NCBI RefSeq assembly: GCF_002906575.1
Contig: NZ_CP026309.1
Location: forward strand, 558,001 to 622,000
Length of the DNA: 64,000 bases
Reading direction: 5' to 3'
Origin: Salinigranum rubrum
Lineage (GTDB): Archaea; Halobacteriota; Halobacteria; Halobacteriales; Haloferacaceae
The notes beneath the pieces are model-generated. The model saw only the letters and a program-made list of their open reading frames with translations. It did no database searches and was not told the DNA's origin. The position numbers and the translations under genes were made by a program. This document shows positions 1 through 64,000 of this stretch, piece after piece (the first letter of the stretch is position 1; each line of letters starts with the position of its first letter).

Positions 1-819
1 CTCAACGACCTCACCGGCCGCGAGTGGAAGTTCGCCACCAAGTCGGTCATCACCGAGTCGTACCCTCCGGACTTCCAGCACGACTTGCGTTCCGAACACG
101 GGGGACAGAAGCCGCCTCGGCTCTGCCTGGACCTCGTCGAACGGTTCAGCAAGGCCGGCGACCTGGTGTTCGACCCCTTCGCCGGCGTCGGCGGCACGCT
201 CTTCGGGGCGAGCCTCGCCGAGTACGAGGGCACCGGCCGTCGGGAGGCGGTCGGGTTCGAGCGGGTACAGCGGTGGGTCGACCTCTATCACACGGTCCTC
301 GACCGGGAGAACGCCGACCGCGCGGCGCGCGGGGAGGGACCGTTAGCGGCGGGGGAGATGCGCCACGGCGACTGCTCGCGACTCGTCCGTGACCTCTCCT
401 CCGAGAGCGTCGACCTCCTCCTCACCGACGTCCCGTACTGGTCGATGGACGCCGTCTCACAGACGCGCAACCCCGACCGAACGAGAGCGAGTAAACTCGG
501 TCGGTTCGACCTCGACGGCGACGACGCCCCACAGTCGAAAGCGGAGTGGCTCTCCGAGATGGCCGCGTCGTTCGACTCGTTCTCGCGGGTGCTCCGTGCG
601 GGGGCGTACGTCCTCGTGTTCATCGGCGACATGTACCGCGAGTCGTCGTTTCACTTCCTCTCGGCGGACCTCGCCCGGGCGCTCCAGTCGACGGGGCTCA
701 CCCTGAAGGCCGACCTCATCTGGTACGACCCGACGAAGTCGTTGCACGTCTACGGCTACCCCTTCGCGTTCGTCCCCTCGATGGTCCACCAGCACGTCCT
801 CGTCCTCCGCGCGGAGTGA
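1..819 (+). CDS. DNA methyltransferase (N4-cytosine/N6-adenine type), 5' partial
   Basis: The frame is open from the first base, so the gene begins upstream; a TTG at 85 is internal. The visible 272 residues hold the SAM-binding motif DPFAGVGGT near the start and a catalytic motif LTDVPYWSMD in the middle, a variant of the (D/N/S)-P-P-(Y/F/W) motif of amino-methyltransferases with Val in place of the first Pro. The opening residues LTGREWKFATKSV match the segment that commonly precedes motif I in this family. Role: methylates adenine or cytosine exocyclic amines in DNA. No restriction enzyme is visible beside it, so it may be an orphan or have its partner off the left edge. Confidence 0.8.
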   Translation, partial: LNDLTGREWKFATKSVITESYPPDFQHDLRSEHGGQKPPRLCLDLVERFSKAGDLVFDPFAGVGGTLFGASLAEYEGTGRREAVGFERVQRWVDLYHTVLDRENADRAARGEGPLAAGEMRHGDCSRLVRDLSSESVDLLLTDVPYWSMDAVSQTRNPDRTRASKLGRFDLDGDDAPQSKAEWLSEMAASFDSFSRVLRAGAYVLVFIGDMYRESSFHFLSADLARALQSTGLTLKADLIWYDPTKSLHVYGYPFAFVPSMVHQHVLVLRAE

Positions 820-840
820 GTCTCTGAACGGGAGTCGATC

Positions 841-1800
841 TCAGCGGTAGTCGAGGTCAGCGAGGCTCTCGGCGAGGACGCCCGCGGAGTCTTCGAGCGC
901 CTCCCGTTCCTCCGCAGGGAGGTCGTGTTCGACGACGTTCCGGACCCCGTCGCGGTTGACCACGCACGGGACGCTCGCGTACACGTCGTCGATGCCGTAC
1001 TCCCCTCCGAGGAGGGTGGAGACGGTGAGGATGGAGTTCTCGTCGCGGAGGACGGCCTCGACGATTTCGGTGGTGGCCAGCGCGATGGCGTAGTTCGTCG
1101 CGCCCTTCCGCTCGATAATCTCGTAGGCGGCCTCGCGGACCTCGCGTTCGACCTCTTCTTTCGCCTCCTCGGAGACTCCCCCACAGTGTCTGGCGGCGTA
1201 GGTCTCGTAGGGGACGCCGGCGACGTTCGTCGAACTCCACAGCATCACCTCGCTGTCGCCGTGTTCGCCGACGACGTAGCCGTGGACGTTCTTCGGGTCG
1301 ACGTCGCACTCCCTGCTCAGGACGTGTCTGAACCGCGACGTGTCGAGGACGGTTCCCGACCCGATGACCCGCTCTTCGGGCAGGTCAGACACCTCCCAGG
1401 AGACGTACGAGAGGACGTCCACCGGGTTGGTGACGACGAGGAGGACGCTGTCGTCCGCGAGTCCCTCCGTTATCTGGGGAATCATCTCCTCGAAGATGCC
1501 CGCGTTCCGCTCCAGCAGGTCGAGTCGGGACTCGCCGGGGCGCTGGTTCGTCCCCGCCGTGACGACGACGACGTCGGCGTCCCAGCAGTCCTCGTACCCG
1601 CCGGTCGAGATGTCGACGGGCGGCGTGAAGTACGCCCCGTGGCTGAGGTCCATCCGCTCGCCCTCCGCCTTCTCCTCGTCGATGTCGACGAGGACGAGTT
1701 CGCTCGCAACCCCGCTGCTCATCAACGAGAACGCCGTCGCGGCCCCGACGCTTCCGACGCCGACGACGGCGACCTTTCCGCGGGTTCGAGTGGTGGCCAT
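841..1800 (-). CDS. ldh: L-lactate dehydrogenase (LDH/MDH superfamily)
   Basis: NAD-dependent 2-hydroxyacid dehydrogenase of about 319 residues, the usual family length. The N-terminal Rossmann motif is VGVGSVG; the catalytic His lies in GEHGDSEV and the substrate-binding Arg in DTSRFR. The specificity loop reads NQRPGESRLDL: a Gln at the discriminating position (residue 102 in LDH numbering) predicts lactate rather than malate, which would have Arg. I chose the ATG at 1800 over an upstream GTG at 1809 because a TATA box sits about 27 bp before it, fitting a leaderless transcript. Related malate dehydrogenases share the fold, so the substrate is inferred from one residue. Confidence 0.85.
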   Translation of the reverse strand: MATTRTRGKVAVVGVGSVGAATAFSLMSSGVASELVLVDIDEEKAEGERMDLSHGAYFTPPVDISTGGYEDCWDADVVVVTAGTNQRPGESRLDLLERNAGIFEEMIPQITEGLADDSVLLVVTNPVDVLSYVSWEVSDLPEERVIGSGTVLDTSRFRHVLSRECDVDPKNVHGYVVGEHGDSEVMLWSSTNVAGVPYETYAARHCGGVSEEAKEEVEREVREAAYEIIERKGATNYAIALATTEIVEAVLRDENSILTVSTLLGGEYGIDDVYASVPCVVNRDGVRNVVEHDLPAEEREALEDSAGVLAESLADLDYR

Positions 1801-1819
1801 GCTATTCACTCGAACGAGA

Positions 1820-1832
1820 GTAAAGATATAGG
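1820..1832 (-). promoter_or_regulatory. TATA box of ldh
   Basis: On the minus strand this reads CCTATATCTTTAC, centred about 27 bp upstream of the ATG at 1800. This is the spacing expected for a haloarchaeal leaderless promoter. Confidence 0.6.
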
Positions 1833-1917
1833 TTGGGGCCGTCGACCCGGTCAGGGGTCGACGACGGTCGGGAGAACGGAAAGGTCCGTCGCGCGTCGCT
1901 CTCTCGCGGAGCGAGCC

Positions 1918-3234
1918 TCAGTCGTCGGTGACCACCGCCGTGTTCGTCCCCGAGACGAACCCGTCGTCGGTCGCCCGTTCGGCGATGTGTGGCTGGAACA
2001 CCCACGCGGCTAAGACGAGGATGGGAATCATCGAGGCGGCGACCACCGAGTAGCCGATGTGGAGGTTCGCCAGAAACGGCGCGGCGTACACGAGCGGGTA
2101 GACGATGCCCCCGACGGTTCCGATACCGCCGACGACGCCGGCGACCGCCCCGGAACTGTTCGGGAACATCGCGGGCACCTGCGCGAAAATCGCCCCCTCG
2201 GCGAACGCACAGCCCATCCCGACGAGGAATCCAGCGGCGACCGCGAGCATCACCTGACCGCTCAGTCCCGCGAGAGTCATCCCGAACATCGTCAGGACGA
2301 CGAAGCACAGCGAGACGAACGTCCACTGCTCGCGGTACCGGCCGGTGAAGAAGGGTAGAATGTCCTTCTCCTTCCGCGCGAGTCGGTCGCTCATGTAGCC
2401 GCCGATCGGCCGCAGGAGGCCGGCGGCCACCGAGAACGTCGCCGCGAACGTCGAGGCCAACACGAGGTTCTGCGTGTTGAACCCTTCGCGGTAGTAGGTC
2501 GCGAGCCAGCCGTTCATCGACAGTTCCAGCCCGAAGGTCATCACGTACGCCAACGCGAGGACGACCGTGCCGTATCTCGTCGCGGTGTGGAGCCAGTCCG
2601 AGAGGCTCGCGTTGTCCGCGGTCGCCTGGCGTTTCTTCTCGTCTTTGGCCGCCTCGCCGAAGACGTAGTAGACGACCGCCAGGCCGATGGCGACGACGCC
2701 GGTGTAGAAGAAGGCGGCCCGCCAGTTCGTCTCGAACAGCGGCCCGCTCCACCCCGTGCCGAACACCCGGGGCAGGATGAGCGCGCCGCCCGCCGCGCCC
2801 GCGTTCCCGATGCCGGCGTAGATGCCCTCGGCGGTCCCGAGTTCCTCCTCCTCGAACCACTCGGAGACGTGCTGGATGCCGATGACGAACGTGATGCCCG
2901 CCGTGGCGACGATGAGCCGCGTCACGAAGAAGACGGTGTACGACTCGGCGAAGGCGCTCCAGATGGAGAAGACGCCGACGTACGTGAGCACGATGGCGAA
3001 GACCACCGGCGCGCCGAACTTGTCGGAGAGCCACCCGGTCAGGATGCGACCGAACGGCGCGAGCCAGATGGCCGCGCTCGCCAGAATCCCGATCTCCGCG
3101 AGCGAGAGGCCGAACTCCTCGGCCATCGGCCCGGTGAAGGGAGCGAAGGAGAACCAGATCAGGAACGAGAAGTTGAACCCGACCGTCGCGAGCAGCAGCG
3201 TCCGATACTTCGTCATCTCGATGGGGCTCTTCAT
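1918..3234 (-). CDS. narK: nitrate/nitrite MFS transporter NarK
   Basis: A 438-residue, 12-helix major facilitator protein of the nitrate-nitrite porter family. The family signature around [11 protein letters not shown] is present near residue 150, with a related glycine-rich stretch ([12 protein letters not shown]) in the C-terminal half, as expected for the duplicated fold. It should import nitrate (or exchange nitrite) across the cell membrane. It lies downstream of two nasA genes on the same strand, which supports an assimilatory role, but 464 bp separate it from nasA and hold AT-rich promoter-like DNA, so it is probably transcribed on its own. Start ATG at 3234; an internal ATG at 3216 is possible. 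Confidence 0.9.
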
Positions 3235-3698
3235 CCCTGGACACCCCCCGCCCGTCGGCTCTCATCCTGTGGACGGGCCGCGACGTCGTGATCGTCGTCC
3301 GAACCGGCCGAGAAGTTCCGGTTCGAACGGCCGCCGGCCGGCCGACGTTTCGTTTCCTGCACGATGCGCGCTTCGATTATTCCGTTTTTGCACTTCAACA
3401 CGGTTCTGAGATATAGATGGGTAGTTAATAAGATATACGATTGACAAATATGTAGATTTGGGCGTATTACTTGTCTTGTGTGCAGAGTCCGGTTTGACGC
3501 GGTTAGTTTCTTTGTTTGGTAGGAGAAATAAAATATCACGGTGCATTTCATGTTCGTGGTGGACGAACACGTTCGGTCGTTCTCTCTAACTAACAATTAT
3601 TACGATTTCGCGGACTGAAGCGGCCATCGCTCGGTCATCGAACGGTTCCGGGGCGGTTCGTGCGAGCGGACGGTCCGCGCGAACGTCTCCGTCCGGGC
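3235..3698 (-). promoter_or_regulatory. narK upstream region: AT-rich promoter plus GC-rich leader
   Basis: No gene is seen in these 464 bp. From about 3370 to 3560 the DNA is markedly AT-rich with several TATA-like runs (around 3405-3440). Between that and the narK ATG lies a GC-rich stretch that would be a leader of more than 150 nt. It holds an inverted repeat GAACCGG (3301-3307) / CCGGTTC (3318-3324). A second inverted repeat, TGTTCGT (3551-3557) / ACGAACA (3563-3569), lies upstream and could be an operator. Confidence 0.45.
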
Positions 3699-5795
3699 TT
3701 ACGATTTCGACAGAACGAGTCGCTCGGTTTCTGTGCGTGACTCCTTCGGCGCCCGGAGTCCGACGGCGCACTGTTTGAGGTTCGGTTCGGCCGACTCGGG
3801 GTCGACCTCCGCGAGCGTCAGTTCGTTGGCCGCCGCGTTGTGAATCGGCAGCCAGATGACGCCGGGCGGAACGCCGTCGTTGGGTGCGACGTCGACCGTC
3901 ACGCTGGATCGGCGGGACTCGATCACGGTCTGGCCGCGGTCGAGCACGTCCAGGTGGTTCGCGATGGTCTCCGGATGCATCCGCGCGGTCGGTGGGTGTT
4001 CGTCCCCGTCCTCGCTGTCGCGTGTCCGGACGCCCGTGTTGTACACGTTGGAGAGTCGACCGGTCGTCAGCGTGAGCGGGTACTCGTCGTCGATCGGTTC
4101 GGGGACGCTGCTGTGGGTGACTGTGGAGAACCGTGCCCGCCCCGAGTCGGTGGAGAACGACCACTCCCCGTCGTCGTAGTACCGGTAGCCGCCCTCGCTC
4201 TCCGCGTCCGGTGCCGGCCAGCGGACTGCGAGTTCGTCGGCCAGTCGGTCGTACGTGATGCCGGAGAGGTCCGCCGTCGTCCCGGCGGTGAGTTCGCGTA
4301 TCTCGTCGAAGATCGATTCGGGAGACACGGGCGGCGCGTCGAACAGGCCGGGGTCGATCCGGTTCCCGATGGCCGCGATGATATCGACGTCCTGCCGGAC
4401 GGCCGCGGGCGGGTCCGTCGCAGCCGTGACCCGGGAGACCCGGCGCTCCATGTTCGTCGCTGTGCCCTCAGACTCACCCCAGGTCGCCGCCGGGAGGACG
4501 ACGTCGGCGGACGCGACGGTGTCCGAGTGGAACGCGTCCTGGACGACGAGGAACGTGTCGTCGAGCGCGCTCTTGACGTGACTGGCGTCGGGCATCCCGG
4601 CGACGGGGTTCGTTGCGACCGTCCAACAGACGTCGATGTTGCCCCGGGCGAGTTCGTCGACGATGCGGACGAAGCCGGGTCCCGGAGACTCCGGGAGGCG
4701 ACCCAGTGGCACGTCCCACGCCGCCGCGACCGCCTCCCGGTTCGCCATCTCGGTGAACTCCCGGTGACCGGGCCAGGTCCCTTTCGAGGCGCACACGCGG
4801 TTCCCCATCGAGTTGGCCTGCCCCGTCAGCGAGAACGGGCCGGTGCCGGGTCCGAGATTGCCCGTCGCCAGACAGAGGTCGATGAGCGCACGCGCCGTTG
4901 CAGTGCCCTGAATGCTCTGGTTGACGCCCATCCCCCAGTACAGTATCGTCGGGTCGGCGAGCGCCGCGGCCAGTTCTTCGACCTGCTCGACAGGTACCCC
5001 CGCCGTCGCGGCCGCCGCCTCCATCGACGGCAGGGACTCGACCATCTCCTCGAAACCGTCGGTGTGTGCGTCGACGAACGCCTCGTCGACGGCTCCGGCG
5101 TCGACGACCGCCGCGAGGACGGCCCGCGCCAGCGCGAGGTCGGTGCCGGGTTCGGGCTGGACGTGACAGTCGGCGGCCGAGGCCGTCATGGTCTCGACGG
5201 GGTCGACGACCACCAGTCGACCGCTCTCGTCGCCCGCGCTGTCCGTGATCCATCGGTGCATCACGGGGTGGGCGGCCGCCGGGTTCGCGCCCCACACGAC
5301 GTGGGTGTCGGCGCCGGGGATGTCGTCGTACGTCGGCGGGGGCGCGTCGCTGCCGAACGCCTGGTAGTAGGCGGTGACTGCCGACGCCATACACAGCGTC
5401 GTGTTCGCGTCGTAGTAGCGGGTGCCGAACCCGCCGCGAGCGACCTTGCCGAGGGCGTAAGCGGCCTCGTTCGTCTGCTGGCCGCTTCCCAGCACCGCGA
5501 CGCTGTCGTTTCCCTTGCGGAGCGCCTCGATGAGCCGCGTGGTCACGACGCCGAGTGCCGTGTCCCAGTCCGTCGGCTGGAGCGTCTCTCCACGGCGTAT
5601 CAGCGGTTCGGTCAGGCGATTGCCGTCGGGAGCGACCGTCTCTCGGACGCCGCGTCGACACTTGAGCCCCTCGTTCGTCGGGTGTTCGGCGTTGCCACAC
5701 ACGTCCGCGACGCCGCGCTCTTCGGCCGCCCCTCGCTGGAGATAGCCACAGCCGACCGCACACCGCATACACGTCGTTGGTTTCCAGTCAGTCAT
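3699..5795 (-). CDS. nasA: assimilatory nitrate reductase, molybdopterin catalytic subunit (copy 1)
   Basis: A 698-residue molybdopterin oxidoreductase of the NasA/NapA class, reducing nitrate to nitrite in the cytoplasm. Cys9, Cys12, Cys16 and Cys46 bind a [4Fe-4S] cluster; Cys135 in YYDANTTLCMASAV is the expected Mo ligand. The C-terminal third holds the dinucleotide-binding domain (PLTLTTGRLSNVYNTG onward). There is no Tat signal, unlike respiratory NarG of haloarchaea. It is followed by a close paralogue at 6068-8182 in the same orientation and by narK. Cofactor guanylation would be by mobA at 38.5 kb. Electrons probably come from ferredoxin, but no partner subunit is visible. Confidence 0.9.
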   Translation of the reverse strand: MTDWKPTTCMRCAVGCGYLQRGAAEERGVADVCGNAEHPTNEGLKCRRGVRETVAPDGNRLTEPLIRRGETLQPTDWDTALGVVTTRLIEALRKGNDSVAVLGSGQQTNEAAYALGKVARGGFGTRYYDANTTLCMASAVTAYYQAFGSDAPPPTYDDIPGADTHVVWGANPAAAHPVMHRWITDSAGDESGRLVVVDPVETMTASAADCHVQPEPGTDLALARAVLAAVVDAGAVDEAFVDAHTDGFEEMVESLPSMEAAAATAGVPVEQVEELAAALADPTILYWGMGVNQSIQGTATARALIDLCLATGNLGPGTGPFSLTGQANSMGNRVCASKGTWPGHREFTEMANREAVAAAWDVPLGRLPESPGPGFVRIVDELARGNIDVCWTVATNPVAGMPDASHVKSALDDTFLVVQDAFHSDTVASADVVLPAATWGESEGTATNMERRVSRVTAATDPPAAVRQDVDIIAAIGNRIDPGLFDAPPVSPESIFDEIRELTAGTTADLSGITYDRLADELAVRWPAPDAESEGGYRYYDDGEWSFSTDSGRARFSTVTHSSVPEPIDDEYPLTLTTGRLSNVYNTGVRTRDSEDGDEHPPTARMHPETIANHLDVLDRGQTVIESRRSSVTVDVAPNDGVPPGVIWLPIHNAAANELTLAEVDPESAEPNLKQCAVGLRAPKESRTETERLVLSKS

Positions 5796-6067
5796 TCTCG
5801 TCTTCGAACGGTGGCTTCCGCCACGCTCGTTCGTCGTTCTCTTCGTCCATCGTTCGTGGCCCGGTTCCGCGCTTGCTCTGATGCTGCTACCCAGAATAAT
5901 AGCTGTTGTTATAATGTCGATAACCGTCCTCTAATTCGATTATATGCATTAGTCACGACGCACGGTCGACGGTCCGCCCGGGCGTCACGGGAACGCGCTG
6001 TCGGTCGTTCCGGCACCGACCGCACGCCGCCGTGAATCGAACGGTACGACAGTCACGACGGACCGTC
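5796..6067 (-). promoter_or_regulatory. nasA copy 1 upstream region
   Basis: These 272 bp lie between the two nasA genes. AT-rich, TATA-like DNA runs from about 5890 to 5950, leaving a leader of roughly 70-90 nt before the ATG at 5795. A short perfect hairpin GTGGC-TTCC-GCCAC (5811-5824 on the plus strand) lies about 16 nt before the start codon. Both points suggest a leadered transcript, unlike most genes here. Confidence 0.4.
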
Positions 6068-8182
6068 TCAGTCGTCGCCCGCCGGCGCGACGTCGTCGGA
6101 ACTCGCGATTCCCTGGTAGGTGAGCGGGTTCTCGGGATGGGGTGCCCGCACGTCGACCGCGCACTGCTTGAGGTTGGGCTCGTCGGATTCGGGGTCGACG
6201 ACCGGGAGGGTGAGCGCGTTGACCGCCGGGTGGTGGATGGGGAGCCAGATCATCCCCGTCGGGACGCCGTCGTCCGGTTGGACCCGCACCGTGACCGACG
6301 CGCGCCGCGAAGCGACGACGGTCCGGCCGCGGTCCAGCGCCTCGATGTGTTCGAGCGTCGTCTCGGGGTGGACGCGCGCGACCGGGAACTCGTCGGTCTC
6401 GCCTCCTCGGCTTCTGACGCCGGTGTTGTACGCGCCGGGCCGACGGCCGGTCGTCAGCGTGAGCGGGTACTCCTCGTCGGTCGGTTCGGCGAGTCCGCCG
6501 TGTCCCCCCGTCGAGAACCGCGCTCGACCCGACGGCGTCGGGAAGTCCCAGCCGTCGCCTTCGGAAGCGTAGTACCGATACCCCCCCTGCCCCCTCGGTT
6601 CGGGGGCCGGCCAGCGGACCGCGTACTCGGCGTCGAGGCGGTCGTAGGAGATGCCCGAGAGGTCCGCGGGCGTCCCGGCCGTCAGTGCGCGGAGTTCGTC
6701 GAACACCTCCCGAGGGTCGATCCGTGGACCGTCGAACAGTGCCGGTTCGAGCCGACGGCCGACCGTCGCGACGATGTCGATGTCCTGTCTGATCTTCGGC
6801 GGGACGTCGGTGGCCGCACGGACCCGCGAAACCGTCCGCTCCATGTTCATCACCGTCCCTTCGGACTCGCCCCACGTCGCCGCCGGAAGGACCACGTCGG
6901 CCACCCCGCAGGTCTCGGTCCGGAAGGTGTCCTGGACGACGAGGAACGCGTCCGAGAGCGCGTCCCGGACGCGGTCGGCGTCGGGCATCCCGGCGACCGG
7001 GTTGGTCGCGACCGCCCAGCACGCGTCGACGTCCCCGTCGGCGATGGCGTCGACGATGCCGACGGGACCGGGACCGGGGTCGTCGGGGAGGCGTTCGACG
7101 GGGACCCCCCACGTCTCGGCGACGGTCCGACGGTGGTCGGGGTCTTCGAAGTCTCGGTGACCGGGCCAGGTCCCCTTCGACGAACAGACCCGCGTCCCCA
7201 TCGAGTTGGCCTGTCCCGTCAACGAGAACGGGCCGGTGCCGGGTCCGAGATTGCCCGTCGCCAGACAGAGGTCGATGAGTGCCCGTGCCGTCGCGGTGCC
7301 CTGCACCGACTGGTTGACGCCCATTCCCCAGTACACGAGCGTCGGGTCGGCGAGCGCCTCCGCGACGCGTTCGACGGTTTCGACCGGGACGCCGGCGGCG
7401 GCGGCGGCCGCCTCCACCGACGGGAGGTCGGCGAGGAGGTCGTCGAACCTCGACGTGTACCTGTCGACGAACGCCTCGTCGACGGCCCCGGCGTCGACGA
7501 CCGACGCGAGGACGGCCCGCGCCAGCGCGAGGTCGGTGCCGGGTTCGGGCTGGACGTGACAGTCGGCGTCGTCGACGGTCTCGCTCTCGACGGGGTCGAC
7601 GACCATCAGCGTCCCGTCTTCGGCCGAGTCGACGATCCATCGGTACATCACGGGGTGGGCGGCCGCCGGGTTCGCGCCCCAGATCAGATGCGTCTCCGCG
7701 TCGGGGATGTCGTCGTACGTCGGTGGGGGCGCGTCGCTGCCGAACGCCTGGTAGTAGGCGGTGACCGCCGACGCCATACACAGCGTCGTGTTCGCGTCGT
7801 AGTAGCGGGTGCCGAACCCGCCACGGGCGAGTTTTCCCAGCGCGTAGGCGGCCTCGTTCGTCTGCTGACCGCTTCCCAGGACGGCGACGTTGTCGCTTCC
7901 CTCGCGAAGCGCCTCGTCGAACCGCGTGACGACGATGTCGAGCGCCGTGTCCCAACTCGTTGCCACGAGTTCGCCGCCCTCCCGGACGAGCGGCCGGGTG
8001 AGCCACTCGCCGTCGGGGTCGGCGGTCTCGCGAACGCCGCGCTGGCACGCGAGTCCCCGGTTGACGGGGTGGTTCGCGTCGCCGCGGACGGTGTCGAGCC
8101 CGTAGCCGCTGTCGACGCCCTGCTGGAGGTGTCCACAGCCGACCGCACACCGCATACACGTCGTCGGCGTCCACTCGCTCAT
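6068..8182 (-). CDS. nasA: assimilatory nitrate reductase-like molybdopterin oxidoreductase (copy 2)
   Basis: A 704-residue paralogue of the neighbouring nasA, colinear along its full length. It keeps Cys9, Cys12, Cys16, Cys46 and the Mo-ligand Cys135 at identical positions, plus the same MGD-binding C-terminal domain. Long tracts match the first copy almost base for base, for example around 7200-7330 versus 4800-4930 and 7740-7830 versus 5330-5430; elsewhere the two differ clearly. This copy is nearest the nitrite reductase, in divergent orientation. Both copies look intact, so neither can be called the sole NasA from sequence; sub-functions such as different donors or conditions are only a guess. 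Confidence 0.88.
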   Translation of the reverse strand: MSEWTPTTCMRCAVGCGHLQQGVDSGYGLDTVRGDANHPVNRGLACQRGVRETADPDGEWLTRPLVREGGELVATSWDTALDIVVTRFDEALREGSDNVAVLGSGQQTNEAAYALGKLARGGFGTRYYDANTTLCMASAVTAYYQAFGSDAPPPTYDDIPDAETHLIWGANPAAAHPVMYRWIVDSAEDGTLMVVDPVESETVDDADCHVQPEPGTDLALARAVLASVVDAGAVDEAFVDRYTSRFDDLLADLPSVEAAAAAAGVPVETVERVAEALADPTLVYWGMGVNQSVQGTATARALIDLCLATGNLGPGTGPFSLTGQANSMGTRVCSSKGTWPGHRDFEDPDHRRTVAETWGVPVERLPDDPGPGPVGIVDAIADGDVDACWAVATNPVAGMPDADRVRDALSDAFLVVQDTFRTETCGVADVVLPAATWGESEGTVMNMERTVSRVRAATDVPPKIRQDIDIVATVGRRLEPALFDGPRIDPREVFDELRALTAGTPADLSGISYDRLDAEYAVRWPAPEPRGQGGYRYYASEGDGWDFPTPSGRARFSTGGHGGLAEPTDEEYPLTLTTGRRPGAYNTGVRSRGGETDEFPVARVHPETTLEHIEALDRGRTVVASRRASVTVRVQPDDGVPTGMIWLPIHHPAVNALTLPVVDPESDEPNLKQCAVDVRAPHPENPLTYQGIASSDDVAPAGDD

Positions 8183-8690
8183 CGGCCGCTCCGCCCCGCC
8201 ACGGGATACCCTGGTCGTCCGTTCGATCCGCTCGCGAACGCCGTCCCGCCTGCCGCGTTCGCCGGGACGTCGTGACCGTGTGTGTACGCTCCCATTGCTC
8301 GGTGGTTCCTGCCCAACATTTTAATAAATCTCACTATAGGCCTTTCGATATGGATTATTTGTTCTCCTGAGTCAAATAAATACACACATGTGCGTTCGCA
8401 TACGTACACGCGATGGAGAGTGGGCAGCGTCGGTCGTCGACGAACTTCGATATCGTCCAGTTGTCGTCGCCCTCGCTCGCCGAAGATAAATTCGTCCCAT
8501 CGTGTATGAAATATACTGCCTCTTCGGACCCGAGTTTGTGTCCGTCTGCTTCTCCCCTCGAAATTCCGTATTTGTTAAATGAGAACTACTTTATGCCGCT
8601 ATGAAAACTTCTGACCATGCAAACGAATCAATCCGAAACCATGTTCGAAATTGAGTTCCCGTTCGGTCTGATGGGGGGTGTCTGACTCGG
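8183..8690. promoter_or_regulatory. divergent promoter region between nasA copy 2 and nirA
   Basis: A 508 bp region without a convincing gene. AT-rich DNA at about 8315-8365 holds TATA-like sequence for the leftward nasA gene, implying a leader of more than 120 nt. A second AT-rich stretch at 8565-8600 (TTTGTTAAAT) would drive nirA. The middle (8370-8560) is of mixed composition and may hold regulator sites, but no clear palindrome stands out. Confidence 0.45.
8617..8685 (+). CDS. possible 22-residue upstream peptide of nirA
   Basis: An ATG at 8617 opens a 22-codon frame (MQTNQSETMFEIEFPFGLMG...) that stops 5 bp before the nirA ATG. It lies just downstream of the AT-rich promoter-like stretch at 8571-8600. 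It may be a leader peptide, part of a plain leader, or chance. There is no homology argument. Confidence 0.2.
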   Translation: MQTNQSETMFEIEFPFGLMGGV

Positions 8691-10460
8691 ATGGCGAACG
8701 AGAAAGAGGCGTGGAAGGAGGAGATGTACGGCGACGAGGTCCGTGAGAAGCTCATCGAGTTCGCCGAGAAGGGGTGGGACTCCATCCCCGAGGACGAGCG
8801 CGACATGTGGTTCTCGCGGTTCAAGTTCTGGGGGGTGTTCCACCACCGCTCGGGCCAGGAGAGTTACTTCATGATGCGCCTGGCCAACACGAACGGCGTG
8901 CTCGAACCGGGTCAGTTGCGCGCCATTGGCGAGGTCGCCCGCGACTACGCCGTCGGCCCCGTACGGAACCCCGAGTTCGGCGACGCCTGGATCGACCTCA
9001 CGACGAGGCAGTCCGTCCAGTTACACTGGCTCAAACTGGAAGACATCCCGGCTATCTGGGAGAAACTCGAAGCCGTCGGCGTCACCTCCCGCTCCGCGGG
9101 CGGCGACACGATGCGCAACATCTCGGGCTGTCCGGTCGCCGGTCGGGACGAACACGAGTTCGTCGACTCACAGCCCGTTCTGGACGAACTCTCCGAGAAA
9201 CTCCGCGGCGACGACGCGCTCGCCAACATGCCCCGGAAGTTCAACATCAGCGTCACGGGCTGTCGCGAGGGGTGTGCGCAGGACTCGATCAACGGCATCG
9301 GCCTCGAACCCGCCGAGAAGACGGTCGATGGCGAAGCGGTCCGTGGGTTCAACGTTCGCGTCGGCGGCGGACTGGGCGGTCGGCAGCCGCGGCGGGCCCG
9401 TAGCCTCGACGTCTTCGTCGAACCCTCCCGTGCGTACGACGTCGTCCGGGGGTTCGTCGAACTCTACTACGAGCACGGCAACCGGGAGAACCGCCAGAAG
9501 AACCGGAGTCGCTTCTTCGTCGACGAGTGGGGTACCGAGGACATTCGCTCGCTCCTGCAGGAGGAGTACGTCGATTTCGAGTTGCTGAGCGAGGGACGGA
9601 ACCTCCGCGAGGAGTACACGTACAACGCCGGCAGGCCCGACGAGGCGGGCAAACACGACCACGTCGGCGTCCACGAGCAGACGGACGGCCGATACTACGT
9701 CGGCCTGTCGGTCCCAGTGGGTCGGCTGACCGCCGAGGAGACGATCGAACTGGCCGATCTCGCGGACGACCACGGCTCCGGTGCCGTGCGGCTCACCCGG
9801 CGGCAGAACCCGCTCGTGATGGACGTTCCGGAGTCGGAACTCGACGCGCTGCTGGACGCCGACCTGCTCGACACGCACAGCCCCGACCCGAGTCTCTTCA
9901 CCCGCGGGTCCATGGCCTGTACGGGGACGGAGTTCTGCTCGCTGGCGCTGACGGAGACGAAGGCGCGGATGGCGGTCATGCTTCGCTGGCTGCGCGCGAA
10001 CGTCGAACTCCCCGACGACGTCTCCCAGGTCAAGATGCACTACTCCGGCTGTACGGCCGACTGCGGACAGGCGATGACCGCCGACATCGGCTTCCAGGGG
10101 ATGCGCGCCCGGAAGAACGGTCAGATGGTCGAGGCGCTCGACGTCGGCGTCGGCGGCGGCATCGGCGCCGAACCCTCGTTCGTCGAGTGGATCCGCCAGC
10201 GCGTGCCCGCCGACGAGGTTCCGGGCCTGCTTCGAAACCTGCTCGAAGCCTTCGCGGCCCACCGCGAGGAGGGACAGACCTTCCGGCAGTGGGTCGAGTC
10301 GACCGGCGAGGAGGCGCTCGTCGAGTTCGCCGAACCCGAGGAGACCGACTACGTCGACCCCTGTCTGACCGACGCGAAGCAGTCGTGGTACCCGTTCGAC
10401 GACGGGCAGAGCCCGGCTCCGACCGACGCACACGGCAACCCCATCTCGGCGGACGACTGA
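8691..10460 (+). CDS. nirA: ferredoxin-nitrite reductase (siroheme, [4Fe-4S])
   Basis: A 589-residue nitrite/sulfite reductase family protein carrying out the six-electron reduction of nitrite to ammonium. Two ferredoxin-like half-domains and two siroheme/cluster domains alternate in the usual order; the first half contains SVTGCREGCAQD. The cluster and siroheme ligands are Cys410 and Cys416 (CTGTEFC) and Cys454 and Cys458 (SGCTADCG). Nitrite rather than sulfite is inferred from the nitrate genes alongside. It is probably cotranscribed with the small gene that begins 1 bp after its stop codon. Divergent from nasA copy 2. Confidence 0.9.
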   Translation: MANEKEAWKEEMYGDEVREKLIEFAEKGWDSIPEDERDMWFSRFKFWGVFHHRSGQESYFMMRLANTNGVLEPGQLRAIGEVARDYAVGPVRNPEFGDAWIDLTTRQSVQLHWLKLEDIPAIWEKLEAVGVTSRSAGGDTMRNISGCPVAGRDEHEFVDSQPVLDELSEKLRGDDALANMPRKFNISVTGCREGCAQDSINGIGLEPAEKTVDGEAVRGFNVRVGGGLGGRQPRRARSLDVFVEPSRAYDVVRGFVELYYEHGNRENRQKNRSRFFVDEWGTEDIRSLLQEEYVDFELLSEGRNLREEYTYNAGRPDEAGKHDHVGVHEQTDGRYYVGLSVPVGRLTAEETIELADLADDHGSGAVRLTRRQNPLVMDVPESELDALLDADLLDTHSPDPSLFTRGSMACTGTEFCSLALTETKARMAVMLRWLRANVELPDDVSQVKMHYSGCTADCGQAMTADIGFQGMRARKNGQMVEALDVGVGGGIGAEPSFVEWIRQRVPADEVPGLLRNLLEAFAAHREEGQTFRQWVESTGEEALVEFAEPEETDYVDPCLTDAKQSWYPFDDGQSPAPTDAHGNPISADD

Positions 10461-10461
10461 G

Positions 10462-10752
10462 ATGCGTCGCCGCCTGCTCGACGTCACGGCGTACACGACG
10501 CTGGATTTCGTCGACGCGAGCGCGTACGGTATCGACTGGACCGACGAGGCACCGGCCGTCGTCGACGTCGACGCGCCCGAGGACCACGAGGAGGGGGCGG
10601 ACGTCGTCAGGCTCAGCGTCGAACTCGACGGGACCCAGTTAGCGGGGGTGACACCACACGTCGACCGGCTTGAACTCTCCCCCGCGCAGGCGCGCACGCT
10701 CGCGGAGGACCTACTAGAGTACGCCGACCGCGTGGAGAGCGAGCACGACTGA
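10462..10752 (+). CDS. small haloarchaeal conserved protein downstream of nirA
   Basis: A 96-residue acidic protein starting one base after the nirA stop, so almost surely cotranscribed with it. It opens with LLDVTAYTTLDFVDA and ends with LSPAQARTLAEDLLEYADRVE, a layout I associate with the haloarchaeal family called DUF6360; I could not check this. No catalytic motif, cysteines or membrane segment are visible. Function unknown; its place suggests a link to nitrite reduction or simple operon hitchhiking. Confidence 0.7.
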   Translation: MRRRLLDVTAYTTLDFVDASAYGIDWTDEAPAVVDVDAPEDHEEGADVVRLSVELDGTQLAGVTPHVDRLELSPAQARTLAEDLLEYADRVESEHD

Positions 10753-10844
10753 CGTGGTGCCGACGTCCCTCGACGCCTCCGACGTTGCCGAACGCGTTCT
10801 AACCCGGGGTGGCTGTGGTGTCGCTCCTGGTCCAGGGGATTCGC

Positions 10845-11339
10845 TCACCAGACGACGTCGTCGTCGACGCTGACGGTCCCCGATTCGACGATACGCGCGT
10901 CGAGTCCGCCACGGTGTTTGAGCGACGTCACCGCGTCCGGTTGGTCCGCGAGGGACTGCATGTAGCCACAGGGTTCACAGAGACCCGTCCCCTCGAACAC
11001 CGCCTCCCCGACGCGGAAACGCTCTCCGACGAGGTGGTTGAGTGCGACGCCCTGCGTCGTGATGTTCCGACGGTGTGCGCCGGGGTCGAACTCCACGCCG
11101 TAGTCCTCCGCGGCGGCGCTCAGCGCCTCGGCTTCGATGAGCGTGACGTCGCTCGGTTCGAGGTCGTCCCGCTCGTTGTAGAGACCGTCGCCGCTGAAGT
11201 ATCGGTCCCCTTCGAGACCCCGGCCCGCGACAGCGCTGACTGATTCCCGCGATTCCGGACCGCCACCCGTCTCCGGAGCGATATGAATACGCTTGACTTC
11301 CCCTACCCGGGTCCCGCACGTCTCCTTCTGCTGCGTCAT
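10845..11339 (-). CDS. MOSC domain protein
   Basis: About 164 residues forming a single MOSC domain, the C-terminal module of molybdenum cofactor sulfurases and of YiiM-type proteins. The motif GRGLEGDRYF lies near residue 45 and the conserved cysteine region GLCEPCGYM near residue 125. Such proteins are thought to handle sulfur for, or bind, molybdenum cofactor. I chose ATG 11339 over TTG 11366 because a T-rich TATA-like run (11364-11372) lies about 28 bp upstream. Its position after the nitrate genes, which need Mo cofactor, is suggestive only. Confidence 0.8.
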   Translation of the reverse strand: MTQQKETCGTRVGEVKRIHIAPETGGGPESRESVSAVAGRGLEGDRYFSGDGLYNERDDLEPSDVTLIEAEALSAAAEDYGVEFDPGAHRRNITTQGVALNHLVGERFRVGEAVFEGTGLCEPCGYMQSLADQPDAVTSLKHRGGLDARIVESGTVSVDDDVVW

Positions 11340-11523
11340 GGGTCGTACCACCCGGTCGGAGGACAAAAAATCGCTGCCCCGTCGAGAGCGTCGCTCGCGG
11401 CACGCGTCGCCACCCTCGTACGACGGGTTCTGGACATTTTGTATCGCGGTATTCAGTTTATACGCACCGCGAGACGCCCCGGTCGTGACCGGTCAACACT
11501 CCCGAGAAACGGCGATGTGAGCC

Positions 11524-12426
11524 TCAGTCGTCGCGGACCGACTCGAACGTGCCGTCGACGATCCGATCCGTCACCCGCCCGACGTCGACGTCAGGCACGG
11601 GGCGCGGGTATTTCCGCCGAAAGTAGCCGGCGACGTTCCGGACGTCGCGTTCGAGGAGTTCGCGCGCGTTGTCGTGGTCGGTCGCGACGGCCTGCGGCCA
11701 GTCGAACACCGTGATCCCCTCCTCGCTCACGGCGACGTTGTACTCGGACATGTCCGCGTGGACGTAGCCCGCCTCGTACGCCTTCTGTAACTCCCGGAGG
11801 ACGAGGTCGAGGACGCCCACCGCCTGGGAGGGGTCGAGTTTCGCTCGGCCGAGTTCGACGCCCGCGAACTTCTCCATCACGATGGCGTGACGGTTGTGGT
11901 CGACCGGCCTGGGGACCGCTACGTCGGGGTAGAGGTCGGTGAGCGTCTCGTACTCGCGCTCGGCGGCCTTCCGCGCGGTGTAGAGCCACGAGACGTGGTG
12001 GTGGTCGGCCGTGTACTCGCGCTCTTTGTTCACCTCCCGGAAGTTCGTGTACCCCTCCCGGTGGAACTTCAGCGCGAGCGGTTTGTACGACTGTACCTCC
12101 AGGACGTCGCTCTCCTTGCCGACCCCCAGAGGGGCGCCCACGCCATCGACGGTGTCGCGCTGGGCGAACGTCCGCAGCGCCAGGGCGTCGTACCCCTCGA
12201 AGGTGAGTTGGTACCCCTCGTACTGGATGGTCTTCCGCTGGACGAGGTCGCGACTCATACACCGGTCGAGCCGGTAGTCGACGTTCTCGGCCGTGAGGTT
12301 GGCGAGAGCGGGGAGTTTGTCCCGGTTGACCCACTCGGAGAAGCGCATCCCCTGCTCGACGCCCGAGAGCAGATAGAAGTCCTCGGGTTCGAGTTCGGTC
12401 ATCAAGGGGGCAACGTTCCGCACCAT
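11524..12426 (-). CDS. rio2: RIO2 family serine/threonine protein kinase
   Basis: A 300-residue atypical kinase needed in archaea and eukaryotes for small-subunit ribosome maturation. Residues 1-90 form the winged-helix domain typical of Rio2 (not Rio1). The kinase domain follows: nucleotide loop LGVGKESDVL, catalytic loop HADMSEYNV and metal-binding FDWPQ. The flexible-loop region carries REVNKEREYTADHHHVSW. Length and domain order are as usual for the family. Monocistronic, with its start at the ATG at 12426. Confidence 0.92.
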   Translation of the reverse strand: MVRNVAPLMTELEPEDFYLLSGVEQGMRFSEWVNRDKLPALANLTAENVDYRLDRCMSRDLVQRKTIQYEGYQLTFEGYDALALRTFAQRDTVDGVGAPLGVGKESDVLEVQSYKPLALKFHREGYTNFREVNKEREYTADHHHVSWLYTARKAAEREYETLTDLYPDVAVPRPVDHNRHAIVMEKFAGVELGRAKLDPSQAVGVLDLVLRELQKAYEAGYVHADMSEYNVAVSEEGITVFDWPQAVATDHDNARELLERDVRNVAGYFRRKYPRPVPDVDVGRVTDRIVDGTFESVRDD

Positions 12427-12816
12427 ACCTGAGGATGAGCGAGCACGCGGTAAAAGCCCCGCGTGTTACCGGTAGGACCGAGTTTCGGGTCGAATCTCGG
12501 AGTGGCCCCGAGAGCCGGTACCGGATGCGATGTATCCTATACTGCTATACGAAACCTTTCGAAGCCGAGCCAGAACGTGGCCGTTTGGAAGCGTACACAA
12601 CTGAACTCCCGCCGTGTCCTACCGTGCACCCCGCGGACACAGTTCACCGGTCGTCGCTCAGAGCACGGCTCTCGTGAAAATGACCCGCTCTGACCGGCGG
12701 ATGAAGAGAGGAGTACCGTCCGCTTCACCGAACTTCTCCAGCAGACAGCTGATACGTTCAGTGGCGTTAGTGGCTCGAAGGGATCATTTTTAATATTATT
12801 CAGAATACATTTAGGT
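12427..12816. other. intergenic region between rio2 and a lipoprotein gene
   Basis: A 390 bp region between divergent genes, of lower GC than its flanks. The right end holds a clear TATA stretch (TTTTTAATATTATT, about 12786-12799) about 25 bp before the GTG at 12817. I see no convincing gene; an 80-codon frame from 12435 lacks haloarchaeal codon and amino-acid bias. Confidence 0.4.
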
Positions 12817-13323
12817 GTGAAACGGCGACGCTTCGTCCGTGCCGCCGCTGGTACCGCTCTCGTGACCGGTTGCACGGGACGAGAGATGGCTGAATCTACA
12901 CGAATCTGTCACACGACACCGTTCACGGACGGTACCGCAATCGTCGAAGCAGACCCAACGGATTTCGTGCTAATTAATTCCACGTCCGAGACTCTGACCA
13001 GCCAAATCACAGTCACTCGACTTCCAGAGGACGTTACCGCACGACCACCAGCGGACGCCCCACACGAAATACTGCCTCTCTCGGGAGAACCGGCGGTGTT
13101 CTCGACCACTATCGAGCTTTCGGCAGGTGATGGGAGGCCGTTTCGCTGTACTGGGGTGCGCGACTCGTCGACGGCAGATATGCGAGAACCTCCAGACGAG
13201 TTCCAAGTCGCGGTCGATGTCCAAGACGGTCCGAGCGGTGCATTCGATTGGCGGGCCGGGATGGGTGCGCTCGATATCGACCTCACAGGTTCGTCGATCG
13301 ACTTCTCCTTTACGAACAAATGA
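12817..13323 (+). CDS. secreted lipoprotein, unknown function
   Basis: A 168-residue protein with a twin-arginine-like start (MKRRRFVRAAAGT) followed by a lipobox LVTGC, so probably exported by Tat and lipid-anchored at the Cys near residue 19. The rest is a beta-rich domain (DFVLINSTSETLTSQITVTRLP) of unknown function with a Cys pair (residues 31 and 109 roughly). Base composition is lower in GC than neighbouring genes, and it sits beside a gene remnant, both hinting at a recently acquired or fast-evolving segment. The GTG start is set by a TATA box about 25 bp upstream. Confidence 0.65.
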   Translation: MKRRRFVRAAAGTALVTGCTGREMAESTRICHTTPFTDGTAIVEADPTDFVLINSTSETLTSQITVTRLPEDVTARPPADAPHEILPLSGEPAVFSTTIELSAGDGRPFRCTGVRDSSTADMREPPDEFQVAVDVQDGPSGAFDWRAGMGALDIDLTGSSIDFSFTNK

Positions 13324-13341
13324 CCGACAGTTCACGCCTCA

Positions 13342-13473
13342 TTGCTCGATAATACTGACGCGGTCGAACGACGCACCGCAACTGCGCTCTGTCGGTCCGG
13401 CGCGTCGGCGGACAAGCCGTTCTGCGACGGGACCCACGTGTCGGTCGGATTCGAGAACGGAGACGGCGTATGA
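13342..13473 (+). pseudogene. remnant of a CDGSH iron-sulfur domain gene (C-terminal fragment)
   Basis: In the same frame as the lipoprotein but after its stop, a short open stretch reads TALCRSGASADKPFCDGTH and then stops at 13471-13473. This is the CDGSH motif (C-x-C-x2-S/T-x3-P-x-C-D-G-x-H) with the second Cys replaced by Ser. The tail after it resembles that of haloarchaeal proteins combining a divergent ferredoxin domain with CDGSH. Only about 40 codons remain and no proper start is seen, so I read it as the broken 3' end of a lost gene. Confidence 0.6.
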
Positions 13474-13514
13474 CCCGGTGGTGGCGGCGTATCCCCACAC
13501 GGTCCTGAACGACG

Positions 13515-13521
13515 AAAAAAA
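13515..13521 (-). terminator. poly-T terminator after the AIM24 gene
   Basis: Seven A on the plus strand give a T7 run on the minus strand about 14 nt beyond the AIM24 stop. Archaeal polymerase terminates at such U-runs. Confidence 0.5.
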
Positions 13522-13534
13522 TCGAGGGCTTCGT

Positions 13535-14197
13535 TTACTGGACCGGGTTTCGCTCCTCGAACGGCTGGATGATGACGAATCCACCCTCTTGTGAGAAGTC
13601 GAGTTGGAACGTCTCGCCCGAGGACCTCCCGATGAAGCTCTTGAGGTTGAGGTCCCGTTTCGTCCCCGGAGAGACGTTGCCGCTCCACGCGACGGTCGCC
13701 TGCGGGTCCGTCCGCACGGGGGTCGGCACGACGATGGGCTTGCCGTGGGTCGTGATGGCTACCTGCCCCGGCCCTTTGAGGTAGACGTTGAACAGACCGC
13801 CGGTCGAGGTCCCGGCGATGCTGTCCATCATCTTGATGTCCCAGTCGACGTCGCTCTCGAACGCGAGGATGTCGTTCCCGTTGACGCTGATCTCCTCGCC
13901 CGCGTCGAGTTCGAGCACCTGCACCTCCTTGCCTTGGTCGGCGAGATACAGGTGGCCGGTCCCCGAGGCCTGCATCATGACGCTTCCCTCGCCGGTCACC
14001 TTCTTCTTCAGCAGCCCCGAGATGCCGCCTTCGGTCTTCCGCTCGAACGAGATGTCGCCCGTGTACGCGACCATCGCGCCGGCCTTGGCCATGACGCTCC
14101 CATCGAGTGAGACGTCGAGCAGTTTCGAGTTCTCCAGTTGGAAGCCGTCGCCGCCTTCCTGCGGTGCGTTCTCGCTGATGAATTGATCGAGATCCAT
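13535..14197 (-). CDS. AIM24 family protein
   Basis: About 220 residues matching the AIM24 (formerly DUF124) beta-fold family: FQLENSKLLDVSLDGSVMAK near the start, then GLLKKKVTGEGSVMMQASG and a glycine-rich beta stretch. The family includes yeast mitochondrial AIM24 and many prokaryotic proteins of unknown biochemical role. ATG at 14197 is preferred; a GTG at 14215 is an alternative, and a TATA-like GATATA at 14248-14254 would actually fit the latter for a leaderless transcript. Single gene with its own terminator. Confidence 0.85.
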   Translation of the reverse strand: MDLDQFISENAPQEGGDGFQLENSKLLDVSLDGSVMAKAGAMVAYTGDISFERKTEGGISGLLKKKVTGEGSVMMQASGTGHLYLADQGKEVQVLELDAGEEISVNGNDILAFESDVDWDIKMMDSIAGTSTGGLFNVYLKGPGQVAITTHGKPIVVPTPVRTDPQATVAWSGNVSPGTKRDLNLKSFIGRSSGETFQLDFSQEGGFVIIQPFEERNPVQ

Positions 14198-14406
14198 GGA
14201 TTGTACTCCCGCCACCCGTGTGGCTCAGGTGAACGTATACGCCCGACGATATAACCTTGTGTTCGTGACGGTGTCTCACGGCTGAGAGTCGCGCGGGTGG
14301 TCCGTTCGTCTGTCTCCCGCCGTGTGCTCCGGTCGACAGCGGGAAACGGTCGCGCTCGGGACCGGGAGGCACAACCGCTTTGCCTCCGTCGGTCCAGTCT
14401 CCCGCC

Positions 14407-15231
14407 ATGGACGAGACACCTCCGCCCACCGGCGAGTGGCGGCTCATTCGCGAGGAGTCCCGACCGGGACCGATGCAGATGGCGCTCGACGAAATCGCCG
14501 CGGAGACGGCCGCAGCCGGGGGTCCGCGGACCGTTCGACTCTACCGCTGGGACCCGTCGTGCCTCTCGCTCGGCTACCACCAAGAGCCCGACACGGTCGA
14601 CTGGGAGTGGTGCGCGGCGGAGGGCGTCGACGTCACCCGCCGGCCGACCGGCGGCGGCGGCATCTACCACGACTCGTTCGGCGACATCTCCTACTCCATC
14701 ACGGCCCCGCGCGAGGAACTCCCGGGGAGCCTCATGGACTGTTATCACTACCTGCTGGCCCCCGTCCTCGACGCGTTCGAATCGCTCGGTGTCCCCGTCG
14801 AATTCGTCGACAGCGAGGTCCCGGCGCTGTACGAACCGGCGTGTTACCTCCGGGCGCTGAACCCCGCGCACGACCTCGTCGTCTCGGGGACGAGTCGAAA
14901 GGTGAGCGGGAACGCCCAGTACCGCCAGCGCGACGCCGTCGTCCAGCACGGTTCGATCACCTTTTCGACCCGTCCCGACAGGCACCTCGCGACGTTTGCT
15001 GACCCGGCGGTGACGAGCGAGGAGTTCGCCGAACGGGTCACCGGGCTCGACGAACACACCGACGCCTCGCGCGAGGAGACCGTCGCGGCGTTCGAGGAGA
15101 CGCTCGCGACGTGGTGCGACGCGAGCGAGGGGTCGTGGACGGACGACGAACTCTCGCGTGCGCGCGAGCGTGCGGACGAGAAGTACGCGACCGACGAGTG
15201 GGTCCGCCGGCGGTCCAGGGCTCGTTCGTAA
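14407..15231 (+). CDS. lplA: lipoate-protein ligase A / biotin-lipoate ligase family protein
   Basis: About 274 residues of the LplA/BPL catalytic fold. Visible motifs are the substrate-loop RRPTGGGGIYHD (equivalent to the RRxSGGG motif) and the lysine region GTSRKVSGNAQYRQRD, where the Lys would contact the lipoyl-AMP carbonyl. It would attach lipoate or octanoate to 2-oxoacid dehydrogenase or glycine cleavage proteins. Archaeal LplA often needs a separate C-terminal partner (LplB); this chain has a short helical tail instead and no partner gene is adjacent. ATG 14407 is the start; an in-frame ATG at 14380 is less likely. Confidence 0.82.
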   Translation: MDETPPPTGEWRLIREESRPGPMQMALDEIAAETAAAGGPRTVRLYRWDPSCLSLGYHQEPDTVDWEWCAAEGVDVTRRPTGGGGIYHDSFGDISYSITAPREELPGSLMDCYHYLLAPVLDAFESLGVPVEFVDSEVPALYEPACYLRALNPAHDLVVSGTSRKVSGNAQYRQRDAVVQHGSITFSTRPDRHLATFADPAVTSEEFAERVTGLDEHTDASREETVAAFEETLATWCDASEGSWTDDELSRARERADEKYATDEWVRRRSRARS

Positions 15232-15285
15232 GCGCCGCGCCGACGCTCCGAAGCGCCTTTCTCCCCCTGCCTCTTGCCCCACCAC

Positions 15286-16119
15286 ATGCGAGTAGGCGCA
15301 CACGAATCTATCGCTGGCGGCGTGTTCAACGCAGTGGACTTGCTTCTCGACGACGGCGGCAACTGCGGGCAGATATTCACGCACTCCCCGCAAGTCTGGC
15401 AGGACCCGAACATCGCTGACGACGAGGCCGATCAGTTCCGAACGCTCTCCGAGGAGAACGGCGTCGGCCCCTGGGTCATCCACTCGTCGTACCTCGTGAA
15501 CCTCTGCACTCCCAAGGACGGCCTCCGCCAGAAGTCGCTCGACTCGATGCAGAAGGAGGTCGACGCCGCTTCCTTCCTCGACATCGAGTACGTCAACGTC
15601 CACCTCGGCGCGCACACGGGAGCGGGCGTCGAACAGGGCCTCGACAACGCCGTGAGCGTCCTCGACGACCTCTCGATTCCCGACGACGTCACGGTGCTCA
15701 TCGAGAGCGACGCCGGGTCGGGAACGAAACTCGGCGGCGACTTCGCACACCTCGCGTACGTGCTCGAAGAGTCCGCACAGGACCTCGACGTCTGCGTCGA
15801 CACCGCCCACGCCTTCGCGGCGGGCTACGACCTCTCGACCGCCGAGGCCGTCGACTCGGTCGTGACGGAGTTCGACGACGTGGTGGGGCTGGAACACCTC
15901 CAGTGCATCCACCTCAACGACTCCAAACACGCCTGCGGGACCAACAAGGACGAACACGCTCACATCGGCGAGGGAGAAATCGGCGTCGAGGGGATGCGCC
16001 GCATCGTCACTCACCCGGACCTCGCGGACGTCCCGTTCGTCTTGGAGACGCCGAACGGGGAGGACAAGGGGTTCGCGTGGAACATCTCGCGCGTGCGAGA
16101 ACTCGCGGACGAGGCCTGA
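15286..16119 (+). CDS. nfo: deoxyribonuclease IV (AP endonuclease)
   Basis: A 277-residue TIM-barrel AP endonuclease that cuts 5' of abasic sites in base-excision repair, using three zinc ions. It begins [11 protein letters not shown], the family's N-terminal signature, and carries the metal-binding stretches [55 protein letters not shown] and VLETPN. Length and order are normal. ATG 15286 is chosen over an upstream TTG at 15274. It follows the ligase gene with about 50 bp between. Confidence 0.93.
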
Positions 16120-16178
16120 CACTGAGTTCGCCCCACTGGACCCAACGCGGTTTTCCCCGCCGACCGAGTACGCGACCT

Positions 16179-17018
16179 GTGCGCAGGTTCACCGCCGACT
16201 ACCTCAGACGGACGCGCGAGGGGATGTGGGACGGGTCGCGTGCGGCGCTTTCACCGCTGGAACTCCCCGAATGCGAGCGAATTCTCGACGTCGGCGCGGG
16301 GACGGGCGAACTCTCGCGCGTCCTCGCCGAGGAGTCGGGCGGAGCGGTCGTCTGTCTCGACGCCGACCCGCGGTTGCTCGACGTCGCACGCGCGGAGACC
16401 GACCTCCCGGTGGTCGTCGGCGACGCCACGCGACTCCCGTTCGCGAACGACTCGTTCGACCTCGTGGTCTGCCAGGCGCTGCTCGTGAACCTCCCTGTCC
16501 CCGAACACGCGCTCCGTGAGTTCGCCCGCGTCTCCTCGAACCGGGTGGCCGCGGTCGAACCCGACAACGCCGCCGTCGGCGTCGACTCGACCGTCGAACG
16601 GGAGGTCGAACTCGAACGACGGGTTCGAGAGGCGTATCTCGAGGGGGTCGAGACCGACGTCGCCCTCGGCGACCACCTCCCCGAACTGTTCGCCACGGCC
16701 GGCCTCGGCGACGTCCGAACCGAGCGATACCACCACGACAAACGCGTCGAACCACCCTACGACGCCGTCGACGTCGAGGACGCGAAGCGGAAGGCCACCG
16801 GCGAGGGGCTCGATACCCACGGGACTGAACTCCGCCGGGCGCTCACGGACGTCGCGTACGACGACCTTCGGCGCGAGTGGCGTGCGATGGGACGGACGGT
16901 CGCCGAGCAGATGAGCGCCGAGGAGTACCGCCGCGCCGAGGTGGTACCGTTCGACGTGGTCGTCGGCCGTGTCCCGGACTGCACGGCGTTCGAGAGTTTC
17001 TCCGACGGTGTCAGCTAG
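16179..17018 (+). CDS. class I SAM-dependent methyltransferase
   Basis: A 279-residue methyltransferase with motif I ILDVGAGTGELSRVL, the acidic ribose-binding CLDADP, motif II GDATRLPF and post-motif FDLVVCQALLVNLP. The C-terminal half, rich in charged helices, probably sets the substrate, which is not evident. I start at the GTG at 16179 (VRRFTADYLRRTREGMW), since this N-terminus fits the family; the frame is open farther upstream into nfo but those codons are not plausible. Seemingly a single gene. Confidence 0.78.
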   Translation: MRRFTADYLRRTREGMWDGSRAALSPLELPECERILDVGAGTGELSRVLAEESGGAVVCLDADPRLLDVARAETDLPVVVGDATRLPFANDSFDLVVCQALLVNLPVPEHALREFARVSSNRVAAVEPDNAAVGVDSTVEREVELERRVREAYLEGVETDVALGDHLPELFATAGLGDVRTERYHHDKRVEPPYDAVDVEDAKRKATGEGLDTHGTELRRALTDVAYDDLRREWRAMGRTVAEQMSAEEYRRAEVVPFDVVVGRVPDCTAFESFSDGVS

Positions 17019-17055
17019 CAACCAACGTTAAGCCGTCAAGTGGCGATCTACTGTC

Positions 17056-17514
17056 ATGGTTGGGACCCCTGCGGTGAAGACGTACGAGGTTGCGGCCGAC
17101 TGTACCGGGCCGAAGGCCGCGACGGTGACCGTTCGCGACCTCGCGGTCGAGATCGACGCGCCCGAGTCTTCGGGCGGTGCGAACCACGGACCGACGCCCG
17201 TCGAGTTCCTCCTCGGGTCGCTGGCCGGGTGTTTCAACGTGACCGGGAGCTACGTGGCGCGGGAGATGGATCTCGATCTGACCATCCGGGCCGTCTCGGC
17301 GTCGGGCGACCTAGACACGACGACGTACCTGACCGGAGAGGGGACTCGCGCGGGCTACGGCCGCATCCGCGTCTCGGTCGAGGTCGAGACCACCGCCACG
17401 GCGAAGGAACTCGAAGCGTGGCGGCGCGAGACGGAGCGGCGGAACCCCGTCCTCGACACCATCGCTCGGCCGACGCCGGTCGGCGTCGACGTCGACGTTC
17501 GAGTCGACGACTGA
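17056..17514 (+). CDS. OsmC family protein lacking the second catalytic Cys
   Basis: A 152-residue OsmC/Ohr fold protein. The first conserved Cys is present in LLGSLAGCFN. The second, normally in a CPV motif before the last strand, is replaced by Asn (RRNPVLDTI). Canonical OsmC and Ohr reduce organic peroxides using both cysteines, so this member may not be a standard peroxidase. The start is the ATG at 17056. Convergent with the zinc-ribbon gene that ends 14 bp away. Confidence 0.85.
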   Translation: MVGTPAVKTYEVAADCTGPKAATVTVRDLAVEIDAPESSGGANHGPTPVEFLLGSLAGCFNVTGSYVAREMDLDLTIRAVSASGDLDTTTYLTGEGTRAGYGRIRVSVEVETTATAKELEAWRRETERRNPVLDTIARPTPVGVDVDVRVDD

Positions 17515-17527
17515 CGGGGGGCCGACC

Positions 17528-17746
17528 TCAGCCCAAGAAGAGGTCGACGAGGTTCCCGCCCGACTGTCCTCGGTAGAGTTCGGAGTAGCCGCAGTTCGTA
17601 CACGAGACGACCGTGAACGTTCGGTTCTGGATGTCGAACATCTTCGAGAGTCCGGTTCCGGACGTCGCGATGTCGTCGACCTCGGTCTCGGTGTGGCCGC
17701 ACTTCGGACAGCCCGATCCGTCGTCGTGATGTGCTGGAGGGCTCAT
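17528..17746 (-). CDS. small zinc-ribbon protein
   Basis: A 72-residue protein with two CxxC knuckles, CPKCGHTETE and CTNCGYSELY, separated by about 35 residues, giving one zinc ribbon. The linker FDIQNRTFTVVSC and the tail GGNLVDLFLG fit the Zn-ribbon family sometimes labelled DUF2082 (putative nucleic-acid binding). Start ATG 17746; the frame is open upstream but loses halophilic character. Confidence 0.78.
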   Translation of the reverse strand: MSPPAHHDDGSGCPKCGHTETEVDDIATSGTGLSKMFDIQNRTFTVVSCTNCGYSELYRGQSGGNLVDLFLG

Positions 17747-17834
17747 CCTCCCGAACTCGTGTCGGCTCGATGAAAAACTCGTCGCTCGGTCGGTGTGAAC
17801 AAGACATACACCCCCCGCGGCGGAATCTGCTCCC

Positions 17835-18020
17835 GTGGCCGAAGCCGCCCTCATCTTCGCTCTCGCCCTCGTCGTCGGCGCGCCGCTCGTTCTGTATCTG
17901 CTCGTTCAGGGGGAGACCCGCGGACGGACTGAGATGAACCGGGCGGACGCGGAAGCGTACGCCCGCGAACGTGCGAGCGAACGATACGGCGACGGTGCTG
18001 ACGACGGGACGCGCGAGTGA
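17835..18020 (+). CDS. small single-helix membrane protein
   Basis: A 61-residue protein: a hydrophobic N-terminal helix (residues 3-24, ALIFALALVVGAPLVLYLLV) and a charged cytosolic tail with ERASERYGDGADDG. It starts at a GTG and lies divergent from the zinc-ribbon gene. Acidic tail composition supports real coding. Function unknown. Confidence 0.55.
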   Translation: MAEAALIFALALVVGAPLVLYLLVQGETRGRTEMNRADAEAYARERASERYGDGADDGTRE

Positions 18021-18037
18021 CGGTTCGAATCTCGAAC

Positions 18038-18685
18038 TCAGACGACGTCCCCGCGGACAGTCGTTCCCGACTGGGTCGCGCGGTACTCCCTGAGTACGTC
18101 CGCCGCCTCTTCCGCCGCTTCCTCGTCGAGTCCGAGCATCTCTAGCGCCGCCGAGAGCGTCGGGAACGCGAGGCTCCCCTCTCTCAGACGGGACAGCGCC
18201 TCCTCGTCGCGCGTCCCGTCGACCCACAGTTGAACCCCACGCGGGTCGAGGATTTCCTCGTACGCCTCCCGGGCCACCGCGCCCTTCATCCGCTGGGTGA
18301 CGTTCTGGTCGAAGCTCGCGTTGCACACTTCGAGGTGGACCTCGTCGTCGACCTCTCTCAGAAGATGCGCGGCGAGACACTTCTCGGGTGCGGCGTAGCC
18401 GTTGTCGTTCGTCCGGAGGAACTCCGGGAAGCCCTCCGCCCACGACGCCCTGACCGAGGAGCCGACGCCCTTGACGCCGTACTCGGTCTCGAACCGCTCC
18501 CCCGCGGAGCGGTCACCGCGCATGAGCATGTCCTTCGTGACGTAGACGTCGAGCCGGTCGACGGGGTCGAGACCGAGGGCGACGTCGCCGTACACCCACA
18601 CTTCGCGGACGGGAACGGGCATCTCCCCGGTCTCGACCGTTTCGAGTATCCGCTGCACGTAGTCGAGAGCGACGTCTCGGTCCAT
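18038..18685 (-). CDS. conserved haloarchaeal protein, unknown function
   Basis: A 215-residue soluble acidic protein. The N-terminal VREVWVYGDVALGLDPVDRLDVYVTKDML suggests a nucleotidyltransferase-like or GIY-like small fold tuned to haloarchaea, but I do not see full catalytic residues. I recall similar proteins grouped as DUF7095; this is from memory. Ends convergently near the small membrane gene. Start at ATG 18685. Confidence 0.68.
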   Translation of the reverse strand: MDRDVALDYVQRILETVETGEMPVPVREVWVYGDVALGLDPVDRLDVYVTKDMLMRGDRSAGERFETEYGVKGVGSSVRASWAEGFPEFLRTNDNGYAAPEKCLAAHLLREVDDEVHLEVCNASFDQNVTQRMKGAVAREAYEEILDPRGVQLWVDGTRDEEALSRLREGSLAFPTLSAALEMLGLDEEAAEEAADVLREYRATQSGTTVRGDVV

Positions 18686-18776
18686 TACCCCCACTCGGGA
18701 GAGGAACCGGAAACGGTTTTCGCACCTGGGATGAGAGAGGAAAACAGTTGACACCCCGTGGTTCGTAGCGTCTCCC

Positions 18777-20270
18777 GTGCGAGACCCCTCCTCGGAGACG
18801 TTCGCGCGCACGCTCGCAGGGCTCTCTCCATCGGCGCTGGCCGCGTTCGTCGCGGACCTCTGGGCCGCCCGGGGCTACGAGACGCGCGTCGAAACCGCCG
18901 ACTCGGGCACGCGTATCGTCTGCACGTGTGAGGACAGGGCGACGACGGTACTGCTCCCGGAGCGACGGTCCGTTTTCGCGCCACTGGGGCGCGCCGTCCG
19001 TACACGACTGCGTCCCGGTGGTCATACCCGTGAGGGCGGTGGTGGCGGACCAACGACCGCTGGGGAAACTATCGACACGGACGCCGCCGACGCGAACGCG
19101 GTCGACATCGTCGTCTCACCCGTCCCCGACGCGAGAGCGGAGGCGCTCGCGGCCGCTTTCGATGCCCGCGTCTACGACGCCCGCTCGCTCTCCGACCTCG
19201 CGCTCTACGGCCTCGACCGCGCCGAGGCGGACGCCGTCTTCCGTCGACATCTGGGGGACGGTATCGAGGCTATCGAGCCGGAACCGACTCCCGACGAGCC
19301 AGCACGACCTCCCGACGCGCCAGCAACGTCGTGGACGCGGCTCCGGGGCGACGACGGGAATGGACACTACGCGCTGGTCGTCGCCGTGGTGGGACTGGTG
19401 CTCGTCGCCGCGCTCCTCGTCACCGGAGGCATCGGATTCGTCGGCGTCGGCGACGGGTCCGCGGCCGAGTCGGTCGGCGATAGGGACCGACCGAGCACCG
19501 CTTCCGACACCGGAGAAGCCGAGGGGTTCGGGGACGTCGATCCGTTCGGGACCGGTCCACCGGACGGGAGTGCGAACGACCGCGACGACGCGACCGACTC
19601 CACGCTCGCTCCCGGCCTCACGGCGGAGGGCGTGACGAGTCCGGACGTCCTCGCCGAGGCACACGCCCGCAGGGTCGACGGCCGGTCGTACGTCTGGCGC
19701 GTGACCTACACGGAGCGGTCGGACGAGGAAGTCGCACGCGTCCGGACCGTCCACCGCATCCGGAGCGCGACCGTCTTCCGCGTCGACGTCGAGACGACGG
19801 GCGTCGCCGTCACCGACCCGGGTTACTTCGCTCCTCGACCGGCGTACGCCGACGGCGACCGGCGGTACGTCCGCTACGACCGGGCCCGTCGTCGGTCGAT
19901 GGAGGCGCGCGACCACTACGCTGGCCACGCCGAGGCGGCCCTCTCCCGCCTGCTCCACGCCAACGAGAGTTCGGTGCGCGCACACAGCGACACGCGCGGG
20001 ACCGTCCGCTACCAGGTGTCGCTGTCGGGGTCGCCCGACCCGGCCAAAACGGGGTACCGAGCGACGGCGGTCGTCGCCCCCGACGGCGTCGTCCACGTCG
20101 TCGACGCCCGGTGGGTCGAGCGGGGGTCGAACGTCACCGTCTCGGTCCGAGCGACGTACGACTTCGTCGACGACCCGAACGTCAGCCGTCCGGACTGGGT
20201 GCCGCCCGCTAGTGAGACCCCGCCCGAGAACGCGACCCGTTCGCCGACTCCCGTTTCCGGTGCCGCGTGA
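18777..20270 (+). CDS. membrane-anchored protein with endonuclease-fold-like N-terminal domain
   Basis: A 497-residue protein. Residues 1-70 (LAAFVADLWAARGYETRVE) resemble the start of restriction-endonuclease-like domains seen in Mrr-type proteins, but I see no complete D-(D/E)xK active site. One strong membrane helix spans about residues 200-222, followed by an acidic, low-complexity linker to about 280 and a C-terminal beta-rich domain (300-470) that resembles haloarchaeal outer lipoprotein-like domains (VWRVTYTERSDEE). Predicted topology is N-inside, C-outside. GTG start. No operon partner. Confidence 0.68.
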   Translation: MRDPSSETFARTLAGLSPSALAAFVADLWAARGYETRVETADSGTRIVCTCEDRATTVLLPERRSVFAPLGRAVRTRLRPGGHTREGGGGGPTTAGETIDTDAADANAVDIVVSPVPDARAEALAAAFDARVYDARSLSDLALYGLDRAEADAVFRRHLGDGIEAIEPEPTPDEPARPPDAPATSWTRLRGDDGNGHYALVVAVVGLVLVAALLVTGGIGFVGVGDGSAAESVGDRDRPSTASDTGEAEGFGDVDPFGTGPPDGSANDRDDATDSTLAPGLTAEGVTSPDVLAEAHARRVDGRSYVWRVTYTERSDEEVARVRTVHRIRSATVFRVDVETTGVAVTDPGYFAPRPAYADGDRRYVRYDRARRRSMEARDHYAGHAEAALSRLLHANESSVRAHSDTRGTVRYQVSLSGSPDPAKTGYRATAVVAPDGVVHVVDARWVERGSNVTVSVRATYDFVDDPNVSRPDWVPPASETPPENATRSPTPVSGAA

Positions 20271-20334
20271 GGCCGACCGACCCCAGTGGCGGCAGACGAA
20301 ACCGTCATGAGCGCCGCCGGGCAAGGCGGGAGTG

Positions 20335-21302
20335 ATGGAGTGCGACAAGTGCGGTCGCGAGGCGGTCATGCACGCGGCCTACTCGGGGTTACACCTCTGT
20401 GAGACCCACTTCTGCGTCTCGGTCGAAAAGCGCGTCCGCCGCCGCATCCGCGAGGACGGTCTGCTCTCGGCGGCGGCGACGCCCGACGACCCCGAGGCGT
20501 GGGTCGTCGGCCTTTCGGGCGGGAAGGACAGCGTCGTACTCACCCACATCCTCGCGGAGACGTTCGGGAAGGACCCCCGGGTCGAACTCGTCGCGCTCTC
20601 GATTCACGAGGGTATCGAGGGGTACCGCGACGCCTCCCTCGACGCGAGCGAGGAACTCACCGAAGAGTTGGGCATCAGACACGAAGTCGTCACCTACGAG
20701 GAGGAGTTCGGCCTCCGGATGGACCGGGTCGTCGAGGACGACCCCGAGGGGATGGCCCCGTGTGCGTACTGCGGCGTCTTCCGGCGGGACGTCCTCGAAC
20801 GGCACGCCGACGAGTTGGGTGCGGACAAACTCCTCACCGGCCACAACCTCGACGACGAGGCCCAGACCGCGCTGATGAACTTCTTCTCCGGGGACGTGAA
20901 ACAGATGGCCAAACACTTCGACGCCTCGCTAGGGCCGTTCCCGCGCGCGCCGAGAGCGACCGATTCGTCCCGCGCGCGAAACCCCTCCGGGACGTCCCGG
21001 AGAAGGAAGTCGCGCTCTACGCACACCTCATGGACCTCCCGGCGCACATCACTGAGTGTCCGCACGCGAGCGAGGCCTACCGGGGCGAGATTCAGAAACT
21101 CCTCCTGGGGATGGAGGAGTCCCACCCGGGGACGCGTCACTCCATCCTCTCCGGGTACGAGGAACTCGCCGAACTCGCCGCACAGCGGTACCGCGACGAG
21201 GAGGGCCAGAGCGACTTCGGCGAGTGCGACCGCTGTGGCGCGCCGACCGCACGCGAGATCTGCCGGAAGTGCTACCTCGTCGAGGCGGTCAACGAAGCCT
21301 GA
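20335..21302 (+). CDS. ncsA: tRNA 2-thiolation protein NcsA (Ncs6/TtcA family), frameshifted
   Basis: ATP-dependent tRNA wobble-uridine thiolase. It opens with a zinc finger (CDKCGREAV...HLCETHFC), then the PP-loop SGGKDS near residue 60, a CAYCG pair and GHNLDDEAQT; the C-terminus carries another zinc finger (CDRCGAPTAREICRKC). The frame breaks at about 20941-20952: the first part runs to GPFPRA, the rest (ESDRFVPRAKPLRDVPEKE onward) reads one frame lower to 21302. One missing G, or an extra CG in a CGCGCG run, explains it. Both halves look well conserved, so the gene may be intact in the organism. Its place beside ftsZ2 is conserved in haloarchaea. Confidence 0.85.
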
Positions 21303-21604
21303 AGGGACTCGCCCGCCGCGACGCTCGGTTCGTTTTACACCGAATTCTGTCACACGCGCGACGCACGATGTGGCAACGTTTTCCTCGAAACTTCGAGTGA
21401 GTCGTAAACAGTAGCGAGGAGCCGTCTCTCTCCGAGAATCTGTGTCCGAGTCGTACGATGCTCGCCCGGCAGAATACTATATAGTCTATATACTCAAGGA
21501 ACGCGTCATACGCTATTTGCTCTATAGTCTACTGCTTTGGGAACAAAAATATGTATTTCAGTGTATGAGACGGCTGAAACAGCTGGTTCCGACGCGGGCC
21601 GTCG
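21303..21604. other. convergent intergenic region with AT-rich, TATA-like repeats
   Basis: These 302 bp separate the 3' ends of ncsA and ftsZ2. An AT-rich stretch, ACTATATAGTCTATATACT (21476-21494), is partly repeated at 21520-21533 (CTCTATAGTCTACT). A T-run on the minus strand at 21545-21549 may terminate ftsZ2. No gene is seen. Confidence 0.4.
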
Positions 21605-22798
21605 TCAGCGGATGACGTCGAGCCCGTTGTTCTTCTCGAGCTCGTCGCGGCCGCCGTCGGACTGCCAGCCGGCCTGCGCGTTCTGCCGGGCGTCGAACTG
21701 CTGGCCGTTCGAGTTCGACCCTCCGGCGGACTGCGCTTCGATGCTCTGGCGCGAGCGGTCGGCCTGTTTCTGCGTCGTCGGGCCGAGCACCTGCGCGGAC
21801 TGGACGCCGGTCATGATGGCCATGACCCGGACCTTGCCCTTGTACTCGTCCTGGATGCGCGCGCCCCAGATGACGTTGGCGCTCGCCTCCAGCCGTTCGG
21901 TGATGTTGTTCGCGATACCCTCGGCCTCCTTCAGCGTGAGGTCGGGGCCACCGGTGATGTGGACCAGACCACCGGATGCACCGCGGTAGTCGACATCGAG
22001 GAGGGGATGGTTCATCGCGTCGTTCACCACCTCCTGGGTCTTGTTCTTGTCCTGCGTCTCGCCGACGAGCATCACCGCGACGCCGCCCTGGTTCATGATG
22101 GTGGACATGTCCGCGTAGTCCAGGTTGATGAGCGAGGGCTGGGTGATGGTCTCGGAGATGCCCTTGACCGTCTCGGCGATGATCTGGTCCATCACCGAGA
22201 ACGCCTTGCCGATGGGTAGGTTCGGGACGTAATCGAGCAGGCGGTTGTTGTCGAGGACGATGATGGAGTCCGCCTCGTTGCGGAGTTTCTCCAGGCCTTC
22301 CTCGGCCTTCACGGTCCGGGCGCGCTCGACGTTGAACGGCGTCGACACCATGCCCACGACGATGGCGCCCTGTTCCTTGGCGATTTTCGAGACGACGGGT
22401 GCGGCACCGGTCCCGGTACCGCCGCCCATCCCGGCCGTCACGAACACGAGGTCCGCGTTGCCGAGTACCTCCTTGATGGTGCCCTGCGCCATCTCGGTGG
22501 CGCGCTCACCCATCGAGGGGTCGCCGCCGGCACCCAGTCCCTGCGTGAGCGACTTGCCCACGAGGATCTTGGTGTCGGCCTCGATCATCTTCAGGTGCTG
22601 CTTGTCGGTGTTGATGGCGACCGTCTCGGCGCCGTCGACGCCGATGTTGTACAGGCGGTTGATGGTGTTGTTACCGGCACCACCGCAGCCGACGATGACG
22701 ATTCGCGGGTCGCCGAACGTGTCGTCGCCGGTCGATTCGGCCTGCGCTTTCCGCTCGGCCTCGTCGCGCTGCATCGCTTCCTGGACGATGTCCTGCAT
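21605..22798 (-). CDS. ftsZ2: cell division GTPase FtsZ2
   Basis: A 397-residue tubulin-superfamily GTPase. The tubulin signature [12 protein letters not shown] lies near residue 117, preceded by [13 protein letters not shown] and followed by [16 protein letters not shown] and [11 protein letters not shown]; the T7 loop region [15 protein letters not shown] is present, so polymer-driven GTP hydrolysis should be intact. The C-terminal 50 residues are a polar Gln/Asn/Ser-rich tail. Haloarchaea have FtsZ1 and FtsZ2; gene neighbours (cdrS and cdrL upstream, ncsA downstream) identify this as FtsZ2, which acts in mid-cell constriction. Begins 2 bp after cdrS, so cotranscribed with it. Confidence 0.95.
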
Positions 22799-22800
22799 CG

Positions 22801-22980
22801 TTACACTCTCGCCCAGCTGCGCTTACCCGACGTCGACTCGCGGGTCTCGCTCTGTTCGTTGATCATTTCGCGAACGGCGGCCCGGATCGCCTCGCTCCGG
22901 TTCGGGAACTCGCCCGTCTCGACCATTCGCTCGACTTTCTCGATCTGCTCCTTCGGGATCCGTAGTGTCACACGCTCCAT
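22801..22980 (-). CDS. cdrS: ribbon-helix-helix cell-division regulator CdrS
   Basis: A 59-residue protein not much longer than its DNA-binding domain: [20 protein letters not shown] is the beta strand and first helix, and [16 protein letters not shown] the second helix, a textbook RHH fold. Its TAA is 2 bp before the ftsZ2 ATG, so it forms a cdrS-ftsZ2 operon. In Halobacterium and Haloferax, CdrS is reported as the short RHH regulator of ftsZ2 and division. The start codon is the ATG at 22980, about 150 bp below the only strong TATA stretch, implying a leader. Confidence 0.9.
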
Positions 22981-22997
22981 GGTTTTGCATTCCCCCG

Positions 22998-23157
22998 GTA
23001 AGACGCATCGGACGTGGTGTCCGTGTCACCGTCTTACACCGTTGAACCGACCGAAGGCGACACACCGTGCCCCCTTCCGTCTCGGCTGTAAGACGGCCGT
23101 CTTACGCGCTCGTATGGACTGGCCGCTATATTATAAATCTACCGGCGACCGTAAGAC
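22998..23157. promoter_or_regulatory. cluster of GTAAGAC repeats, candidate RHH operators
   Basis: Five copies of GTAAGAC or its complement lie between cdrL and cdrS: 22998-23004, 23031-23037 (complement), 23088-23094, 23099-23105 (complement) and 23151-23157. The middle two form the perfect 18-bp palindrome GTAAGACGGCCGTCTTAC (23088-23105). The shared core is close to (T/C)GTAAGACGG. A sixth copy lies inside cdrL (23429-23435, complement). Spacing around the promoter and the adjacent RHH genes suggest binding by CdrL and/or CdrS. Confidence 0.65.
23127..23138 (-). promoter_or_regulatory. TATA box of the cdrS-ftsZ2 operon
   Basis: The plus-strand TATATTATAAAT region gives a TATA element on the minus strand about 150 bp before cdrS. 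One GTAAGAC copy lies just upstream and the 18-bp palindrome overlaps where transcription would start. The core is near-symmetric, so its use on the other strand cannot be excluded. Confidence 0.5.
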
Positions 23158-23206
23158 AATATGTCCGAACGAACTCCAAACGGGCTCAAACGGACGAATT
23201 CGACGT

Positions 23207-23770
23207 TTACGTTCTGTCGAGAACGTCCGCTGCGGGCGTTCGTCGGCCACAACCGGGGCAGAACGCCCAGTCCGAGCGGAGTTCCTCGCCGCACTCGCCA
23301 CACGCGGGTTGGGTGATCAGCTCTCCGCAGTTCGGGCAGTAAACGTGGTCAGAGTCGACGTTTTCGCCACATTGCCCGCACGACGTTTCCGACGTTTGCA
23401 TCTCGTCTCCCGCGTATGCGCCGGCTGTCTTACGCGGTTCCGTTTCCTGTGTGTCGTCGGACGCTTCCGTCTCCCGGTGCTCCGCCGCGCCCTCGACCGT
23501 GATGTTGACGTTGACGTCCTGGGGGGCTGTACCGGCGGTTCTCCCGCGTAAACGCTCTGTGAGACGTTCGTCGATCAGCGCGTCGACCCGCGCGGCGAGC
23601 GCGTCGTCGATGCTGTCACCCTCCGACGACGACGTCGACGCGTCCGTCTCACGTCCCGCACCGTCGAGATACGCGCGGAGCGCATCGCGCATGACCTCGC
23701 TCTTCGAGGAGTCGAACTCCTCGAGGCGTCGGACGAGGTCGTCGTCAGCGCGGAACGTGATTTTGCTCAT
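23207..23770 (-). CDS. cdrL: RHH and double zinc-ribbon regulator CdrL
   Basis: A 187-residue regulator. Residues 1-45 (MSKITFRADDDLVRRLEEF...SEVMRDALRAYLDG) form a ribbon-helix-helix domain; the middle is acidic and disordered with predicted helix; the C-terminus holds two zinc ribbons (CGQCGENV...CPNCGE and CGECGEEL...CPGCGR). This matches CdrL, the long partner encoded upstream of cdrS-ftsZ2 in haloarchaea and reported to control that operon. Start at ATG 23770, from the RHH alignment; upstream codons of the open frame are implausible. Same strand as cdrS, 226 bp away across the repeat cluster. Confidence 0.88.
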   Translation of the reverse strand: MSKITFRADDDLVRRLEEFDSSKSEVMRDALRAYLDGAGRETDASTSSSEGDSIDDALAARVDALIDERLTERLRGRTAGTAPQDVNVNITVEGAAEHRETEASDDTQETEPRKTAGAYAGDEMQTSETSCGQCGENVDSDHVYCPNCGELITQPACGECGEELRSDWAFCPGCGRRTPAADVLDRT

Positions 23771-23896
23771 CGACTGTTCGATACGCGCCGAGGTACTTGA
23801 ACGTTTACACGGTGTCGGACAACTGTCTGTCGTCCCCAACCGGCATGGCCTGCCTGCGGAAACGCACTTACAGGGGGCGCTCCGCTACTCACGCGC

Positions 23897-24880
23897 ATGC
23901 AAACGCGCCAACTCGGGTCGTACGAGGTACGAGAGGTCGGACTCGGGACGTGGAACATCGGAGCCGACTGGGGCGAGGTGTCCGACGAGGAGGGCCGCGA
24001 GGCTGTCCGCGAAGCACTCGACGCCGGCATCACCTTCCTCGACACGGCCGACGTCTACGGCGACGGCCGGAGCGAGAAACACATCGCGCACGTCCTCGAC
24101 GAACGCGACGCGTCGGACGACGTCGTCGTCGCGACCAAGGCGGGCCGTCGACTCGACCCCCACGTCTCGGAGAAGTACGACTACGACCACCTCTCCTCGT
24201 TCGTCGACCGCTCCCGCGAGAACCTCGAGACGGAGAGCCTCGACCTCGTCCAGTTGCACTGTCCCCCCACCGACGCGTACTACCAGCCCGAGACGTTCGA
24301 CGCGCTCGCGCGACTGAAGGAGGAAGGGAAGATAGACGCGTACGGCGTCAGCGTCGAGCGCTGCGAGGAGGCGCTGAAGGCCATCGAATACCCCGGCGTC
24401 GAGACGGTCCAGATCATCTTCAACCCGTTCCGCCAGCGCCCCGCGGGCCTGTTCTTCCGCGAGGCCGCTCGGCGGAACGTCGGCGTCATCGTCCGCGTCC
24501 CGCTCGCGTCCGGACTGCTCACCGGTGCGCTCTCCCGCGACTCGACCTTCCCCGAGGACGACCACCGCAACTACAACCGCGAGGGCGACGCGTTCGACGT
24601 CGGCGAGACCTTTTCGGGAGTTCCCTTCGAGACCGGCCTCGACGCGGTCGAGGAACTCGAACGCGCCGTCCCCGCCGACCTGACGCTCGCGCAGTTCACC
24701 CTCCGGTGGATTCTCGACCACGACGCCGTGAGCGCGGTTATCCCGGGATCGACGAGCCCCGAACACATCCGCGAGAACGTCGCCGCCAGCGAGGCCGACT
24801 CGCTGACCCAAGAACAGCACGGTATCGTCGCCGACGTCTACGACGAGTACATCCGAGAACACGTCCACCACCGCTGGTAA
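23897..24880 (+). CDS. aldo/keto reductase
   Basis: A 327-residue NADPH-dependent oxidoreductase with a TIM-barrel fold. The catalytic tetrad is readable: Asp and Tyr in FLDTADVYGDGRSEKH, Lys in VVVATKAGR, His in LVQLHCPP. The NADP-binding end motif is AVIPGSTSPEHIRENV. Substrate unknown. It is divergent from cdrL and 37 bp before the HAD gene that opens the cobalamin cluster. Confidence 0.9.
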   Translation: MQTRQLGSYEVREVGLGTWNIGADWGEVSDEEGREAVREALDAGITFLDTADVYGDGRSEKHIAHVLDERDASDDVVVATKAGRRLDPHVSEKYDYDHLSSFVDRSRENLETESLDLVQLHCPPTDAYYQPETFDALARLKEEGKIDAYGVSVERCEEALKAIEYPGVETVQIIFNPFRQRPAGLFFREAARRNVGVIVRVPLASGLLTGALSRDSTFPEDDHRNYNREGDAFDVGETFSGVPFETGLDAVEELERAVPADLTLAQFTLRWILDHDAVSAVIPGSTSPEHIRENVAASEADSLTQEQHGIVADVYDEYIREHVHHRW

Positions 24881-24917
24881 GGGAAGAGTTCAAGTCCGCG
24901 TTGTCCGCACGTCCAGC

Positions 24918-25547
24918 GTGGCAGTCTCGTTCGACCTCTTCGGCACGCTCGTCGACGTCGACGTCCCTCCGGACCCGGCGGCCGTCGTCGCCGACGAACT
25001 CCGCGCGCGCGACGTCGCCGTCCCCGACGACTTCGCCGCCGCGTACGGCCAGTCACACGTCGACGCCCCCGAGGGTGCCGAGGTCCCCCTGCCGGCACAC
25101 GTCAGCGCCGCCCTCCGCTCTCGCGGCGTGTCCGTCCCTCAGAACGCCGCCCGCCGGGCGGTCGTCGCCGCGTTCGACCCCACGGTTCGGACGCGCGAGG
25201 GGGCGGTCGCCGCCGTCGAGGCCGCGCGCGACCGCGGCCCCGTCGGCGTCCTCTCGAACTGCAGCGTCCCCGAACTCGTCGGCCGCACTTTCGTCCGCTC
25301 CGAGTTCGACTACCGCGCGTTCGACAGCGTCGTCACCAGCGTCGGCTGTGGCTGGCGCAAGCCCGCCCCGCAGGCGTTCGAAGTCGTCGCCGACGGACTC
25401 GGCGTCGACCCCTCTGAACTCGTTCACGTCGGTGACTCACCCGCGACCGACGGCGGAATCGAGGCCCTCGGCGGCACGTTCGTCGACGTGGCCGACGTGC
25501 CCCTGGCCGAGTTCCCCGCGTGGCTCGATGCCCGCGAGGAGGCGTAG
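24918..25547 (+). CDS. HAD family hydrolase at the head of the cobalamin cluster
   Basis: A 209-residue haloacid dehalogenase-fold hydrolase: motif I SFDLFGTLVDV, motif II VLSNCS, motif III WRKPAP and motif IV HVGDSPATD. It ends one base before cbiB, so cotranscription and translational coupling are likely. A possible job is dephosphorylation in cobalamin assembly, for example of alpha-ribazole phosphate or the adenosylcobalamin phosphate product, as no other phosphatase of that step is visible in the cluster. This is inference from position. GTG start. Confidence 0.78.
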   Translation: MAVSFDLFGTLVDVDVPPDPAAVVADELRARDVAVPDDFAAAYGQSHVDAPEGAEVPLPAHVSAALRSRGVSVPQNAARRAVVAAFDPTVRTREGAVAAVEAARDRGPVGVLSNCSVPELVGRTFVRSEFDYRAFDSVVTSVGCGWRKPAPQAFEVVADGLGVDPSELVHVGDSPATDGGIEALGGTFVDVADVPLAEFPAWLDAREEA

Positions 25548-25548
25548 G

Positions 25549-26445
25549 ATGCCCGCGACCGCGACGGCCGCCGTCGGACTCGCGGCGCTCCTCGACCGAC
25601 TGGTCGCCGAACCACCCTCGCGGATACACCCGGTCGCGCTGTTCGGTCGCGCCGTCGCGCCCCTGGACCGGGACTGGTCGCGTCCGTCGCTCGCCGGCGT
25701 CGTCGTCGCCGTCGTGCTCCCCCTCCTCGTCGGTGGCGTCGTCTTCGGACTCGTCTCGGCGCTCTCGTCGGTTCCGCTCCTCGCCGCGCTCCTCTCGGGA
25801 CTGGTGCTCTTCTCGACCACCAGCCTCCGGATGCTCCTCGTGGAGGCGCGGGAAGTCGTCGCGCTCTCGGAGGCGGACCTCCCGGCCGCTCGCCGACGCC
25901 TCCGGTCGCTCGCCGGGCGCGAGGCGGATTCTCTCTCCGCGTCCGAGGTCCGAAGCGCCGCCGTCGAGAGCCTCGCGGAGAACCTCGCCGACGGCTTCGT
26001 CGCGCCCCTGCTCGCGTTCGCCCTCGTCGCCCCCGTCTCGCTCGCCGGCGGCGCGGCCGCCGCGACGTGGGTCAAGGCGGTCAACACCCTGGACTCGATG
26101 TTCGGGTACCCCCACAAGCCACACGGGGCCGCCAGCGCCCGCCTCGACGACCTGACGATGTGGCTCCCTGCCCGCCTCACCGCCGTGTTCCTCGCGCTCG
26201 CCGCGCTCGACGCTCGTGCGCTCGCGCGTGCGCGAGAACAGTCCGACCACCCGCCATCGCCGAACTCGGGGTGGCCGATGGCGACGCTCGCGGCCCTTCT
26301 CTCCCTTCGACTGGAGAAACCCGGCGTCTACGTCCTCGACTTCGGCTCCGCTCCCACACCTGCCGACGCCGAGCGAGCGCGGGCGCTCGTCGCCCGCACC
26401 GGCTGGCTGTTCGTCCTCGCCGTGGGGGTGGTCGTGTGGTTCTGA
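25549..26445 (+). CDS. cbiB: adenosylcobinamide-phosphate synthase CbiB
   Basis: A 298-residue integral membrane protein that joins aminopropanol (phosphate) to adenosylcobyric acid. Several hydrophobic helices are evident, and the conserved family segments RIHPVALFGR, SAAVESLAENLADGFVAPL and VNTLDSMFGYPH are in place. It begins 1 bp after the HAD gene and overlaps cobS by 10 bp, indicating a tightly packed operon. Confidence 0.92.
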   Translation: MPATATAAVGLAALLDRLVAEPPSRIHPVALFGRAVAPLDRDWSRPSLAGVVVAVVLPLLVGGVVFGLVSALSSVPLLAALLSGLVLFSTTSLRMLLVEAREVVALSEADLPAARRRLRSLAGREADSLSASEVRSAAVESLAENLADGFVAPLLAFALVAPVSLAGGAAAATWVKAVNTLDSMFGYPHKPHGAASARLDDLTMWLPARLTAVFLALAALDARALARAREQSDHPPSPNSGWPMATLAALLSLRLEKPGVYVLDFGSAPTPADAERARALVARTGWLFVLAVGVVVWF

Positions 26446-27194
26446 GGGCGCTGCAGGGCGCGCTCGCCTTCCTCACCCGACTCCCCGTCGGCGGCGACGA
26501 CCGCTCGTGGGAGGCCTTCCGACGAACGCCCGTCGCGTTCGTCCTCGCGGGCTACGTCGTCGGCGGCTTCGCCGCCCTTCCCCTCGCGCTGCCCCTGCCC
26601 GTCTCGACGGCGGCGGCGCTCTATCTGGGGACGCTCTACCTTCTCACGGGCGTCACCCACGTCGACGGCCTCGCCGACACGGCCGACGCGAGCGTCGTCC
26701 ACGACGACTCGACCGACCGCGAGCGCCGTCTCGCGGTGTTGAAGGATTCGGAGACTGGCGTCGGTGGCACCCTCGCCGTCGCGCTCGTCCTCGCGACGCT
26801 CGCACTCGGCGCGCTCGGCATGGCCGGGTCGGGCCCGCGCGCCGCCCTCTCCATCGCTATCGCCGCCGAAGTCGGCGCGAAGGTCGGGATGGCTATGCTC
26901 GTCTGTCTCGGCGACGCGGCCCACGAGGGACTCGGCTCCGCGCTCACCGAACACGCGGACCCGACGGCGCTGGCTCCCGTGTTCGTCGCCGCCCTCCCCG
27001 TCCTGGCGTTCGCCGCGCCCCTGGGGACGCCCGCAGTCGTCGCGGCGCTCCTCGGCGGGCCGGTCGTCGCGCTGCTCACGCTCCGCTGGGCGCGGGTCGC
27101 ACTCGGGGCGTCAGCGGCGACGTCTTCGGAGCGACGAACGAACTCGGCCGCGTCGTCGGCGTCCACGGGGGTGGTCGCGTGGGCGCTCCTCTGA
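26436..27194 (+). CDS. cobS: cobalamin synthase CobS, with an internally shifted segment
   Basis: Membrane enzyme that joins adenosylcobinamide-GDP and alpha-ribazole. The start GTG overlaps cbiB. FLTRLPVGGDDRSWEAF and THVDGLADTADASVVHDD are the conserved N-terminal motifs. The frame is open to 27194, but from about 27105 to 27171 the sense motif (GVSGDVFGATNELGRVVG) is found one frame over, while the chain in the main frame reads an unrelated ASAATSSERRT stretch. Two G-run deletions (one at 27105-27108, two at 27167-27171) would explain both shifts. If the sequence is right, the protein lacks a conserved C-terminal motif. Confidence 0.85.
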   Translation: MVLRALQGALAFLTRLPVGGDDRSWEAFRRTPVAFVLAGYVVGGFAALPLALPLPVSTAAALYLGTLYLLTGVTHVDGLADTADASVVHDDSTDRERRLAVLKDSETGVGGTLAVALVLATLALGALGMAGSGPRAALSIAIAAEVGAKVGMAMLVCLGDAAHEGLGSALTEHADPTALAPVFVAALPVLAFAAPLGTPAVVAALLGGPVVALLTLRWARVALGASAATSSERRTNSAASSASTGVVAWALL

Positions 27195-27783
27195 CTGCCG
27201 ACCTGCCGGCGCTCGTTCTCTGTGGCGGTCGGGGCACGCGACTCGATAGTTCGAACGAGAAGCCGCTCGTCACGGTCTGTGGGGAGCCGATGTTCGACCG
27301 GGTGGTTCGCGCCCTCCGCGCGAGCCGCGTTTCGACGACACACGCCGTCACTTCTCTACACACGCCCGAGACGCGCGCGCACGCGAGTGACCTCGGCCTC
27401 GACGTCGTCCACGCGCCCGGCGAGGGCTACGTCGCCGACCTCCAGCACGCGCTCGACGTCGTCGGTACTCCCGCCCTCACCGTCGTCGCCGACCTCCCGT
27501 TCCTCGCTCCCGAACACGTCGACGGGGCACTGTCGGACGCGTCCGACGGGAAGGAGTTCGGGTCGCTCACGGTCTGTGTGCCCGCCGACCTGAAACGACG
27601 GCTGGGCGTGAGCGTCGACACCACCTTCGAGTATCAGGGTCGGACGGTCGCCCCGACTGGACTGAACGTCGTGGGCGGTGGGGGGTCGAGACCGAAACCG
27701 TGTCGGTGGTCGACGACGAACGCCTCGCCGTGAACGTCAACCGTCCCGCGGACAGAGCGGTGGCCGAGGCACGATGCGACTGA
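27179..27783 (+). CDS. cobY: adenosylcobinamide-phosphate guanylyltransferase CobY, frameshifted near the end
   Basis: Archaeal enzyme that activates adenosylcobinamide phosphate with GTP. The nucleotidyltransferase motif LCGGRGTRLDSSNEKPL is at the start, and VVADLPFLAPEHV carries the metal-binding Asp. A break lies at the G6 run 27680-27685: with one more G the frame continues VETETVSVVDDERLAVNVN to a stop at 27781-27783 that overlaps cobT by 10 bp; as given, it stops at 27733. The GTG at 27179, overlapping cobS by 16 bp, is a tentative start. Confidence 0.85.
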
Positions 27784-28823
27784 CCCTCGTCGCGGGGACG
27801 ACCCACACGGCCGCCATCGACGGCCTCAGCGCCGCGGGTGCCTCACCCGACCTTCGCTGGCACACGCCGAGCGCCGACGCCGAACTGGTTCGCTATGGCC
27901 GACTCGTCCGCTCGCCCGTTCTTCCGCTCAGTCCGACCGGCTGTCCGACGCCCGCGCTGGTGACGCGGGCCGTCGTCGAGTTGCTCGACCTCGACGTCGT
28001 CGTCTGCGACGGCGGTCTGGCGAAGCCGACGGGCGCGCCCACCGTCGACTTCGGGGCGAAACCCGGACACGACATCCGCACCCCGGACCCCGTCCGCACC
28101 GCACCAGGGGTGTTCGCCGCCGCGAGGGACGTCGGCGCTCGGCTGAGAGAGGACCATCTCGTCGTCGGCGAGACGGTCCCCGGCGGAACGACGACGGCCC
28201 TCGCGGTCCTGCGCGCGCTCGGCGAACCGTACCCCGTGTCGTCGTCGCTTCCGGACAACCCCCTCACACGGAAGGAGGAGGTCGTCGAGGCGGCGTTCGA
28301 CTCCTCCGAAATCTCGCCGGGACAGGCCGCCCACCGCCCCGAACTCGCCGTCCGTTTCGTCGGCGACCCGGTTCTGGCGGTCGTCGCCGGCCTCTGCGTC
28401 GGCGCGCTCGAATCGGAGACGCGGGTGACGCTCGCCGGCGGCACACAGTTAATCGCAGCGGCCGCGCTCGTCCGACACGCCGGCTGCCTGGACCGAATGG
28501 AACTCGCGACGACGTCGTACCTCGCCGAGAGCGTCGACCTCGGACCGGCCGCCGAGGGCCTCGACCTCGACCTCACGGTCACCGACCCGGGCTTCACGGA
28601 CGACCGCCTCTCGCAGTACGCGACGGTCGGCAAGGAGGGCGCGGCGATGGGTGGGGCGCTGGCGCTCGCCGACCGCGCGGGCGACCTCGGCGCGGTCGAA
28701 CCGCGGACGCTCTCGATTCTGGACGCCCTCTCCGCGGCCCAGGACTCGGACGTGCCCCACCGCGAGAACGAACGCGACGATGAGACCGGGTATGACGCAG
28801 GGGAGGACGGCCGTGGACCCTGA
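27774..28823 (+). CDS. cobT: nicotinate-nucleotide-dimethylbenzimidazole phosphoribosyltransferase family protein (CobT)
   Basis: A 349-residue protein of the archaeal CobT-like family (TIGR00303 type), expected to make alpha-ribazole phosphate from the lower-ligand base. Conserved parts are GETVPGGTTTALAVL, SSLPDNPL, LAGGTQLIAAAAL and a terminal segment with ATVGKEGAAMGGAL. It overlaps the end of cobY and runs 44 bp into cobD. The very C-terminus is acidic and non-conserved. Fits the set of lower-ligand genes here. Confidence 0.88.
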   Translation: MRLTLVAGTTHTAAIDGLSAAGASPDLRWHTPSADAELVRYGRLVRSPVLPLSPTGCPTPALVTRAVVELLDLDVVVCDGGLAKPTGAPTVDFGAKPGHDIRTPDPVRTAPGVFAAARDVGARLREDHLVVGETVPGGTTTALAVLRALGEPYPVSSSLPDNPLTRKEEVVEAAFDSSEISPGQAAHRPELAVRFVGDPVLAVVAGLCVGALESETRVTLAGGTQLIAAAALVRHAGCLDRMELATTSYLAESVDLGPAAEGLDLDLTVTDPGFTDDRLSQYATVGKEGAAMGGALALADRAGDLGAVEPRTLSILDALSAAQDSDVPHRENERDDETGYDAGEDGRGP

Positions 28824-29817
28824 CTCCGTCTCCGCCGTCGGCCGGGCGGTCCACGGCGGGTCGACGCACGACCTGGACTTCAGCGCCAACACCAACCCGG
28901 AGCGCCCACCCGGTGTGAGAACGGTGTACGAGTCGGCGTTCGAGTCTTCGACACGCTACCCCGACGAGTCCTATCGGGAGTATCGAACGGCGGCCGCCGA
29001 CTACGTGGGCTGTCGGGTCGAGGAGGTGGTGCCGACGGCGGGCGGGACCGAGGCCATCCGGCTGGCGCTCGCGACGCACGTCTCGCCGGGCGACTCGGTG
29101 CTCGTGCCGACGCCGAGTTTCGGCGAGTACGCCCGCGAGGTCCGACTCCAGGGCGCGACGCCCGAGTTCGTCCCCCACGACCAGATGGTCGACTCCTCCC
29201 CCGACGGCTACGCGGCGGCCGTCGTCTGCACGCCGAACAACCCGACGGGCGAGGTGGCCGACCCCGAGGCGCTCGCCGCGTTCGCTGCCCGGTGTCGGGA
29301 GGAAGGGACGCTCCTCGTCGTCGACGAGGCGTTCCTCGACTTCACCGACGCGGACTCGCTCGCCGGCAGGGAGGGCACGGTCGTCTGCCGCTCGCTCACC
29401 AAACTGTTCGGTCTCCCCGGACTCCGAATGGGATTCGCGTGTGCGACGGGCGACTCCTACGACAGGATCGAAACCGCCCGCCCCGCGTGGAACCTCTCGA
29501 CGCCCGCCGCCGCGGTGGGAGCGCACTGCCTCCGCCAGGGCGCCTTCGTCGAGCGCACCCGCGAGCGGGTCGCGCGCGAGCGCGAGCGGATGCGCGAGAT
29601 ACTCGCCGAGTCGGGGTACGAGGTCTTCGAGTCCGACGCGCCGTTCCTCCTCCTCGACGTCGGTTCGCGGTCGGTCGAGGCGGTCGTCGAAGCGATGGCC
29701 GATGAGGGCATCGCCGTCCGCGACTGCCGGAGCTTCGGGCTGGAGAACCACGTCCGCGTCGCGGTCAAGCGACGAGAGGAGAACGACCGACTGCTGGAGG
29801 CGCTCGCGCGTGTCTGA
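28780..29817 (+). CDS. cobD: PLP-dependent aminotransferase class I, threonine-phosphate decarboxylase (CobD)
   Basis: A 345-residue fold-type I PLP enzyme. The PLP lysine is in SLTKLFGLPGLRMGF; VCTPNNPTGEV and VVDEAFLDF bind the cofactor. In a cobalamin operon this family supplies (R)-1-aminopropan-2-ol phosphate by decarboxylating threonine phosphate; histidinol-phosphate aminotransferase is the close alternative by fold. Starts at ATG 28780 (or 28792) inside the end of cobT, ends 8 bp into cbiZ. Confidence 0.88.
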   Translation: MRPGMTQGRTAVDPDSVSAVGRAVHGGSTHDLDFSANTNPERPPGVRTVYESAFESSTRYPDESYREYRTAAADYVGCRVEEVVPTAGGTEAIRLALATHVSPGDSVLVPTPSFGEYAREVRLQGATPEFVPHDQMVDSSPDGYAAAVVCTPNNPTGEVADPEALAAFAARCREEGTLLVVDEAFLDFTDADSLAGREGTVVCRSLTKLFGLPGLRMGFACATGDSYDRIETARPAWNLSTPAAAVGAHCLRQGAFVERTRERVARERERMREILAESGYEVFESDAPFLLLDVGSRSVEAVVEAMADEGIAVRDCRSFGLENHVRVAVKRREENDRLLEALARV

Positions 29818-30553
29818 CCTCGGGGCGAACACGGATGGGGTGTTCGAGCCGACGGTCCGGGCGGGCGTCTGTCAGCTTTTTCGACGGGGGACGCGGTGGC
29901 TCTCGACCGGGTGGGACGGCGGCGGTTCTCACGGCGACGCCGCGTACAACGTCACGGTTCCCGAGGGCTGGCCCGAGACCGACCTCGCGGCGTACGTCGC
30001 CTCGCGGCGCGAGGATGCGGACTTCGACGCCCCGGGTCCGACGCTCCTGACGGGCGTCTCACAGGAGCACGCCCGCCGCGCGCGCCTGGGAAGCGTCGAG
30101 GCCGTCGCCACCGCGGGCGTCTCGAACCCGGCGGCGTTGCCGGTCGAGTCCCTCGACGGCGACGAGCACACCACCGACCGCACGGATGCGACCGACGATT
30201 CCAGACCGCCCGGCACGGTCAACGTCGTCGTCGGCACCACCCACGCCCTCGCCCCGGGAGCGCTTCCGAACCTCCTCACGGTCGCCGCGGAGGCGAAGGC
30301 CGCGACGCTCCTCTCGGTCGCCGACGTCCCCGGGACGACCACCGACGCCGTCGTGGCCGCGTGCGACCCCGACGGGTCCCTCGCGTCCTTCTCGGGCAGC
30401 GCGACGCCTGTCGGCCGCGCCGCGCGGGCGTGCGTCCGCGACGCCGTCCTGGCGAGTCTCGCCTCGCGCTACGCCGAGCGTTCGGTTCCGACCGTCGCGG
30501 ACGCGCCGTACGGCGTCGTCACCGACGTCCGAGCGACGGTGACGCGGCTATGA
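29810..30553 (+). CDS. cbiZ: adenosylcobinamide amidohydrolase CbiZ
   Basis: A 247-residue CbiZ, the archaeal salvage enzyme that cleaves the aminopropanol tail of adenosylcobinamide to give adenosylcobyric acid for rebuilding. The family stretches RWLSTGWDGGG near the start, TLLTGVSQEHARRA, and VVVGTTHALAPGALPNLLTV are clear, as is VPGTTTDAVVAAC. The GTG at 29810 overlaps cobD. Presence of CbiZ with CbiP and CbiB indicates the cell can recycle imported incomplete corrinoids. Confidence 0.9.
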   Translation: MSDLGANTDGVFEPTVRAGVCQLFRRGTRWLSTGWDGGGSHGDAAYNVTVPEGWPETDLAAYVASRREDADFDAPGPTLLTGVSQEHARRARLGSVEAVATAGVSNPAALPVESLDGDEHTTDRTDATDDSRPPGTVNVVVGTTHALAPGALPNLLTVAAEAKAATLLSVADVPGTTTDAVVAACDPDGSLASFSGSATPVGRAARACVRDAVLASLASRYAERSVPTVADAPYGVVTDVRATVTRL

Positions 30554-30569
30554 GTGGGGGTGGTGCGCG

Positions 30570-31892
30570 GTGAAGGGCGTCGTCGTGGCAGGGACCGCTT
30601 CGGGCGTCGGCAAGACCGTCGCGACGCTCGCGCTCTGCCGCGCGCTCCAGCGTCTCGGACACGAGGTCCAGCCAGCGAAGGCCGGCCCGGACTTCATCGA
30701 CCCGAGTCACCACTCGGTCGTCTGTGGTCGCCCGTCACGAACGCTCGACCCGTGGCTCCAGGGAAGGGATGGAATGCGCCGGAACTACGCCCGCGGCGAG
30801 GGCGACGTCTGCGTCGTCGAGGGGATGATGGGACTGTACGACGGCGACACGTCGACCGCCGCGGTCGCCGCCGGACTCGATCTCCCCGTCCTCTTGGTGG
30901 TCGACGCCTCCGCTGGCATGGAGAGCGTCGCGGCCACGGCGCTCGGGTTTCGGGCGTACGCCCGCGAGTCACCGCACGACGTCGACGTCGTCGGCGTCGT
31001 GGCCGCCCGCGCGCACGGGGGGCGACACGAAGCCGGCATCCGCGACGCGCTCCCGGACGGACTCGCGTACCTCGGACGGACGCCGCCGCGCGACGACCTC
31101 ACGATTCCCGAGCGTCACCTCGGCCTCCACCTGGGCCCGGAGGCACCGCTCCCCGACGAGGCGCTCGGCACCGCCGCCGACTGTCTCGCCGTCGACCGGG
31201 TGCTCGACGCGGCGCGCGAACCGTCGTGGCTGTCGAACGAGGCGGCGACTCCGGATGGTCCCGCCGACGTGACCGACCCCACCGACGCGACGGTCGCAGT
31301 CGCTCGCGACGACGCCTTCTGCTTCGTCTACCCCGCCACGCTGGAGCGTCTCGGCGAGCGAGCGACCGTCGTCACGTTCTCCCCGGTCGCTGACGACACG
31401 CTCCCGCCGTGTGACGGCGTCTATCTCCCCGGCGGCTATCCGGAGCGGTTCGCGGCCGACCTGGACTCGGGCGGGACGCTCGACCAGATTGCGGACGCGG
31501 CCGCCGACGGCGTGCCCGTCTGGGGCGAGTGCGGCGGACTGATGGCGCTGTCGGAGACGCTGACCGTCGACGGCATCGGGCATCGGATGGCGGGCGTCCT
31601 CCCCGCCCGGGTTCGAATGACCGACGGCCTCGCGGCGCTCGACCACGTCGAACTCGTCGCCGAACGCGAGACGCTCACCGCGCGGCGGGACGAGACGCGC
31701 CGCGGTCACGAGTTCCACCACTCGACGGCCGACGTCGCGTCCGACGCGCGGTTCGCCTTCGACGTCGCGCGCGGACGGGGCATCGACGGTCACGACGGCC
31801 TCGTCGCGTACGAGACGCTCGGGACGTACGCGCACCTGCACGCCGAGAGCGGTGCGGTCGACCGCTTCCTCGACGCCGTGACGTCGGACTGA
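30570..31892 (+). CDS. cbiA: cobyrinic acid a,c-diamide synthase CbiA/CobB
   Basis: A 440-residue amidotransferase. The N-terminal half is a DTB-synthetase-like ATPase (P-loop GTASGVGKT; KAGPDFIDPSHH; VEGMMGLYDG). The C-terminal glutaminase has its nucleophile Cys in WGECGGLMALSE, preceded by LPGGYPER, and the His in LGTYAHLHAE. It adds amides at the a and c side chains of cobyrinic acid using glutamine. GTG start 16 bp after cbiZ. Last gene of this tight run. Confidence 0.92.
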   Translation: MKGVVVAGTASGVGKTVATLALCRALQRLGHEVQPAKAGPDFIDPSHHSVVCGRPSRTLDPWLQGRDGMRRNYARGEGDVCVVEGMMGLYDGDTSTAAVAAGLDLPVLLVVDASAGMESVAATALGFRAYARESPHDVDVVGVVAARAHGGRHEAGIRDALPDGLAYLGRTPPRDDLTIPERHLGLHLGPEAPLPDEALGTAADCLAVDRVLDAAREPSWLSNEAATPDGPADVTDPTDATVAVARDDAFCFVYPATLERLGERATVVTFSPVADDTLPPCDGVYLPGGYPERFAADLDSGGTLDQIADAAADGVPVWGECGGLMALSETLTVDGIGHRMAGVLPARVRMTDGLAALDHVELVAERETLTARRDETRRGHEFHHSTADVASDARFAFDVARGRGIDGHDGLVAYETLGTYAHLHAESGAVDRFLDAVTSD

Positions 31893-31972
31893 CGGGGTCC
31901 GACACCCTCGAACGGACGAGACCGACCCCGGAATCGAAACGTCCTTTCGGCCCCTGCGCGTCGCTTCGTCTC

Positions 31973-33259
31973 ATGACCGACCGCGCCGACGACGGGGAGC
32001 AGACTCGCGACGACCGACGGGCCGAGGCCATCGAGGTGCTCGAAGCGAACCGCCGCGACGGCTACACCGTCCCCTCAGAGACCCTGTACCCGTTCCAGTG
32101 GAACTGGGACTCGGCGTTCATCGCCGTCGGCCTCGCCGGCGTCGACCCCGCAGCGGCCGCGCGCGAGGTCGAGACGCTCCTCTCGGCGACGTGGCCGAAC
32201 GGCCTGCTCCCGCAGATCGTCTTCTGGGCCGACGCAGAGGGCTACTTCCCCGGTCCCGACGAGTGGGACGCGGGGTTCGACGACGTCGAGACGAGCGGTA
32301 TCTCCCAGCCGCCGGTCGTCGCGACCGCCGCGCGCCGCGTGTACGAGACGACCGGCGACGACGACTTTCGCGACAGGGTGCTCGACCCTCTGGACAGGCA
32401 CCTCTCGTGGTGGCGACGCGAGCGCTCGACCGACGGCGTCGTCTACACCCGTCACCCCTGGGAGACGGGGATGGACGACTCGCCCGCGTGGCGCCTGCCT
32501 CTGGAACGGTTCGACCCCGGCGACGTCGCCTACGAGCGCGCCGACCGCAAGTCCGCGGAACTCGCCGACCAGCGACCGACCGACTGGGACTACGACCGTT
32601 ACGTCGCGCTCCTCCGGCAGGGACGGGAGGCCGAGTGGGACGAATCGGTGCTGCGCGGGACGTGTCCGTTCCGCGTCGAGGACGTCCTCACGAACAGCGT
32701 GTACGTCCGGGCGTGTGAGGACCTCGCCGCGCTCTACGCGAGCGCCGGGGAAGACGCGTCCGCCGAGCGCTGGCGGGAACAGGCCGAGGAGACGCGGGAG
32801 GGAATGCGCGAGCGCCTCTGGTCGGACGACCTGGGGCTGTTCGTCTCCTACGACCGCGTCACCGACGAGCAGTTGCTCGAACCCACCGTCGCTGGACTCG
32901 TCCCCGTCTTCGGAGGGGTCCCCACCGCCGCACAGTTCGAGCGCCTCCACGAGACGCTCACGACCGACTTCTTCGCCTTCGAGTACGCCGCGCCGAGTTA
33001 CGTCGGCGACGACTTCGCCCCCGACCGCTACTGGCGCGGCCCCGTCTGGATGAACACCAACTGGCTCCTCGAACGGGGCCTGCGACGGTACGACGCGACC
33101 GACGCGGCCGACCGGGTTCGCGCGGACAGCCTCGCACTCTGCGACCGGGAGGGCTTCCGCGAGTACTTCAATCCCCGGTCGGGCGCGGGTCGGGGGAGCG
33201 ACGACTTCGCGTGGAGCGCGGCGCTGTACCTCGCGTGGACGGGCGAATCTCAACGCTGA
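31973..33259 (+). CDS. glycoside hydrolase, MGH1-like / GH63-type (alpha/alpha)6 barrel
   Basis: A 428-residue cytoplasmic protein (no signal peptide) resembling mannosylglycerate hydrolase and GH63/GH37 trehalase-like enzymes: PFQWNWDSAFIAVGL near the start, NGLLPQIVFW, HPWETGMDDSP, TNSVYVRACEDL and the terminal YWRGPVWMNTNWLLERGL followed by FREYFNP. Acidic residues in WNWDS and WETGMDDS probably contribute to the active site. Substrate could be a compatible solute (mannosylglycerate, glucosylglycerate) or trehalose. Not obviously related to the cobalamin genes around it. Confidence 0.8.
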   Translation: MTDRADDGEQTRDDRRAEAIEVLEANRRDGYTVPSETLYPFQWNWDSAFIAVGLAGVDPAAAAREVETLLSATWPNGLLPQIVFWADAEGYFPGPDEWDAGFDDVETSGISQPPVVATAARRVYETTGDDDFRDRVLDPLDRHLSWWRRERSTDGVVYTRHPWETGMDDSPAWRLPLERFDPGDVAYERADRKSAELADQRPTDWDYDRYVALLRQGREAEWDESVLRGTCPFRVEDVLTNSVYVRACEDLAALYASAGEDASAERWREQAEETREGMRERLWSDDLGLFVSYDRVTDEQLLEPTVAGLVPVFGGVPTAAQFERLHETLTTDFFAFEYAAPSYVGDDFAPDRYWRGPVWMNTNWLLERGLRRYDATDAADRVRADSLALCDREGFREYFNPRSGAGRGSDDFAWSAALYLAWTGESQR

Positions 33260-33414
33260 GTTCCCGCGACGGCCGGACAGGGATACGACCGGACGCCGAT
33301 AAACTCGACCGGGGTCCCGAACTATGGCCACATCGTCCGATATAACGGGCGATTGACTTCGAGCCGACCCCAAGATTGATACGGATTCGGTGAACCGATA
33401 CGTTGATTTTCGTC

Positions 33415-33425
33415 CTCTATAATTA
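33415..33425 (+). promoter_or_regulatory. TATA box before the first haloarchaeal signalling-type gene
   Basis: CTCTATAATTA is centred about 24 bp before the GTG at 33443, which sets that codon as the likely leaderless start. Confidence 0.5.
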
Positions 33426-33442
33426 GAGTGTACTGGACTCCC

Positions 33443-34078
33443 GTGGACCACCTCGACATCCCGTCGGAGCCGTCGACCCTCTCTGCGGTCGTCGGTGACG
33501 CCACCAGCGCTCTTCTCGTTGGCCCGACCGGCGACGACCGGGTGACGGCGACGGCTGTGTCGTTCCTGGCGTCTCCCGAGCCGACGACGAACCACGTTCA
33601 CTGGGCGACGATGCTCCGCTCCCCGGCGGACGCGGCCCGCACGTGGGCCGACCACGCGACCGCTCCGCCCGACTCGCTGACGCTCGTCGAGGTCGGCGAG
33701 ACGCGACGGTCGTTCGGCGGGAACGGGGAGGTTGTCGACGGCGACGAGCCCTCGTACACGACGGCGCGCGTCGAGTCGCCGTCGGACCTGACGACCCTCG
33801 GGCTTCGGCTCACCGAGGGGCTCGCGTCGCCGTCGACGGGTCGACACCGGATCTGGTTCGAGTCGCTCTCGACGCTGCTGCAGTTCGTCCCGCCCGCGGA
33901 CGCGTTCCGATTCGTCCACACCCTCACCGGACACCTCGCCGGGGCCGAGGCGGCGGTCTGGTTCCACCTCGACCCTGCGCTCCACGACCCGCGAGAGATA
34001 CACACGTTCCTCTCCGTCTGTGACGCCCAGATACGGGTCGACGTCGGCGGCGACGAACTCGTCGTCGAGCGGCGCTGA
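33443..34078 (+). CDS. haloarchaeal RecA/KaiC-like signalling-type protein, paralogue 1
   Basis: About 211 residues, related to the gene at 34171-34808: both share a central PSDLTTLGLRLTEGL-like motif, a WFESLSTLLQFV stretch and the end HFHLDPxxHDxxxVHxxxxxxDxQIRVD. This pattern recalls the large haloarchaeal family DUF7504, which looks like a degenerate KaiC/RecA domain found near sensor kinases. I see no Walker A motif. A GTG at 33428 is an alternative start. Function unknown. Confidence 0.65.
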   Translation: MDHLDIPSEPSTLSAVVGDATSALLVGPTGDDRVTATAVSFLASPEPTTNHVHWATMLRSPADAARTWADHATAPPDSLTLVEVGETRRSFGGNGEVVDGDEPSYTTARVESPSDLTTLGLRLTEGLASPSTGRHRIWFESLSTLLQFVPPADAFRFVHTLTGHLAGAEAAVWFHLDPALHDPREIHTFLSVCDAQIRVDVGGDELVVERR

Positions 34079-34170
34079 TCGCCGCTGGCCCCGCCCATTC
34101 ATCATCGAATATATGAAATATTATCTATCCGATACTTTTAATACCACGTATCACTCACGATAAAGCGACC

Positions 34171-34808
34171 GTGGGAGGAGAGTACGAGGGGGACGAGAGC
34201 GGCACGCTGCCCTATCGAGTGACGTCCTCGACGGCCCCGCGAACGTCCTCCTGCTGGGGTCACCGATGGACTCGCGGACGCTCGAAACCGGCTTCTCGCT
34301 CCTCACCGGCGGCCACTCCGGGCGAAGCCGCGTCCTGTGGATCACGCTGCTCAACACCCCGCGCGAAGTCGTCGATATCTGGGACGACCACTGCCCGGCT
34401 CGTCCCGACCGGCTTCAGGTCGTCCTCGTCGGCGACGGACTCTCGGTCGCGGACACCGTCCCGGGTCCACACGTCGGCGTTCACACCGTCGACGACCCGG
34501 CCGACCTCACGACGCTGGGCGTGCGCGTGTTGAACGCGCTCTCGGCCGTCGAGGCGGACGACGAGGACGAGGCCGTCGACGTCTGCCTGCGGTTCGACTC
34601 GCTGACGCCGCTCTCTCAGTACGTCAGCCGAGAGGGACTCGGCCAGTTCCTCCACGTCCTGACGACCAGACTCGCCGACGCCGGCGTCCGTTCGCACTTC
34701 CACCTCGACCCGATGGCCCACGACAGCCAGACGGTCCACGCGCTCGGGTCCATCTTCGACACGCAGGTCCGTGTCGAGGACGACGGGGTCTCGCTGACCC
34801 ACCGATGA
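34171..34808 (+). CDS. haloarchaeal RecA/KaiC-like signalling-type protein, paralogue 2, frameshifted
   Basis: A GTG at 34171 lies about 28 bp after a TATA stretch (CTTTTAATACC, 34135-34145) and reads MGGEYEGDESGTLPYRV. The frame then breaks near 34221; the downstream frame continues DVLDGPANVLLLGSPMDSRT and stays open to 34808. One extra G there restores one chain of about 212 residues. Taken as given, translation would begin only at the ATG at 34266 (180 residues). Core motifs match paralogue 1 (RVLNALSAVE, CLRFDSLTPLSQYV, HFHLDPMAHDSQTVHAL). Role unknown; lies just before cobA. Confidence 0.65.
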
Positions 34809-34847
34809 GGGCCTGGCTTTTTGTTCCCGCGCCACCGAGCCTGGTCG

Positions 34848-35642
34848 ATGAGCGACGGCGACGACCGCGCGGACGCGGGACGCACGGACGGGACCACCGG
34901 TGTAGATATCGATACGGATACCGGGCCTGACGATAGTGATTCAGGTTCGAAACGTGATAGTTCCCGGTCCCCGGGGGCGGTCCGTCGCAACACCCCGGGG
35001 GGAGGGGTCCGTCCCGGGGCACAGTCCATCACGCCCGACGCGCCCGAGGAGTTCGGCCTCGTCCAGGTCTGGTGGGGGAACGGCAAGGGGAAGACGACGG
35101 CCGCACTCGGCATGGCGGTCCGCGCCGCCGGTCACGGCTTCCGCGTCCACCTCCTCCAGTTCCTGAAAGGCGGCGCCGACTCCGTCGAGGCGGTCAGAGG
35201 CGAGTACAACGCCATCGCGGCCCTCCCGGGACTCAGTTACGAGAACCTCGGTCACTACGGGTGGGCCGGCATGGCCGACGGGAGCGACGACGCGGACCAC
35301 GCGGCGCAGGTCGAGGCCGGCCTCGAACGGGCCCGCGAACTCGTCGACAGTGCGGCGGATGCGGACCTCTCGACCCCGTTCGACCTCGACTCACCTCCCG
35401 AGGACGGGGTCCACATGCTCGTACTCGACGAAGTGCTGTACGCCGTCTCGATGGATCTGCTCGCTCCCGACGACCTGCTCGAACTGGTCGAAGACGCGCC
35501 AGACGGCCTCGAACTCGTCCTCACGGGAAGTCACGACGAGCCGACCTACCTCCTCGACCACGCGGACCTCGTCACGGAGGTTCGAAAGTCGAAGCATCCG
35601 ATGGACGACGGCCAGCGCGCGCGCCGCGGGGCGGAGTACTGA
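34848..35642 (+). CDS. cobA: cob(I)yrinic acid a,c-diamide adenosyltransferase CobA/BtuR
   Basis: ATP:corrinoid adenosyltransferase. After a 70-residue acidic, disordered extension (rich in Asp, Ser, Gly) comes the BtuR domain: P-loop WWGNGKGKTTAALGMAV, FLKG, and LVLDEVLYAVSMDLL with the metal-binding Asp. The end THDEPTYLLDHADLVTEVRKSKHP-like segment is typical. It attaches the adenosyl group to Co(I). The N-terminal extension is unusual against bacterial CobA and probably a halophilic addition. ATG at 34848. Confidence 0.9.
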   Translation: MSDGDDRADAGRTDGTTGVDIDTDTGPDDSDSGSKRDSSRSPGAVRRNTPGGGVRPGAQSITPDAPEEFGLVQVWWGNGKGKTTAALGMAVRAAGHGFRVHLLQFLKGGADSVEAVRGEYNAIAALPGLSYENLGHYGWAGMADGSDDADHAAQVEAGLERARELVDSAADADLSTPFDLDSPPEDGVHMLVLDEVLYAVSMDLLAPDDLLELVEDAPDGLELVLTGSHDEPTYLLDHADLVTEVRKSKHPMDDGQRARRGAEY

Positions 35643-35706
35643 GGCGATCGACCGACTCACACGCCGGCTTCCTTTTGAATGGCCTGAGCGAACAAGCACC
35701 AGTAGT

Positions 35707-36039
35707 GTGGGGCTCGGGTCGTTCGGTGAAAATGTGACCTCTGATAATCCCGTCGAGCACGGCCGGTCTCTCGTCACCGTTCGACGAACGGTGAACGAGC
35801 ACGGGACGATGACCGTCGAAGTACACGACTCGAACGAGTACCGGCAGGTCGTCGCGTTCGCCGCGGATCTGCGCGCCGTGTTCGCGAACCTCCCCACGGG
35901 GACGACCATCCCGGTCGAGATGGAGCGGCTCCACACCCGGGGGAACTGCTGGCGGGTGACGAGCGTCGGACCGACCGGTCGCGGCGGGAGCGAGACGGCC
36001 CGTCGACTCCCGGACTCGACTCCGCGCGCGACGCAGTAA
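35707..36039 (+). CDS. small haloarchaeal conserved protein
   Basis: A 110-residue protein. Core: SLVTVRRTVNEHGTMTVEVH, then VVAFAADLRAVFANLPTGTTIPVEMERLHTRGNCWRVT, a beta-rich single domain also seen, by memory, in the haloarchaeal DUF7999 group. No catalytic motif. Start GTG 35707 is set by a T-rich TATA-like stretch about 25-30 bp before it; GTG 35734 is possible. It sits between cobA and cbiP on the same strand. Confidence 0.58.
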   Translation: MGLGSFGENVTSDNPVEHGRSLVTVRRTVNEHGTMTVEVHDSNEYRQVVAFAADLRAVFANLPTGTTIPVEMERLHTRGNCWRVTSVGPTGRGGSETARRLPDSTPRATQ

Positions 36040-36124
36040 CGGTACGGTCCGACGCCGACGTCCGACTCTGTCGCCGACACGCGCGAGCGCCACGGCTTTG
36101 TAGTCCGAGAGCCCCCGGTCTCGT

Positions 36125-37699
36125 ATGCCGACGCTCCTGGTCGCCGGCACCGCGAGCCACGTGGGGAAGTCGACCGTCGCGGCCGGTCTCTGTCGACTCC
36201 TCGCCGACCGCGGCGTCGACGTCGTCCCGTTCAAGGCGCAGAACATGAGCACGAACGCCCGCGCCGTCCCGCGTGCGACGGGCGACGGCTTCGGCGAAAT
36301 CGGTATCTCCCAGTACGTCCAGGCCCGGGCCGCCCGCGTCTCCCCCACCACCGACCACAACCCCGTCCTCCTCAAGCCGCAGGGTGGCGGCGAGTCGCAG
36401 TTGCTCCTCCACGGCCGTGTCGCCGCGAGCGTCGCGGCCGGGCACTACTACGACGACCACTGGCACCGTGCCCGCGAGGCCGCCGCCACCGCCCACGCGC
36501 GACTCGCGGCGGCTCACGACCTCGTCGTCGCCGAGGGCGCCGGCTCTATCGCCGAGATCAACCTCCACCACCGCGACCTCGCCAACGTCGAGACGCCGCG
36601 GTTCGCCCGCGAGACGGACTCGGTGGCGATCGTCCTCGTCGCCGACATCGAACGCGGCGGGGTCTTCGCGTCCATCGTCGGCACGCTCGAACTCGTCCCC
36701 GACGACCTCCGGGAACTGATTCGTGGCGTCGTCATCACGAAGTTCCGCGGGGACGCCTCGCTGCTCGACTCCGGCATCGAAGCGGTGGAGTCCCGCACCG
36801 GTGTGCCCGTCCTCGGGGTCCTCCCGCACGACGACCCCGGCCTCCCCGAAGAGGACAGCGTCGCCGTTCCCCGTTCGGGGACCGTCCGAGGGGTCGACGA
36901 GAGCGACGGTGCGGACGCGGACGACGACGGCGTGCTCGTGGTCGTCCCGCGGCTCCCGCACATCGCCAACTACACCGACCTCGGCCCGCTCGAATCCCTC
37001 CCTGGCGTTCGGGTCGCCTACCGCGCGCTCGACGCGCCTCTCGACGACGCCGACGCGGTCGTCATCCCGGGCACGAAGAACTCCGTCGACGACCTGCTGG
37101 CGCTGCACGCACACGACTTCGGCGCTCGACTGGCTGTCTTCTCCGGCCCCGTCGTCGGCCTCTGCGGCGGCTACCAGCTCCTCGGCGAACGGCTCACGAA
37201 CGCGGCGGTCGAGGGGACGGGCGACGACAGGGTGGTCGAGGGACTCGGCCTCCTCCCGGTCGAGACGCGCTTCTCCGATGAGAAACGGGTCGTCGAGACG
37301 AGTCTGCGGCTGGACGCCACCGAGGGGCCGCTGGCCGGCGTCAGCGACGTCGTCACGGGGTACGAAATCCACCAGGGCCGAACCCGGGCGACGGACGCGG
37401 TCGAGACTCCCTTCGCACCTCTCGACGGCGAGCCGACGGCGGCGCTCGGTGCCTCCCGGAGACGGGTGGTCGGCACGTATCTTCACGGTCTGTTCGAGAA
37501 CCGCTCCGTGCGCGAGTCGTTCATAAATCCGCTCTTCGAAGCGAAGGGGAGCGAGTGGGTCGGTGAGGGTGACGCGGTCGGGACGGCGTACGACCGCGCG
37601 GCCCGACTCGTCTCGGGGATGAACGTCGACGCAGTGGTCGACGCGGTCGGTCTCGACGTCGCGGTCGACGACGCGGACCGAGGCCGCCGTCGCGGCTGA
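36125..37699 (+). CDS. cbiP: cobyric acid synthase CbiP/CobQ
   Basis: A 524-residue glutamine-dependent amidotransferase that adds the last four amides (b, d, e, g) to adenosylcobyrinic acid a,c-diamide. ATPase part: P-loop [10 protein letters not shown], then [12 protein letters not shown] and [13 protein letters not shown]. Glutaminase part: nucleophile in [11 protein letters not shown] and catalytic His in [10 protein letters not shown]. An acidic, low-conservation insert lies at about residues 250-280. Length slightly above the bacterial norm. Probably transcribed from its own or the cobA promoter. Confidence 0.93.
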
Positions 37700-37786
37700 G
37701 GCTGTCGGCGTAAACCGAGGTCGGCGACGCGGACCGAGGCCGACCGAGCCCGTACCTTCTTCGGCCCGACATCACATTGTCCGGTG

Positions 37787-38530
37787 ATGTCTCTCGCCTC
37801 GGTCCTCGCCGCGGACGACGGACAGTGTGTCGCGGCGGTCGGCGCCGGCGGCAAGAAGACGACGCTCTACCGCCTCGGTCGGCTTCTCGACTATGCCGTC
37901 GTGACGGCCACGGTTCGGATTCCGATCTTCGACGAACACGTCGGGGACGTCGTCGTCACTGCCGACCCCGTCTCGACGCTCCGCGCGCGTTCCGACGACG
38001 GGGACGTGTGGCCGCTCGGTCTCGTCCCCGAGCGCGAACGCGAGGACCGCTACCGCGGCTACGCTCCCCACACGGTCGACGGCATCGTGTCCGCCCACGA
38101 CGGTCCCGTGCTGGTGAAAGCCGACGGCGCCCGGAACCGATTGCTCAAGGCGCCCGACGGACGCGAACCGCAGTTCCCCTCCCGCGTCGACACGGTTCTC
38201 CCGCTCGTCAGCGCGCGGGTCGTCGGCAAGCCCCTGTCCGACGAGTGGGTCCACCAGCCCGAACTGGTCTCCGACCTCGCGGGCGTGGCCCTCGGCGACG
38301 ACATCGACGCCGCGGCCGTCGCGCGCGTCCTCGCCAGCCCCGCGGGTGGACTGAAGGGTGTCCCCGACGGCGCGGCCGTCGTCGCCGTGGTGAACATGGT
38401 CGACGACGACGCGCTTCGGGCCGTCGGCGGGAACATCGCCGCCGAGGCGCTCTCGCTCACCGACCGTCTCGACCGGGTCGTCCTCACCCAGCTAGTCGCC
38501 CCCGACCCCGTCGTCGAGGTGTTCGCGTGA
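37787..38530 (+). CDS. yqeC: YqeC-like putative molybdenum/selenium hydroxylase accessory protein
   Basis: A 247-residue protein with a P-loop-like motif VGAGGKKTTLYRLG, matching YqeC (TIGR03172), which in bacteria is linked to selenium-dependent molybdenum hydroxylases. KADGARNRLLKAP and VNMVDDDALR fit the family. Its role is not experimentally firm. Here it is convergent with mobA 21 bp away, consistent with a molybdenum cofactor connection. ATG 37787 preferred over GTG 37784. Confidence 0.75.
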   Translation: MSLASVLAADDGQCVAAVGAGGKKTTLYRLGRLLDYAVVTATVRIPIFDEHVGDVVVTADPVSTLRARSDDGDVWPLGLVPEREREDRYRGYAPHTVDGIVSAHDGPVLVKADGARNRLLKAPDGREPQFPSRVDTVLPLVSARVVGKPLSDEWVHQPELVSDLAGVALGDDIDAAAVARVLASPAGGLKGVPDGAAVVAVVNMVDDDALRAVGGNIAAEALSLTDRLDRVVLTQLVAPDPVVEVFA

Positions 38531-38551
38531 GACGACGCGCCCGTCCCCCGA

Positions 38552-39172
38552 TTACTCCTGGCCCCGGAGTCGCTCGTTCGCCGCGCGGAACTCCGACTCG
38601 GTGTTGAGGTTCTCGAAGGTGTCGCTCGCGGCGTGTGCGAACACCTCGTCTCCCCGGACGACGACGCGGTCCAGCGTCTCGATGGGCGTGAGGACCCGCG
38701 GTTCGCGTCCCTCGCTCGCGGCGAGTGCGTCGTCACAGGCGTCGGCCATCGCCGTGGCTCGGTACACCGCCTGCAGCGGTTCGTCGAACTCGCCCGGACG
38801 CGGAACCGCCGCGTCGTGACCCGCCGCCCGCTCGAAGAGGTACGCGAGGAAGTCGGGGTCGACGAACGGCATGTCGCAGGCGACGACGGCGGCGTACTCG
38901 GTCTCGACCGCGCGGAGGCCCGTCCGGATGCCGGCGACCGGGCCCCGGTCGGGGTCGGCGTCGACGGCGAACGTCGGGTCGGCCCCTGCGAGCGCGGCGT
39001 CGATGGCGTCGCGCTGGTCGGCTCGGCAGTTGACGACGAGTCGGTCGCAGGCGCGTGCGACCCGGTCGGCGACGCGACGAATCATCGGCATCCCGGCGAG
39101 GTCGGCGACGGCCTTGTCGCGGTCGCCGAAGCGCGTCGACCGACCGCCGGCGACGATGACTCCACTGCGCAT
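38552..39172 (-). CDS. mobA: molybdenum cofactor guanylyltransferase MobA
   Basis: A 206-residue nucleotidyltransferase that adds GMP to molybdopterin. The signature VIVAGGRSTRFGDRDKAV is at the N-terminus (GTP binding), the acceptor pocket around DRGPVAGIRTGL, and the metal-site VACDMPFVDPDFL. The product, MGD, is what NasA-type nitrate reductases need, so it supports the genes at 3.7-8.2 kb. Normal length. Confidence 0.92.
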   Translation of the reverse strand: MRSGVIVAGGRSTRFGDRDKAVADLAGMPMIRRVADRVARACDRLVVNCRADQRDAIDAALAGADPTFAVDADPDRGPVAGIRTGLRAVETEYAAVVACDMPFVDPDFLAYLFERAAGHDAAVPRPGEFDEPLQAVYRATAMADACDDALAASEGREPRVLTPIETLDRVVVRGDEVFAHAASDTFENLNTESEFRAANERLRGQE

Positions 39173-39448
39173 GCGCGGTGTACCGTCTCCGGTGTCAAGA
39201 GACTACGGCTCCCCGTTCGTCCCTGGCACGGAGCGGGCCCGAACCGGTCCGTGGACGCACCGTGCGTGATTCTCGTTGTGATTTCCACGAAATACCAATT
39301 CGGATGATTCTTCTCACGGGTGAGAATTCATACCGGATAGTTACGCGGAGACGAATAAGCGGGTGTTCCGCGTGGACCCGGGTAGCACGACCTGACAGCG
39401 TGCGGTCCGAAGATGAGATTCACGCCACACGTCTCGATGCTCTCGACG

Positions 39449-40720
39449 ATGGGGCAGCGGGACACGACGGACGACAGGAACGACCGGCCGAACACGGAGG
39501 GGACGGCCGAGGCAGCAGCCATAGCGGACGAGCGCACGGCGGCGCTCGAAGCGTACCAGCGGGAGGTGCTCGACGACCTTCAGCGCAAGGTCACCCGCCT
39601 CGCCGACGGCGACCTCACGGTCACGGCCGACGTCCCTAAGCCGCCGGCCGACTACCCGGAACTCCAGACGGCCTACGAGGAGTTCAACCAACTCTCGACG
39701 AACCTCACCCGCGCGACGACGAACATCCGCGCGGTCGTCGACGAGGCGACGGACGTCTCCGACGACCTCGCCGACACCAGCCAGGAGGTCAGCGCCTCGA
39801 CCGAGGAAGTGACTTCGGCAGTCGAGTCGATCGAGTCGTCGACCGCGGAGGTGGCCAGCGGCTCCGAACGACTGGCCACACAGACGCAGACGGCGAGTCA
39901 GAACGTCGACGACCTCTCCGCGTCGATTCAGCAGATAACCGCCTCGACGCAGGAGATTCGCGCACGCTCGGAGGAGGCGACGGCGCTCGTCGAGGGCGGC
40001 ACCGACGACACCCGGCGCGCGCTCGACCGGATCCGCGCGGCGACGCAGGCCTCCCGTGACGTCGCCCAGGAGATGGACGCCCTGGAGGAGCGGATGACCG
40101 AGGTCAACAACATCGTCGACCTCATCGTCTCCATCGCGGACCAGACGAACCTGCTGGCGCTCAACGCCAACATCGAGGCCGCCCGCGCGGGCGACGCGGG
40201 CGAGGGGTTCGGCGTCGTCGCCGACGAGGTGAAGTCGCTCGCGCGCGAATCACAGGACTCCGCCGACGACATCGCGGACATCATCACGGAACTACAGACC
40301 CAGTCGGAGGAGGTCGTCGGGAGCATCCGGAGCGCCAACACCGAGGTCGAAGAGGGTGCCGACGCGGTCGAGGACGTCGTCTCGACGCTCACCGAGATCC
40401 GCGAGCGGGTCGAACAGACCGACCGCGGCGTCGGGGAGATATCCGACGCGGTCGAGACGCAGGCGCACAACACCGAGCGGGTCTCGACCGTCGTCGAGGA
40501 GTCGTCGGCGCTCGCCGAGGAGATGAGCGCCTCGGTCCAGCAGGTGTCGGCCAGCGTCGACGAGCAGGCGACGGCGATGGAACAGATTTCGGACACTGCG
40601 CTCCGACTGAGTTCGCGCGGCGAGTGTCTCCACGAACTGGTCGACGCGTTCCGCGTCGAGGAAGACGAGTCCGCCGCGCTCGACGAACTGACCGACGACC
40701 TCGACGAGCTTTCGGCCTGA
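39449..40720 (+). CDS. soluble methyl-accepting chemotaxis transducer (Htr-like)
   Basis: About 423 residues with no membrane helix. Residues 25-80 hold a HAMP-like segment ([18 protein letters not shown]); the rest is a long coiled-coil signalling domain with the hairpin tip [40 protein letters not shown] split across the conserved turn. Candidate methylation Glu/Gln pairs lie in [12 protein letters not shown] and repeats. It would sense a cytoplasmic cue or partner with a separate sensor. I chose ATG 39449 since the earlier codons (from 39413) lack halophilic character. No chemotaxis genes are adjacent. Confidence 0.87.
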
Positions 40721-40904
40721 GTCGCTCCCGCTTCACTCTTCTCCGTCTTCGGTCTCCCCACGTTCCCTCCGCCGCTCGTCCGCGCGATACTGTCGGAGTA
40801 CAGTTCCTTCAATATTGGGCGATTATATATTTGTCGAGTATTCTGTTGGTAACACGTTCGAAAACCCCGCGTCTAGTTATCCAAACCGGTATTTTGGAGC
40901 AGAG

Positions 40905-40914
40905 ATTTATATAC
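40905..40914 (+). promoter_or_regulatory. TATA box of a microprotein gene
   Basis: GATTTATATA is centred about 26 bp before the ATG at 40936, the expected distance for a leaderless start. Confidence 0.55.
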
Positions 40915-40935
40915 CAGATGCGACTCACTCTCGGT

Positions 40936-41064
40936 ATGGACACTCACACCCTCCCCGCTCCGACCCCGAGCGTCGTTCGACGTCACCTGGAGGCCGCACT
41001 GGCCGAGTCGACCGAACCGGAGGTCCGATTTCACCTCCGACAGGCGCTCCAGCTAGTCGCGTAA
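40936..41064 (+). CDS. 42-residue haloarchaeal microprotein
   Basis: Starting at an ATG placed 26 bp after a good TATA box, it reads MDTHTLPAPTPSVVRRHLEA and then an acidic helix ending VRFHLRQALQLVA. Two amphipathic helices are likely. Similar tiny proteins with a short HLxxAL...FHIRQALQ pattern occur in haloarchaea, as far as I recall. An in-frame ATG at 40918 is too close to the TATA box. Convergent with the TrmB-like gene, 11 bp away. Function unknown. Confidence 0.55.
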   Translation: MDTHTLPAPTPSVVRRHLEAALAESTEPEVRFHLRQALQLVA

Positions 41065-41075
41065 CGACGTCGCTG

Positions 41076-41903
41076 TCACGAGGACTTCCCGTGGTCGCGG
41101 TTCTGGTTCAGTCCGGTCGCCATCAGCCGACGGGTGATGACCACGACTCCGTTGTCGAACCCGCGTCCGAACACCGCACTTTCCGTCACGGTGTCGTTGG
41201 CCGTACTGTGACTCGAACTGATCAGAATCGTCCGTCGGTCCACCAGCAACAGTCGGCTGATGGTCGTGGTGTCGTCGGAGTCGTTGGGGACGCTTTCGAG
41301 CCACTCCAGCCCGGAGGTGAACACCTCGACCCCCGACAGTTTCTCTCGCATCTCGTCCCGAAGTTGATCCGTCACGGCCCCCACGACGACGTTAGTACCC
41401 TCAGCCGCCGCCGCGTTCAACTGCGCCGCGAGGTTGTCGGTGAACGCTTCCGCTCGACCGACGACCAGGACGACCTCCTCGTCGGCCGATTCGATGAGTT
41501 CGTTCGTCCGGCTCTCGATGGCCGTCGCCCCGGAGAGAGACCACACCTCGTGGGTGATTTCTTCTTCCCTGTCCAGCGGGAGCGAGTCGAGGTTTTCGAG
41601 CACGCTCGTCAACTCCTGGGCTCGCGACTCGTACTCCTGTCGGAGGAGTGCGACTGCCTCGCTTATGGGTGCTGCGCGGAACTGCTGGGGGTTCGTGTGC
41701 TGCGTCTCGACGAGGCCTTTCGCCTCCAGCACCCGAATAGCGTCGTACACCCGGGTCCGTGGCACGTCCGACGCCTGGCTTATGGTCTTCGCTGTCTCCT
41801 TCGGGAGCCGTGACAGCGCGACGAAACACTTCGCCTCGTACTCTTTGAATCCTAACTGTTGAAGCAACTCTACGGCCCGCTGTTGACTAGGTCGTTCTTT
41901 CAT
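41076..41903 (-). CDS. TrmB family transcriptional regulator
   Basis: A 275-residue regulator. Residues 8-78 form the winged-helix TrmB domain: LLQQLGFKEYEAKCFVAL, TAKTISQASDVPRTRVYDAIRVLEAKGLV. A short coiled coil follows, then a C-terminal domain with phospholipase D-like fold features (ESADEEVVLVVGR, LLLVDRRTILISSS) that in TrmB proteins senses sugars or other ligands. The target genes are not evident. An ATG at 41903 was chosen over an upstream TTG. The region before it (41904-42195) holds a nested inverted repeat. Confidence 0.88.
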   Translation of the reverse strand: MKERPSQQRAVELLQQLGFKEYEAKCFVALSRLPKETAKTISQASDVPRTRVYDAIRVLEAKGLVETQHTNPQQFRAAPISEAVALLRQEYESRAQELTSVLENLDSLPLDREEEITHEVWSLSGATAIESRTNELIESADEEVVLVVGRAEAFTDNLAAQLNAAAAEGTNVVVGAVTDQLRDEMREKLSGVEVFTSGLEWLESVPNDSDDTTTISRLLLVDRRTILISSSHSTANDTVTESAVFGRGFDNGVVVITRRLMATGLNQNRDHGKSS

Positions 41904-42069
41904 GGGTCCCAACCATAATACCGGGAACGCCGGTACCGTCTCTCCCGTTTAGGGGCCGGTCACAAGTCAGTTCCTGTGTCACGACTCGGCCTGCAAGTCC
42001 GGGAGTCCGTTCCATACGACGGAGAGGAGTGCGAGGAACATGAACTATTCTTGTCGCTCGCTAACCATA

Positions 42070-42139
42070 TTGCGCATTCCGCAGTATAACGGGGTGCTCG
42101 ATGCGGTTTGTCGGTCCACCGCATGTGTAGAATGCGCAA
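42070..42139. repeat. nested inverted repeats upstream of the TrmB-like gene
   Basis: Perfect 10-bp arms TTGCGCATTC (42070-42079) and GAATGCGCAA (42130-42139) enclose a second pair, ATGCGGT and ACCGCAT (about 42100-42124). The pair of nested arms could be a regulator site or a 70-nt stem. The region is 3' of the Lrp gene and 5' of the TrmB gene. The remainder of 41904-42195 shows no gene. Confidence 0.5.
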
Positions 42140-42195
42140 AATAAGCACAAAATTCTGCGTTTTCAACAACTCCCCTGAGTCTGTTCTTTTGGATG

Positions 42196-42693
42196 CTACG
42201 ACGAGTCCTCGGCTTCCTCCCCAGTGTCGGCCCCGCTGAAGTGGAAGTGGTTGAACGGCTGTGCCTGCCGCTGTCTGACGAGTTCCGAACTCTCGATTTC
42301 GAGCCCCAGCGCGTGAATCGCGTCGGTGATACGGGTGATGTCGCTCGTGCTCGTCCCGACGACCTCGATGTGGATGTTTCGTCGGCCGGTCATCATCTCC
42401 CGCATGTCGATGACGCCTTGCACCTCCATCGCCTCCTTGGCGAGTTCGGTCCGCCTCTTGGCGGGGGCCGTACAGATGAAGAGGACTCGAAGGGGGAGAC
42501 TCGCCGCCTCGTAGTCGATCTCGGGATGGTAGCCCTCGATGATGCCGTCCGCCTCGAGTTGGTCGATCCGGTTCCGCACGGTGCTCGGTGACACCCCGAC
42601 GGTGTCCGAGATCTCCTGTGCCGTCGTGCTCCGGGCCTCACGCTGCAGGAGATACAGGATGCCCCTGTCCACCTCGTCCAATTCGCGGGCCAT
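42196..42693 (-). CDS. Lrp/AsnC family transcriptional regulator
   Basis: A 165-residue regulator: N-terminal HTH (LDEVDRGILYLLQREARSTT, then SDTVGVSPSTVRNRIDQLEADGIIEGY) and a C-terminal ligand-binding ACT-like domain starting near residue 65 (LPLRVLFICTAPAKRR). Such proteins form octamers and respond to amino acids. The chain ends with FNHFHFSGADTGEEAEDSS, an acidic tail. Its target is not clear; it faces away from the HTH gene at 43063. Confidence 0.9.
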   Translation of the reverse strand: MARELDEVDRGILYLLQREARSTTAQEISDTVGVSPSTVRNRIDQLEADGIIEGYHPEIDYEAASLPLRVLFICTAPAKRRTELAKEAMEVQGVIDMREMMTGRRNIHIEVVGTSTSDITRITDAIHALGLEIESSELVRQRQAQPFNHFHFSGADTGEEAEDSS

Positions 42694-43062
42694 GCGACCT
42701 AGATACCGACCGATACATATGAAAACCGCGTGTCACGGTCCCGAAGGCTGTCGGCGGTCGATTCCAAATCGTTCACCCGGATAATCGTAACAGATTACCC
42801 AGGGGATGTCGTAGGAGCAGGTGGTGCGGAGTTCGGACGGGTCCCAACCAACCGTTACTCCGCGCCACTTCCCCTCTCCGGTTTATCGGTTCCAGGCGAG
42901 AGCGCTCCCTCCTCGGGCGGCCACACAGTGTTGTCACTCGGTTTCTCACACGTAGAGAAATCCGGAAAACCGGACGGGGTTATTAGTGCTGCTGACATGC
43001 TGTCGCTTTGGGGGGAAGAGCCTCTGACGTCGGACGAGCAGTCGACGACGAGGGGGTAGTCT
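42694..43062 (+). promoter_or_regulatory. 369 bp promoter region of lrp and the HTH gene
   Basis: The left part holds the lrp promoter. The right end has a TATA-like GTTATTAGT (about 42979-42987) about 15-20 bp before a 20-codon frame (42997-43059). No longer gene is supported. Confidence 0.4.
42997..43059 (+). CDS. possible 20-residue leader peptide
   Basis: ATG at 42997 opens MLSLWGEEPLTSDEQSTTRG and ends with TAG, 3 bp before the ATG of the next gene. Composition is halophilic and the TATA box sits at the right place, so translation is plausible. It could be a true leader or the N-terminus of the next gene after a frame loss. Confidence 0.3.
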   Translation: MLSLWGEEPLTSDEQSTTRG

Positions 43063-43374
43063 ATGACGTTAGACGAGCAGTTCAGCGCACTGGCTGACGA
43101 GTATCGGAGACAGCTTCTGGTTTCACTGGAGACGAAGTCGACGCGGCCTGCACGCCTTCTTTCATCGACCGAGGCCGGTTCTCACGGACCCGAGTTCGAG
43201 GACCTCCTTCTCCGTCACGTTCACCTCCCGAAGTTGGTCGCCCACGGCTACATCGACTGGAACGAGGAGACGTGGCAGGTGACACGCGGACCGAAGTTCG
43301 AAGAACTCCGGCCGTTACTCCGCGTGCTCCTGGCCAACTGGTCCACGTTCTCCGAGGTCGAACTGGGAGACTAG
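43063..43374 (+). CDS. haloarchaeal winged-helix (DUF7344/ArsR-like) regulator
   Basis: A 103-residue acidic protein. MTLDEQFSALADEYRRQLLVSL is the usual opening of haloarchaeal ArsR-like winged helices; RHVHLPKLVAHGYIDWNEETWQVTRGPKFEEL is the recognition helix and wing. No metal-binding Cys. It precedes the MinD-like gene by 81 bp on the same strand and might control it; this is only positional. Confidence 0.7.
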   Translation: MTLDEQFSALADEYRRQLLVSLETKSTRPARLLSSTEAGSHGPEFEDLLLRHVHLPKLVAHGYIDWNEETWQVTRGPKFEELRPLLRVLLANWSTFSEVELGD

Positions 43375-43455
43375 GGCCTTCCCCCTCGGAACGCTGACTC
43401 TCGCCTCCGAGAACTGCCACCGAACCCTTATACCCCGTACTCTCGCAGCACAGCC

Positions 43456-44229
43456 ATGGTAGAGGCATTCGCCGTCGCCAGCGGGAAGGGGGGAACCGGC
43501 AAGACGACGAGCACCCTCGCCCTGGGGATGGCGCTCGCGGAGACGTACGACGTCACCGTGGTCGATGCCGACACGGGGATGGCGAACCTGCTCTTCCACG
43601 CCGGCCTCGACGACGTCGACGTCACCCTCCACGACCTCCTCGTCGAGGAGACGGCCACGGGGGTCGAGGAGGCGACCTACGAACGCTTCGGGATGCGGGT
43701 CGTTCCGTGTGGGACGAGCCTCGCGGCGTTCGAGCGCGCCGAACCCGCCCTTCTCAGGGAGGTCGTCGCCGACCTCGCGGCCGACGCCGACGTGCTCCTC
43801 TTGGACTCGCCGGCCGCGCTCGACTCGAAGTCGGCCATCCTCCCTATCGTCCTCGCCGACCGGGTCGTCGTCGTCCTCCAGCCGACCATTCCGGCGCTCT
43901 CGGACGGCATCAAGGCTCAGGAGTACGCTCGGACCTACGGCGCGGAGACCGCGGGCGTGATCTTCAACCGGGTCCGCGACGACGAGGAGACCGAGACCAT
44001 CGCCCGGCAGGCCGAGCGGTACTTCGGCGGCGAGACGCTCGCGATGGTGCCCGAGAGCGACCTCGTTCGCGCGGCCCGCCGCGCGGGCGAACCCCTCCTG
44101 GCACACGCGCCCGACTCGGCGGCCGCGGCGGCGTACCGGGAGGCGGCACGCCGACTCGACGTCCGCCCGGGCAGCAGCGAAGACGTCGCCGACCGCTTCC
44201 GGAGCGCCGTCATCCCCGAGCGACTATGA
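43456..44229 (+). CDS. MinD/ParA family ATPase
   Basis: A 257-residue deviant Walker A ATPase (SGKGGTGKTTSTLALG) with VVDADTGMANLLFHAGL and VLLLDSPAALDSK. In haloarchaea several MinD homologues exist and control pole- and motility-related positioning rather than FtsZ placement. The C-terminus lacks a clear membrane-targeting amphipathic helix. It overlaps the next gene by 4 bp (ATGA), so the two are cotranslated. Specific partner unknown. Confidence 0.9.
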   Translation: MVEAFAVASGKGGTGKTTSTLALGMALAETYDVTVVDADTGMANLLFHAGLDDVDVTLHDLLVEETATGVEEATYERFGMRVVPCGTSLAAFERAEPALLREVVADLAADADVLLLDSPAALDSKSAILPIVLADRVVVVLQPTIPALSDGIKAQEYARTYGAETAGVIFNRVRDDEETETIARQAERYFGGETLAMVPESDLVRAARRAGEPLLAHAPDSAAAAAYREAARRLDVRPGSSEDVADRFRSAVIPERL

Positions 44230-44807
44230 ACGTTCCCCGGGGGCGACTCGTTCGGTCCCGCGTGGTCGACGAACCGGGGACGGTCCTCGAAGCGGCACTC
44301 GACGACGCCCTGACCGGGTACGCCGTCTTCGAGCCGCAGGACGCCCTGCTGTTCGACGACGGTGCCCGCTGTGTCGTCACGTTCGAGACGGGGGTGCCCG
44401 TCCTCGTCTACGACGCGGCGACCGACCGGGGCGGCCCCGACGCGCTCGCCGAGATGGCCTCTCCCGGCCCCTCGCGCGTCGAACTCTACGAACTCTCGGC
44501 ACGGGAGGTCTCGGACCTCCACGACCAGCGGACGTGTCGGGTTCCGCCCGCGATGCCCGCGGAACGCCTCGCCGGCGACCCGGACCTCGCCGCGCGAACG
44601 CGCGAGGCCGCGCCCGACGAGCGTCTGGACGACGCCCCCGCGGGGAGCGCCGTCGAGGCGTTCCTCGCCGACGAGGCGAAGATCGAAGCCATCCGCGAAC
44701 AGGCCCGCGAGGAGGCACAGCGTCGTGCCACGGAGTGGGGGCTCTCCGACGCGCTCGACGACCCTCCCTCCGAACCCGATGGCGACGCCGAGATTCGAGG
44801 GTCGTGA
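44226..44807 (+). CDS. conserved haloarchaeal partner gene of the MinD-like ATPase
   Basis: A 193-residue acidic protein overlapping the MinD-like gene. Residues 1-120 form a beta-rich domain (GYAVFEPQDALLFDDGARCVVTFETGVPVLVYD); the end is a charged helix rich in Glu/Ala (AFLADEAKIEAIREQAREEAQRR) and an acidic tail. No known motif. The fixed overlap suggests it acts with the ATPase, perhaps as a regulator or cargo, which is inference. Confidence 0.65.
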   Translation: MNVPRGRLVRSRVVDEPGTVLEAALDDALTGYAVFEPQDALLFDDGARCVVTFETGVPVLVYDAATDRGGPDALAEMASPGPSRVELYELSAREVSDLHDQRTCRVPPAMPAERLAGDPDLAARTREAAPDERLDDAPAGSAVEAFLADEAKIEAIREQAREEAQRRATEWGLSDALDDPPSEPDGDAEIRGS

Positions 44808-44816
44808 GAGCCTCCG

Positions 44817-46469
44817 TCAAGAGACCCGAATCTCGTAGCGGTCGGCCGGCACCGCGAACCGGACCAGTTCCCGTTTCGACCCCGGGGCGTCGGCGTGCTT
44901 GTCGACCGCGTAGGTCGTGAACGTACACGTCTCCGGGGTGAACTCGACGACGGAGTAGCCCCAGTGGTGGCTGTCGAACGCGGGGATGTGGGGGTTCATC
45001 GACCGGACGGCCCGCGAGAGCAGTCGGCGCGTCGGCGGGTCGAGAACCGTCCCGCTCACGCCGACCGCCTCGGCGACGTTGACGCTCGTGACCGCGGGCG
45101 TCATGAACTCGACGCCCACCCGGGTCGGTTCGCCCCCGTCTCCGAGTTCGGGGTAGGCGGTCTGCTGGTAGCCCGCCAGCGACGAGTGCATGTCGCCCGT
45201 CAGCGTCACCACGCCCGTGTCCCGGGCCGCCGCGAGCGCCCCGTACACCTCGTCGCGCTCGGCGGCGTAGCCGTCCCACGAGTCCCCGTTCGGGTAGATA
45301 GAGAGCGGTCCCACCCCGACCCGGAGGGGGAGCGAGAGGACGGCGTTGGCCCACGCGAACCAGGTCGCCTCGGACCCCTCGATACGGTCGGTGAACCACG
45401 CCAACTGTTCGTCGCCGAGCATCGTCCGGGTCGGGTCGGGGTCCCGTCGCAGGTCGACGTTGACGCCGAAGAGGTACCGCCCCCCGGGTCGACTCCGGAA
45501 GAGGCGCTGGTCGGTCAGGGTGAGCTCTGCGAGGTCACCGAACCGGACGGCGCGGTACAGCCGAAAGGAGTCGTGGATGTGTTCGGTGTCGGGGTCGTAG
45601 CTGATCCGCGCGGGGAGGTACTCGTACCACGCGCGGATGCCGGCCCGTGTCAGGTCGCGCATGAACGCGGGGTCGTCGCCACGGGGGTGGCCCGGGGCGG
45701 CCGGCGCGTTCACCTGGTAGTCCCAGTAGCGGTTGTTGGCGACGCCGTGGTCGTCCCAGCCGGCGACGACGGTGTGGCGTTCGAGCGCCCGCTGGAAGAA
45801 GCGGTCGCTCCGGTACCGCCGGTAGATGTGCCGGAAGTCCGCGAGCGACCACGCGCGGTCCTCGCCGCTGGGGAGCGTCATCTCGCGGCCGGGGTATTTT
45901 CGGCTCCCGAGCCCGGTGTACAGTCGGTCCGCGGACTCGTAGATGAGGTCGCCGAGGTGGAGGAGGAAGTCCACCTCCTCGTCGGCGACGTGGTCGAACG
46001 CGCCGTAGTAGCCGTTCTCGAAGTCCTGACACGACACCACGGCCAGTCGGATGGAGTCGGGCGTCGCGTCCGGAACGGGGAGGGTCCGACACCGACCCAC
46101 CGGCGAGGCGACGTCTCGGTAGACGAACCGGTACGCGTAGGCTGTATCGGGCGCGAGCCCCTCGTCGAGGTCGACGCGCACGGTGTAGTCGTACTCGGGG
46201 CCGACGCGCTCGGCGGGGACGAGCCCCTGCACCACGCGCTCTTCGAAGTCGTCGTCCGTCGCAACCTCGACGGCGAGCGGTTCGCTCTCGACGACGGCCG
46301 CCGGCGCGATGCGCGTCCAGAGCACCACGCCCGTGGGCGTCGGGCCGCCGCTGGCGACCGACTGGGGGAACGTCTCGCGTGGGCGACGGGCGGCGTCGAA
46401 CGTGCAGTCGGCCGCGCTGGCGAGGTCGAGCGCCGCGTATGTCACGTCCGGGCGTGCCTCGCCCGCCAT
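44817..46469 (-). CDS. phoD: PhoD family alkaline phosphatase/phosphodiesterase
   Basis: A 550-residue metallophosphoesterase. Residues 30-125 form the PhoD N-terminal domain (ETFPQSVASGGPTPTGVVLWTRI), the rest the catalytic domain with VVSCQDFENGYYGAF, LLHLGDLIYE, WDDHGVANN and TGDMHSS. Canonical PhoD is exported by Tat with a long signal; this chain starts MAGEARPDVTYAALDL with no signal peptide, so it may work in the cytoplasm or the true start is elsewhere. Upstream in-frame sequence shows no twin-arginine start. Confidence 0.87.
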   Translation of the reverse strand: MAGEARPDVTYAALDLASAADCTFDAARRPRETFPQSVASGGPTPTGVVLWTRIAPAAVVESEPLAVEVATDDDFEERVVQGLVPAERVGPEYDYTVRVDLDEGLAPDTAYAYRFVYRDVASPVGRCRTLPVPDATPDSIRLAVVSCQDFENGYYGAFDHVADEEVDFLLHLGDLIYESADRLYTGLGSRKYPGREMTLPSGEDRAWSLADFRHIYRRYRSDRFFQRALERHTVVAGWDDHGVANNRYWDYQVNAPAAPGHPRGDDPAFMRDLTRAGIRAWYEYLPARISYDPDTEHIHDSFRLYRAVRFGDLAELTLTDQRLFRSRPGGRYLFGVNVDLRRDPDPTRTMLGDEQLAWFTDRIEGSEATWFAWANAVLSLPLRVGVGPLSIYPNGDSWDGYAAERDEVYGALAAARDTGVVTLTGDMHSSLAGYQQTAYPELGDGGEPTRVGVEFMTPAVTSVNVAEAVGVSGTVLDPPTRRLLSRAVRSMNPHIPAFDSHHWGYSVVEFTPETCTFTTYAVDKHADAPGSKRELVRFAVPADRYEIRVS

Positions 46470-46637
46470 CAGTAGCGAGTACTCCCCGCGACACGATGTC
46501 GAGTCCCGAACATGTAGTGGCCTCCAACGCCGCCGGGCAAAGCCGTTGCGGCAAGGACCGTCGAACAGTCGACGATGGTGTGAGACGCGCCGACGGCGGA
46601 CCGTCGGGCTTTACCCCTCGCCCTCCGACGGGAGAGC

Positions 46638-47351
46638 GTGTCACTGCTGCGCCTGTTCGGACTGTTCCGTCCCGACCACTTCGCCGACTGGTACCGCATC
46701 GGTGCCGAGTACGTGCTCACCGTCTCCGAGGGGATGGGGTTCAGTGTCGGTGACTTCCCGCTCCGTGCGGAGGAGGCGACGGCGGCCCTTCGGTCGAACC
46801 GGACCGACGTGCCACCCGAAATCGCGCGCTCTATCGCCGCCGACCTCCTCGCCGATGCGACGTTCTCCGCGCCCTATCTGGAGTGGATGCCGCTGTGGTA
46901 CGAACTCGCCCTCGTCGGCCCGGTGAGTTACGCCGAGTTCCGCCTCCGTCGCGTCGCCCGCCGGTACACCCGCGACCTGTCCCACGTCACCGTCCCGCGC
47001 TTTTCCCGCCCGCACGACGTCCTCGTGGACGGTCGGCCCGCGGTGTCGTACGTCTCGGGCTTCGCCCGCCGGTTCGTCCTCGCCGACGCCGTCCTCCACC
47101 TGGAGTGGTACGTCCACGTCGCCCGCGAGTCCGGCATCCACGTCCCGAGCGGGTTCGTCGAGCGCGCCCGCGAGGAGACGGTCGCGTACTACACCGGCAA
47201 CGGCGACCTCTCCGACGACGTCCGTCACTTCCAGCGACTGCTCTTCGCCGACGACGAGTGGGTCCGCGACATCGACGACGCCTACGACCTCGACAGCACC
47301 CTGTTCGGTCTCTGGGAGCGTCTGCTCGCGCGCGAGCGCGAACGACTCTGA
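46638..47351 (+). CDS. conserved haloarchaeal protein, unknown function
   Basis: A 237-residue protein, mostly helical: LLRLFGLFRPDHFADWYRIGAEYVLTVSE near the start and a helical C-terminal half (FARRFVLADAVLHLEWYVHVARES). It is less acidic than its neighbours. No motif recognised. GTG start, divergent from phoD. A helical bundle acting at the membrane or in metal handling is possible but not shown. Confidence 0.65.
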   Translation: MSLLRLFGLFRPDHFADWYRIGAEYVLTVSEGMGFSVGDFPLRAEEATAALRSNRTDVPPEIARSIAADLLADATFSAPYLEWMPLWYELALVGPVSYAEFRLRRVARRYTRDLSHVTVPRFSRPHDVLVDGRPAVSYVSGFARRFVLADAVLHLEWYVHVARESGIHVPSGFVERAREETVAYYTGNGDLSDDVRHFQRLLFADDEWVRDIDDAYDLDSTLFGLWERLLARERERL

Positions 47352-47599
47352 GCGCGTCGTCACTGGTGCCTGATAGACCATGCAGCACGTTGAGGGAGGT
47401 GCCGGTTCTCTCTCCGCTGACCCCACTCGGGTGCTGGGGAAGTACCGTGCCGGGGAGGGGATCACGCGGCTGTCGCCGTTGACGCGACGCACCGGCGCTT
47501 CCTCGCCAACGGCTCGTTTCGGGGTCACTTTCCTCTCGACCGCGCACATACGCATGTGGTATATATTCGCTGAGCGACGATATACCGAGGACTGAACGA
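47352..47599 (+). promoter_or_regulatory. intergenic region with promoter of the Bat-like gene
   Basis: A TATA box TATATATTCG (about 47561-47570) lies about 30 bp before the ATG at 47600, followed by a second AT-rich GATATACC. The rest of the 248 bp shows nothing convincing; a 71-codon frame (47380-47595) lacks halophilic bias. Confidence 0.4.
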
Positions 47600-48259
47600 A
47601 TGAGCGTCATCACCGAACTGCGGGTCGCCCCCGACGAGTTCGAACTGGGGCGGCTGATGAACCTAAGCGACCACACGACGGTCGTGCTCGAACGAATGGT
47701 GCCTCTGGGACAGACGCCCGTCCCGTTCTTCCGCGTTCGCGACGCGGACCGGGACACGTTCGAGGGGACCCTCCAGCGACACCCTTCGGTGGAGACTCTC
47801 ACCAGACTCCACCGCCAGGACGGCGAGACGCTGTACGCGCTGGAGTGGATTGCCTCTCGGGACCGGTTCTTCAGTGCGATGACAGAGACCGGCGCACAGC
47901 TCGTGAGCGCCACCGGCACCCCCGACAGTTGGACGTTCGAACTCCGGTTTCCCTCCCACGAGGCGCTGTCGCGGTTCCACGAGTACTGTGAAGAAGCTGA
48001 CATTCCCATCACGGTCGACCGCATTTACAGCCCCACCACACCGGGGATGGGACCGTGGTTCGGGCTCACCCCCGAACAGCGAACGACGCTCGTCAGCGCG
48101 GTCCGTGGGGGCTACTACGACATCCCCCGTCGGATGTCGACGCAGGACCTCGCCGACGAGTTCGGCATCTCCGACCAGGCGATCACCGAACGCCTCCGCC
48201 GCGGCATCGCCAGCCTCGTGGAGCACACGCTCTTGCCGACGGACACGGTCGAGGAGTGA
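47600..48259 (+). CDS. Bat-type (bacterioopsin activator-like) HTH regulator
   Basis: A 219-residue regulator with an N-terminal GAF-like or Bat-associated domain (residues 1-155, SVITELRVAPDEFELGRLMN) and the HTH-10 domain at the end: LTPEQRTTLVSAVRGGYYDIPRRMSTQDLADEFGIS, QAITERLRRG. Such proteins are very common in haloarchaea; targets unknown. TATA box before the start. Confidence 0.88.
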   Translation: MSVITELRVAPDEFELGRLMNLSDHTTVVLERMVPLGQTPVPFFRVRDADRDTFEGTLQRHPSVETLTRLHRQDGETLYALEWIASRDRFFSAMTETGAQLVSATGTPDSWTFELRFPSHEALSRFHEYCEEADIPITVDRIYSPTTPGMGPWFGLTPEQRTTLVSAVRGGYYDIPRRMSTQDLADEFGISDQAITERLRRGIASLVEHTLLPTDTVEE

Positions 48260-48352
48260 CCGTCGAATGCCATGGTGTGTCATGCTCCGCTCGGCTTCGC
48301 GGTTCCCCGCCGAGAAAACGTCATATGGTTTCGGCGCTTACGCTAGGAGGTT

Positions 48353-48922
48353 ATGACTGACCGAGTCGACCGTCTCAGAGACATCTACTCTCGCCTCGGC
48401 GGTACCTCCGAGTTCACCGAACCACAGCAGCAGCCCCGGGGGGCCGTCCGCTCCGATGCCGCCGTCGACCGGGACGTCCGTGCGGTCATCGACGAACTGC
48501 GCGCGGAGAGCGACTTCCGCACGACGCTCTCGGCCGACGACCTCGTTGCGGTCGTTCGCGGCTTCCACGCGGGGCGGTCCGACGCCGCCCTCGCCGACGC
48601 GCTCGGCGTCTCGGCGGGCACGGTCTTCCGGGCGCGGATGAACCTCCACCTCTTCTCCCCGGCGGACGCCCCGCCCGAACTCGACCCGCTCGTCCGGCGA
48701 CTCCGCGAGGGGGAGTCGGTCGAAGCCGTCGCGGCCGACGCGCCTCGCGCTGCCGTCGAGCGCCTCGCGCGTCTCCTGCGGGCGCGTGAGGCGGCCCGAC
48801 GCGTGAACTACCGCTACGCGACGGAGTTCGCCGACCTGCTCGACGCCGACGCGGCCGACCACGAACTCGACCGACAGATCTGGGACGACCGTCGCGCGCT
48901 CGTCGACGCCCACGACGACTGA
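48353..48922 (+). CDS. conditioned medium-induced protein 4-like (Cmi4)
   Basis: A 189-residue protein. RVDRLRDIYSRLGGTSEFTEPQQQ starts it, then SDFRTTLSADDLVAVVRGFHAGRSDAALADALGVSAGTVFRARMNLHLF, which looks like a helix-turn-helix. The layout matches the family annotated from Natrialba as conditioned medium-induced protein 4, by memory. It probably binds DNA. AGGAGG ends just before TTATG at the start, a Shine-Dalgarno-like run, though the spacing is tight. Confidence 0.6.
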   Translation: MTDRVDRLRDIYSRLGGTSEFTEPQQQPRGAVRSDAAVDRDVRAVIDELRAESDFRTTLSADDLVAVVRGFHAGRSDAALADALGVSAGTVFRARMNLHLFSPADAPPELDPLVRRLREGESVEAVAADAPRAAVERLARLLRAREAARRVNYRYATEFADLLDADAADHELDRQIWDDRRALVDAHDD

Positions 48923-49226
48923 GACGGCGCGCGGTCACCGCATCCCGGTCGAGCGTGCGGACGGGACACGGTCACTCCGGGAGCGACAGCAGTCCGCCCG
49001 ACACCGCCGGTCCCGCGCTGGTCTCCGACATCCGGACTCGACGCGTGTCGCGGCCCCGCCGACAGACCGAGGTCGTCGCTCCACCCGCCGGTGACCGCTC
49101 GACCGCGTCACCCGCGTGTCTAGTTCTCATCGTCCGGAATTTCGCGTCAACTCCCTTGTCTCCCGACTCACGAGATGCCAGCGGCGGTGGGGCCGGCACG
49201 AGCGTCGGTTCCATCGCCGAACCGAC
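48923..49226. other. intergenic region without a recognised feature
   Basis: The 304 bp between the Cmi4-like and UbiA-like genes are GC-rich and have no clear TATA box, hairpin or coding frame. The UbiA promoter must lie here but is not clear to me. Confidence 0.4.
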
Positions 49227-50168
49227 ATGGCAAACGACGCCCAACCACAGTCCACGGGGACTGAATCGATCGACTCGTTGTATCGAACCTTGAGTACGTG
49301 GGTTACGACCCACGCCACCCGCGCCGGGCGCGCGTCGGTGTACAGTTCGGCGTACATCACGCTCATCGCGATGACCGAAGTCGTCATCGCAACGGTGTTG
49401 CTGTCGCTTCCGCTGACGCTCGCCCCGGTCGTGGTCGGACTCGTCACCTTCGCGGTGTACACGGGGGACCGACTCGCCGACGCGGACGACGACGAGGTGT
49501 CGAACCCGCGGCAGGCCGCCTTCGTGCGCCGGCACGGTGACGTGCTGTACGTGCTGGTCGCCGCGTCGTACGCCCTCGCGGTCACCCTCTCGCTGCTCGG
49601 CGGCCCGGTCGCGTTCGGCATCACGCTGTTGCCGGGCGCCTTCTGGGTGCTCTACGCCTCCGACTGGGTTCCCGACGTGGGCCTGCGCGTCAGCCGGCTG
49701 AAGCAGGTGCTCGTCGTCAACTCCGCCGTCGTCGCCCTCGCGTGGGCGGTGACGCTGACGTTCATGCCGCTCGCCTTCGCCGACGCCCCGGTGACGTCGG
49801 TGACGGCAGTCGTCTTCACCTACTTCTTCCTCCGGTCGTTCGTCGACACGGAGATTCCGAACGTGCGCGACGTCGAGGCGGACCGGCGAACGGACGTCGC
49901 GACGTTACCCGTCGTCCTCGGCGTGTCCGGGACGCGGCGCGCGCTGTACGGGGTCGACCTCGGCACGCTCGCGCTCGTCGGCTACGCGACCGTTGCGGGG
50001 GTGCTGTCGCTTCCGCTGTCGACCGCACTCGTCGCTGGGCTGTTCTACTCGTTCGGCATCGTCTCGTTCGTCGGCCGGTTCGAAGACGAGAAGCTGCTGG
50101 CGAGGCTCCCCGAGTGCGAGTACGTGTTCGTCGCGGTGACGCTGCTCCCGTTCGTGTTCACGGGCTGA
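49227..50168 (+). CDS. UbiA-like prenyltransferase family membrane protein
   Basis: A 313-residue polytopic protein with about eight helices. The two Asp-rich loops of UbiA proteins are recognisable: FAVYTGDRLADADDDE (first) and RDVEADRRTDVATLP (second), which bind prenyl diphosphate via Mg. The first deviates from the canonical NDxxDxxxD. Likely role is prenylation of a lipid- or quinone-type acceptor in the membrane. Acceptor unknown. ATG at 49227. Confidence 0.78.
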   Translation: MANDAQPQSTGTESIDSLYRTLSTWVTTHATRAGRASVYSSAYITLIAMTEVVIATVLLSLPLTLAPVVVGLVTFAVYTGDRLADADDDEVSNPRQAAFVRRHGDVLYVLVAASYALAVTLSLLGGPVAFGITLLPGAFWVLYASDWVPDVGLRVSRLKQVLVVNSAVVALAWAVTLTFMPLAFADAPVTSVTAVVFTYFFLRSFVDTEIPNVRDVEADRRTDVATLPVVLGVSGTRRALYGVDLGTLALVGYATVAGVLSLPLSTALVAGLFYSFGIVSFVGRFEDEKLLARLPECEYVFVAVTLLPFVFTG

Positions 50169-50252
50169 CCCGGCGCAACCTGTCCCACATTTTCTCGTTT
50201 GATATTTTCCGGGTCGGTTTAATACAGACGGGGTTACTCGTCTCGTGTAGAC

Positions 50253-52025
50253 GTGTCGCCGACCAGCCTCCTGACAGCGGTGTCGTTGCTCACCGTCTTC
50301 GTCGGGACGACTGCCGCGTTTCTCGCGTGGCGAGAGCGGCCGGAACCGGGTGCGACAGCGCTCACCGCGCTCCTCGCCGGTCAGTGCTGGTGGTCCGTGT
50401 TCTTCGTCTTCGAGATTCAGGCGGCGACGCTCGCGGGCAAGGTGCTCTGGTCGGACGTCCAGTGGCTCGGCGTGGTCGTCATCCCCGTCGCCTGGCTGGT
50501 GTTCGCGCTCGAGTACACGGGCCACGACCGGTACGTCACCCGCCAGTCGCTCGCCGCGCTCGCTGTCGTTCCCGCGCTCACGGTCGTTTTCGCCGCCACG
50601 GACGACTTCCACTCGATCCTGTACCTCGACTCGTCGCTCGTCGTCGAGGCCGGTTTTCCGGTGCTCGACCGGACGCCGGGCGTGTGGTACTGGGTCATCG
50701 CGGGGTACACGTACCTCCTCGGCCTGCTGGGTTCGATCCCGCTCCTCCGGTTCGTCCGGAGCGACGCGCTCGCCTTCCGGTGTCAGAGCGTCGCCCTCCT
50801 CGTCGGAACGGTCGCGCCGTGGGCGAGCAACGTGCTGTTTCTCACCGGGGGGAGTCCGCTTCCCGGACTCGACCCGACGCCCATCGCCTTCGCTGTCTCG
50901 GGTGTCGCGTACCTCGGTGCGCTCACGCGCTTTCGGCTCCTCGGCACGAGTCCGTCGCCCAACCGGCGCGCCCGCCGACTCGTCTTCGAGCGGATGCACG
51001 AGCGGGCCGTCGTCGTCGACAGCCACGACTACGTGGTCGACCTGAACGAGAGCGCCGCTGCCGCGCTCGGGGTCTCCCCGCGCGAGGCGCTCGGCCGACC
51101 CGCTACGTCGATAATCCCGCGGTACGGCGACCTCCCGGCGGACGGGTCGATGGGCGAGCATCTCACCCTCCCGGGCGACGACCACGAGACGCCGTACGAC
51201 GTCACGGCGACGCGTATCACCGACTCTCACGGGCGCACCGTCGGACGGGTCATCACCTTCCACGACATCGGTGACTACCTGCGCCAACAGCAGCGGCTGG
51301 AGGTGTTGAACCGCGTCCTCCGGCACAACATCCGCAACGAGACGAACCTCATCTACGGCTACGCCGACCTGCTCGGCGACGACGGGACGCACGCCGAGGC
51401 CGAAATCATCAAACGCCGCGCGCTGAGTATCGACGAGATGAGCGCGAAGGCGCGGCAGATACTCGACGCCTTCGAGCGGTCGCACCTGCCAACGGACTCC
51501 GCACCCCTCGCAGTCCTCCTCCGTGACACGGTCTCCGCGGCGCGGACCGAGTTCCCCTCGGTCACGCTCGCGTGTCAGCCGGTTCCGCACGACGTCTTCG
51601 TCTCGTCCGGACTCGGCCTCGTCTTCTGGAACGTCATCGAGAACGCCGCCGAACACAACACCGACGACGACCCGCACGTGTGGGTCGAGACCGAATTCGA
51701 CGACGATACCGTACGGGTGATCGTCACCGACGACGGCCCCACCATCGACGAGTACGAGCGCTCCGTCCTCGAACGCGGGACCGAAACCCCGCTGCAACAC
51801 GGGAGCGGCCTCGGCCTCTGGCTCATCACCTGGGGGACGCAGATCGCCGGCGGGGAGGTGACGTTCGCGGAGAACGACCCGACCGGCTCGGTCGTCACCG
51901 TCGAGGTGCCGCGGCTCCCGGCGCGGGAGTGGCCCGCCGAACGAGTTGCGTGGGACGCGGACCGGGACGCCGAGACGGGTCCGTCACCGCCTTACCCGGT
52001 CGACGGTCGTGTCGTCGACCGGTGA
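50253..52025 (+). CDS. 7TM sensor histidine kinase with PAS domain
   Basis: A 590-residue sensor kinase. Residues 1-225 hold seven hydrophobic helices of the haloarchaeal histidine-kinase 7TM sensor type; 245-345 a PAS domain (ERAVVVDSHDYVVDLNES); then the haloarchaeal H-box LNRVLRHNIRNETNLI, N-box NVIENAAEHN and G-box GSGLGLWLI. The response regulator is not adjacent. GTG start 85 bp after the UbiA-like gene. Confidence 0.9.
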   Translation: MSPTSLLTAVSLLTVFVGTTAAFLAWRERPEPGATALTALLAGQCWWSVFFVFEIQAATLAGKVLWSDVQWLGVVVIPVAWLVFALEYTGHDRYVTRQSLAALAVVPALTVVFAATDDFHSILYLDSSLVVEAGFPVLDRTPGVWYWVIAGYTYLLGLLGSIPLLRFVRSDALAFRCQSVALLVGTVAPWASNVLFLTGGSPLPGLDPTPIAFAVSGVAYLGALTRFRLLGTSPSPNRRARRLVFERMHERAVVVDSHDYVVDLNESAAAALGVSPREALGRPATSIIPRYGDLPADGSMGEHLTLPGDDHETPYDVTATRITDSHGRTVGRVITFHDIGDYLRQQQRLEVLNRVLRHNIRNETNLIYGYADLLGDDGTHAEAEIIKRRALSIDEMSAKARQILDAFERSHLPTDSAPLAVLLRDTVSAARTEFPSVTLACQPVPHDVFVSSGLGLVFWNVIENAAEHNTDDDPHVWVETEFDDDTVRVIVTDDGPTIDEYERSVLERGTETPLQHGSGLGLWLITWGTQIAGGEVTFAENDPTGSVVTVEVPRLPAREWPAERVAWDADRDAETGPSPPYPVDGRVVDR

Positions 52026-52169
52026 GTGGACCGACTCACCGAGGGCGACTTCCGGACGACGCTCTCGCGACTGTCGTCCGGGACGGTCCGGACCGAGGAG
52101 CCGTTCTCAGGACCGAGAAACCGTTCTCCGGACCGCACACTTAGGTGGGTCCGCTCTCGACGAGTCGGT

Positions 52170-52292
52170 ATGAGTGACAATCCAGTGCTCTGTCCCGACT
52201 GCGGCTGGACCGGTCAGCCCACGAAACTCGACGGCGACGGGAACTCACGTTCCTGCCCGCTCTGTTCGACGGACATCGAGTTCATCGAGTGA
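52170..52292 (+). CDS. 40-residue zinc-ribbon microprotein
   Basis: Reads MSDNPVLCPDCGWTGQPTK and then RSCPLCSTDIEFIE: two CxxC knuckles 20 residues apart, enough for one zinc ribbon. Such small zinc-finger proteins are widespread in haloarchaea. An ATG at 52170 fits. The 140 bp before it holds two direct repeats of CCGTTCTC(A/C)GGACCG (52102-52132 region). Confidence 0.65.
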   Translation: MSDNPVLCPDCGWTGQPTKLDGDGNSRSCPLCSTDIEFIE

Positions 52293-52361
52293 ACTCGCCC
52301 GGCACTCGGCGCCCGGTGAGCGCGTCGAACGCGATTCGGGGAGCGAAAGGCAGGCCGCTCG

Positions 52362-52748
52362 TCAGCGTCCGGAGACGTACGCGGTGAGATCCGTCGTGGT
52401 GATGATGCCGATGACGCCCTCCTCGTCGTCGACGACCGGGACGTGGTGAAAGCGGTTGTCGATCATCGTGTCCGCGACGCTCGTGATGGGGTGGTTCGCC
52501 GTCGTCGTGACGACGTCCGTCGACATGTACTCCCCCACCTGTACGTCGCTGGCGACGGCGTCGTTGGCGGCGAGGCGGACGAAGTCCGTCGCGGTCAGAA
52601 TCCCTTCGAGGTGGCCGTCCTCGTCGACGACGACGACCGAGCCGATGTTGTGTTCTAAGAGCTGTGCGGCCGCCTCGTCGAGCGGTGTGTGTGGCCTGAC
52701 GGTCTCGACGGGTGCGGACATGAGTCGGCCGACGAAGATGTCCTCCAT
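52362..52748 (-). CDS. tandem CBS domain protein
   Basis: A 128-residue protein with two CBS motifs: VGRLMSAPVETVRPHTPL...VVVDEDGHLEGILTATDFV and VGEYMSTDVVTTTANHPI...VPVVDDEEGVIGIITTTDL. CBS pairs bind adenosyl ligands (AMP, ATP, SAM). As a stand-alone pair its regulated partner is unknown. ATG 52748. Confidence 0.9.
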   Translation of the reverse strand: MEDIFVGRLMSAPVETVRPHTPLDEAAAQLLEHNIGSVVVVDEDGHLEGILTATDFVRLAANDAVASDVQVGEYMSTDVVTTTANHPITSVADTMIDNRFHHVPVVDDEEGVIGIITTTDLTAYVSGR

Positions 52749-52818
52749 ACCTGGTGGCTCTCGGTCACGGCTGATAAGAATTGGCACGCCGGAAGAGGAG
52801 GCGAGTCCCGGTACGATA

Positions 52819-52894
52819 CTGAGCGGGCGGGTGTGGCTACTGAGCGGGTGGGTGTGAGTCGTGTTGTCCTGTGAGAGCGGGCGGGTGTGAGTCG
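52819..52894. repeat. three imperfect copies of a 20-25 bp repeat
   Basis: Units resembling TGAGCGGG(C/T)GGGTGTGAGTCG are repeated three times with short spacers; a fourth, diverged copy (TGATGGGCGGGAAC) follows. No function known. Confidence 0.55.
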
Positions 52895-53016
52895 TCCGTA
52901 CTGTGATGGGCGGGAACTCAAGACCGCACGGGACACGGACGCGGTGAACCGCAGCCTCACACCACCCCAACCGGGTGCTCGCGCACGGAGGCGCGAGCAC
53001 AGCCCCCTCGCGCGCC

Positions 53017-53152
53017 GTTCACTCGCTCCGCTCGTTCACTTCCGCGCGCCGACCGCCGCTTGCAGCGGCGGTGCGGTGGCGCGCGACGGTGCGCGGTCCC
53101 GCCGCGCACCTCACGCGCGAGGGATGAGCGACTGAACGAACGGAGTGAGTGA
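53017..53152. ncRNA. nested inverted-repeat element, candidate structured RNA
   Basis: An outer arm (53021-53038) and its imperfect partner (53130-53152) pair over about 19 bp with two mismatches (one a G-U in RNA). Inside, GCGCGCC (53044-53050) pairs with GGCGCGC (53078-53084), and CCGCCGCT-TGC-AGCGGCGG (53053-53071) forms a perfect 8-bp hairpin. It may be a structured RNA, an attenuator, or a mobile-type intergenic palindrome; no known RNA family is recognised. Confidence 0.35.
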
Positions 53153-53302
53153 CGGAGCGAATCGGCTGGGGAGGACGTGGTCTCATCGCGCCCGTGTACC
53201 GCGCGGTTGTCCCTCTTGTCGTTCATCGCCTCGACACACGCTCGAACGACACTCGCCCACGACGCCCCCTCCACCTAGTCTCGGCCACTCAGTCACACAC
53301 GC

Positions 53303-54423
53303 TCACATCCCGACGACGATGGGAATCGGCGTAAAGGAGAGCACGCCGAGGACGAGCGTGACGACGCCGAGGAACCAGCGACCACGGCCCACGGGCGAGC
53401 GGTCGAGGGGCGTCACCCCGCTGACCCGACCGAAGACGAGGGCGATGAACCCCCACAGCACCCAGATGCCCACCGCCTGCCCTCCCTCGAACACGTAGAG
53501 GTAGCCCGCGAGGCCGAACAGGGCCGCGGGAACGAGCTTCTGTACCGCCGAGAGCGCGTCGCCGACGAGCGCGCGGGTGACGTGTGCGCCGTCGAGTTGG
53601 CCGACGGGGAGGAGGTTGAGGAACGTGACGAACGCGCCGACCCACCCGCCGACGACGACGGGGTTGACCATCACTCCCGGCTCCGCGTAGGTCAGGGGCT
53701 GACCGACCGCCCACGCCACGAGCTGAATGAGCGGCGGGTAGCCCAACTGGACCTGCGTCGCGGCGGTCGCGGCGGTCGCGCTCCGCCGACCATCGCGCCG
53801 GTCTGGATGGGTGGGAGCGAGACGCCGACGGCGGTCACGACGACGGTGGCGACGAGGCCCGCGAGCGGCCCGGCGACGCCGATGTCGAACAGCGCCTTCC
53901 GGCTCGGGATGTGGTCGTTCATCCGGATGACGGCGCCGAGCGTCCCCAGGAGGGTCGGAACGGGGATGAAGTACGGCAGGGAGGCCTCGACGTCGTGGTA
54001 CCGGCTCATGACGTAGTGGCCGAGTTCGTGGACTGCGAGCACGCCCAGCACGGAAACGGTGAACGGCCACGCCTCGACCGCCCGCAGCGGCTGCTCGGTG
54101 ATGGGGATGCCGTACCAGCCCGCCCCCGCCAGGAGCGTCGTGACGACGGTGGCGACGAACAGCGCGACGTTCGTCCACGGGACGCCGTCGACGCCGGGCG
54201 AGCGTTCCTCGGCGACGAGGACGTGCTCGCCGAGGCGCCGCTCGACCCGAACGCGGTACCCCCGGGCGCGGAACGCCGGGGCGAGTCGCTGGACGACGGC
54301 CTCCTGCGACGCCAGCGGCTCGCCGTAGTACCGAATCTCGTCGTCGGTGACGTTCACCTCGTAGACGTGGAAGTAGTCGGTGAACACCTCCGGAGCGGGC
54401 GCGTCCGCCGGCAGCGTCTGCAT
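53303..54423 (-). CDS. site-2 protease-type membrane metalloprotease (M50), frameshifted
   Basis: Intramembrane zinc protease. The catalytic HELGHYVMSR lies near residue 130 and the second metal motif, NLLPVGQLDGAHV, in the other half. The frame breaks at about 53782-53786 (minus strand GGCGGAGCG); one missing G there separates GAMVGG from SATAATAATQVQLGYPPL. A single G restores a chain of about 373 residues with several helices. Neither half is functional alone. ATG at 54423. Substrate unknown. Confidence 0.82.
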
Positions 54424-54523
54424 CAGCCGCGCTAGGGACCGAACGGGTATAGGAATTGTCGTGGACGACCCTCGACTCCCTCCGAGTCGAACCCTTTTAC
54501 GCTCGACCCCCTCTCTAGAGGGT

Positions 54524-55245
54524 ATGAAGCGGCTCCTCTCCAGTATCGGCATCGGCGCGGCGACCGTCGATACGATCCTCCCGCAGGCGGCCGTCCGCCC
54601 CGGCGAGCGGGTCGACCTCGACGTCGAACTGCGCGGGGGGACACCACCCAGCGCATCGACGGCCTCTACTTCACGCTCAAGACCGCGGTCGACGGCGACG
54701 AGTGGGTCATCGACCGCTTCGACTTCGACATCGACGGCGTGTTCTCCATCGAACCCGACGAGGAACGGACCGAGCGGGTCACCGTCAGGGTACCGCTGTG
54801 GACGCCCGTTACGAGGGGAGGGCCGCGCGTCTGGCTGGAGACGGGCGTCGACATCGACTGGGCCGTCGACCCGACGGACTCCGACGACGTCACGGTCGAG
54901 CCGGGTTCCTACGTGGCGGCACTGTTCGAGGCGGCGACCGACCTCGGGTTCGACTTCGCCGGCTCGACGGTCGAGGAGACGCCGTGGCTCGACGACCGGC
55001 CGTTCGCGCAGGCGCTCGCGTTCGACCCCGGGGAACGGTTCGAGCGCGACGTCCAGCGCCTCGTCTTCACGACCATCCCGCGCGAGGACGACCTCCGGCT
55101 CTACATCGAGGTCCAGACCCACGACGACGTCGCCGAGGCCGTCGGACAGGACTTCAACGAACAGGAACTCTCCGTCACGGTCGAGTACGCGAACCCCGAG
55201 ATGATCGCTCGCCGCATCACCTCGACCATCGAGGAGTTCACCTAG
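54524..55245 (+). CDS. Spo0M-like protein, frameshifted
   Basis: Reads MKRLLSSIGIGAATVDTILP, typical of the arrestin-like Spo0M family, then VDLDVELRGG. The frame breaks at a G6 run (54635-54640); the next part continues DTTQRIDGLYFTLKTAV in another frame to the stop at 55245. One more G gives a chain of about 240 residues. Spo0M-type proteins have an arrestin fold; archaeal function unknown. A T-rich TATA-like run (54493-54499) lies about 28 bp before the ATG. Confidence 0.8.
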
Positions 55246-55474
55246 TCCCGTCCGCTCCGTCCGTCTCCTCTGCCTCGTCCATTTCGTTCGTCCCGTCCGC
55301 CTCACCCGTCTCCTCGATGACCGACGCCGAGCACTCGGGTCGCTCTCCCGCCACATCGCATAAATATATATTTTCTCGCCCGAGTTCTCATTCGATTCGA
55401 AGGTTTTGGAGCCGAGAAACCATCGAAGACCGAACAGCAACTGCATTGAACGACGAACGCGTATCTCTCAGTGA

Positions 55475-55495
55475 TGTTGTGTTGAACGCACAACA
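55475..55495. promoter_or_regulatory. inverted repeat before the SHOCT gene
   Basis: TGTTGTG (55475-55481) and CACAACA (55489-55495) are perfect 7-bp arms 7 bp apart, 13 bp before the ATG. The location suggests an operator. Confidence 0.4.
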
Positions 55496-55508
55496 CAGGA
55501 AGATACCC

Positions 55509-55871
55509 ATGACCACGACATCATCGGACACTCGACTCGTGACGGTCGTTCTCGCTGCGCTCGCGGCGCTCGTCTTGCTCCCGCTCCTGTTCATGGGTGG
55601 GGGGATGATGGGCTACATGGGCGGCGGACCCATGATGGGCGTCCAGGGGGGCATGTGGGGTGACGCCACGCCCGGCTGGGTGTTCGTCGTCGGCGCGGTG
55701 ATGCAACTGGCGTTCCTCGCCGTCGTCGTCGGCGGGGTGTACCTCGTCTACCGGGCAGTGACCCGTGAGACGGAGGACGACGCGCTCGCCGAGTTACGGC
55801 TGGCGTACGCTCGCGGCGACCTCGACGACGACGAGTACGAACGACGGCGCGAGGTGCTCGAACGCGACTAA
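55509..55871 (+). CDS. SHOCT-domain membrane protein
   Basis: A 120-residue protein: a helix at 10-30, a Met- and Gly-rich stretch (GGGMMGYMGGGPMMG) and a second helix at about 57-80, ending in a SHOCT motif (LAELRLAYARGDLDDDEYERRREVL). SHOCT modules often occur at the end of membrane proteins as oligomer or binding adaptors. The Met-rich stretch might bind copper, relevant to the oxidase nearby; inference only. Confidence 0.75.
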   Translation: MTTTSSDTRLVTVVLAALAALVLLPLLFMGGGMMGYMGGGPMMGVQGGMWGDATPGWVFVVGAVMQLAFLAVVVGGVYLVYRAVTRETEDDALAELRLAYARGDLDDDEYERRREVLERD

Positions 55872-55989
55872 CCGACCTGTCTCCGTCCGGTTCCCTCCGC
55901 GCCCGAACGCGCACGGATCGTGACCACTGTGTGCACGCCCCGTGAATGATGTCACCATTTATCATGAATGAGTGAGAACAGGGGTGAGT

Positions 55990-56508
55990 ATGAGCAGTGA
56001 GACCTCCGAGGCCGACGCAGTCGCGCTCGAACAACCGGGTATCGCCGAACTGGGGCTTCCCATCTCGGCGAAGGTCGTTCTGATGTCCATGGCCGGCGGC
56101 TTGCTCGGCACCGTGTTGATGCTGCCCGTGTTGGTCGGGATTCCGCAGGCGCTGGGGCTGTTCCGTACCGAGCCAATCACCCAGTTCGCCGGCTTCGCGG
56201 CGTTCTTCGGCATCGAACCGACGGCCGCGCTCGGCATGGTCGTCTTCGGCCTCGGCGGGACGTTCGTCCTCCCCCTCATCTTCCTCGTCGTCGGGTCGTT
56301 CCTCCCGCCGCGCGAACCGCGATACCTCCGCGGGATGACGTTCGCGACGTTCTTCTGGACCGGGTTCGCCCCGGCCTTTTGGCCCGGCACCGGTGCGCTG
56401 GCCGTCGCCGTCTTCCTCGTCGTCTCGCTCCTCGCCCACTGGGTGTACGGCGCGACCCTCGGATACGTCCTCCACCGGACGACCGGCATTCCCCAGCACG
56501 ACGTCTAG
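55990..56508 (+). CDS. DUF6789-like four-helix membrane protein
   Basis: A 172-residue membrane protein with about four hydrophobic segments (ISAKVVLMSMAGGLLG, AALGMVVFGLGG, LPLIFLVVGSFLP, AVAVFLVVSLLAHWVYG). It lies 109 bp before coxB on the same strand and is, from memory, of the DUF6789 group that is often seen beside haloarchaeal cytochrome oxidases. ATG 55990. Role unknown. Confidence 0.68.
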   Translation: MSSETSEADAVALEQPGIAELGLPISAKVVLMSMAGGLLGTVLMLPVLVGIPQALGLFRTEPITQFAGFAAFFGIEPTAALGMVVFGLGGTFVLPLIFLVVGSFLPPREPRYLRGMTFATFFWTGFAPAFWPGTGALAVAVFLVVSLLAHWVYGATLGYVLHRTTGIPQHDV

Positions 56509-56616
56509 CGCGCTTCTCCGCCAGCCTCGTGGCTCGCTTTTGCTCCAGCGCCACCTCCCGTCCCGAAACCGCTAAGTATCGCCCTAATTATTATTGTTGA
56601 AGGTTGTGTGTTACCA

Positions 56617-57333
56617 ATGTCCATGCTCGTATCACGCGGTTTGTCTGGACTCCTCGCACAGTCGGGACTCATCCCGAGGGGGACGCGGGTCTTCGTCTTC
56701 CAGCGCATCTTCGTCGTGTTCCTCGTCCTCGGCACGCTCGTCGGGGTGGTGGTCATCGGCTACATGCTGTACAACGCGTACAAGTACCGCGACACGGGCC
56801 AGGAGTTCGACGACGCGGACCGGATGGTGCTGGGCGAACTCCCATCCGGCGGGGGGAAAGGCAAGAAGCTGTTCACCTCGTTCGCGCTGAGCGCCGTCGT
56901 CGTCATCTCGCTCGTCGCGTGGACGTACGGGACGCTCCTGTACGTCGAGGAGGGACCCTCACAGGCCGAGTCGCTGGAGGTCGAGGTGGAAGGCTACCAG
57001 TTCGGCTGGCGTTTCATCTACCCGAACGGTCACGTCGAGGACTCGACCGCTGGCGGCGCGTTGCGCGTGCCCGAGGACCAGGCGGTCCGGTTACGCGTGA
57101 CGTCGACCGACGTCTTCCACAACTTCGGCATCCCCGCGATGAAGGTGAAGACCGACGCCATCCCGGGGCAGACCTCCGAGACCTGGTTCGAGGCGAGCGA
57201 AACCGGGCGGTACACGGCGAACTGTTACGAACTCTGTGGGGCCGGCCACTCCTACATGACGGCCCCGGTCATCGTGATGGAACCGGACGAGTACCGCGCG
57301 TGGTACAATAATCTCAACGAGAGCGCATCATGA
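56617..57333 (+). CDS. coxB: cytochrome c oxidase subunit II (CuA)
   Basis: A 238-residue subunit with an N-terminal signal-like hydrophobic segment, two membrane helices (about 30-52 and 78-100) and a CuA cupredoxin domain. The CuA ligands are readable: His in [10 protein letters not shown] and C-x3-C-x3-H-x2-M in [12 protein letters not shown]. It hands electrons to subunit I from a halocyanin or cytochrome. ATG 56617 fits a TATA-like ATTATTATT (56586-56594). Overlaps the next gene by 4 bp. Confidence 0.92.
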
Positions 57334-59978
57334 GCGACGACGAACCTACGACACACGAGACGGGTACCGACCGTAACACGAACGCCGAGAGTACGAGCAC
57401 GAACACGGACGCGCACGCGACGGACGGTGGACAGCCCGACGGCGGCACCGTGAGCGGCGAACTCGCGGTGCCCGGCAGCGAGTCGGGCCACGACGACGAC
57501 CACGGACACGAGTTCCCCGGCACGAACTCGATCAAGCGGTGGCTCATCACGACCAACCACAAGGACATCGGCATCCTCTACGTGGTGACGTCGCTGTTCT
57601 TCCTCGTCCTCGGCGGGGTGCTCGCGTGGCTGATGCGCATCCAACTGTGGGCGCCCAGAGCGGCCGGTGAGGCCGTCATCAGCGCGGGCGCGTACAACCA
57701 GGCCGTCTCCGCACACGGCCTGCTGATGGTCTTCTGGTTCCTCTCGCCGTTCGCGTTCGGCTTCGCGAACTACATCGTCCCGCTACAGATCGGCGCGAAG
57801 GACCTCGCGTTCCCCCGACTGAACGCCCTCAGCTACTGGCTCTACCTCGCCTCGGGACTCCTGTTCATGGTCTCGTTCTTCCAGGGCGGGACGTTCGCGG
57901 GCGGCTGGACGATGTACGCCCCGCTGAACGTTCCAACGTTCACCCCCGACGTGGGCGCGTCTACCGCCGTCTTGGCGCTCACGCTCTTCGTCGCGAGCGT
58001 CACCGTGTCGTCGGTGAACTTCCTGACGACCATGCACCGAATGCGCGCGAAGGGGTTGACGCTCCGGAACCTCCCGCTGTTTACGTGGTCCATCCTCCTG
58101 ACGGTGTGGATGATGCTGTTCGCGTTCGCGGCGCTGCTCGCGGCGCTCATCATCCTCTCCTCGGACAGACTGCTGGGAACGACGTACTTCGCGATGGAGT
58201 CGCCGGCGGGGTCGGTCCTCTGGACGCACTTGTTCTGGTTCTTCGGCCACCCCGAGGTGTACATCGTCTTCTTCCCGGCGCTGGGCGTGATGGCCGAGTG
58301 CTTCCAGACGTTCACGGGCAGACGGATCGTCGGCCGCAAGTGGTTCATCGCCGCGATGGTGCTCGTGGCGCTGCAGTCGTTCGTCGTCTGGATGCACCAC
58401 ATGTTCCTGACGACGATCAACCTCCAGATCAAGACGCTCTTCATGATCACCACCATCGGCATCTCGCTCCCGTTCGACCTGATGGTGTTCGCGCTCATCT
58501 ACACCATGCTCAAGGGGCGGATTCGCTTCACCACCCCGTTCCTCTTCTCGTTCGGTGCCCTGCTCCTCTTTATCATCGGCGGCATCACCGGCGTCTTCCT
58601 CGGCGCCGTCGTGCTCGACTACGAGTTCAGGGGCACGTACTGGGTGGTCGCACACTTCCACTACGTGATGGTCGGCGGCATCACCGCGCTGGTGGGCGGG
58701 CTCTACTACTGGTTCCCGAAGATGACCGGCCGGATGTACGACGAGTTCCTGGGCAAACTCCACTTCGGCATCTACTTCGTCGGCTTCAACCTCCTGTACT
58801 TCCCGCTGTTCGTCGCGTGGGAGACTCCCCGGAGGGTGTTCGACTACGCGCCCGGACTCGAACCGTGGCACAAGATCGCGACGATCGGTGCGTTCGTCAT
58901 CGGGGCGTCCTTCCTCATCATGTTCTACAACCTGATCAAGAGCACCTTCTCGGGCGAACCGGCCGGCGCCAACCCCTGGGAGTACGCCACGACCGCCGAG
59001 TGGGCCGTCGACTCGCCGCCCGAACTCGAAAACTTCCCCGGTACCCCCACGTACGAGAACGGGAAACTGGAGTTCCTGAAGCCCTCGTCTTCGTCGGGCA
59101 CCAGCGCACACGCCGACGGCGGCACACAGACCGACGGCGGCGTGGCGACGGGTGCCGGAGCGCTCGTCCCCGTCCGCGAGGTCGACGTCGTCGAGGACGA
59201 CTTCCACGCGGACCACGCGAGCATCTGGCCCCTCGCGCTCAGCGCGGGGATGTTCCTCCTCTTCCTCGGGCTCTCGGGCGTCCAGGAGGCCTCGTTCGGC
59301 GAGGGGATGATGGCGAACGTCTACATGGCCGCGGCGGCCGTCGGCGGTGCCGTCACCGTCGGCTCGCTGCTCTCGTGGGGGCTCGAACCGTTCACGGCGT
59401 TCCCCGGCGGCGAGGGGGAGGCGTGGCCCTTCGCCGGCATCGAGAACGGCAAGGTCGGGATGTGGATCTTCCTCGCCAGCGACGTCGTCCTCTTCGGCGG
59501 CTTCATCGGCGCGTACGTCTTCACGCGCGTCGCGTTCGGCTGGACCGCCTGGGAGCCCGTCCCCAACAACCCGATTCCCGGGCTGATGAACACCTACCTC
59601 CTCTTGACGAGCAGTTTCACGGTCGTCCTCGCGTTGGTCGCGGCCGAGAAGAAACACAAGTGGGGCGTCATCGTGACCCTCGCGACGACGTTCTTACTCG
59701 GGGTGGGCTTCCTCGGCAACAAGGCCATCGAGTGGAACCACCTGTTCCACGAGGGAATGTGGCTGTCGACCAACGTGCGGACGTCGACGTTCTTCCTCAC
59801 CACGGGGCTGCACGCGGCGCACGTCATCGTCGGCCTGTTCATCACCCTCTTCCTCATCGCGCGCGCCTGGCGGGGCGCGTACCTGGAGGACAACCGGTCG
59901 CTGGAGTACTTCGGCCTCTACTGGCACTTCGTCGACATCGTCTGGCTGTTCTTATTCCCGCTCTTTTACATCCTGTGA
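57330..59978 (+). CDS. coxA: cytochrome c oxidase subunits I and III fused (CoxAC)
   Basis: An 882-residue fusion. Residues 1-70 are acidic and His/Asp-rich; 80-560 form the 12-helix subunit I with heme and CuB histidines in [23 protein letters not shown] (with the proton-path Glu and crosslinked Tyr), MHHMF and VAHFHYVM; a linker of about 100 residues follows; 665-882 is subunit III. It reduces oxygen to water and pumps protons. CoxI-CoxIII fusions occur in other haloarchaea. No separate subunit III gene is seen. Confidence 0.94.
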
Positions 59979-59990
59979 GGTGACAAAGAC

Positions 59991-60251
59991 ATGACATCAA
60001 CCAAACTGTACACGATAATCTTCGCGTTCCTGTTCGTCTCGGCGACGGTGCAGGTGCTGGTCGAGTTCGCCGGCCTCTCGTACTGGCTCGCGTTCGGCCT
60101 CATCATGGTGCTGTCGGCCGTGAAAGCGGTCATCGTCGCGGCGTACTTCCAGCACCTCCGGTGGGAGCCGCGCTCGCTGACGTACCTCGTCGGCATCGGC
60201 CTCGCGGCGGCGCTGGCGCTCACGCTCGCGGCGTCGTACTCCATCCTCTGA
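59991..60251 (+). CDS. coxD: cytochrome oxidase subunit IV
   Basis: An 86-residue three-helix protein matching prokaryotic COX4/CyoD (YTIIFAFLFVSATVQVLVE, AVKAVIVAAYFQHL, LVGIGLAAALAL). It follows the fusion by 12 bp, completing the oxidase operon. Helps assembly in the family. Confidence 0.82.
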   Translation: MTSTKLYTIIFAFLFVSATVQVLVEFAGLSYWLAFGLIMVLSAVKAVIVAAYFQHLRWEPRSLTYLVGIGLAAALALTLAASYSIL

Positions 60252-60270
60252 CCGCGTCGCTCGGCCGTCG

Positions 60271-60277
60271 TTTTTTT
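60271..60277 (+). terminator. poly-T terminator of the cox operon
   Basis: A T7 run then CTCTTTT begins 20 bp after the subunit IV stop, right after a GC-rich stretch. This is a typical archaeal terminator. Confidence 0.6.
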
Positions 60278-60333
60278 CTCTTTTCCCTCGTCGAGCCTCC
60301 CGGTCAGCGTCCGGAATCGCTGGCGCGTGTACG

Positions 60334-60495
60334 TCACCGGTCTCTTCCCCGGAGCGTCACCGCAACTCCGACGAGGACCATAAGAACCGATGTGAGAACC
60401 GCTCCCGGGAGCTCCTGAATCGCTGCGACTGCTCCCCCGATACACCCGATTCCGATGAGGACGACGCCCGAGGACTCCAACTGGTTCATGTTCAT
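60334..60495 (-). CDS. 53-residue two-helix membrane protein
   Basis: Starting at an ATG at 60495, the chain reads MNMNQLESSGVVLIGIGCIG and then AVLTSVLMVLVGVAVTLRG: two hydrophobic helices joined by a short loop. Sits between the cox operon and ccdA on the opposite strand. Function unknown; composition supports coding. Confidence 0.5.
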   Translation of the reverse strand: MNMNQLESSGVVLIGIGCIGGAVAAIQELPGAVLTSVLMVLVGVAVTLRGRDR

Positions 60496-60559
60496 CTGAC
60501 CCCGCCGGGAACGTACAAAACCTCCCCCCGTCCATTGCACGCGGCCCCTGACGGGACAG

Positions 60560-61228
60560 TCACAGCGGCCCGACGCCGAAGACGACCACGAGGTAGTAGA
60601 CGGCGACGGCGAGCATCACGGCCCCCGTCACCCGGTTGACGAGCGACCGATGACCCGTGAGCGCGCTCAGGACCCGCGACTGCCACCGGTCGGAGACGGT
60701 CGCTAGCGCGACCAGCGGGGCGGCGATTCCGCACCCGAACGCGAGAAAGTGCAGGAGGCTCCCTACGGGGTCGGTAAAGAGGAACGCGCGAACGAAGAAG
60801 ACTGCGATGAACCCGGGGTTACAGGGGACGACGATGGCGCCGAAGAAGAAGCCGTAGCCGAACGCCGACGCCACGGGGTGGGCCGTCTGCGGTGGTTCGA
60901 CCGCGGGGAAGCGGTGGGCGAACTCGACGTCGGCGAGCAACAGCAGGCTCCCGACGGCCAGGAGTCCGAACGCGACGGGCGAGACGACGCCGACGACCCG
61001 CGTCAGCGACGATTCGAGGAGCGTCGTGAACACGAGCCCCAGCGCCAGCATGAACGAGAGGACGCCCGCGGCGACGAGCACGCCGAGGCGGGAGATGGAT
61101 AGCCGTGTCTCCCGCTGGTTCGAGAGGTACGCGAGGAAGCTCGGGTACAGCGGGAGGACGCAGACGGCCGTCAGCGGCGTGGCGAGCCCGAGCGCGAACG
61201 AACTCCCTAGCTGTGCGGCCGTCGCCAT
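60560..61228 (-). CDS. ccdA: CcdA-type thiol-disulfide transporter
   Basis: A 222-residue membrane protein of the DsbD/CcdA family with six helices. The paired redox cysteines are in LTAVCVLPLYP (helix 1) and IVVPCNPGF (helix 4). It moves reducing equivalents across the membrane to a periplasm-side thioredoxin-like partner, which is plainly the TlpA-like gene 1 bp upstream in the same operon. Such pairs support heme or copper-site maturation. Confidence 0.9.
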   Translation of the reverse strand: MATAAQLGSSFALGLATPLTAVCVLPLYPSFLAYLSNQRETRLSISRLGVLVAAGVLSFMLALGLVFTTLLESSLTRVVGVVSPVAFGLLAVGSLLLLADVEFAHRFPAVEPPQTAHPVASAFGYGFFFGAIVVPCNPGFIAVFFVRAFLFTDPVGSLLHFLAFGCGIAAPLVALATVSDRWQSRVLSALTGHRSLVNRVTGAVMLAVAVYYLVVVFGVGPL

Positions 61229-61229
61229 T

Positions 61230-61841
61230 CTAACACCGGTCGAACGCCGCCGCGAGGTCGTCGGCCGACTTCACGCCCCGGCCCTCCACCAGCGAGGGGC
61301 CGCCGCCGGGACAGACGGTGACGACGGGTGCCGCCGGCGCGTTGGTGACGACGGTGCCGAACTCCTCGACGAGCGCGCGCGTCATCGACGACGGCGCGAC
61401 GGCGTAGTGCCAGTCGAACCCGTTCTCGCTCGCGTGCGTCCTGACCTGCTCGGCGTCCTCGTTCGGGTCGACGTTGAGGCTGACGGCCACGAGGTCGTCC
61501 GTCCGGTCGACGAGCACGGCCACCTCCTCCTGTTGACTGGTACAGACGGGACACCAGACGGCGAAGAACTCGACGAGAACCGGTCGGCCGGCGAACCCCT
61601 CGATGGAGAACGTCTCGCCGGTGGTGACGTCCGTCAGTTCGACCGCGCGCCAGTCGGGGAGGGTGTCTGGCGTACCCGTCGTGGTCGCCGTCACGTCGGC
61701 TGCCATCGGAGTGGTGTCACTCGAAGCGCCACCGCCGCCGTCGGCCCCCGACGTACAGCCGGCGAGGGCGGCGAGGACTGCCCCGCTCCCTCTGAGCACG
61801 GCTCGTCTCGAACGCCCCGTCGTCGCGGGTGTCGTCGGCAT
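61230..61841 (-). CDS. TlpA-like thioredoxin-fold lipoprotein
   Basis: A 203-residue protein. A twin-arginine start (SRRAVLRG) with lipobox LAALAGC at about residue 29 predicts Tat export and lipid anchoring. The thioredoxin fold has active site WCPVC (FFAVWCPVCTSQQEE) and the cis-Pro near AAPVVTV. It is coexpressed with CcdA and should be its electron acceptor, possibly reducing the CuA site of CoxII. ATG at 61841. Confidence 0.9.
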   Translation of the reverse strand: MPTTPATTGRSRRAVLRGSGAVLAALAGCTSGADGGGGASSDTTPMAADVTATTTGTPDTLPDWRAVELTDVTTGETFSIEGFAGRPVLVEFFAVWCPVCTSQQEEVAVLVDRTDDLVAVSLNVDPNEDAEQVRTHASENGFDWHYAVAPSSMTRALVEEFGTVVTNAPAAPVVTVCPGGGPSLVEGRGVKSADDLAAAFDRC

Positions 61842-62163
61842 GACCTACCGCACGCGCACGGGCCGAATAGCCGTTTTTCAAACTCTCTTCCAAATCTCAC
61901 ACCATTCTTCGGCGGCGTCTCCGCTCTCGCCGACGTGTCGTGCATCGTCTAGTCGTGGCTGGACCGCCGGCGACCGTCGCTGGTCGACTCGCCCTCCGCC
62001 CCCGGCGCCGACCACCGGTCGTGGCGGTACTGACACACCTCACGAAAGGACTGCGCGAACCCAACGGGCCGTGCGGGACCGGACGATTCGGGCGTTCTCC
62101 CGCGTGTGTTCGAGACGCCAACTCGGTGCTCTCTCCTCTCGGTTCTCGTCTATCGTTATCGAC
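61842..62163. other. intergenic region between TlpA-like gene and Htr transducer
   Basis: 322 bp. An AT-rich run at about 61870-61900 is the likely promoter of the TlpA-like gene. The rest, GC-rich, is 3' of the transducer gene. No gene seen. Confidence 0.4.
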
Positions 62164-64000
62164 TCATCGACTCGCGTCGACCCCACCGTCGGCTCGTGCG
62201 GACGCCGTGCTCGTGTCCCCACTCGGTGACGCGGATTCGATCGGACCGCTCTCGGGCGTGGTCGGGGACGCCTCGGCCCGCACCTCGAACTTCGAGACCT
62301 GGTCGTGGAGGTCGTCGGCGAGTGCGGAGACGCGTTTGATCGTCGTCGACGCCTCCGACAGCGAGGCGGCCTGCTCTTCGGTCGCCGCGGAGACGTTGCT
62401 CGCCTCGGCCGCCGCCTGGTCGCTCGCGCTGGCCACCTCGCCGACCATCGCGACGACCTCTTCGGCGGAGGCAGCCTGGTCGCCGGTGGCGTCGTTGATC
62501 TCCTGGATGCCGCTCTCGGCGTTCTCGATAGCGTCGGAAATCTCGTCGAACATCGCCACCGCGTTCTCGATGGTCTCCGAGCCCGACTCGACGCGCGCTG
62601 TCATCTCGCGGATGCCGTCGACCGTCTCGCTCGTCGTCGACTGGACCTCGTTGATGCGACGCTCGATGTCGGACGTCTCCCTCGCGGCCTCCCCTGCCAG
62701 CTCTTTTATCTCGTCCGCGACGACGGCGAACCCTTCGCCGGCCTCGCCGACGCGGGCGGCTTCGATCGAGGCGTTCAGCGCGAGCAGGTTCGTCTGCTCG
62801 GCGATATCGGTGATGATGTCGACGACCGCTCCGATCTCGCCCATCTCCGTTTCGAGGGCCGCGACCCGCGATGCGGCCTCCTTCGCCTGCGCTTCCATGG
62901 CCTGTATCTCGCTGGTCGCCTCGGACGCGTACTCCTTCCCTTCGATCCCTCGCTCGACGGCGGTCGACGCCGTGTCGGTGACCTCGTCGGTCGACGCGGC
63001 GATCTCCTCGACGGTCGCCGATAGCTCGGTCATCTCCTCCGAGATCCGCTGGAGGTTCTCGTTCTGTTCCTCGGCGCCTTGGGAGACTTCCTCGACGGAG
63101 CCCGCTACCTCCTCGCTGGCGATTTCGATCTCCTCGACGCTGGCCGTCACCTCCTCGCTCGACGCGGCTACCTCGTCGGCGACGCGCTGGACGGTGGTGA
63201 GGCTCGCGCTCAACTGATCGATGCCGTTCTGGAGGTTCACGAGCACCCTGCCGTACGTCCCGGGAGCGTCGGTGTCGAGCGTCTGATCGAGGTCTCCCCG
63301 TTCGAGGTCCTCGCTCGCTGCGGAGATCTGGTCGAACCCGGCCGAGAGCTGTTTCACTCCCGCTTCGAGCGAGCCCATGACGTCCCCGTAGGTGCCCGGG
63401 TAGTCCGTCTCGACCTCCTGATTCAGCTCGCCCGTCTGGACGTTCCGGCTGATCCGTTCGAGTTCTCCGAACAGTCCCTGCAGGTTCCGCTGCATCTCGT
63501 TGAACGCCTCGACCATCTGCCCGATTTCGTCGTCCTCGACGTGGTCGTCGACCGTGGCGTCGAGGTCGCCCTGACTGATGGCGACCGCACACTCAGAGAG
63601 CCGTTCGACGGGTCTGGTGATGCGCCGTGAGACGAACAGGCCGATGCCGATGGCGGCGACGAACGCCCCGACGGTCAGCCCCAGTATCTCCAGTTGTGTC
63701 TGGCGGGCGGTCCGGTCGGCGACGGCGACCTGTGTCTCCAGATCGGACTGTGCGGACGCTTCGATGGCGTGTGCCTCCGACTCCATCTCGGTTCGGAGCG
63801 CGTCCATCTCCGCCGCCGTCTGTGCGGCGCGCTCGGTCTCGCCGGCCGCTTGCGCCTCGAAGAACTCCTCGGCGAGCCGGTCGTACTCGTCGTGCTGGGT
63901 CCGAATCGTGGCGAGCTGTTCTTCCTGCGTCTCGCTCAGATGGGTCCCCGCTAACCCCTGTGCCTCCTCGGTGAACTTCTCGCTCGCCGTGTTGAACTCC
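62164..64000 (-). CDS. methyl-accepting chemotaxis transducer (Htr), N-terminus off the window
   Basis: The frame is open to the right window edge, so the N-terminus (first helix and sensing domain) is missing. The visible part has an extracellular-type helical tail, a membrane helix ([19 protein letters not shown]), a HAMP domain ([22 protein letters not shown]), HAMP-like repeats, and the signalling hairpin around [20 protein letters not shown]. The end is a Thr/Ser/Asp-rich tail. Role: receptor for chemotaxis. The full gene likely extends upstream by a few hundred bases. Confidence 0.9.

Follow-up and report, generated by a model that had tools for sequence, protein, structure and literature searches.

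The promoter region of the cdrS-ftsZ2 operon of the archaeon Salinigranum rubrum contains a conserved palindromic element made of two 7-bp units, through which CdrS most likely regulates the operon that encodes it, probably with the participation of the related protein CdrL. The control of division timing and level in archaea is largely an open question. A putative operator of the ftsZ2 operon that occurs once per genome, along with 11-bp arrays in more distant relatives and sites at ftsZ1 and cdrL, represents a specific DNA code amenable to mutation and footprinting.

The window, i.e. the whole stretch of DNA that was analysed, comprises 64,000 nt of S. rubrum (NZ_CP026309.1, assembly GCF_002906575.1, positions 558,001–622,000 of the forward strand); the coordinates below refer to it. 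The minus strand carries ftsZ2 (21605..22798, Tubulin/FtsZ in Pfam), cdrS (22801..22980, 59 aa, the proposed reader of the palindrome) and cdrL (23207..23770, 187 aa). CdrS and CdrL were both described by the initial annotation as ribbon-helix-helix (RHH) proteins, and Pfam indeed assigns RHH_1 to each of them; CdrL additionally contains CdrL_M and a double zinc ribbon.

The palindrome, GTAAGACGGCCGTCTTAC (23088..23105, minus strand), is located between cdrL and cdrS, upstream of the minus-strand cdrS-ftsZ2 genes. It is perfect over 18 bp and is formed by GTAAGAC units at 23088–23094 (+) and 23099–23105 (−), with the unit centers 11 bp apart. The TATA box of this promoter, TTTATAAT, occupies 23130..23137 (−), and if its start is taken to precede the start site by about 27 nt, cdrS transcription is predicted to begin near 23110. 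The palindrome then spans approximately +6 to +23, over or just after the predicted start; the initial annotation described it as overlapping the expected start. Single units are found in the cdrS leader (23031..23037, minus strand, −57 from the cdrS ATG), by the start codon (22998..23004, plus strand, −24 from it) and upstream of the TATA box (23151..23157, plus strand, position −177). One more unit lies within cdrL (23427..23433, minus strand), where it is read in CGT AAG ACA (Arg-Lys-Thr) with silent positions constrained across species. Thus the five upstream positions listed by the initial annotation are confirmed, and the copy inside cdrL, given there as starting at 23429, is shifted by 2 bp.

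These six copies are the only ones in the window, and all of them fall within 436 bp (22998–23433). Genome-wide, GTAAGAC occurs 94 times in 4.97 Mb, and given this frequency the probability of at least five copies in 160 bp is 1.5e-15. The palindrome is the sole such 18-bp match in the genome, with the chance expectation of 0.0004 per genome.

Of 293 Halobacteriales genomes, 223 contain GTAAGAC-N4-GTCTTAC exactly once, and 43 further genomes have one copy of the form with the N5 or N6 spacer; the reversed pattern, a rough control that differs in composition, was nearly empty across these genomes. Matches of GTAAGAC were to be counted across haloarchaea according to the initial annotation, and the count yielded conservation rather than its absence. 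A conserved, defined operator code at the cdrS promoter, with protein binding putative, is therefore strongly supported by the genome comparison.

The palindrome is present in 126 of 138 distinct cdrS leaders, and in all 126 inspected loci it is located upstream of cdrS. The spacer between the units is 4 bp in 98 of these leaders, 5 bp in 19, 2 bp in seven, and 3 bp in two. The distance from the start of the TATA box to the start of the palindrome equals 32–34 bp in 102 of the 126 loci, and the C preceding the palindrome is invariant in the 98 loci with the 4-bp spacer. The −24 unit is retained both in loci where a profile search detects CdrL (116 of 121) and in loci without it (14 of 15).

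Neither the N4 nor the N5/N6 form was found in 27 of the 293 genomes, 19 of which have a CdrS match. The corresponding 19 loci (L092–L110) mostly contain a palindrome with an N2 or N3 spacer or with one mismatch at the same place; only separate half-sites are seen in L092 and L104–L107. L104–L106 come from genomes of about 1 Mb that are 58–78% complete, with half-sites upstream of cdrS, no exact palindrome and no upstream CdrL. In family f14 (L094–L098, L100, L101, L110) most members have a 2-bp spacer, e.g. GTAAGAC-AC-GTCTTAC, and therefore the spacing of the units is not rigid.

What is repeated is the 7-bp unit GT(C/A)NGAC. This unit is older than haloarchaea, and GTAAGAC is its haloarchaeal spelling at the cdrS promoter; the operator code suggested earlier retains its conserved sites, while its unit is refined in this way. 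As an outgroup we used 26 leaders of cdrS genes from archaea of the same phylum but of different families. Their last 150 bp contain 56 exact GTCNGAC units versus 0.455 expected from shuffles preserving base composition, the leaders being related, which inflates the excess to an unknown degree. Of 143 distances between paired units, 124 are exactly 11, 22, 33, 44 or 55 bp, and kinship of the leaders would not easily explain this exact 11-bp register. GTANGAC units also occur within the outgroup arrays, and one leader (L211) has four direct GTCAGAC copies.

Operators of the RHH proteins Arc, MetJ, NikR and CopG consist of short symmetric units that are bound by RHH dimers and follow one another at intervals of roughly a helical turn. 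The same arrangement of repeated short units, 11 bp apart, is seen in the palindrome and in the register of the outgroup arrays. The palindrome differs from these operators in that it occurs once per genome, lies over an archaeal TATA promoter, and has a spacer varying from 2 to 6 bp between haloarchaeal lineages.

Liao et al. (2021, PMC8406309) detected 18 CdrS sites in H. volcanii by ChIP-seq and reported a motif that is symmetric. As the published motif appears as a figure, we inferred its form, GTCNGAC-N4-GTCNGAC, from the target promoters. Among the listed targets it is found at ftsZ1, at hisB and its divergent gene, and at a PRC-barrel gene, the hisB and PRC-barrel loci being matched to the published ones by family and gene arrangement. 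The ftsZ1 promoters of Haloferax and relatives carry the motif with its center 22–23 nt before the TATA box (seven loci), which fits the published position of −50 if the start is assumed to lie about 27 nt past the start of the TATA box. The strict search at dacZ gave no match, and degenerate copies were found there only with two mismatches allowed. Exact matches number from 1 to 10 per genome, some of them within coding frames. A CdrS-type site was also observed between divergent DUF7093 and DUF6432 genes of unknown function in the genome of the window and in Haloferax (L248, L253, L257).

Like the CdrS sites in H. volcanii, the palindrome consists of paired 7-bp units with a 4-bp spacer and is associated with cell-division genes and the same, here putative, regulator. 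In contrast to them, it is spelled with GTAAGAC instead of GTCNGAC, the half-sites differing at position 3, and it is situated at the predicted transcription start and not upstream of the TATA box. Fifteen of the 18 published sites lie 41–110 nt upstream of the start, whereas the palindrome lies over or after the predicted start; two published sites likewise overlap a start site (PMC8406309). The literature search, aimed at CdrS, CdrL and GTAAGAC and covering few subscription papers, retrieved no report of a palindromic element at the cdrS promoter; it brought up the two mBio studies cited here along with articles and reviews in which CdrS is merely mentioned.

A CdrS-type site, GACAGAC-AGTT-GTCCGAC (23814..23831, minus strand), is present in the cdrL promoter of the window, with its center 21 bp upstream of the TATA-like sequence TTCAAGTA (23794..23801, minus strand). 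Among 114 regions upstream of cdrL, 58 contain such a pair with a best score of 10 or more out of 12, compared to 1.6% of shuffles that kept base composition only. Within cdrL, the RKT tripeptide is spelled CGTAAGAC in 58 of its 63 occurrences. The Arg of this tripeptide is encoded by CGT in 62 of 63 cases, whereas CGT makes up 16% of other Arg codons, a codon bias that suggests selection acting on DNA at this unit, with the counts inflated by shared ancestry.

We consider it reasonably probable that CdrS reads these sites as an operator through which the cdrS-ftsZ2 operon regulates itself, and that CdrL is a haloarchaeal addition. The identity of the bound protein, the number of dimers per site and the repressive effect at the transcription start are what we infer here. 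The GTC-N-GAC unit is nearly two-fold symmetric, and each GT(C/A)NGAC unit would be held by one CdrS RHH dimer, so that two units 11 bp apart would place two dimers on one face of DNA. At ftsZ1 and cdrL, and in a degenerate form at dacZ, the pair lies just upstream of the TATA box and BRE, a position from which CdrS presumably activates. When bound at the cdrS promoter itself, over or just past the transcription start, CdrS would block RNA polymerase, and the operon would therefore limit its own output. CdrL, a haloarchaeal paralogue, would act at the cdrS promoter too, probably on the same or neighboring units, and as cdrL is apparently a target of CdrS, a small feedback circuit could result. 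A tentative and rather doubtful extension is that haloarchaea respelled one letter of the old CdrS operator at this single promoter and thereby made a private, once-per-genome address for CdrS and the newer CdrL acting together, with the unit inside cdrL and the site in the cdrL promoter closing a self-limiting circuit of division timing.

Published expression data bear on autoregulation in different ways. Deletion of cdrS in Hbt. salinarum decreases ftsZ2 mRNA 1.3–2.2-fold, which is the opposite of simple autorepression. Overexpression of cdrS changes FtsZ2 to about 0.7-fold (“very little difference”, according to the authors) and FtsZ1 to 1.7-fold. The monocistronic cdrS mRNA is reported to be about 250 nt long, somewhat shorter than about 310 nt expected from the start at the palindrome in Haloferax.

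Alternatively, the palindrome could be read by CdrL: by replacing C with A in the outer half of every unit, haloarchaea would have created an operator reserved for CdrL and different from the CdrS motif. ChIP-seq in Hbt. salinarum showed CdrL at the region upstream of cdrS-ftsZ2, the same promoter region that carries the palindrome, and nowhere else (Darnell et al. 2020, PMC7439475). That study gives no motif; the uniqueness of the region matches the single palindrome per genome. Moreover, none of the 18 CdrS sites in H. volcanii is at the cdrS promoter (Table 1 in PMC8406309). As its control, that experiment used input from the same strain, which had cdrS on a plasmid, and we conjecture that the plasmid copy in the input may have masked a CdrS peak lying some 110 bp away from the cdrS ORF. 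The presence of CdrL is associated with the −57 and upstream units (Fisher's test, p ~1e-6 and ~1e-5, respectively), but similar variants of the units are seen both with and without CdrL inside genera g49 and g81. The association is therefore confounded by clade, and the assignment of these units to CdrL was rejected. A search with all candidates scored revealed no CdrL in ten genomes that are 93–99% complete and represent seven genera from four families (G003, G012, G039, G026, G038, G101, G104, G191, G227, G286). All ten retain the palindrome upstream of cdrS, and hence CdrL is not its sole reader. CdrL-containing relatives from the same genus exist in g49, g81 and g60, which points to repeated loss of CdrL. 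According to Darnell et al. (2020, PMC7439475), CdrL does not occur outside Halobacteria, so the outgroup archaea, whose arrays contain GTANGAC units too, are reported to lack it. Given all this, a private CdrL operator seems unlikely to us. The initial annotation did not choose between the two RHH proteins as the one that binds. Although ChIP-seq places CdrL and not CdrS at the promoter, CdrS appears to be the better candidate for the conserved reader, because the palindrome survives without CdrL and the outgroup arrays at the same place are spelled like the CdrS motif.

Competition for the array or its joint occupancy by CdrS and CdrL, neither being sufficient alone, would agree with both proteins being RHH with similar first strands (ERVTLRI and SKITFRA), both being linked to the locus, and the cdrL promoter having a CdrS-type site; conservation of the palindrome even in genomes without CdrL makes this quite improbable. 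Any link of a protein to the exact palindrome sequence is putative, which leaves room for some other regulator. We regard such a regulator as very improbable, as CdrS accompanies the element in every inspected locus, and the architecture of the element recurs both in the outgroup leaders of cdrS and at published targets of CdrS. The repeats might instead act in RNA, given that the palindrome and the −57/−24 pair could form stems in the cdrS leader. However, L093, L103 and L109 change on one side with no compensation, the direct copies in L211 cannot pair with each other, and the −177 unit precedes the TATA box. The hairpin reading was rejected on the one-sided changes and direct repeats, and we give it hardly any credence. 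Reading by CdrS remains the preferred explanation.

In a complete chromosome record of Haloferacaceae archaeon XH8 there are two cdrL-cdrS loci (L012, L019), one close to each end, and cdrL has a shorter reading frame in the second locus (148 versus 178 aa); this could reflect duplication or assembly overlap. A third FtsZ-like match in G299 (L129) contains one internal stop codon.
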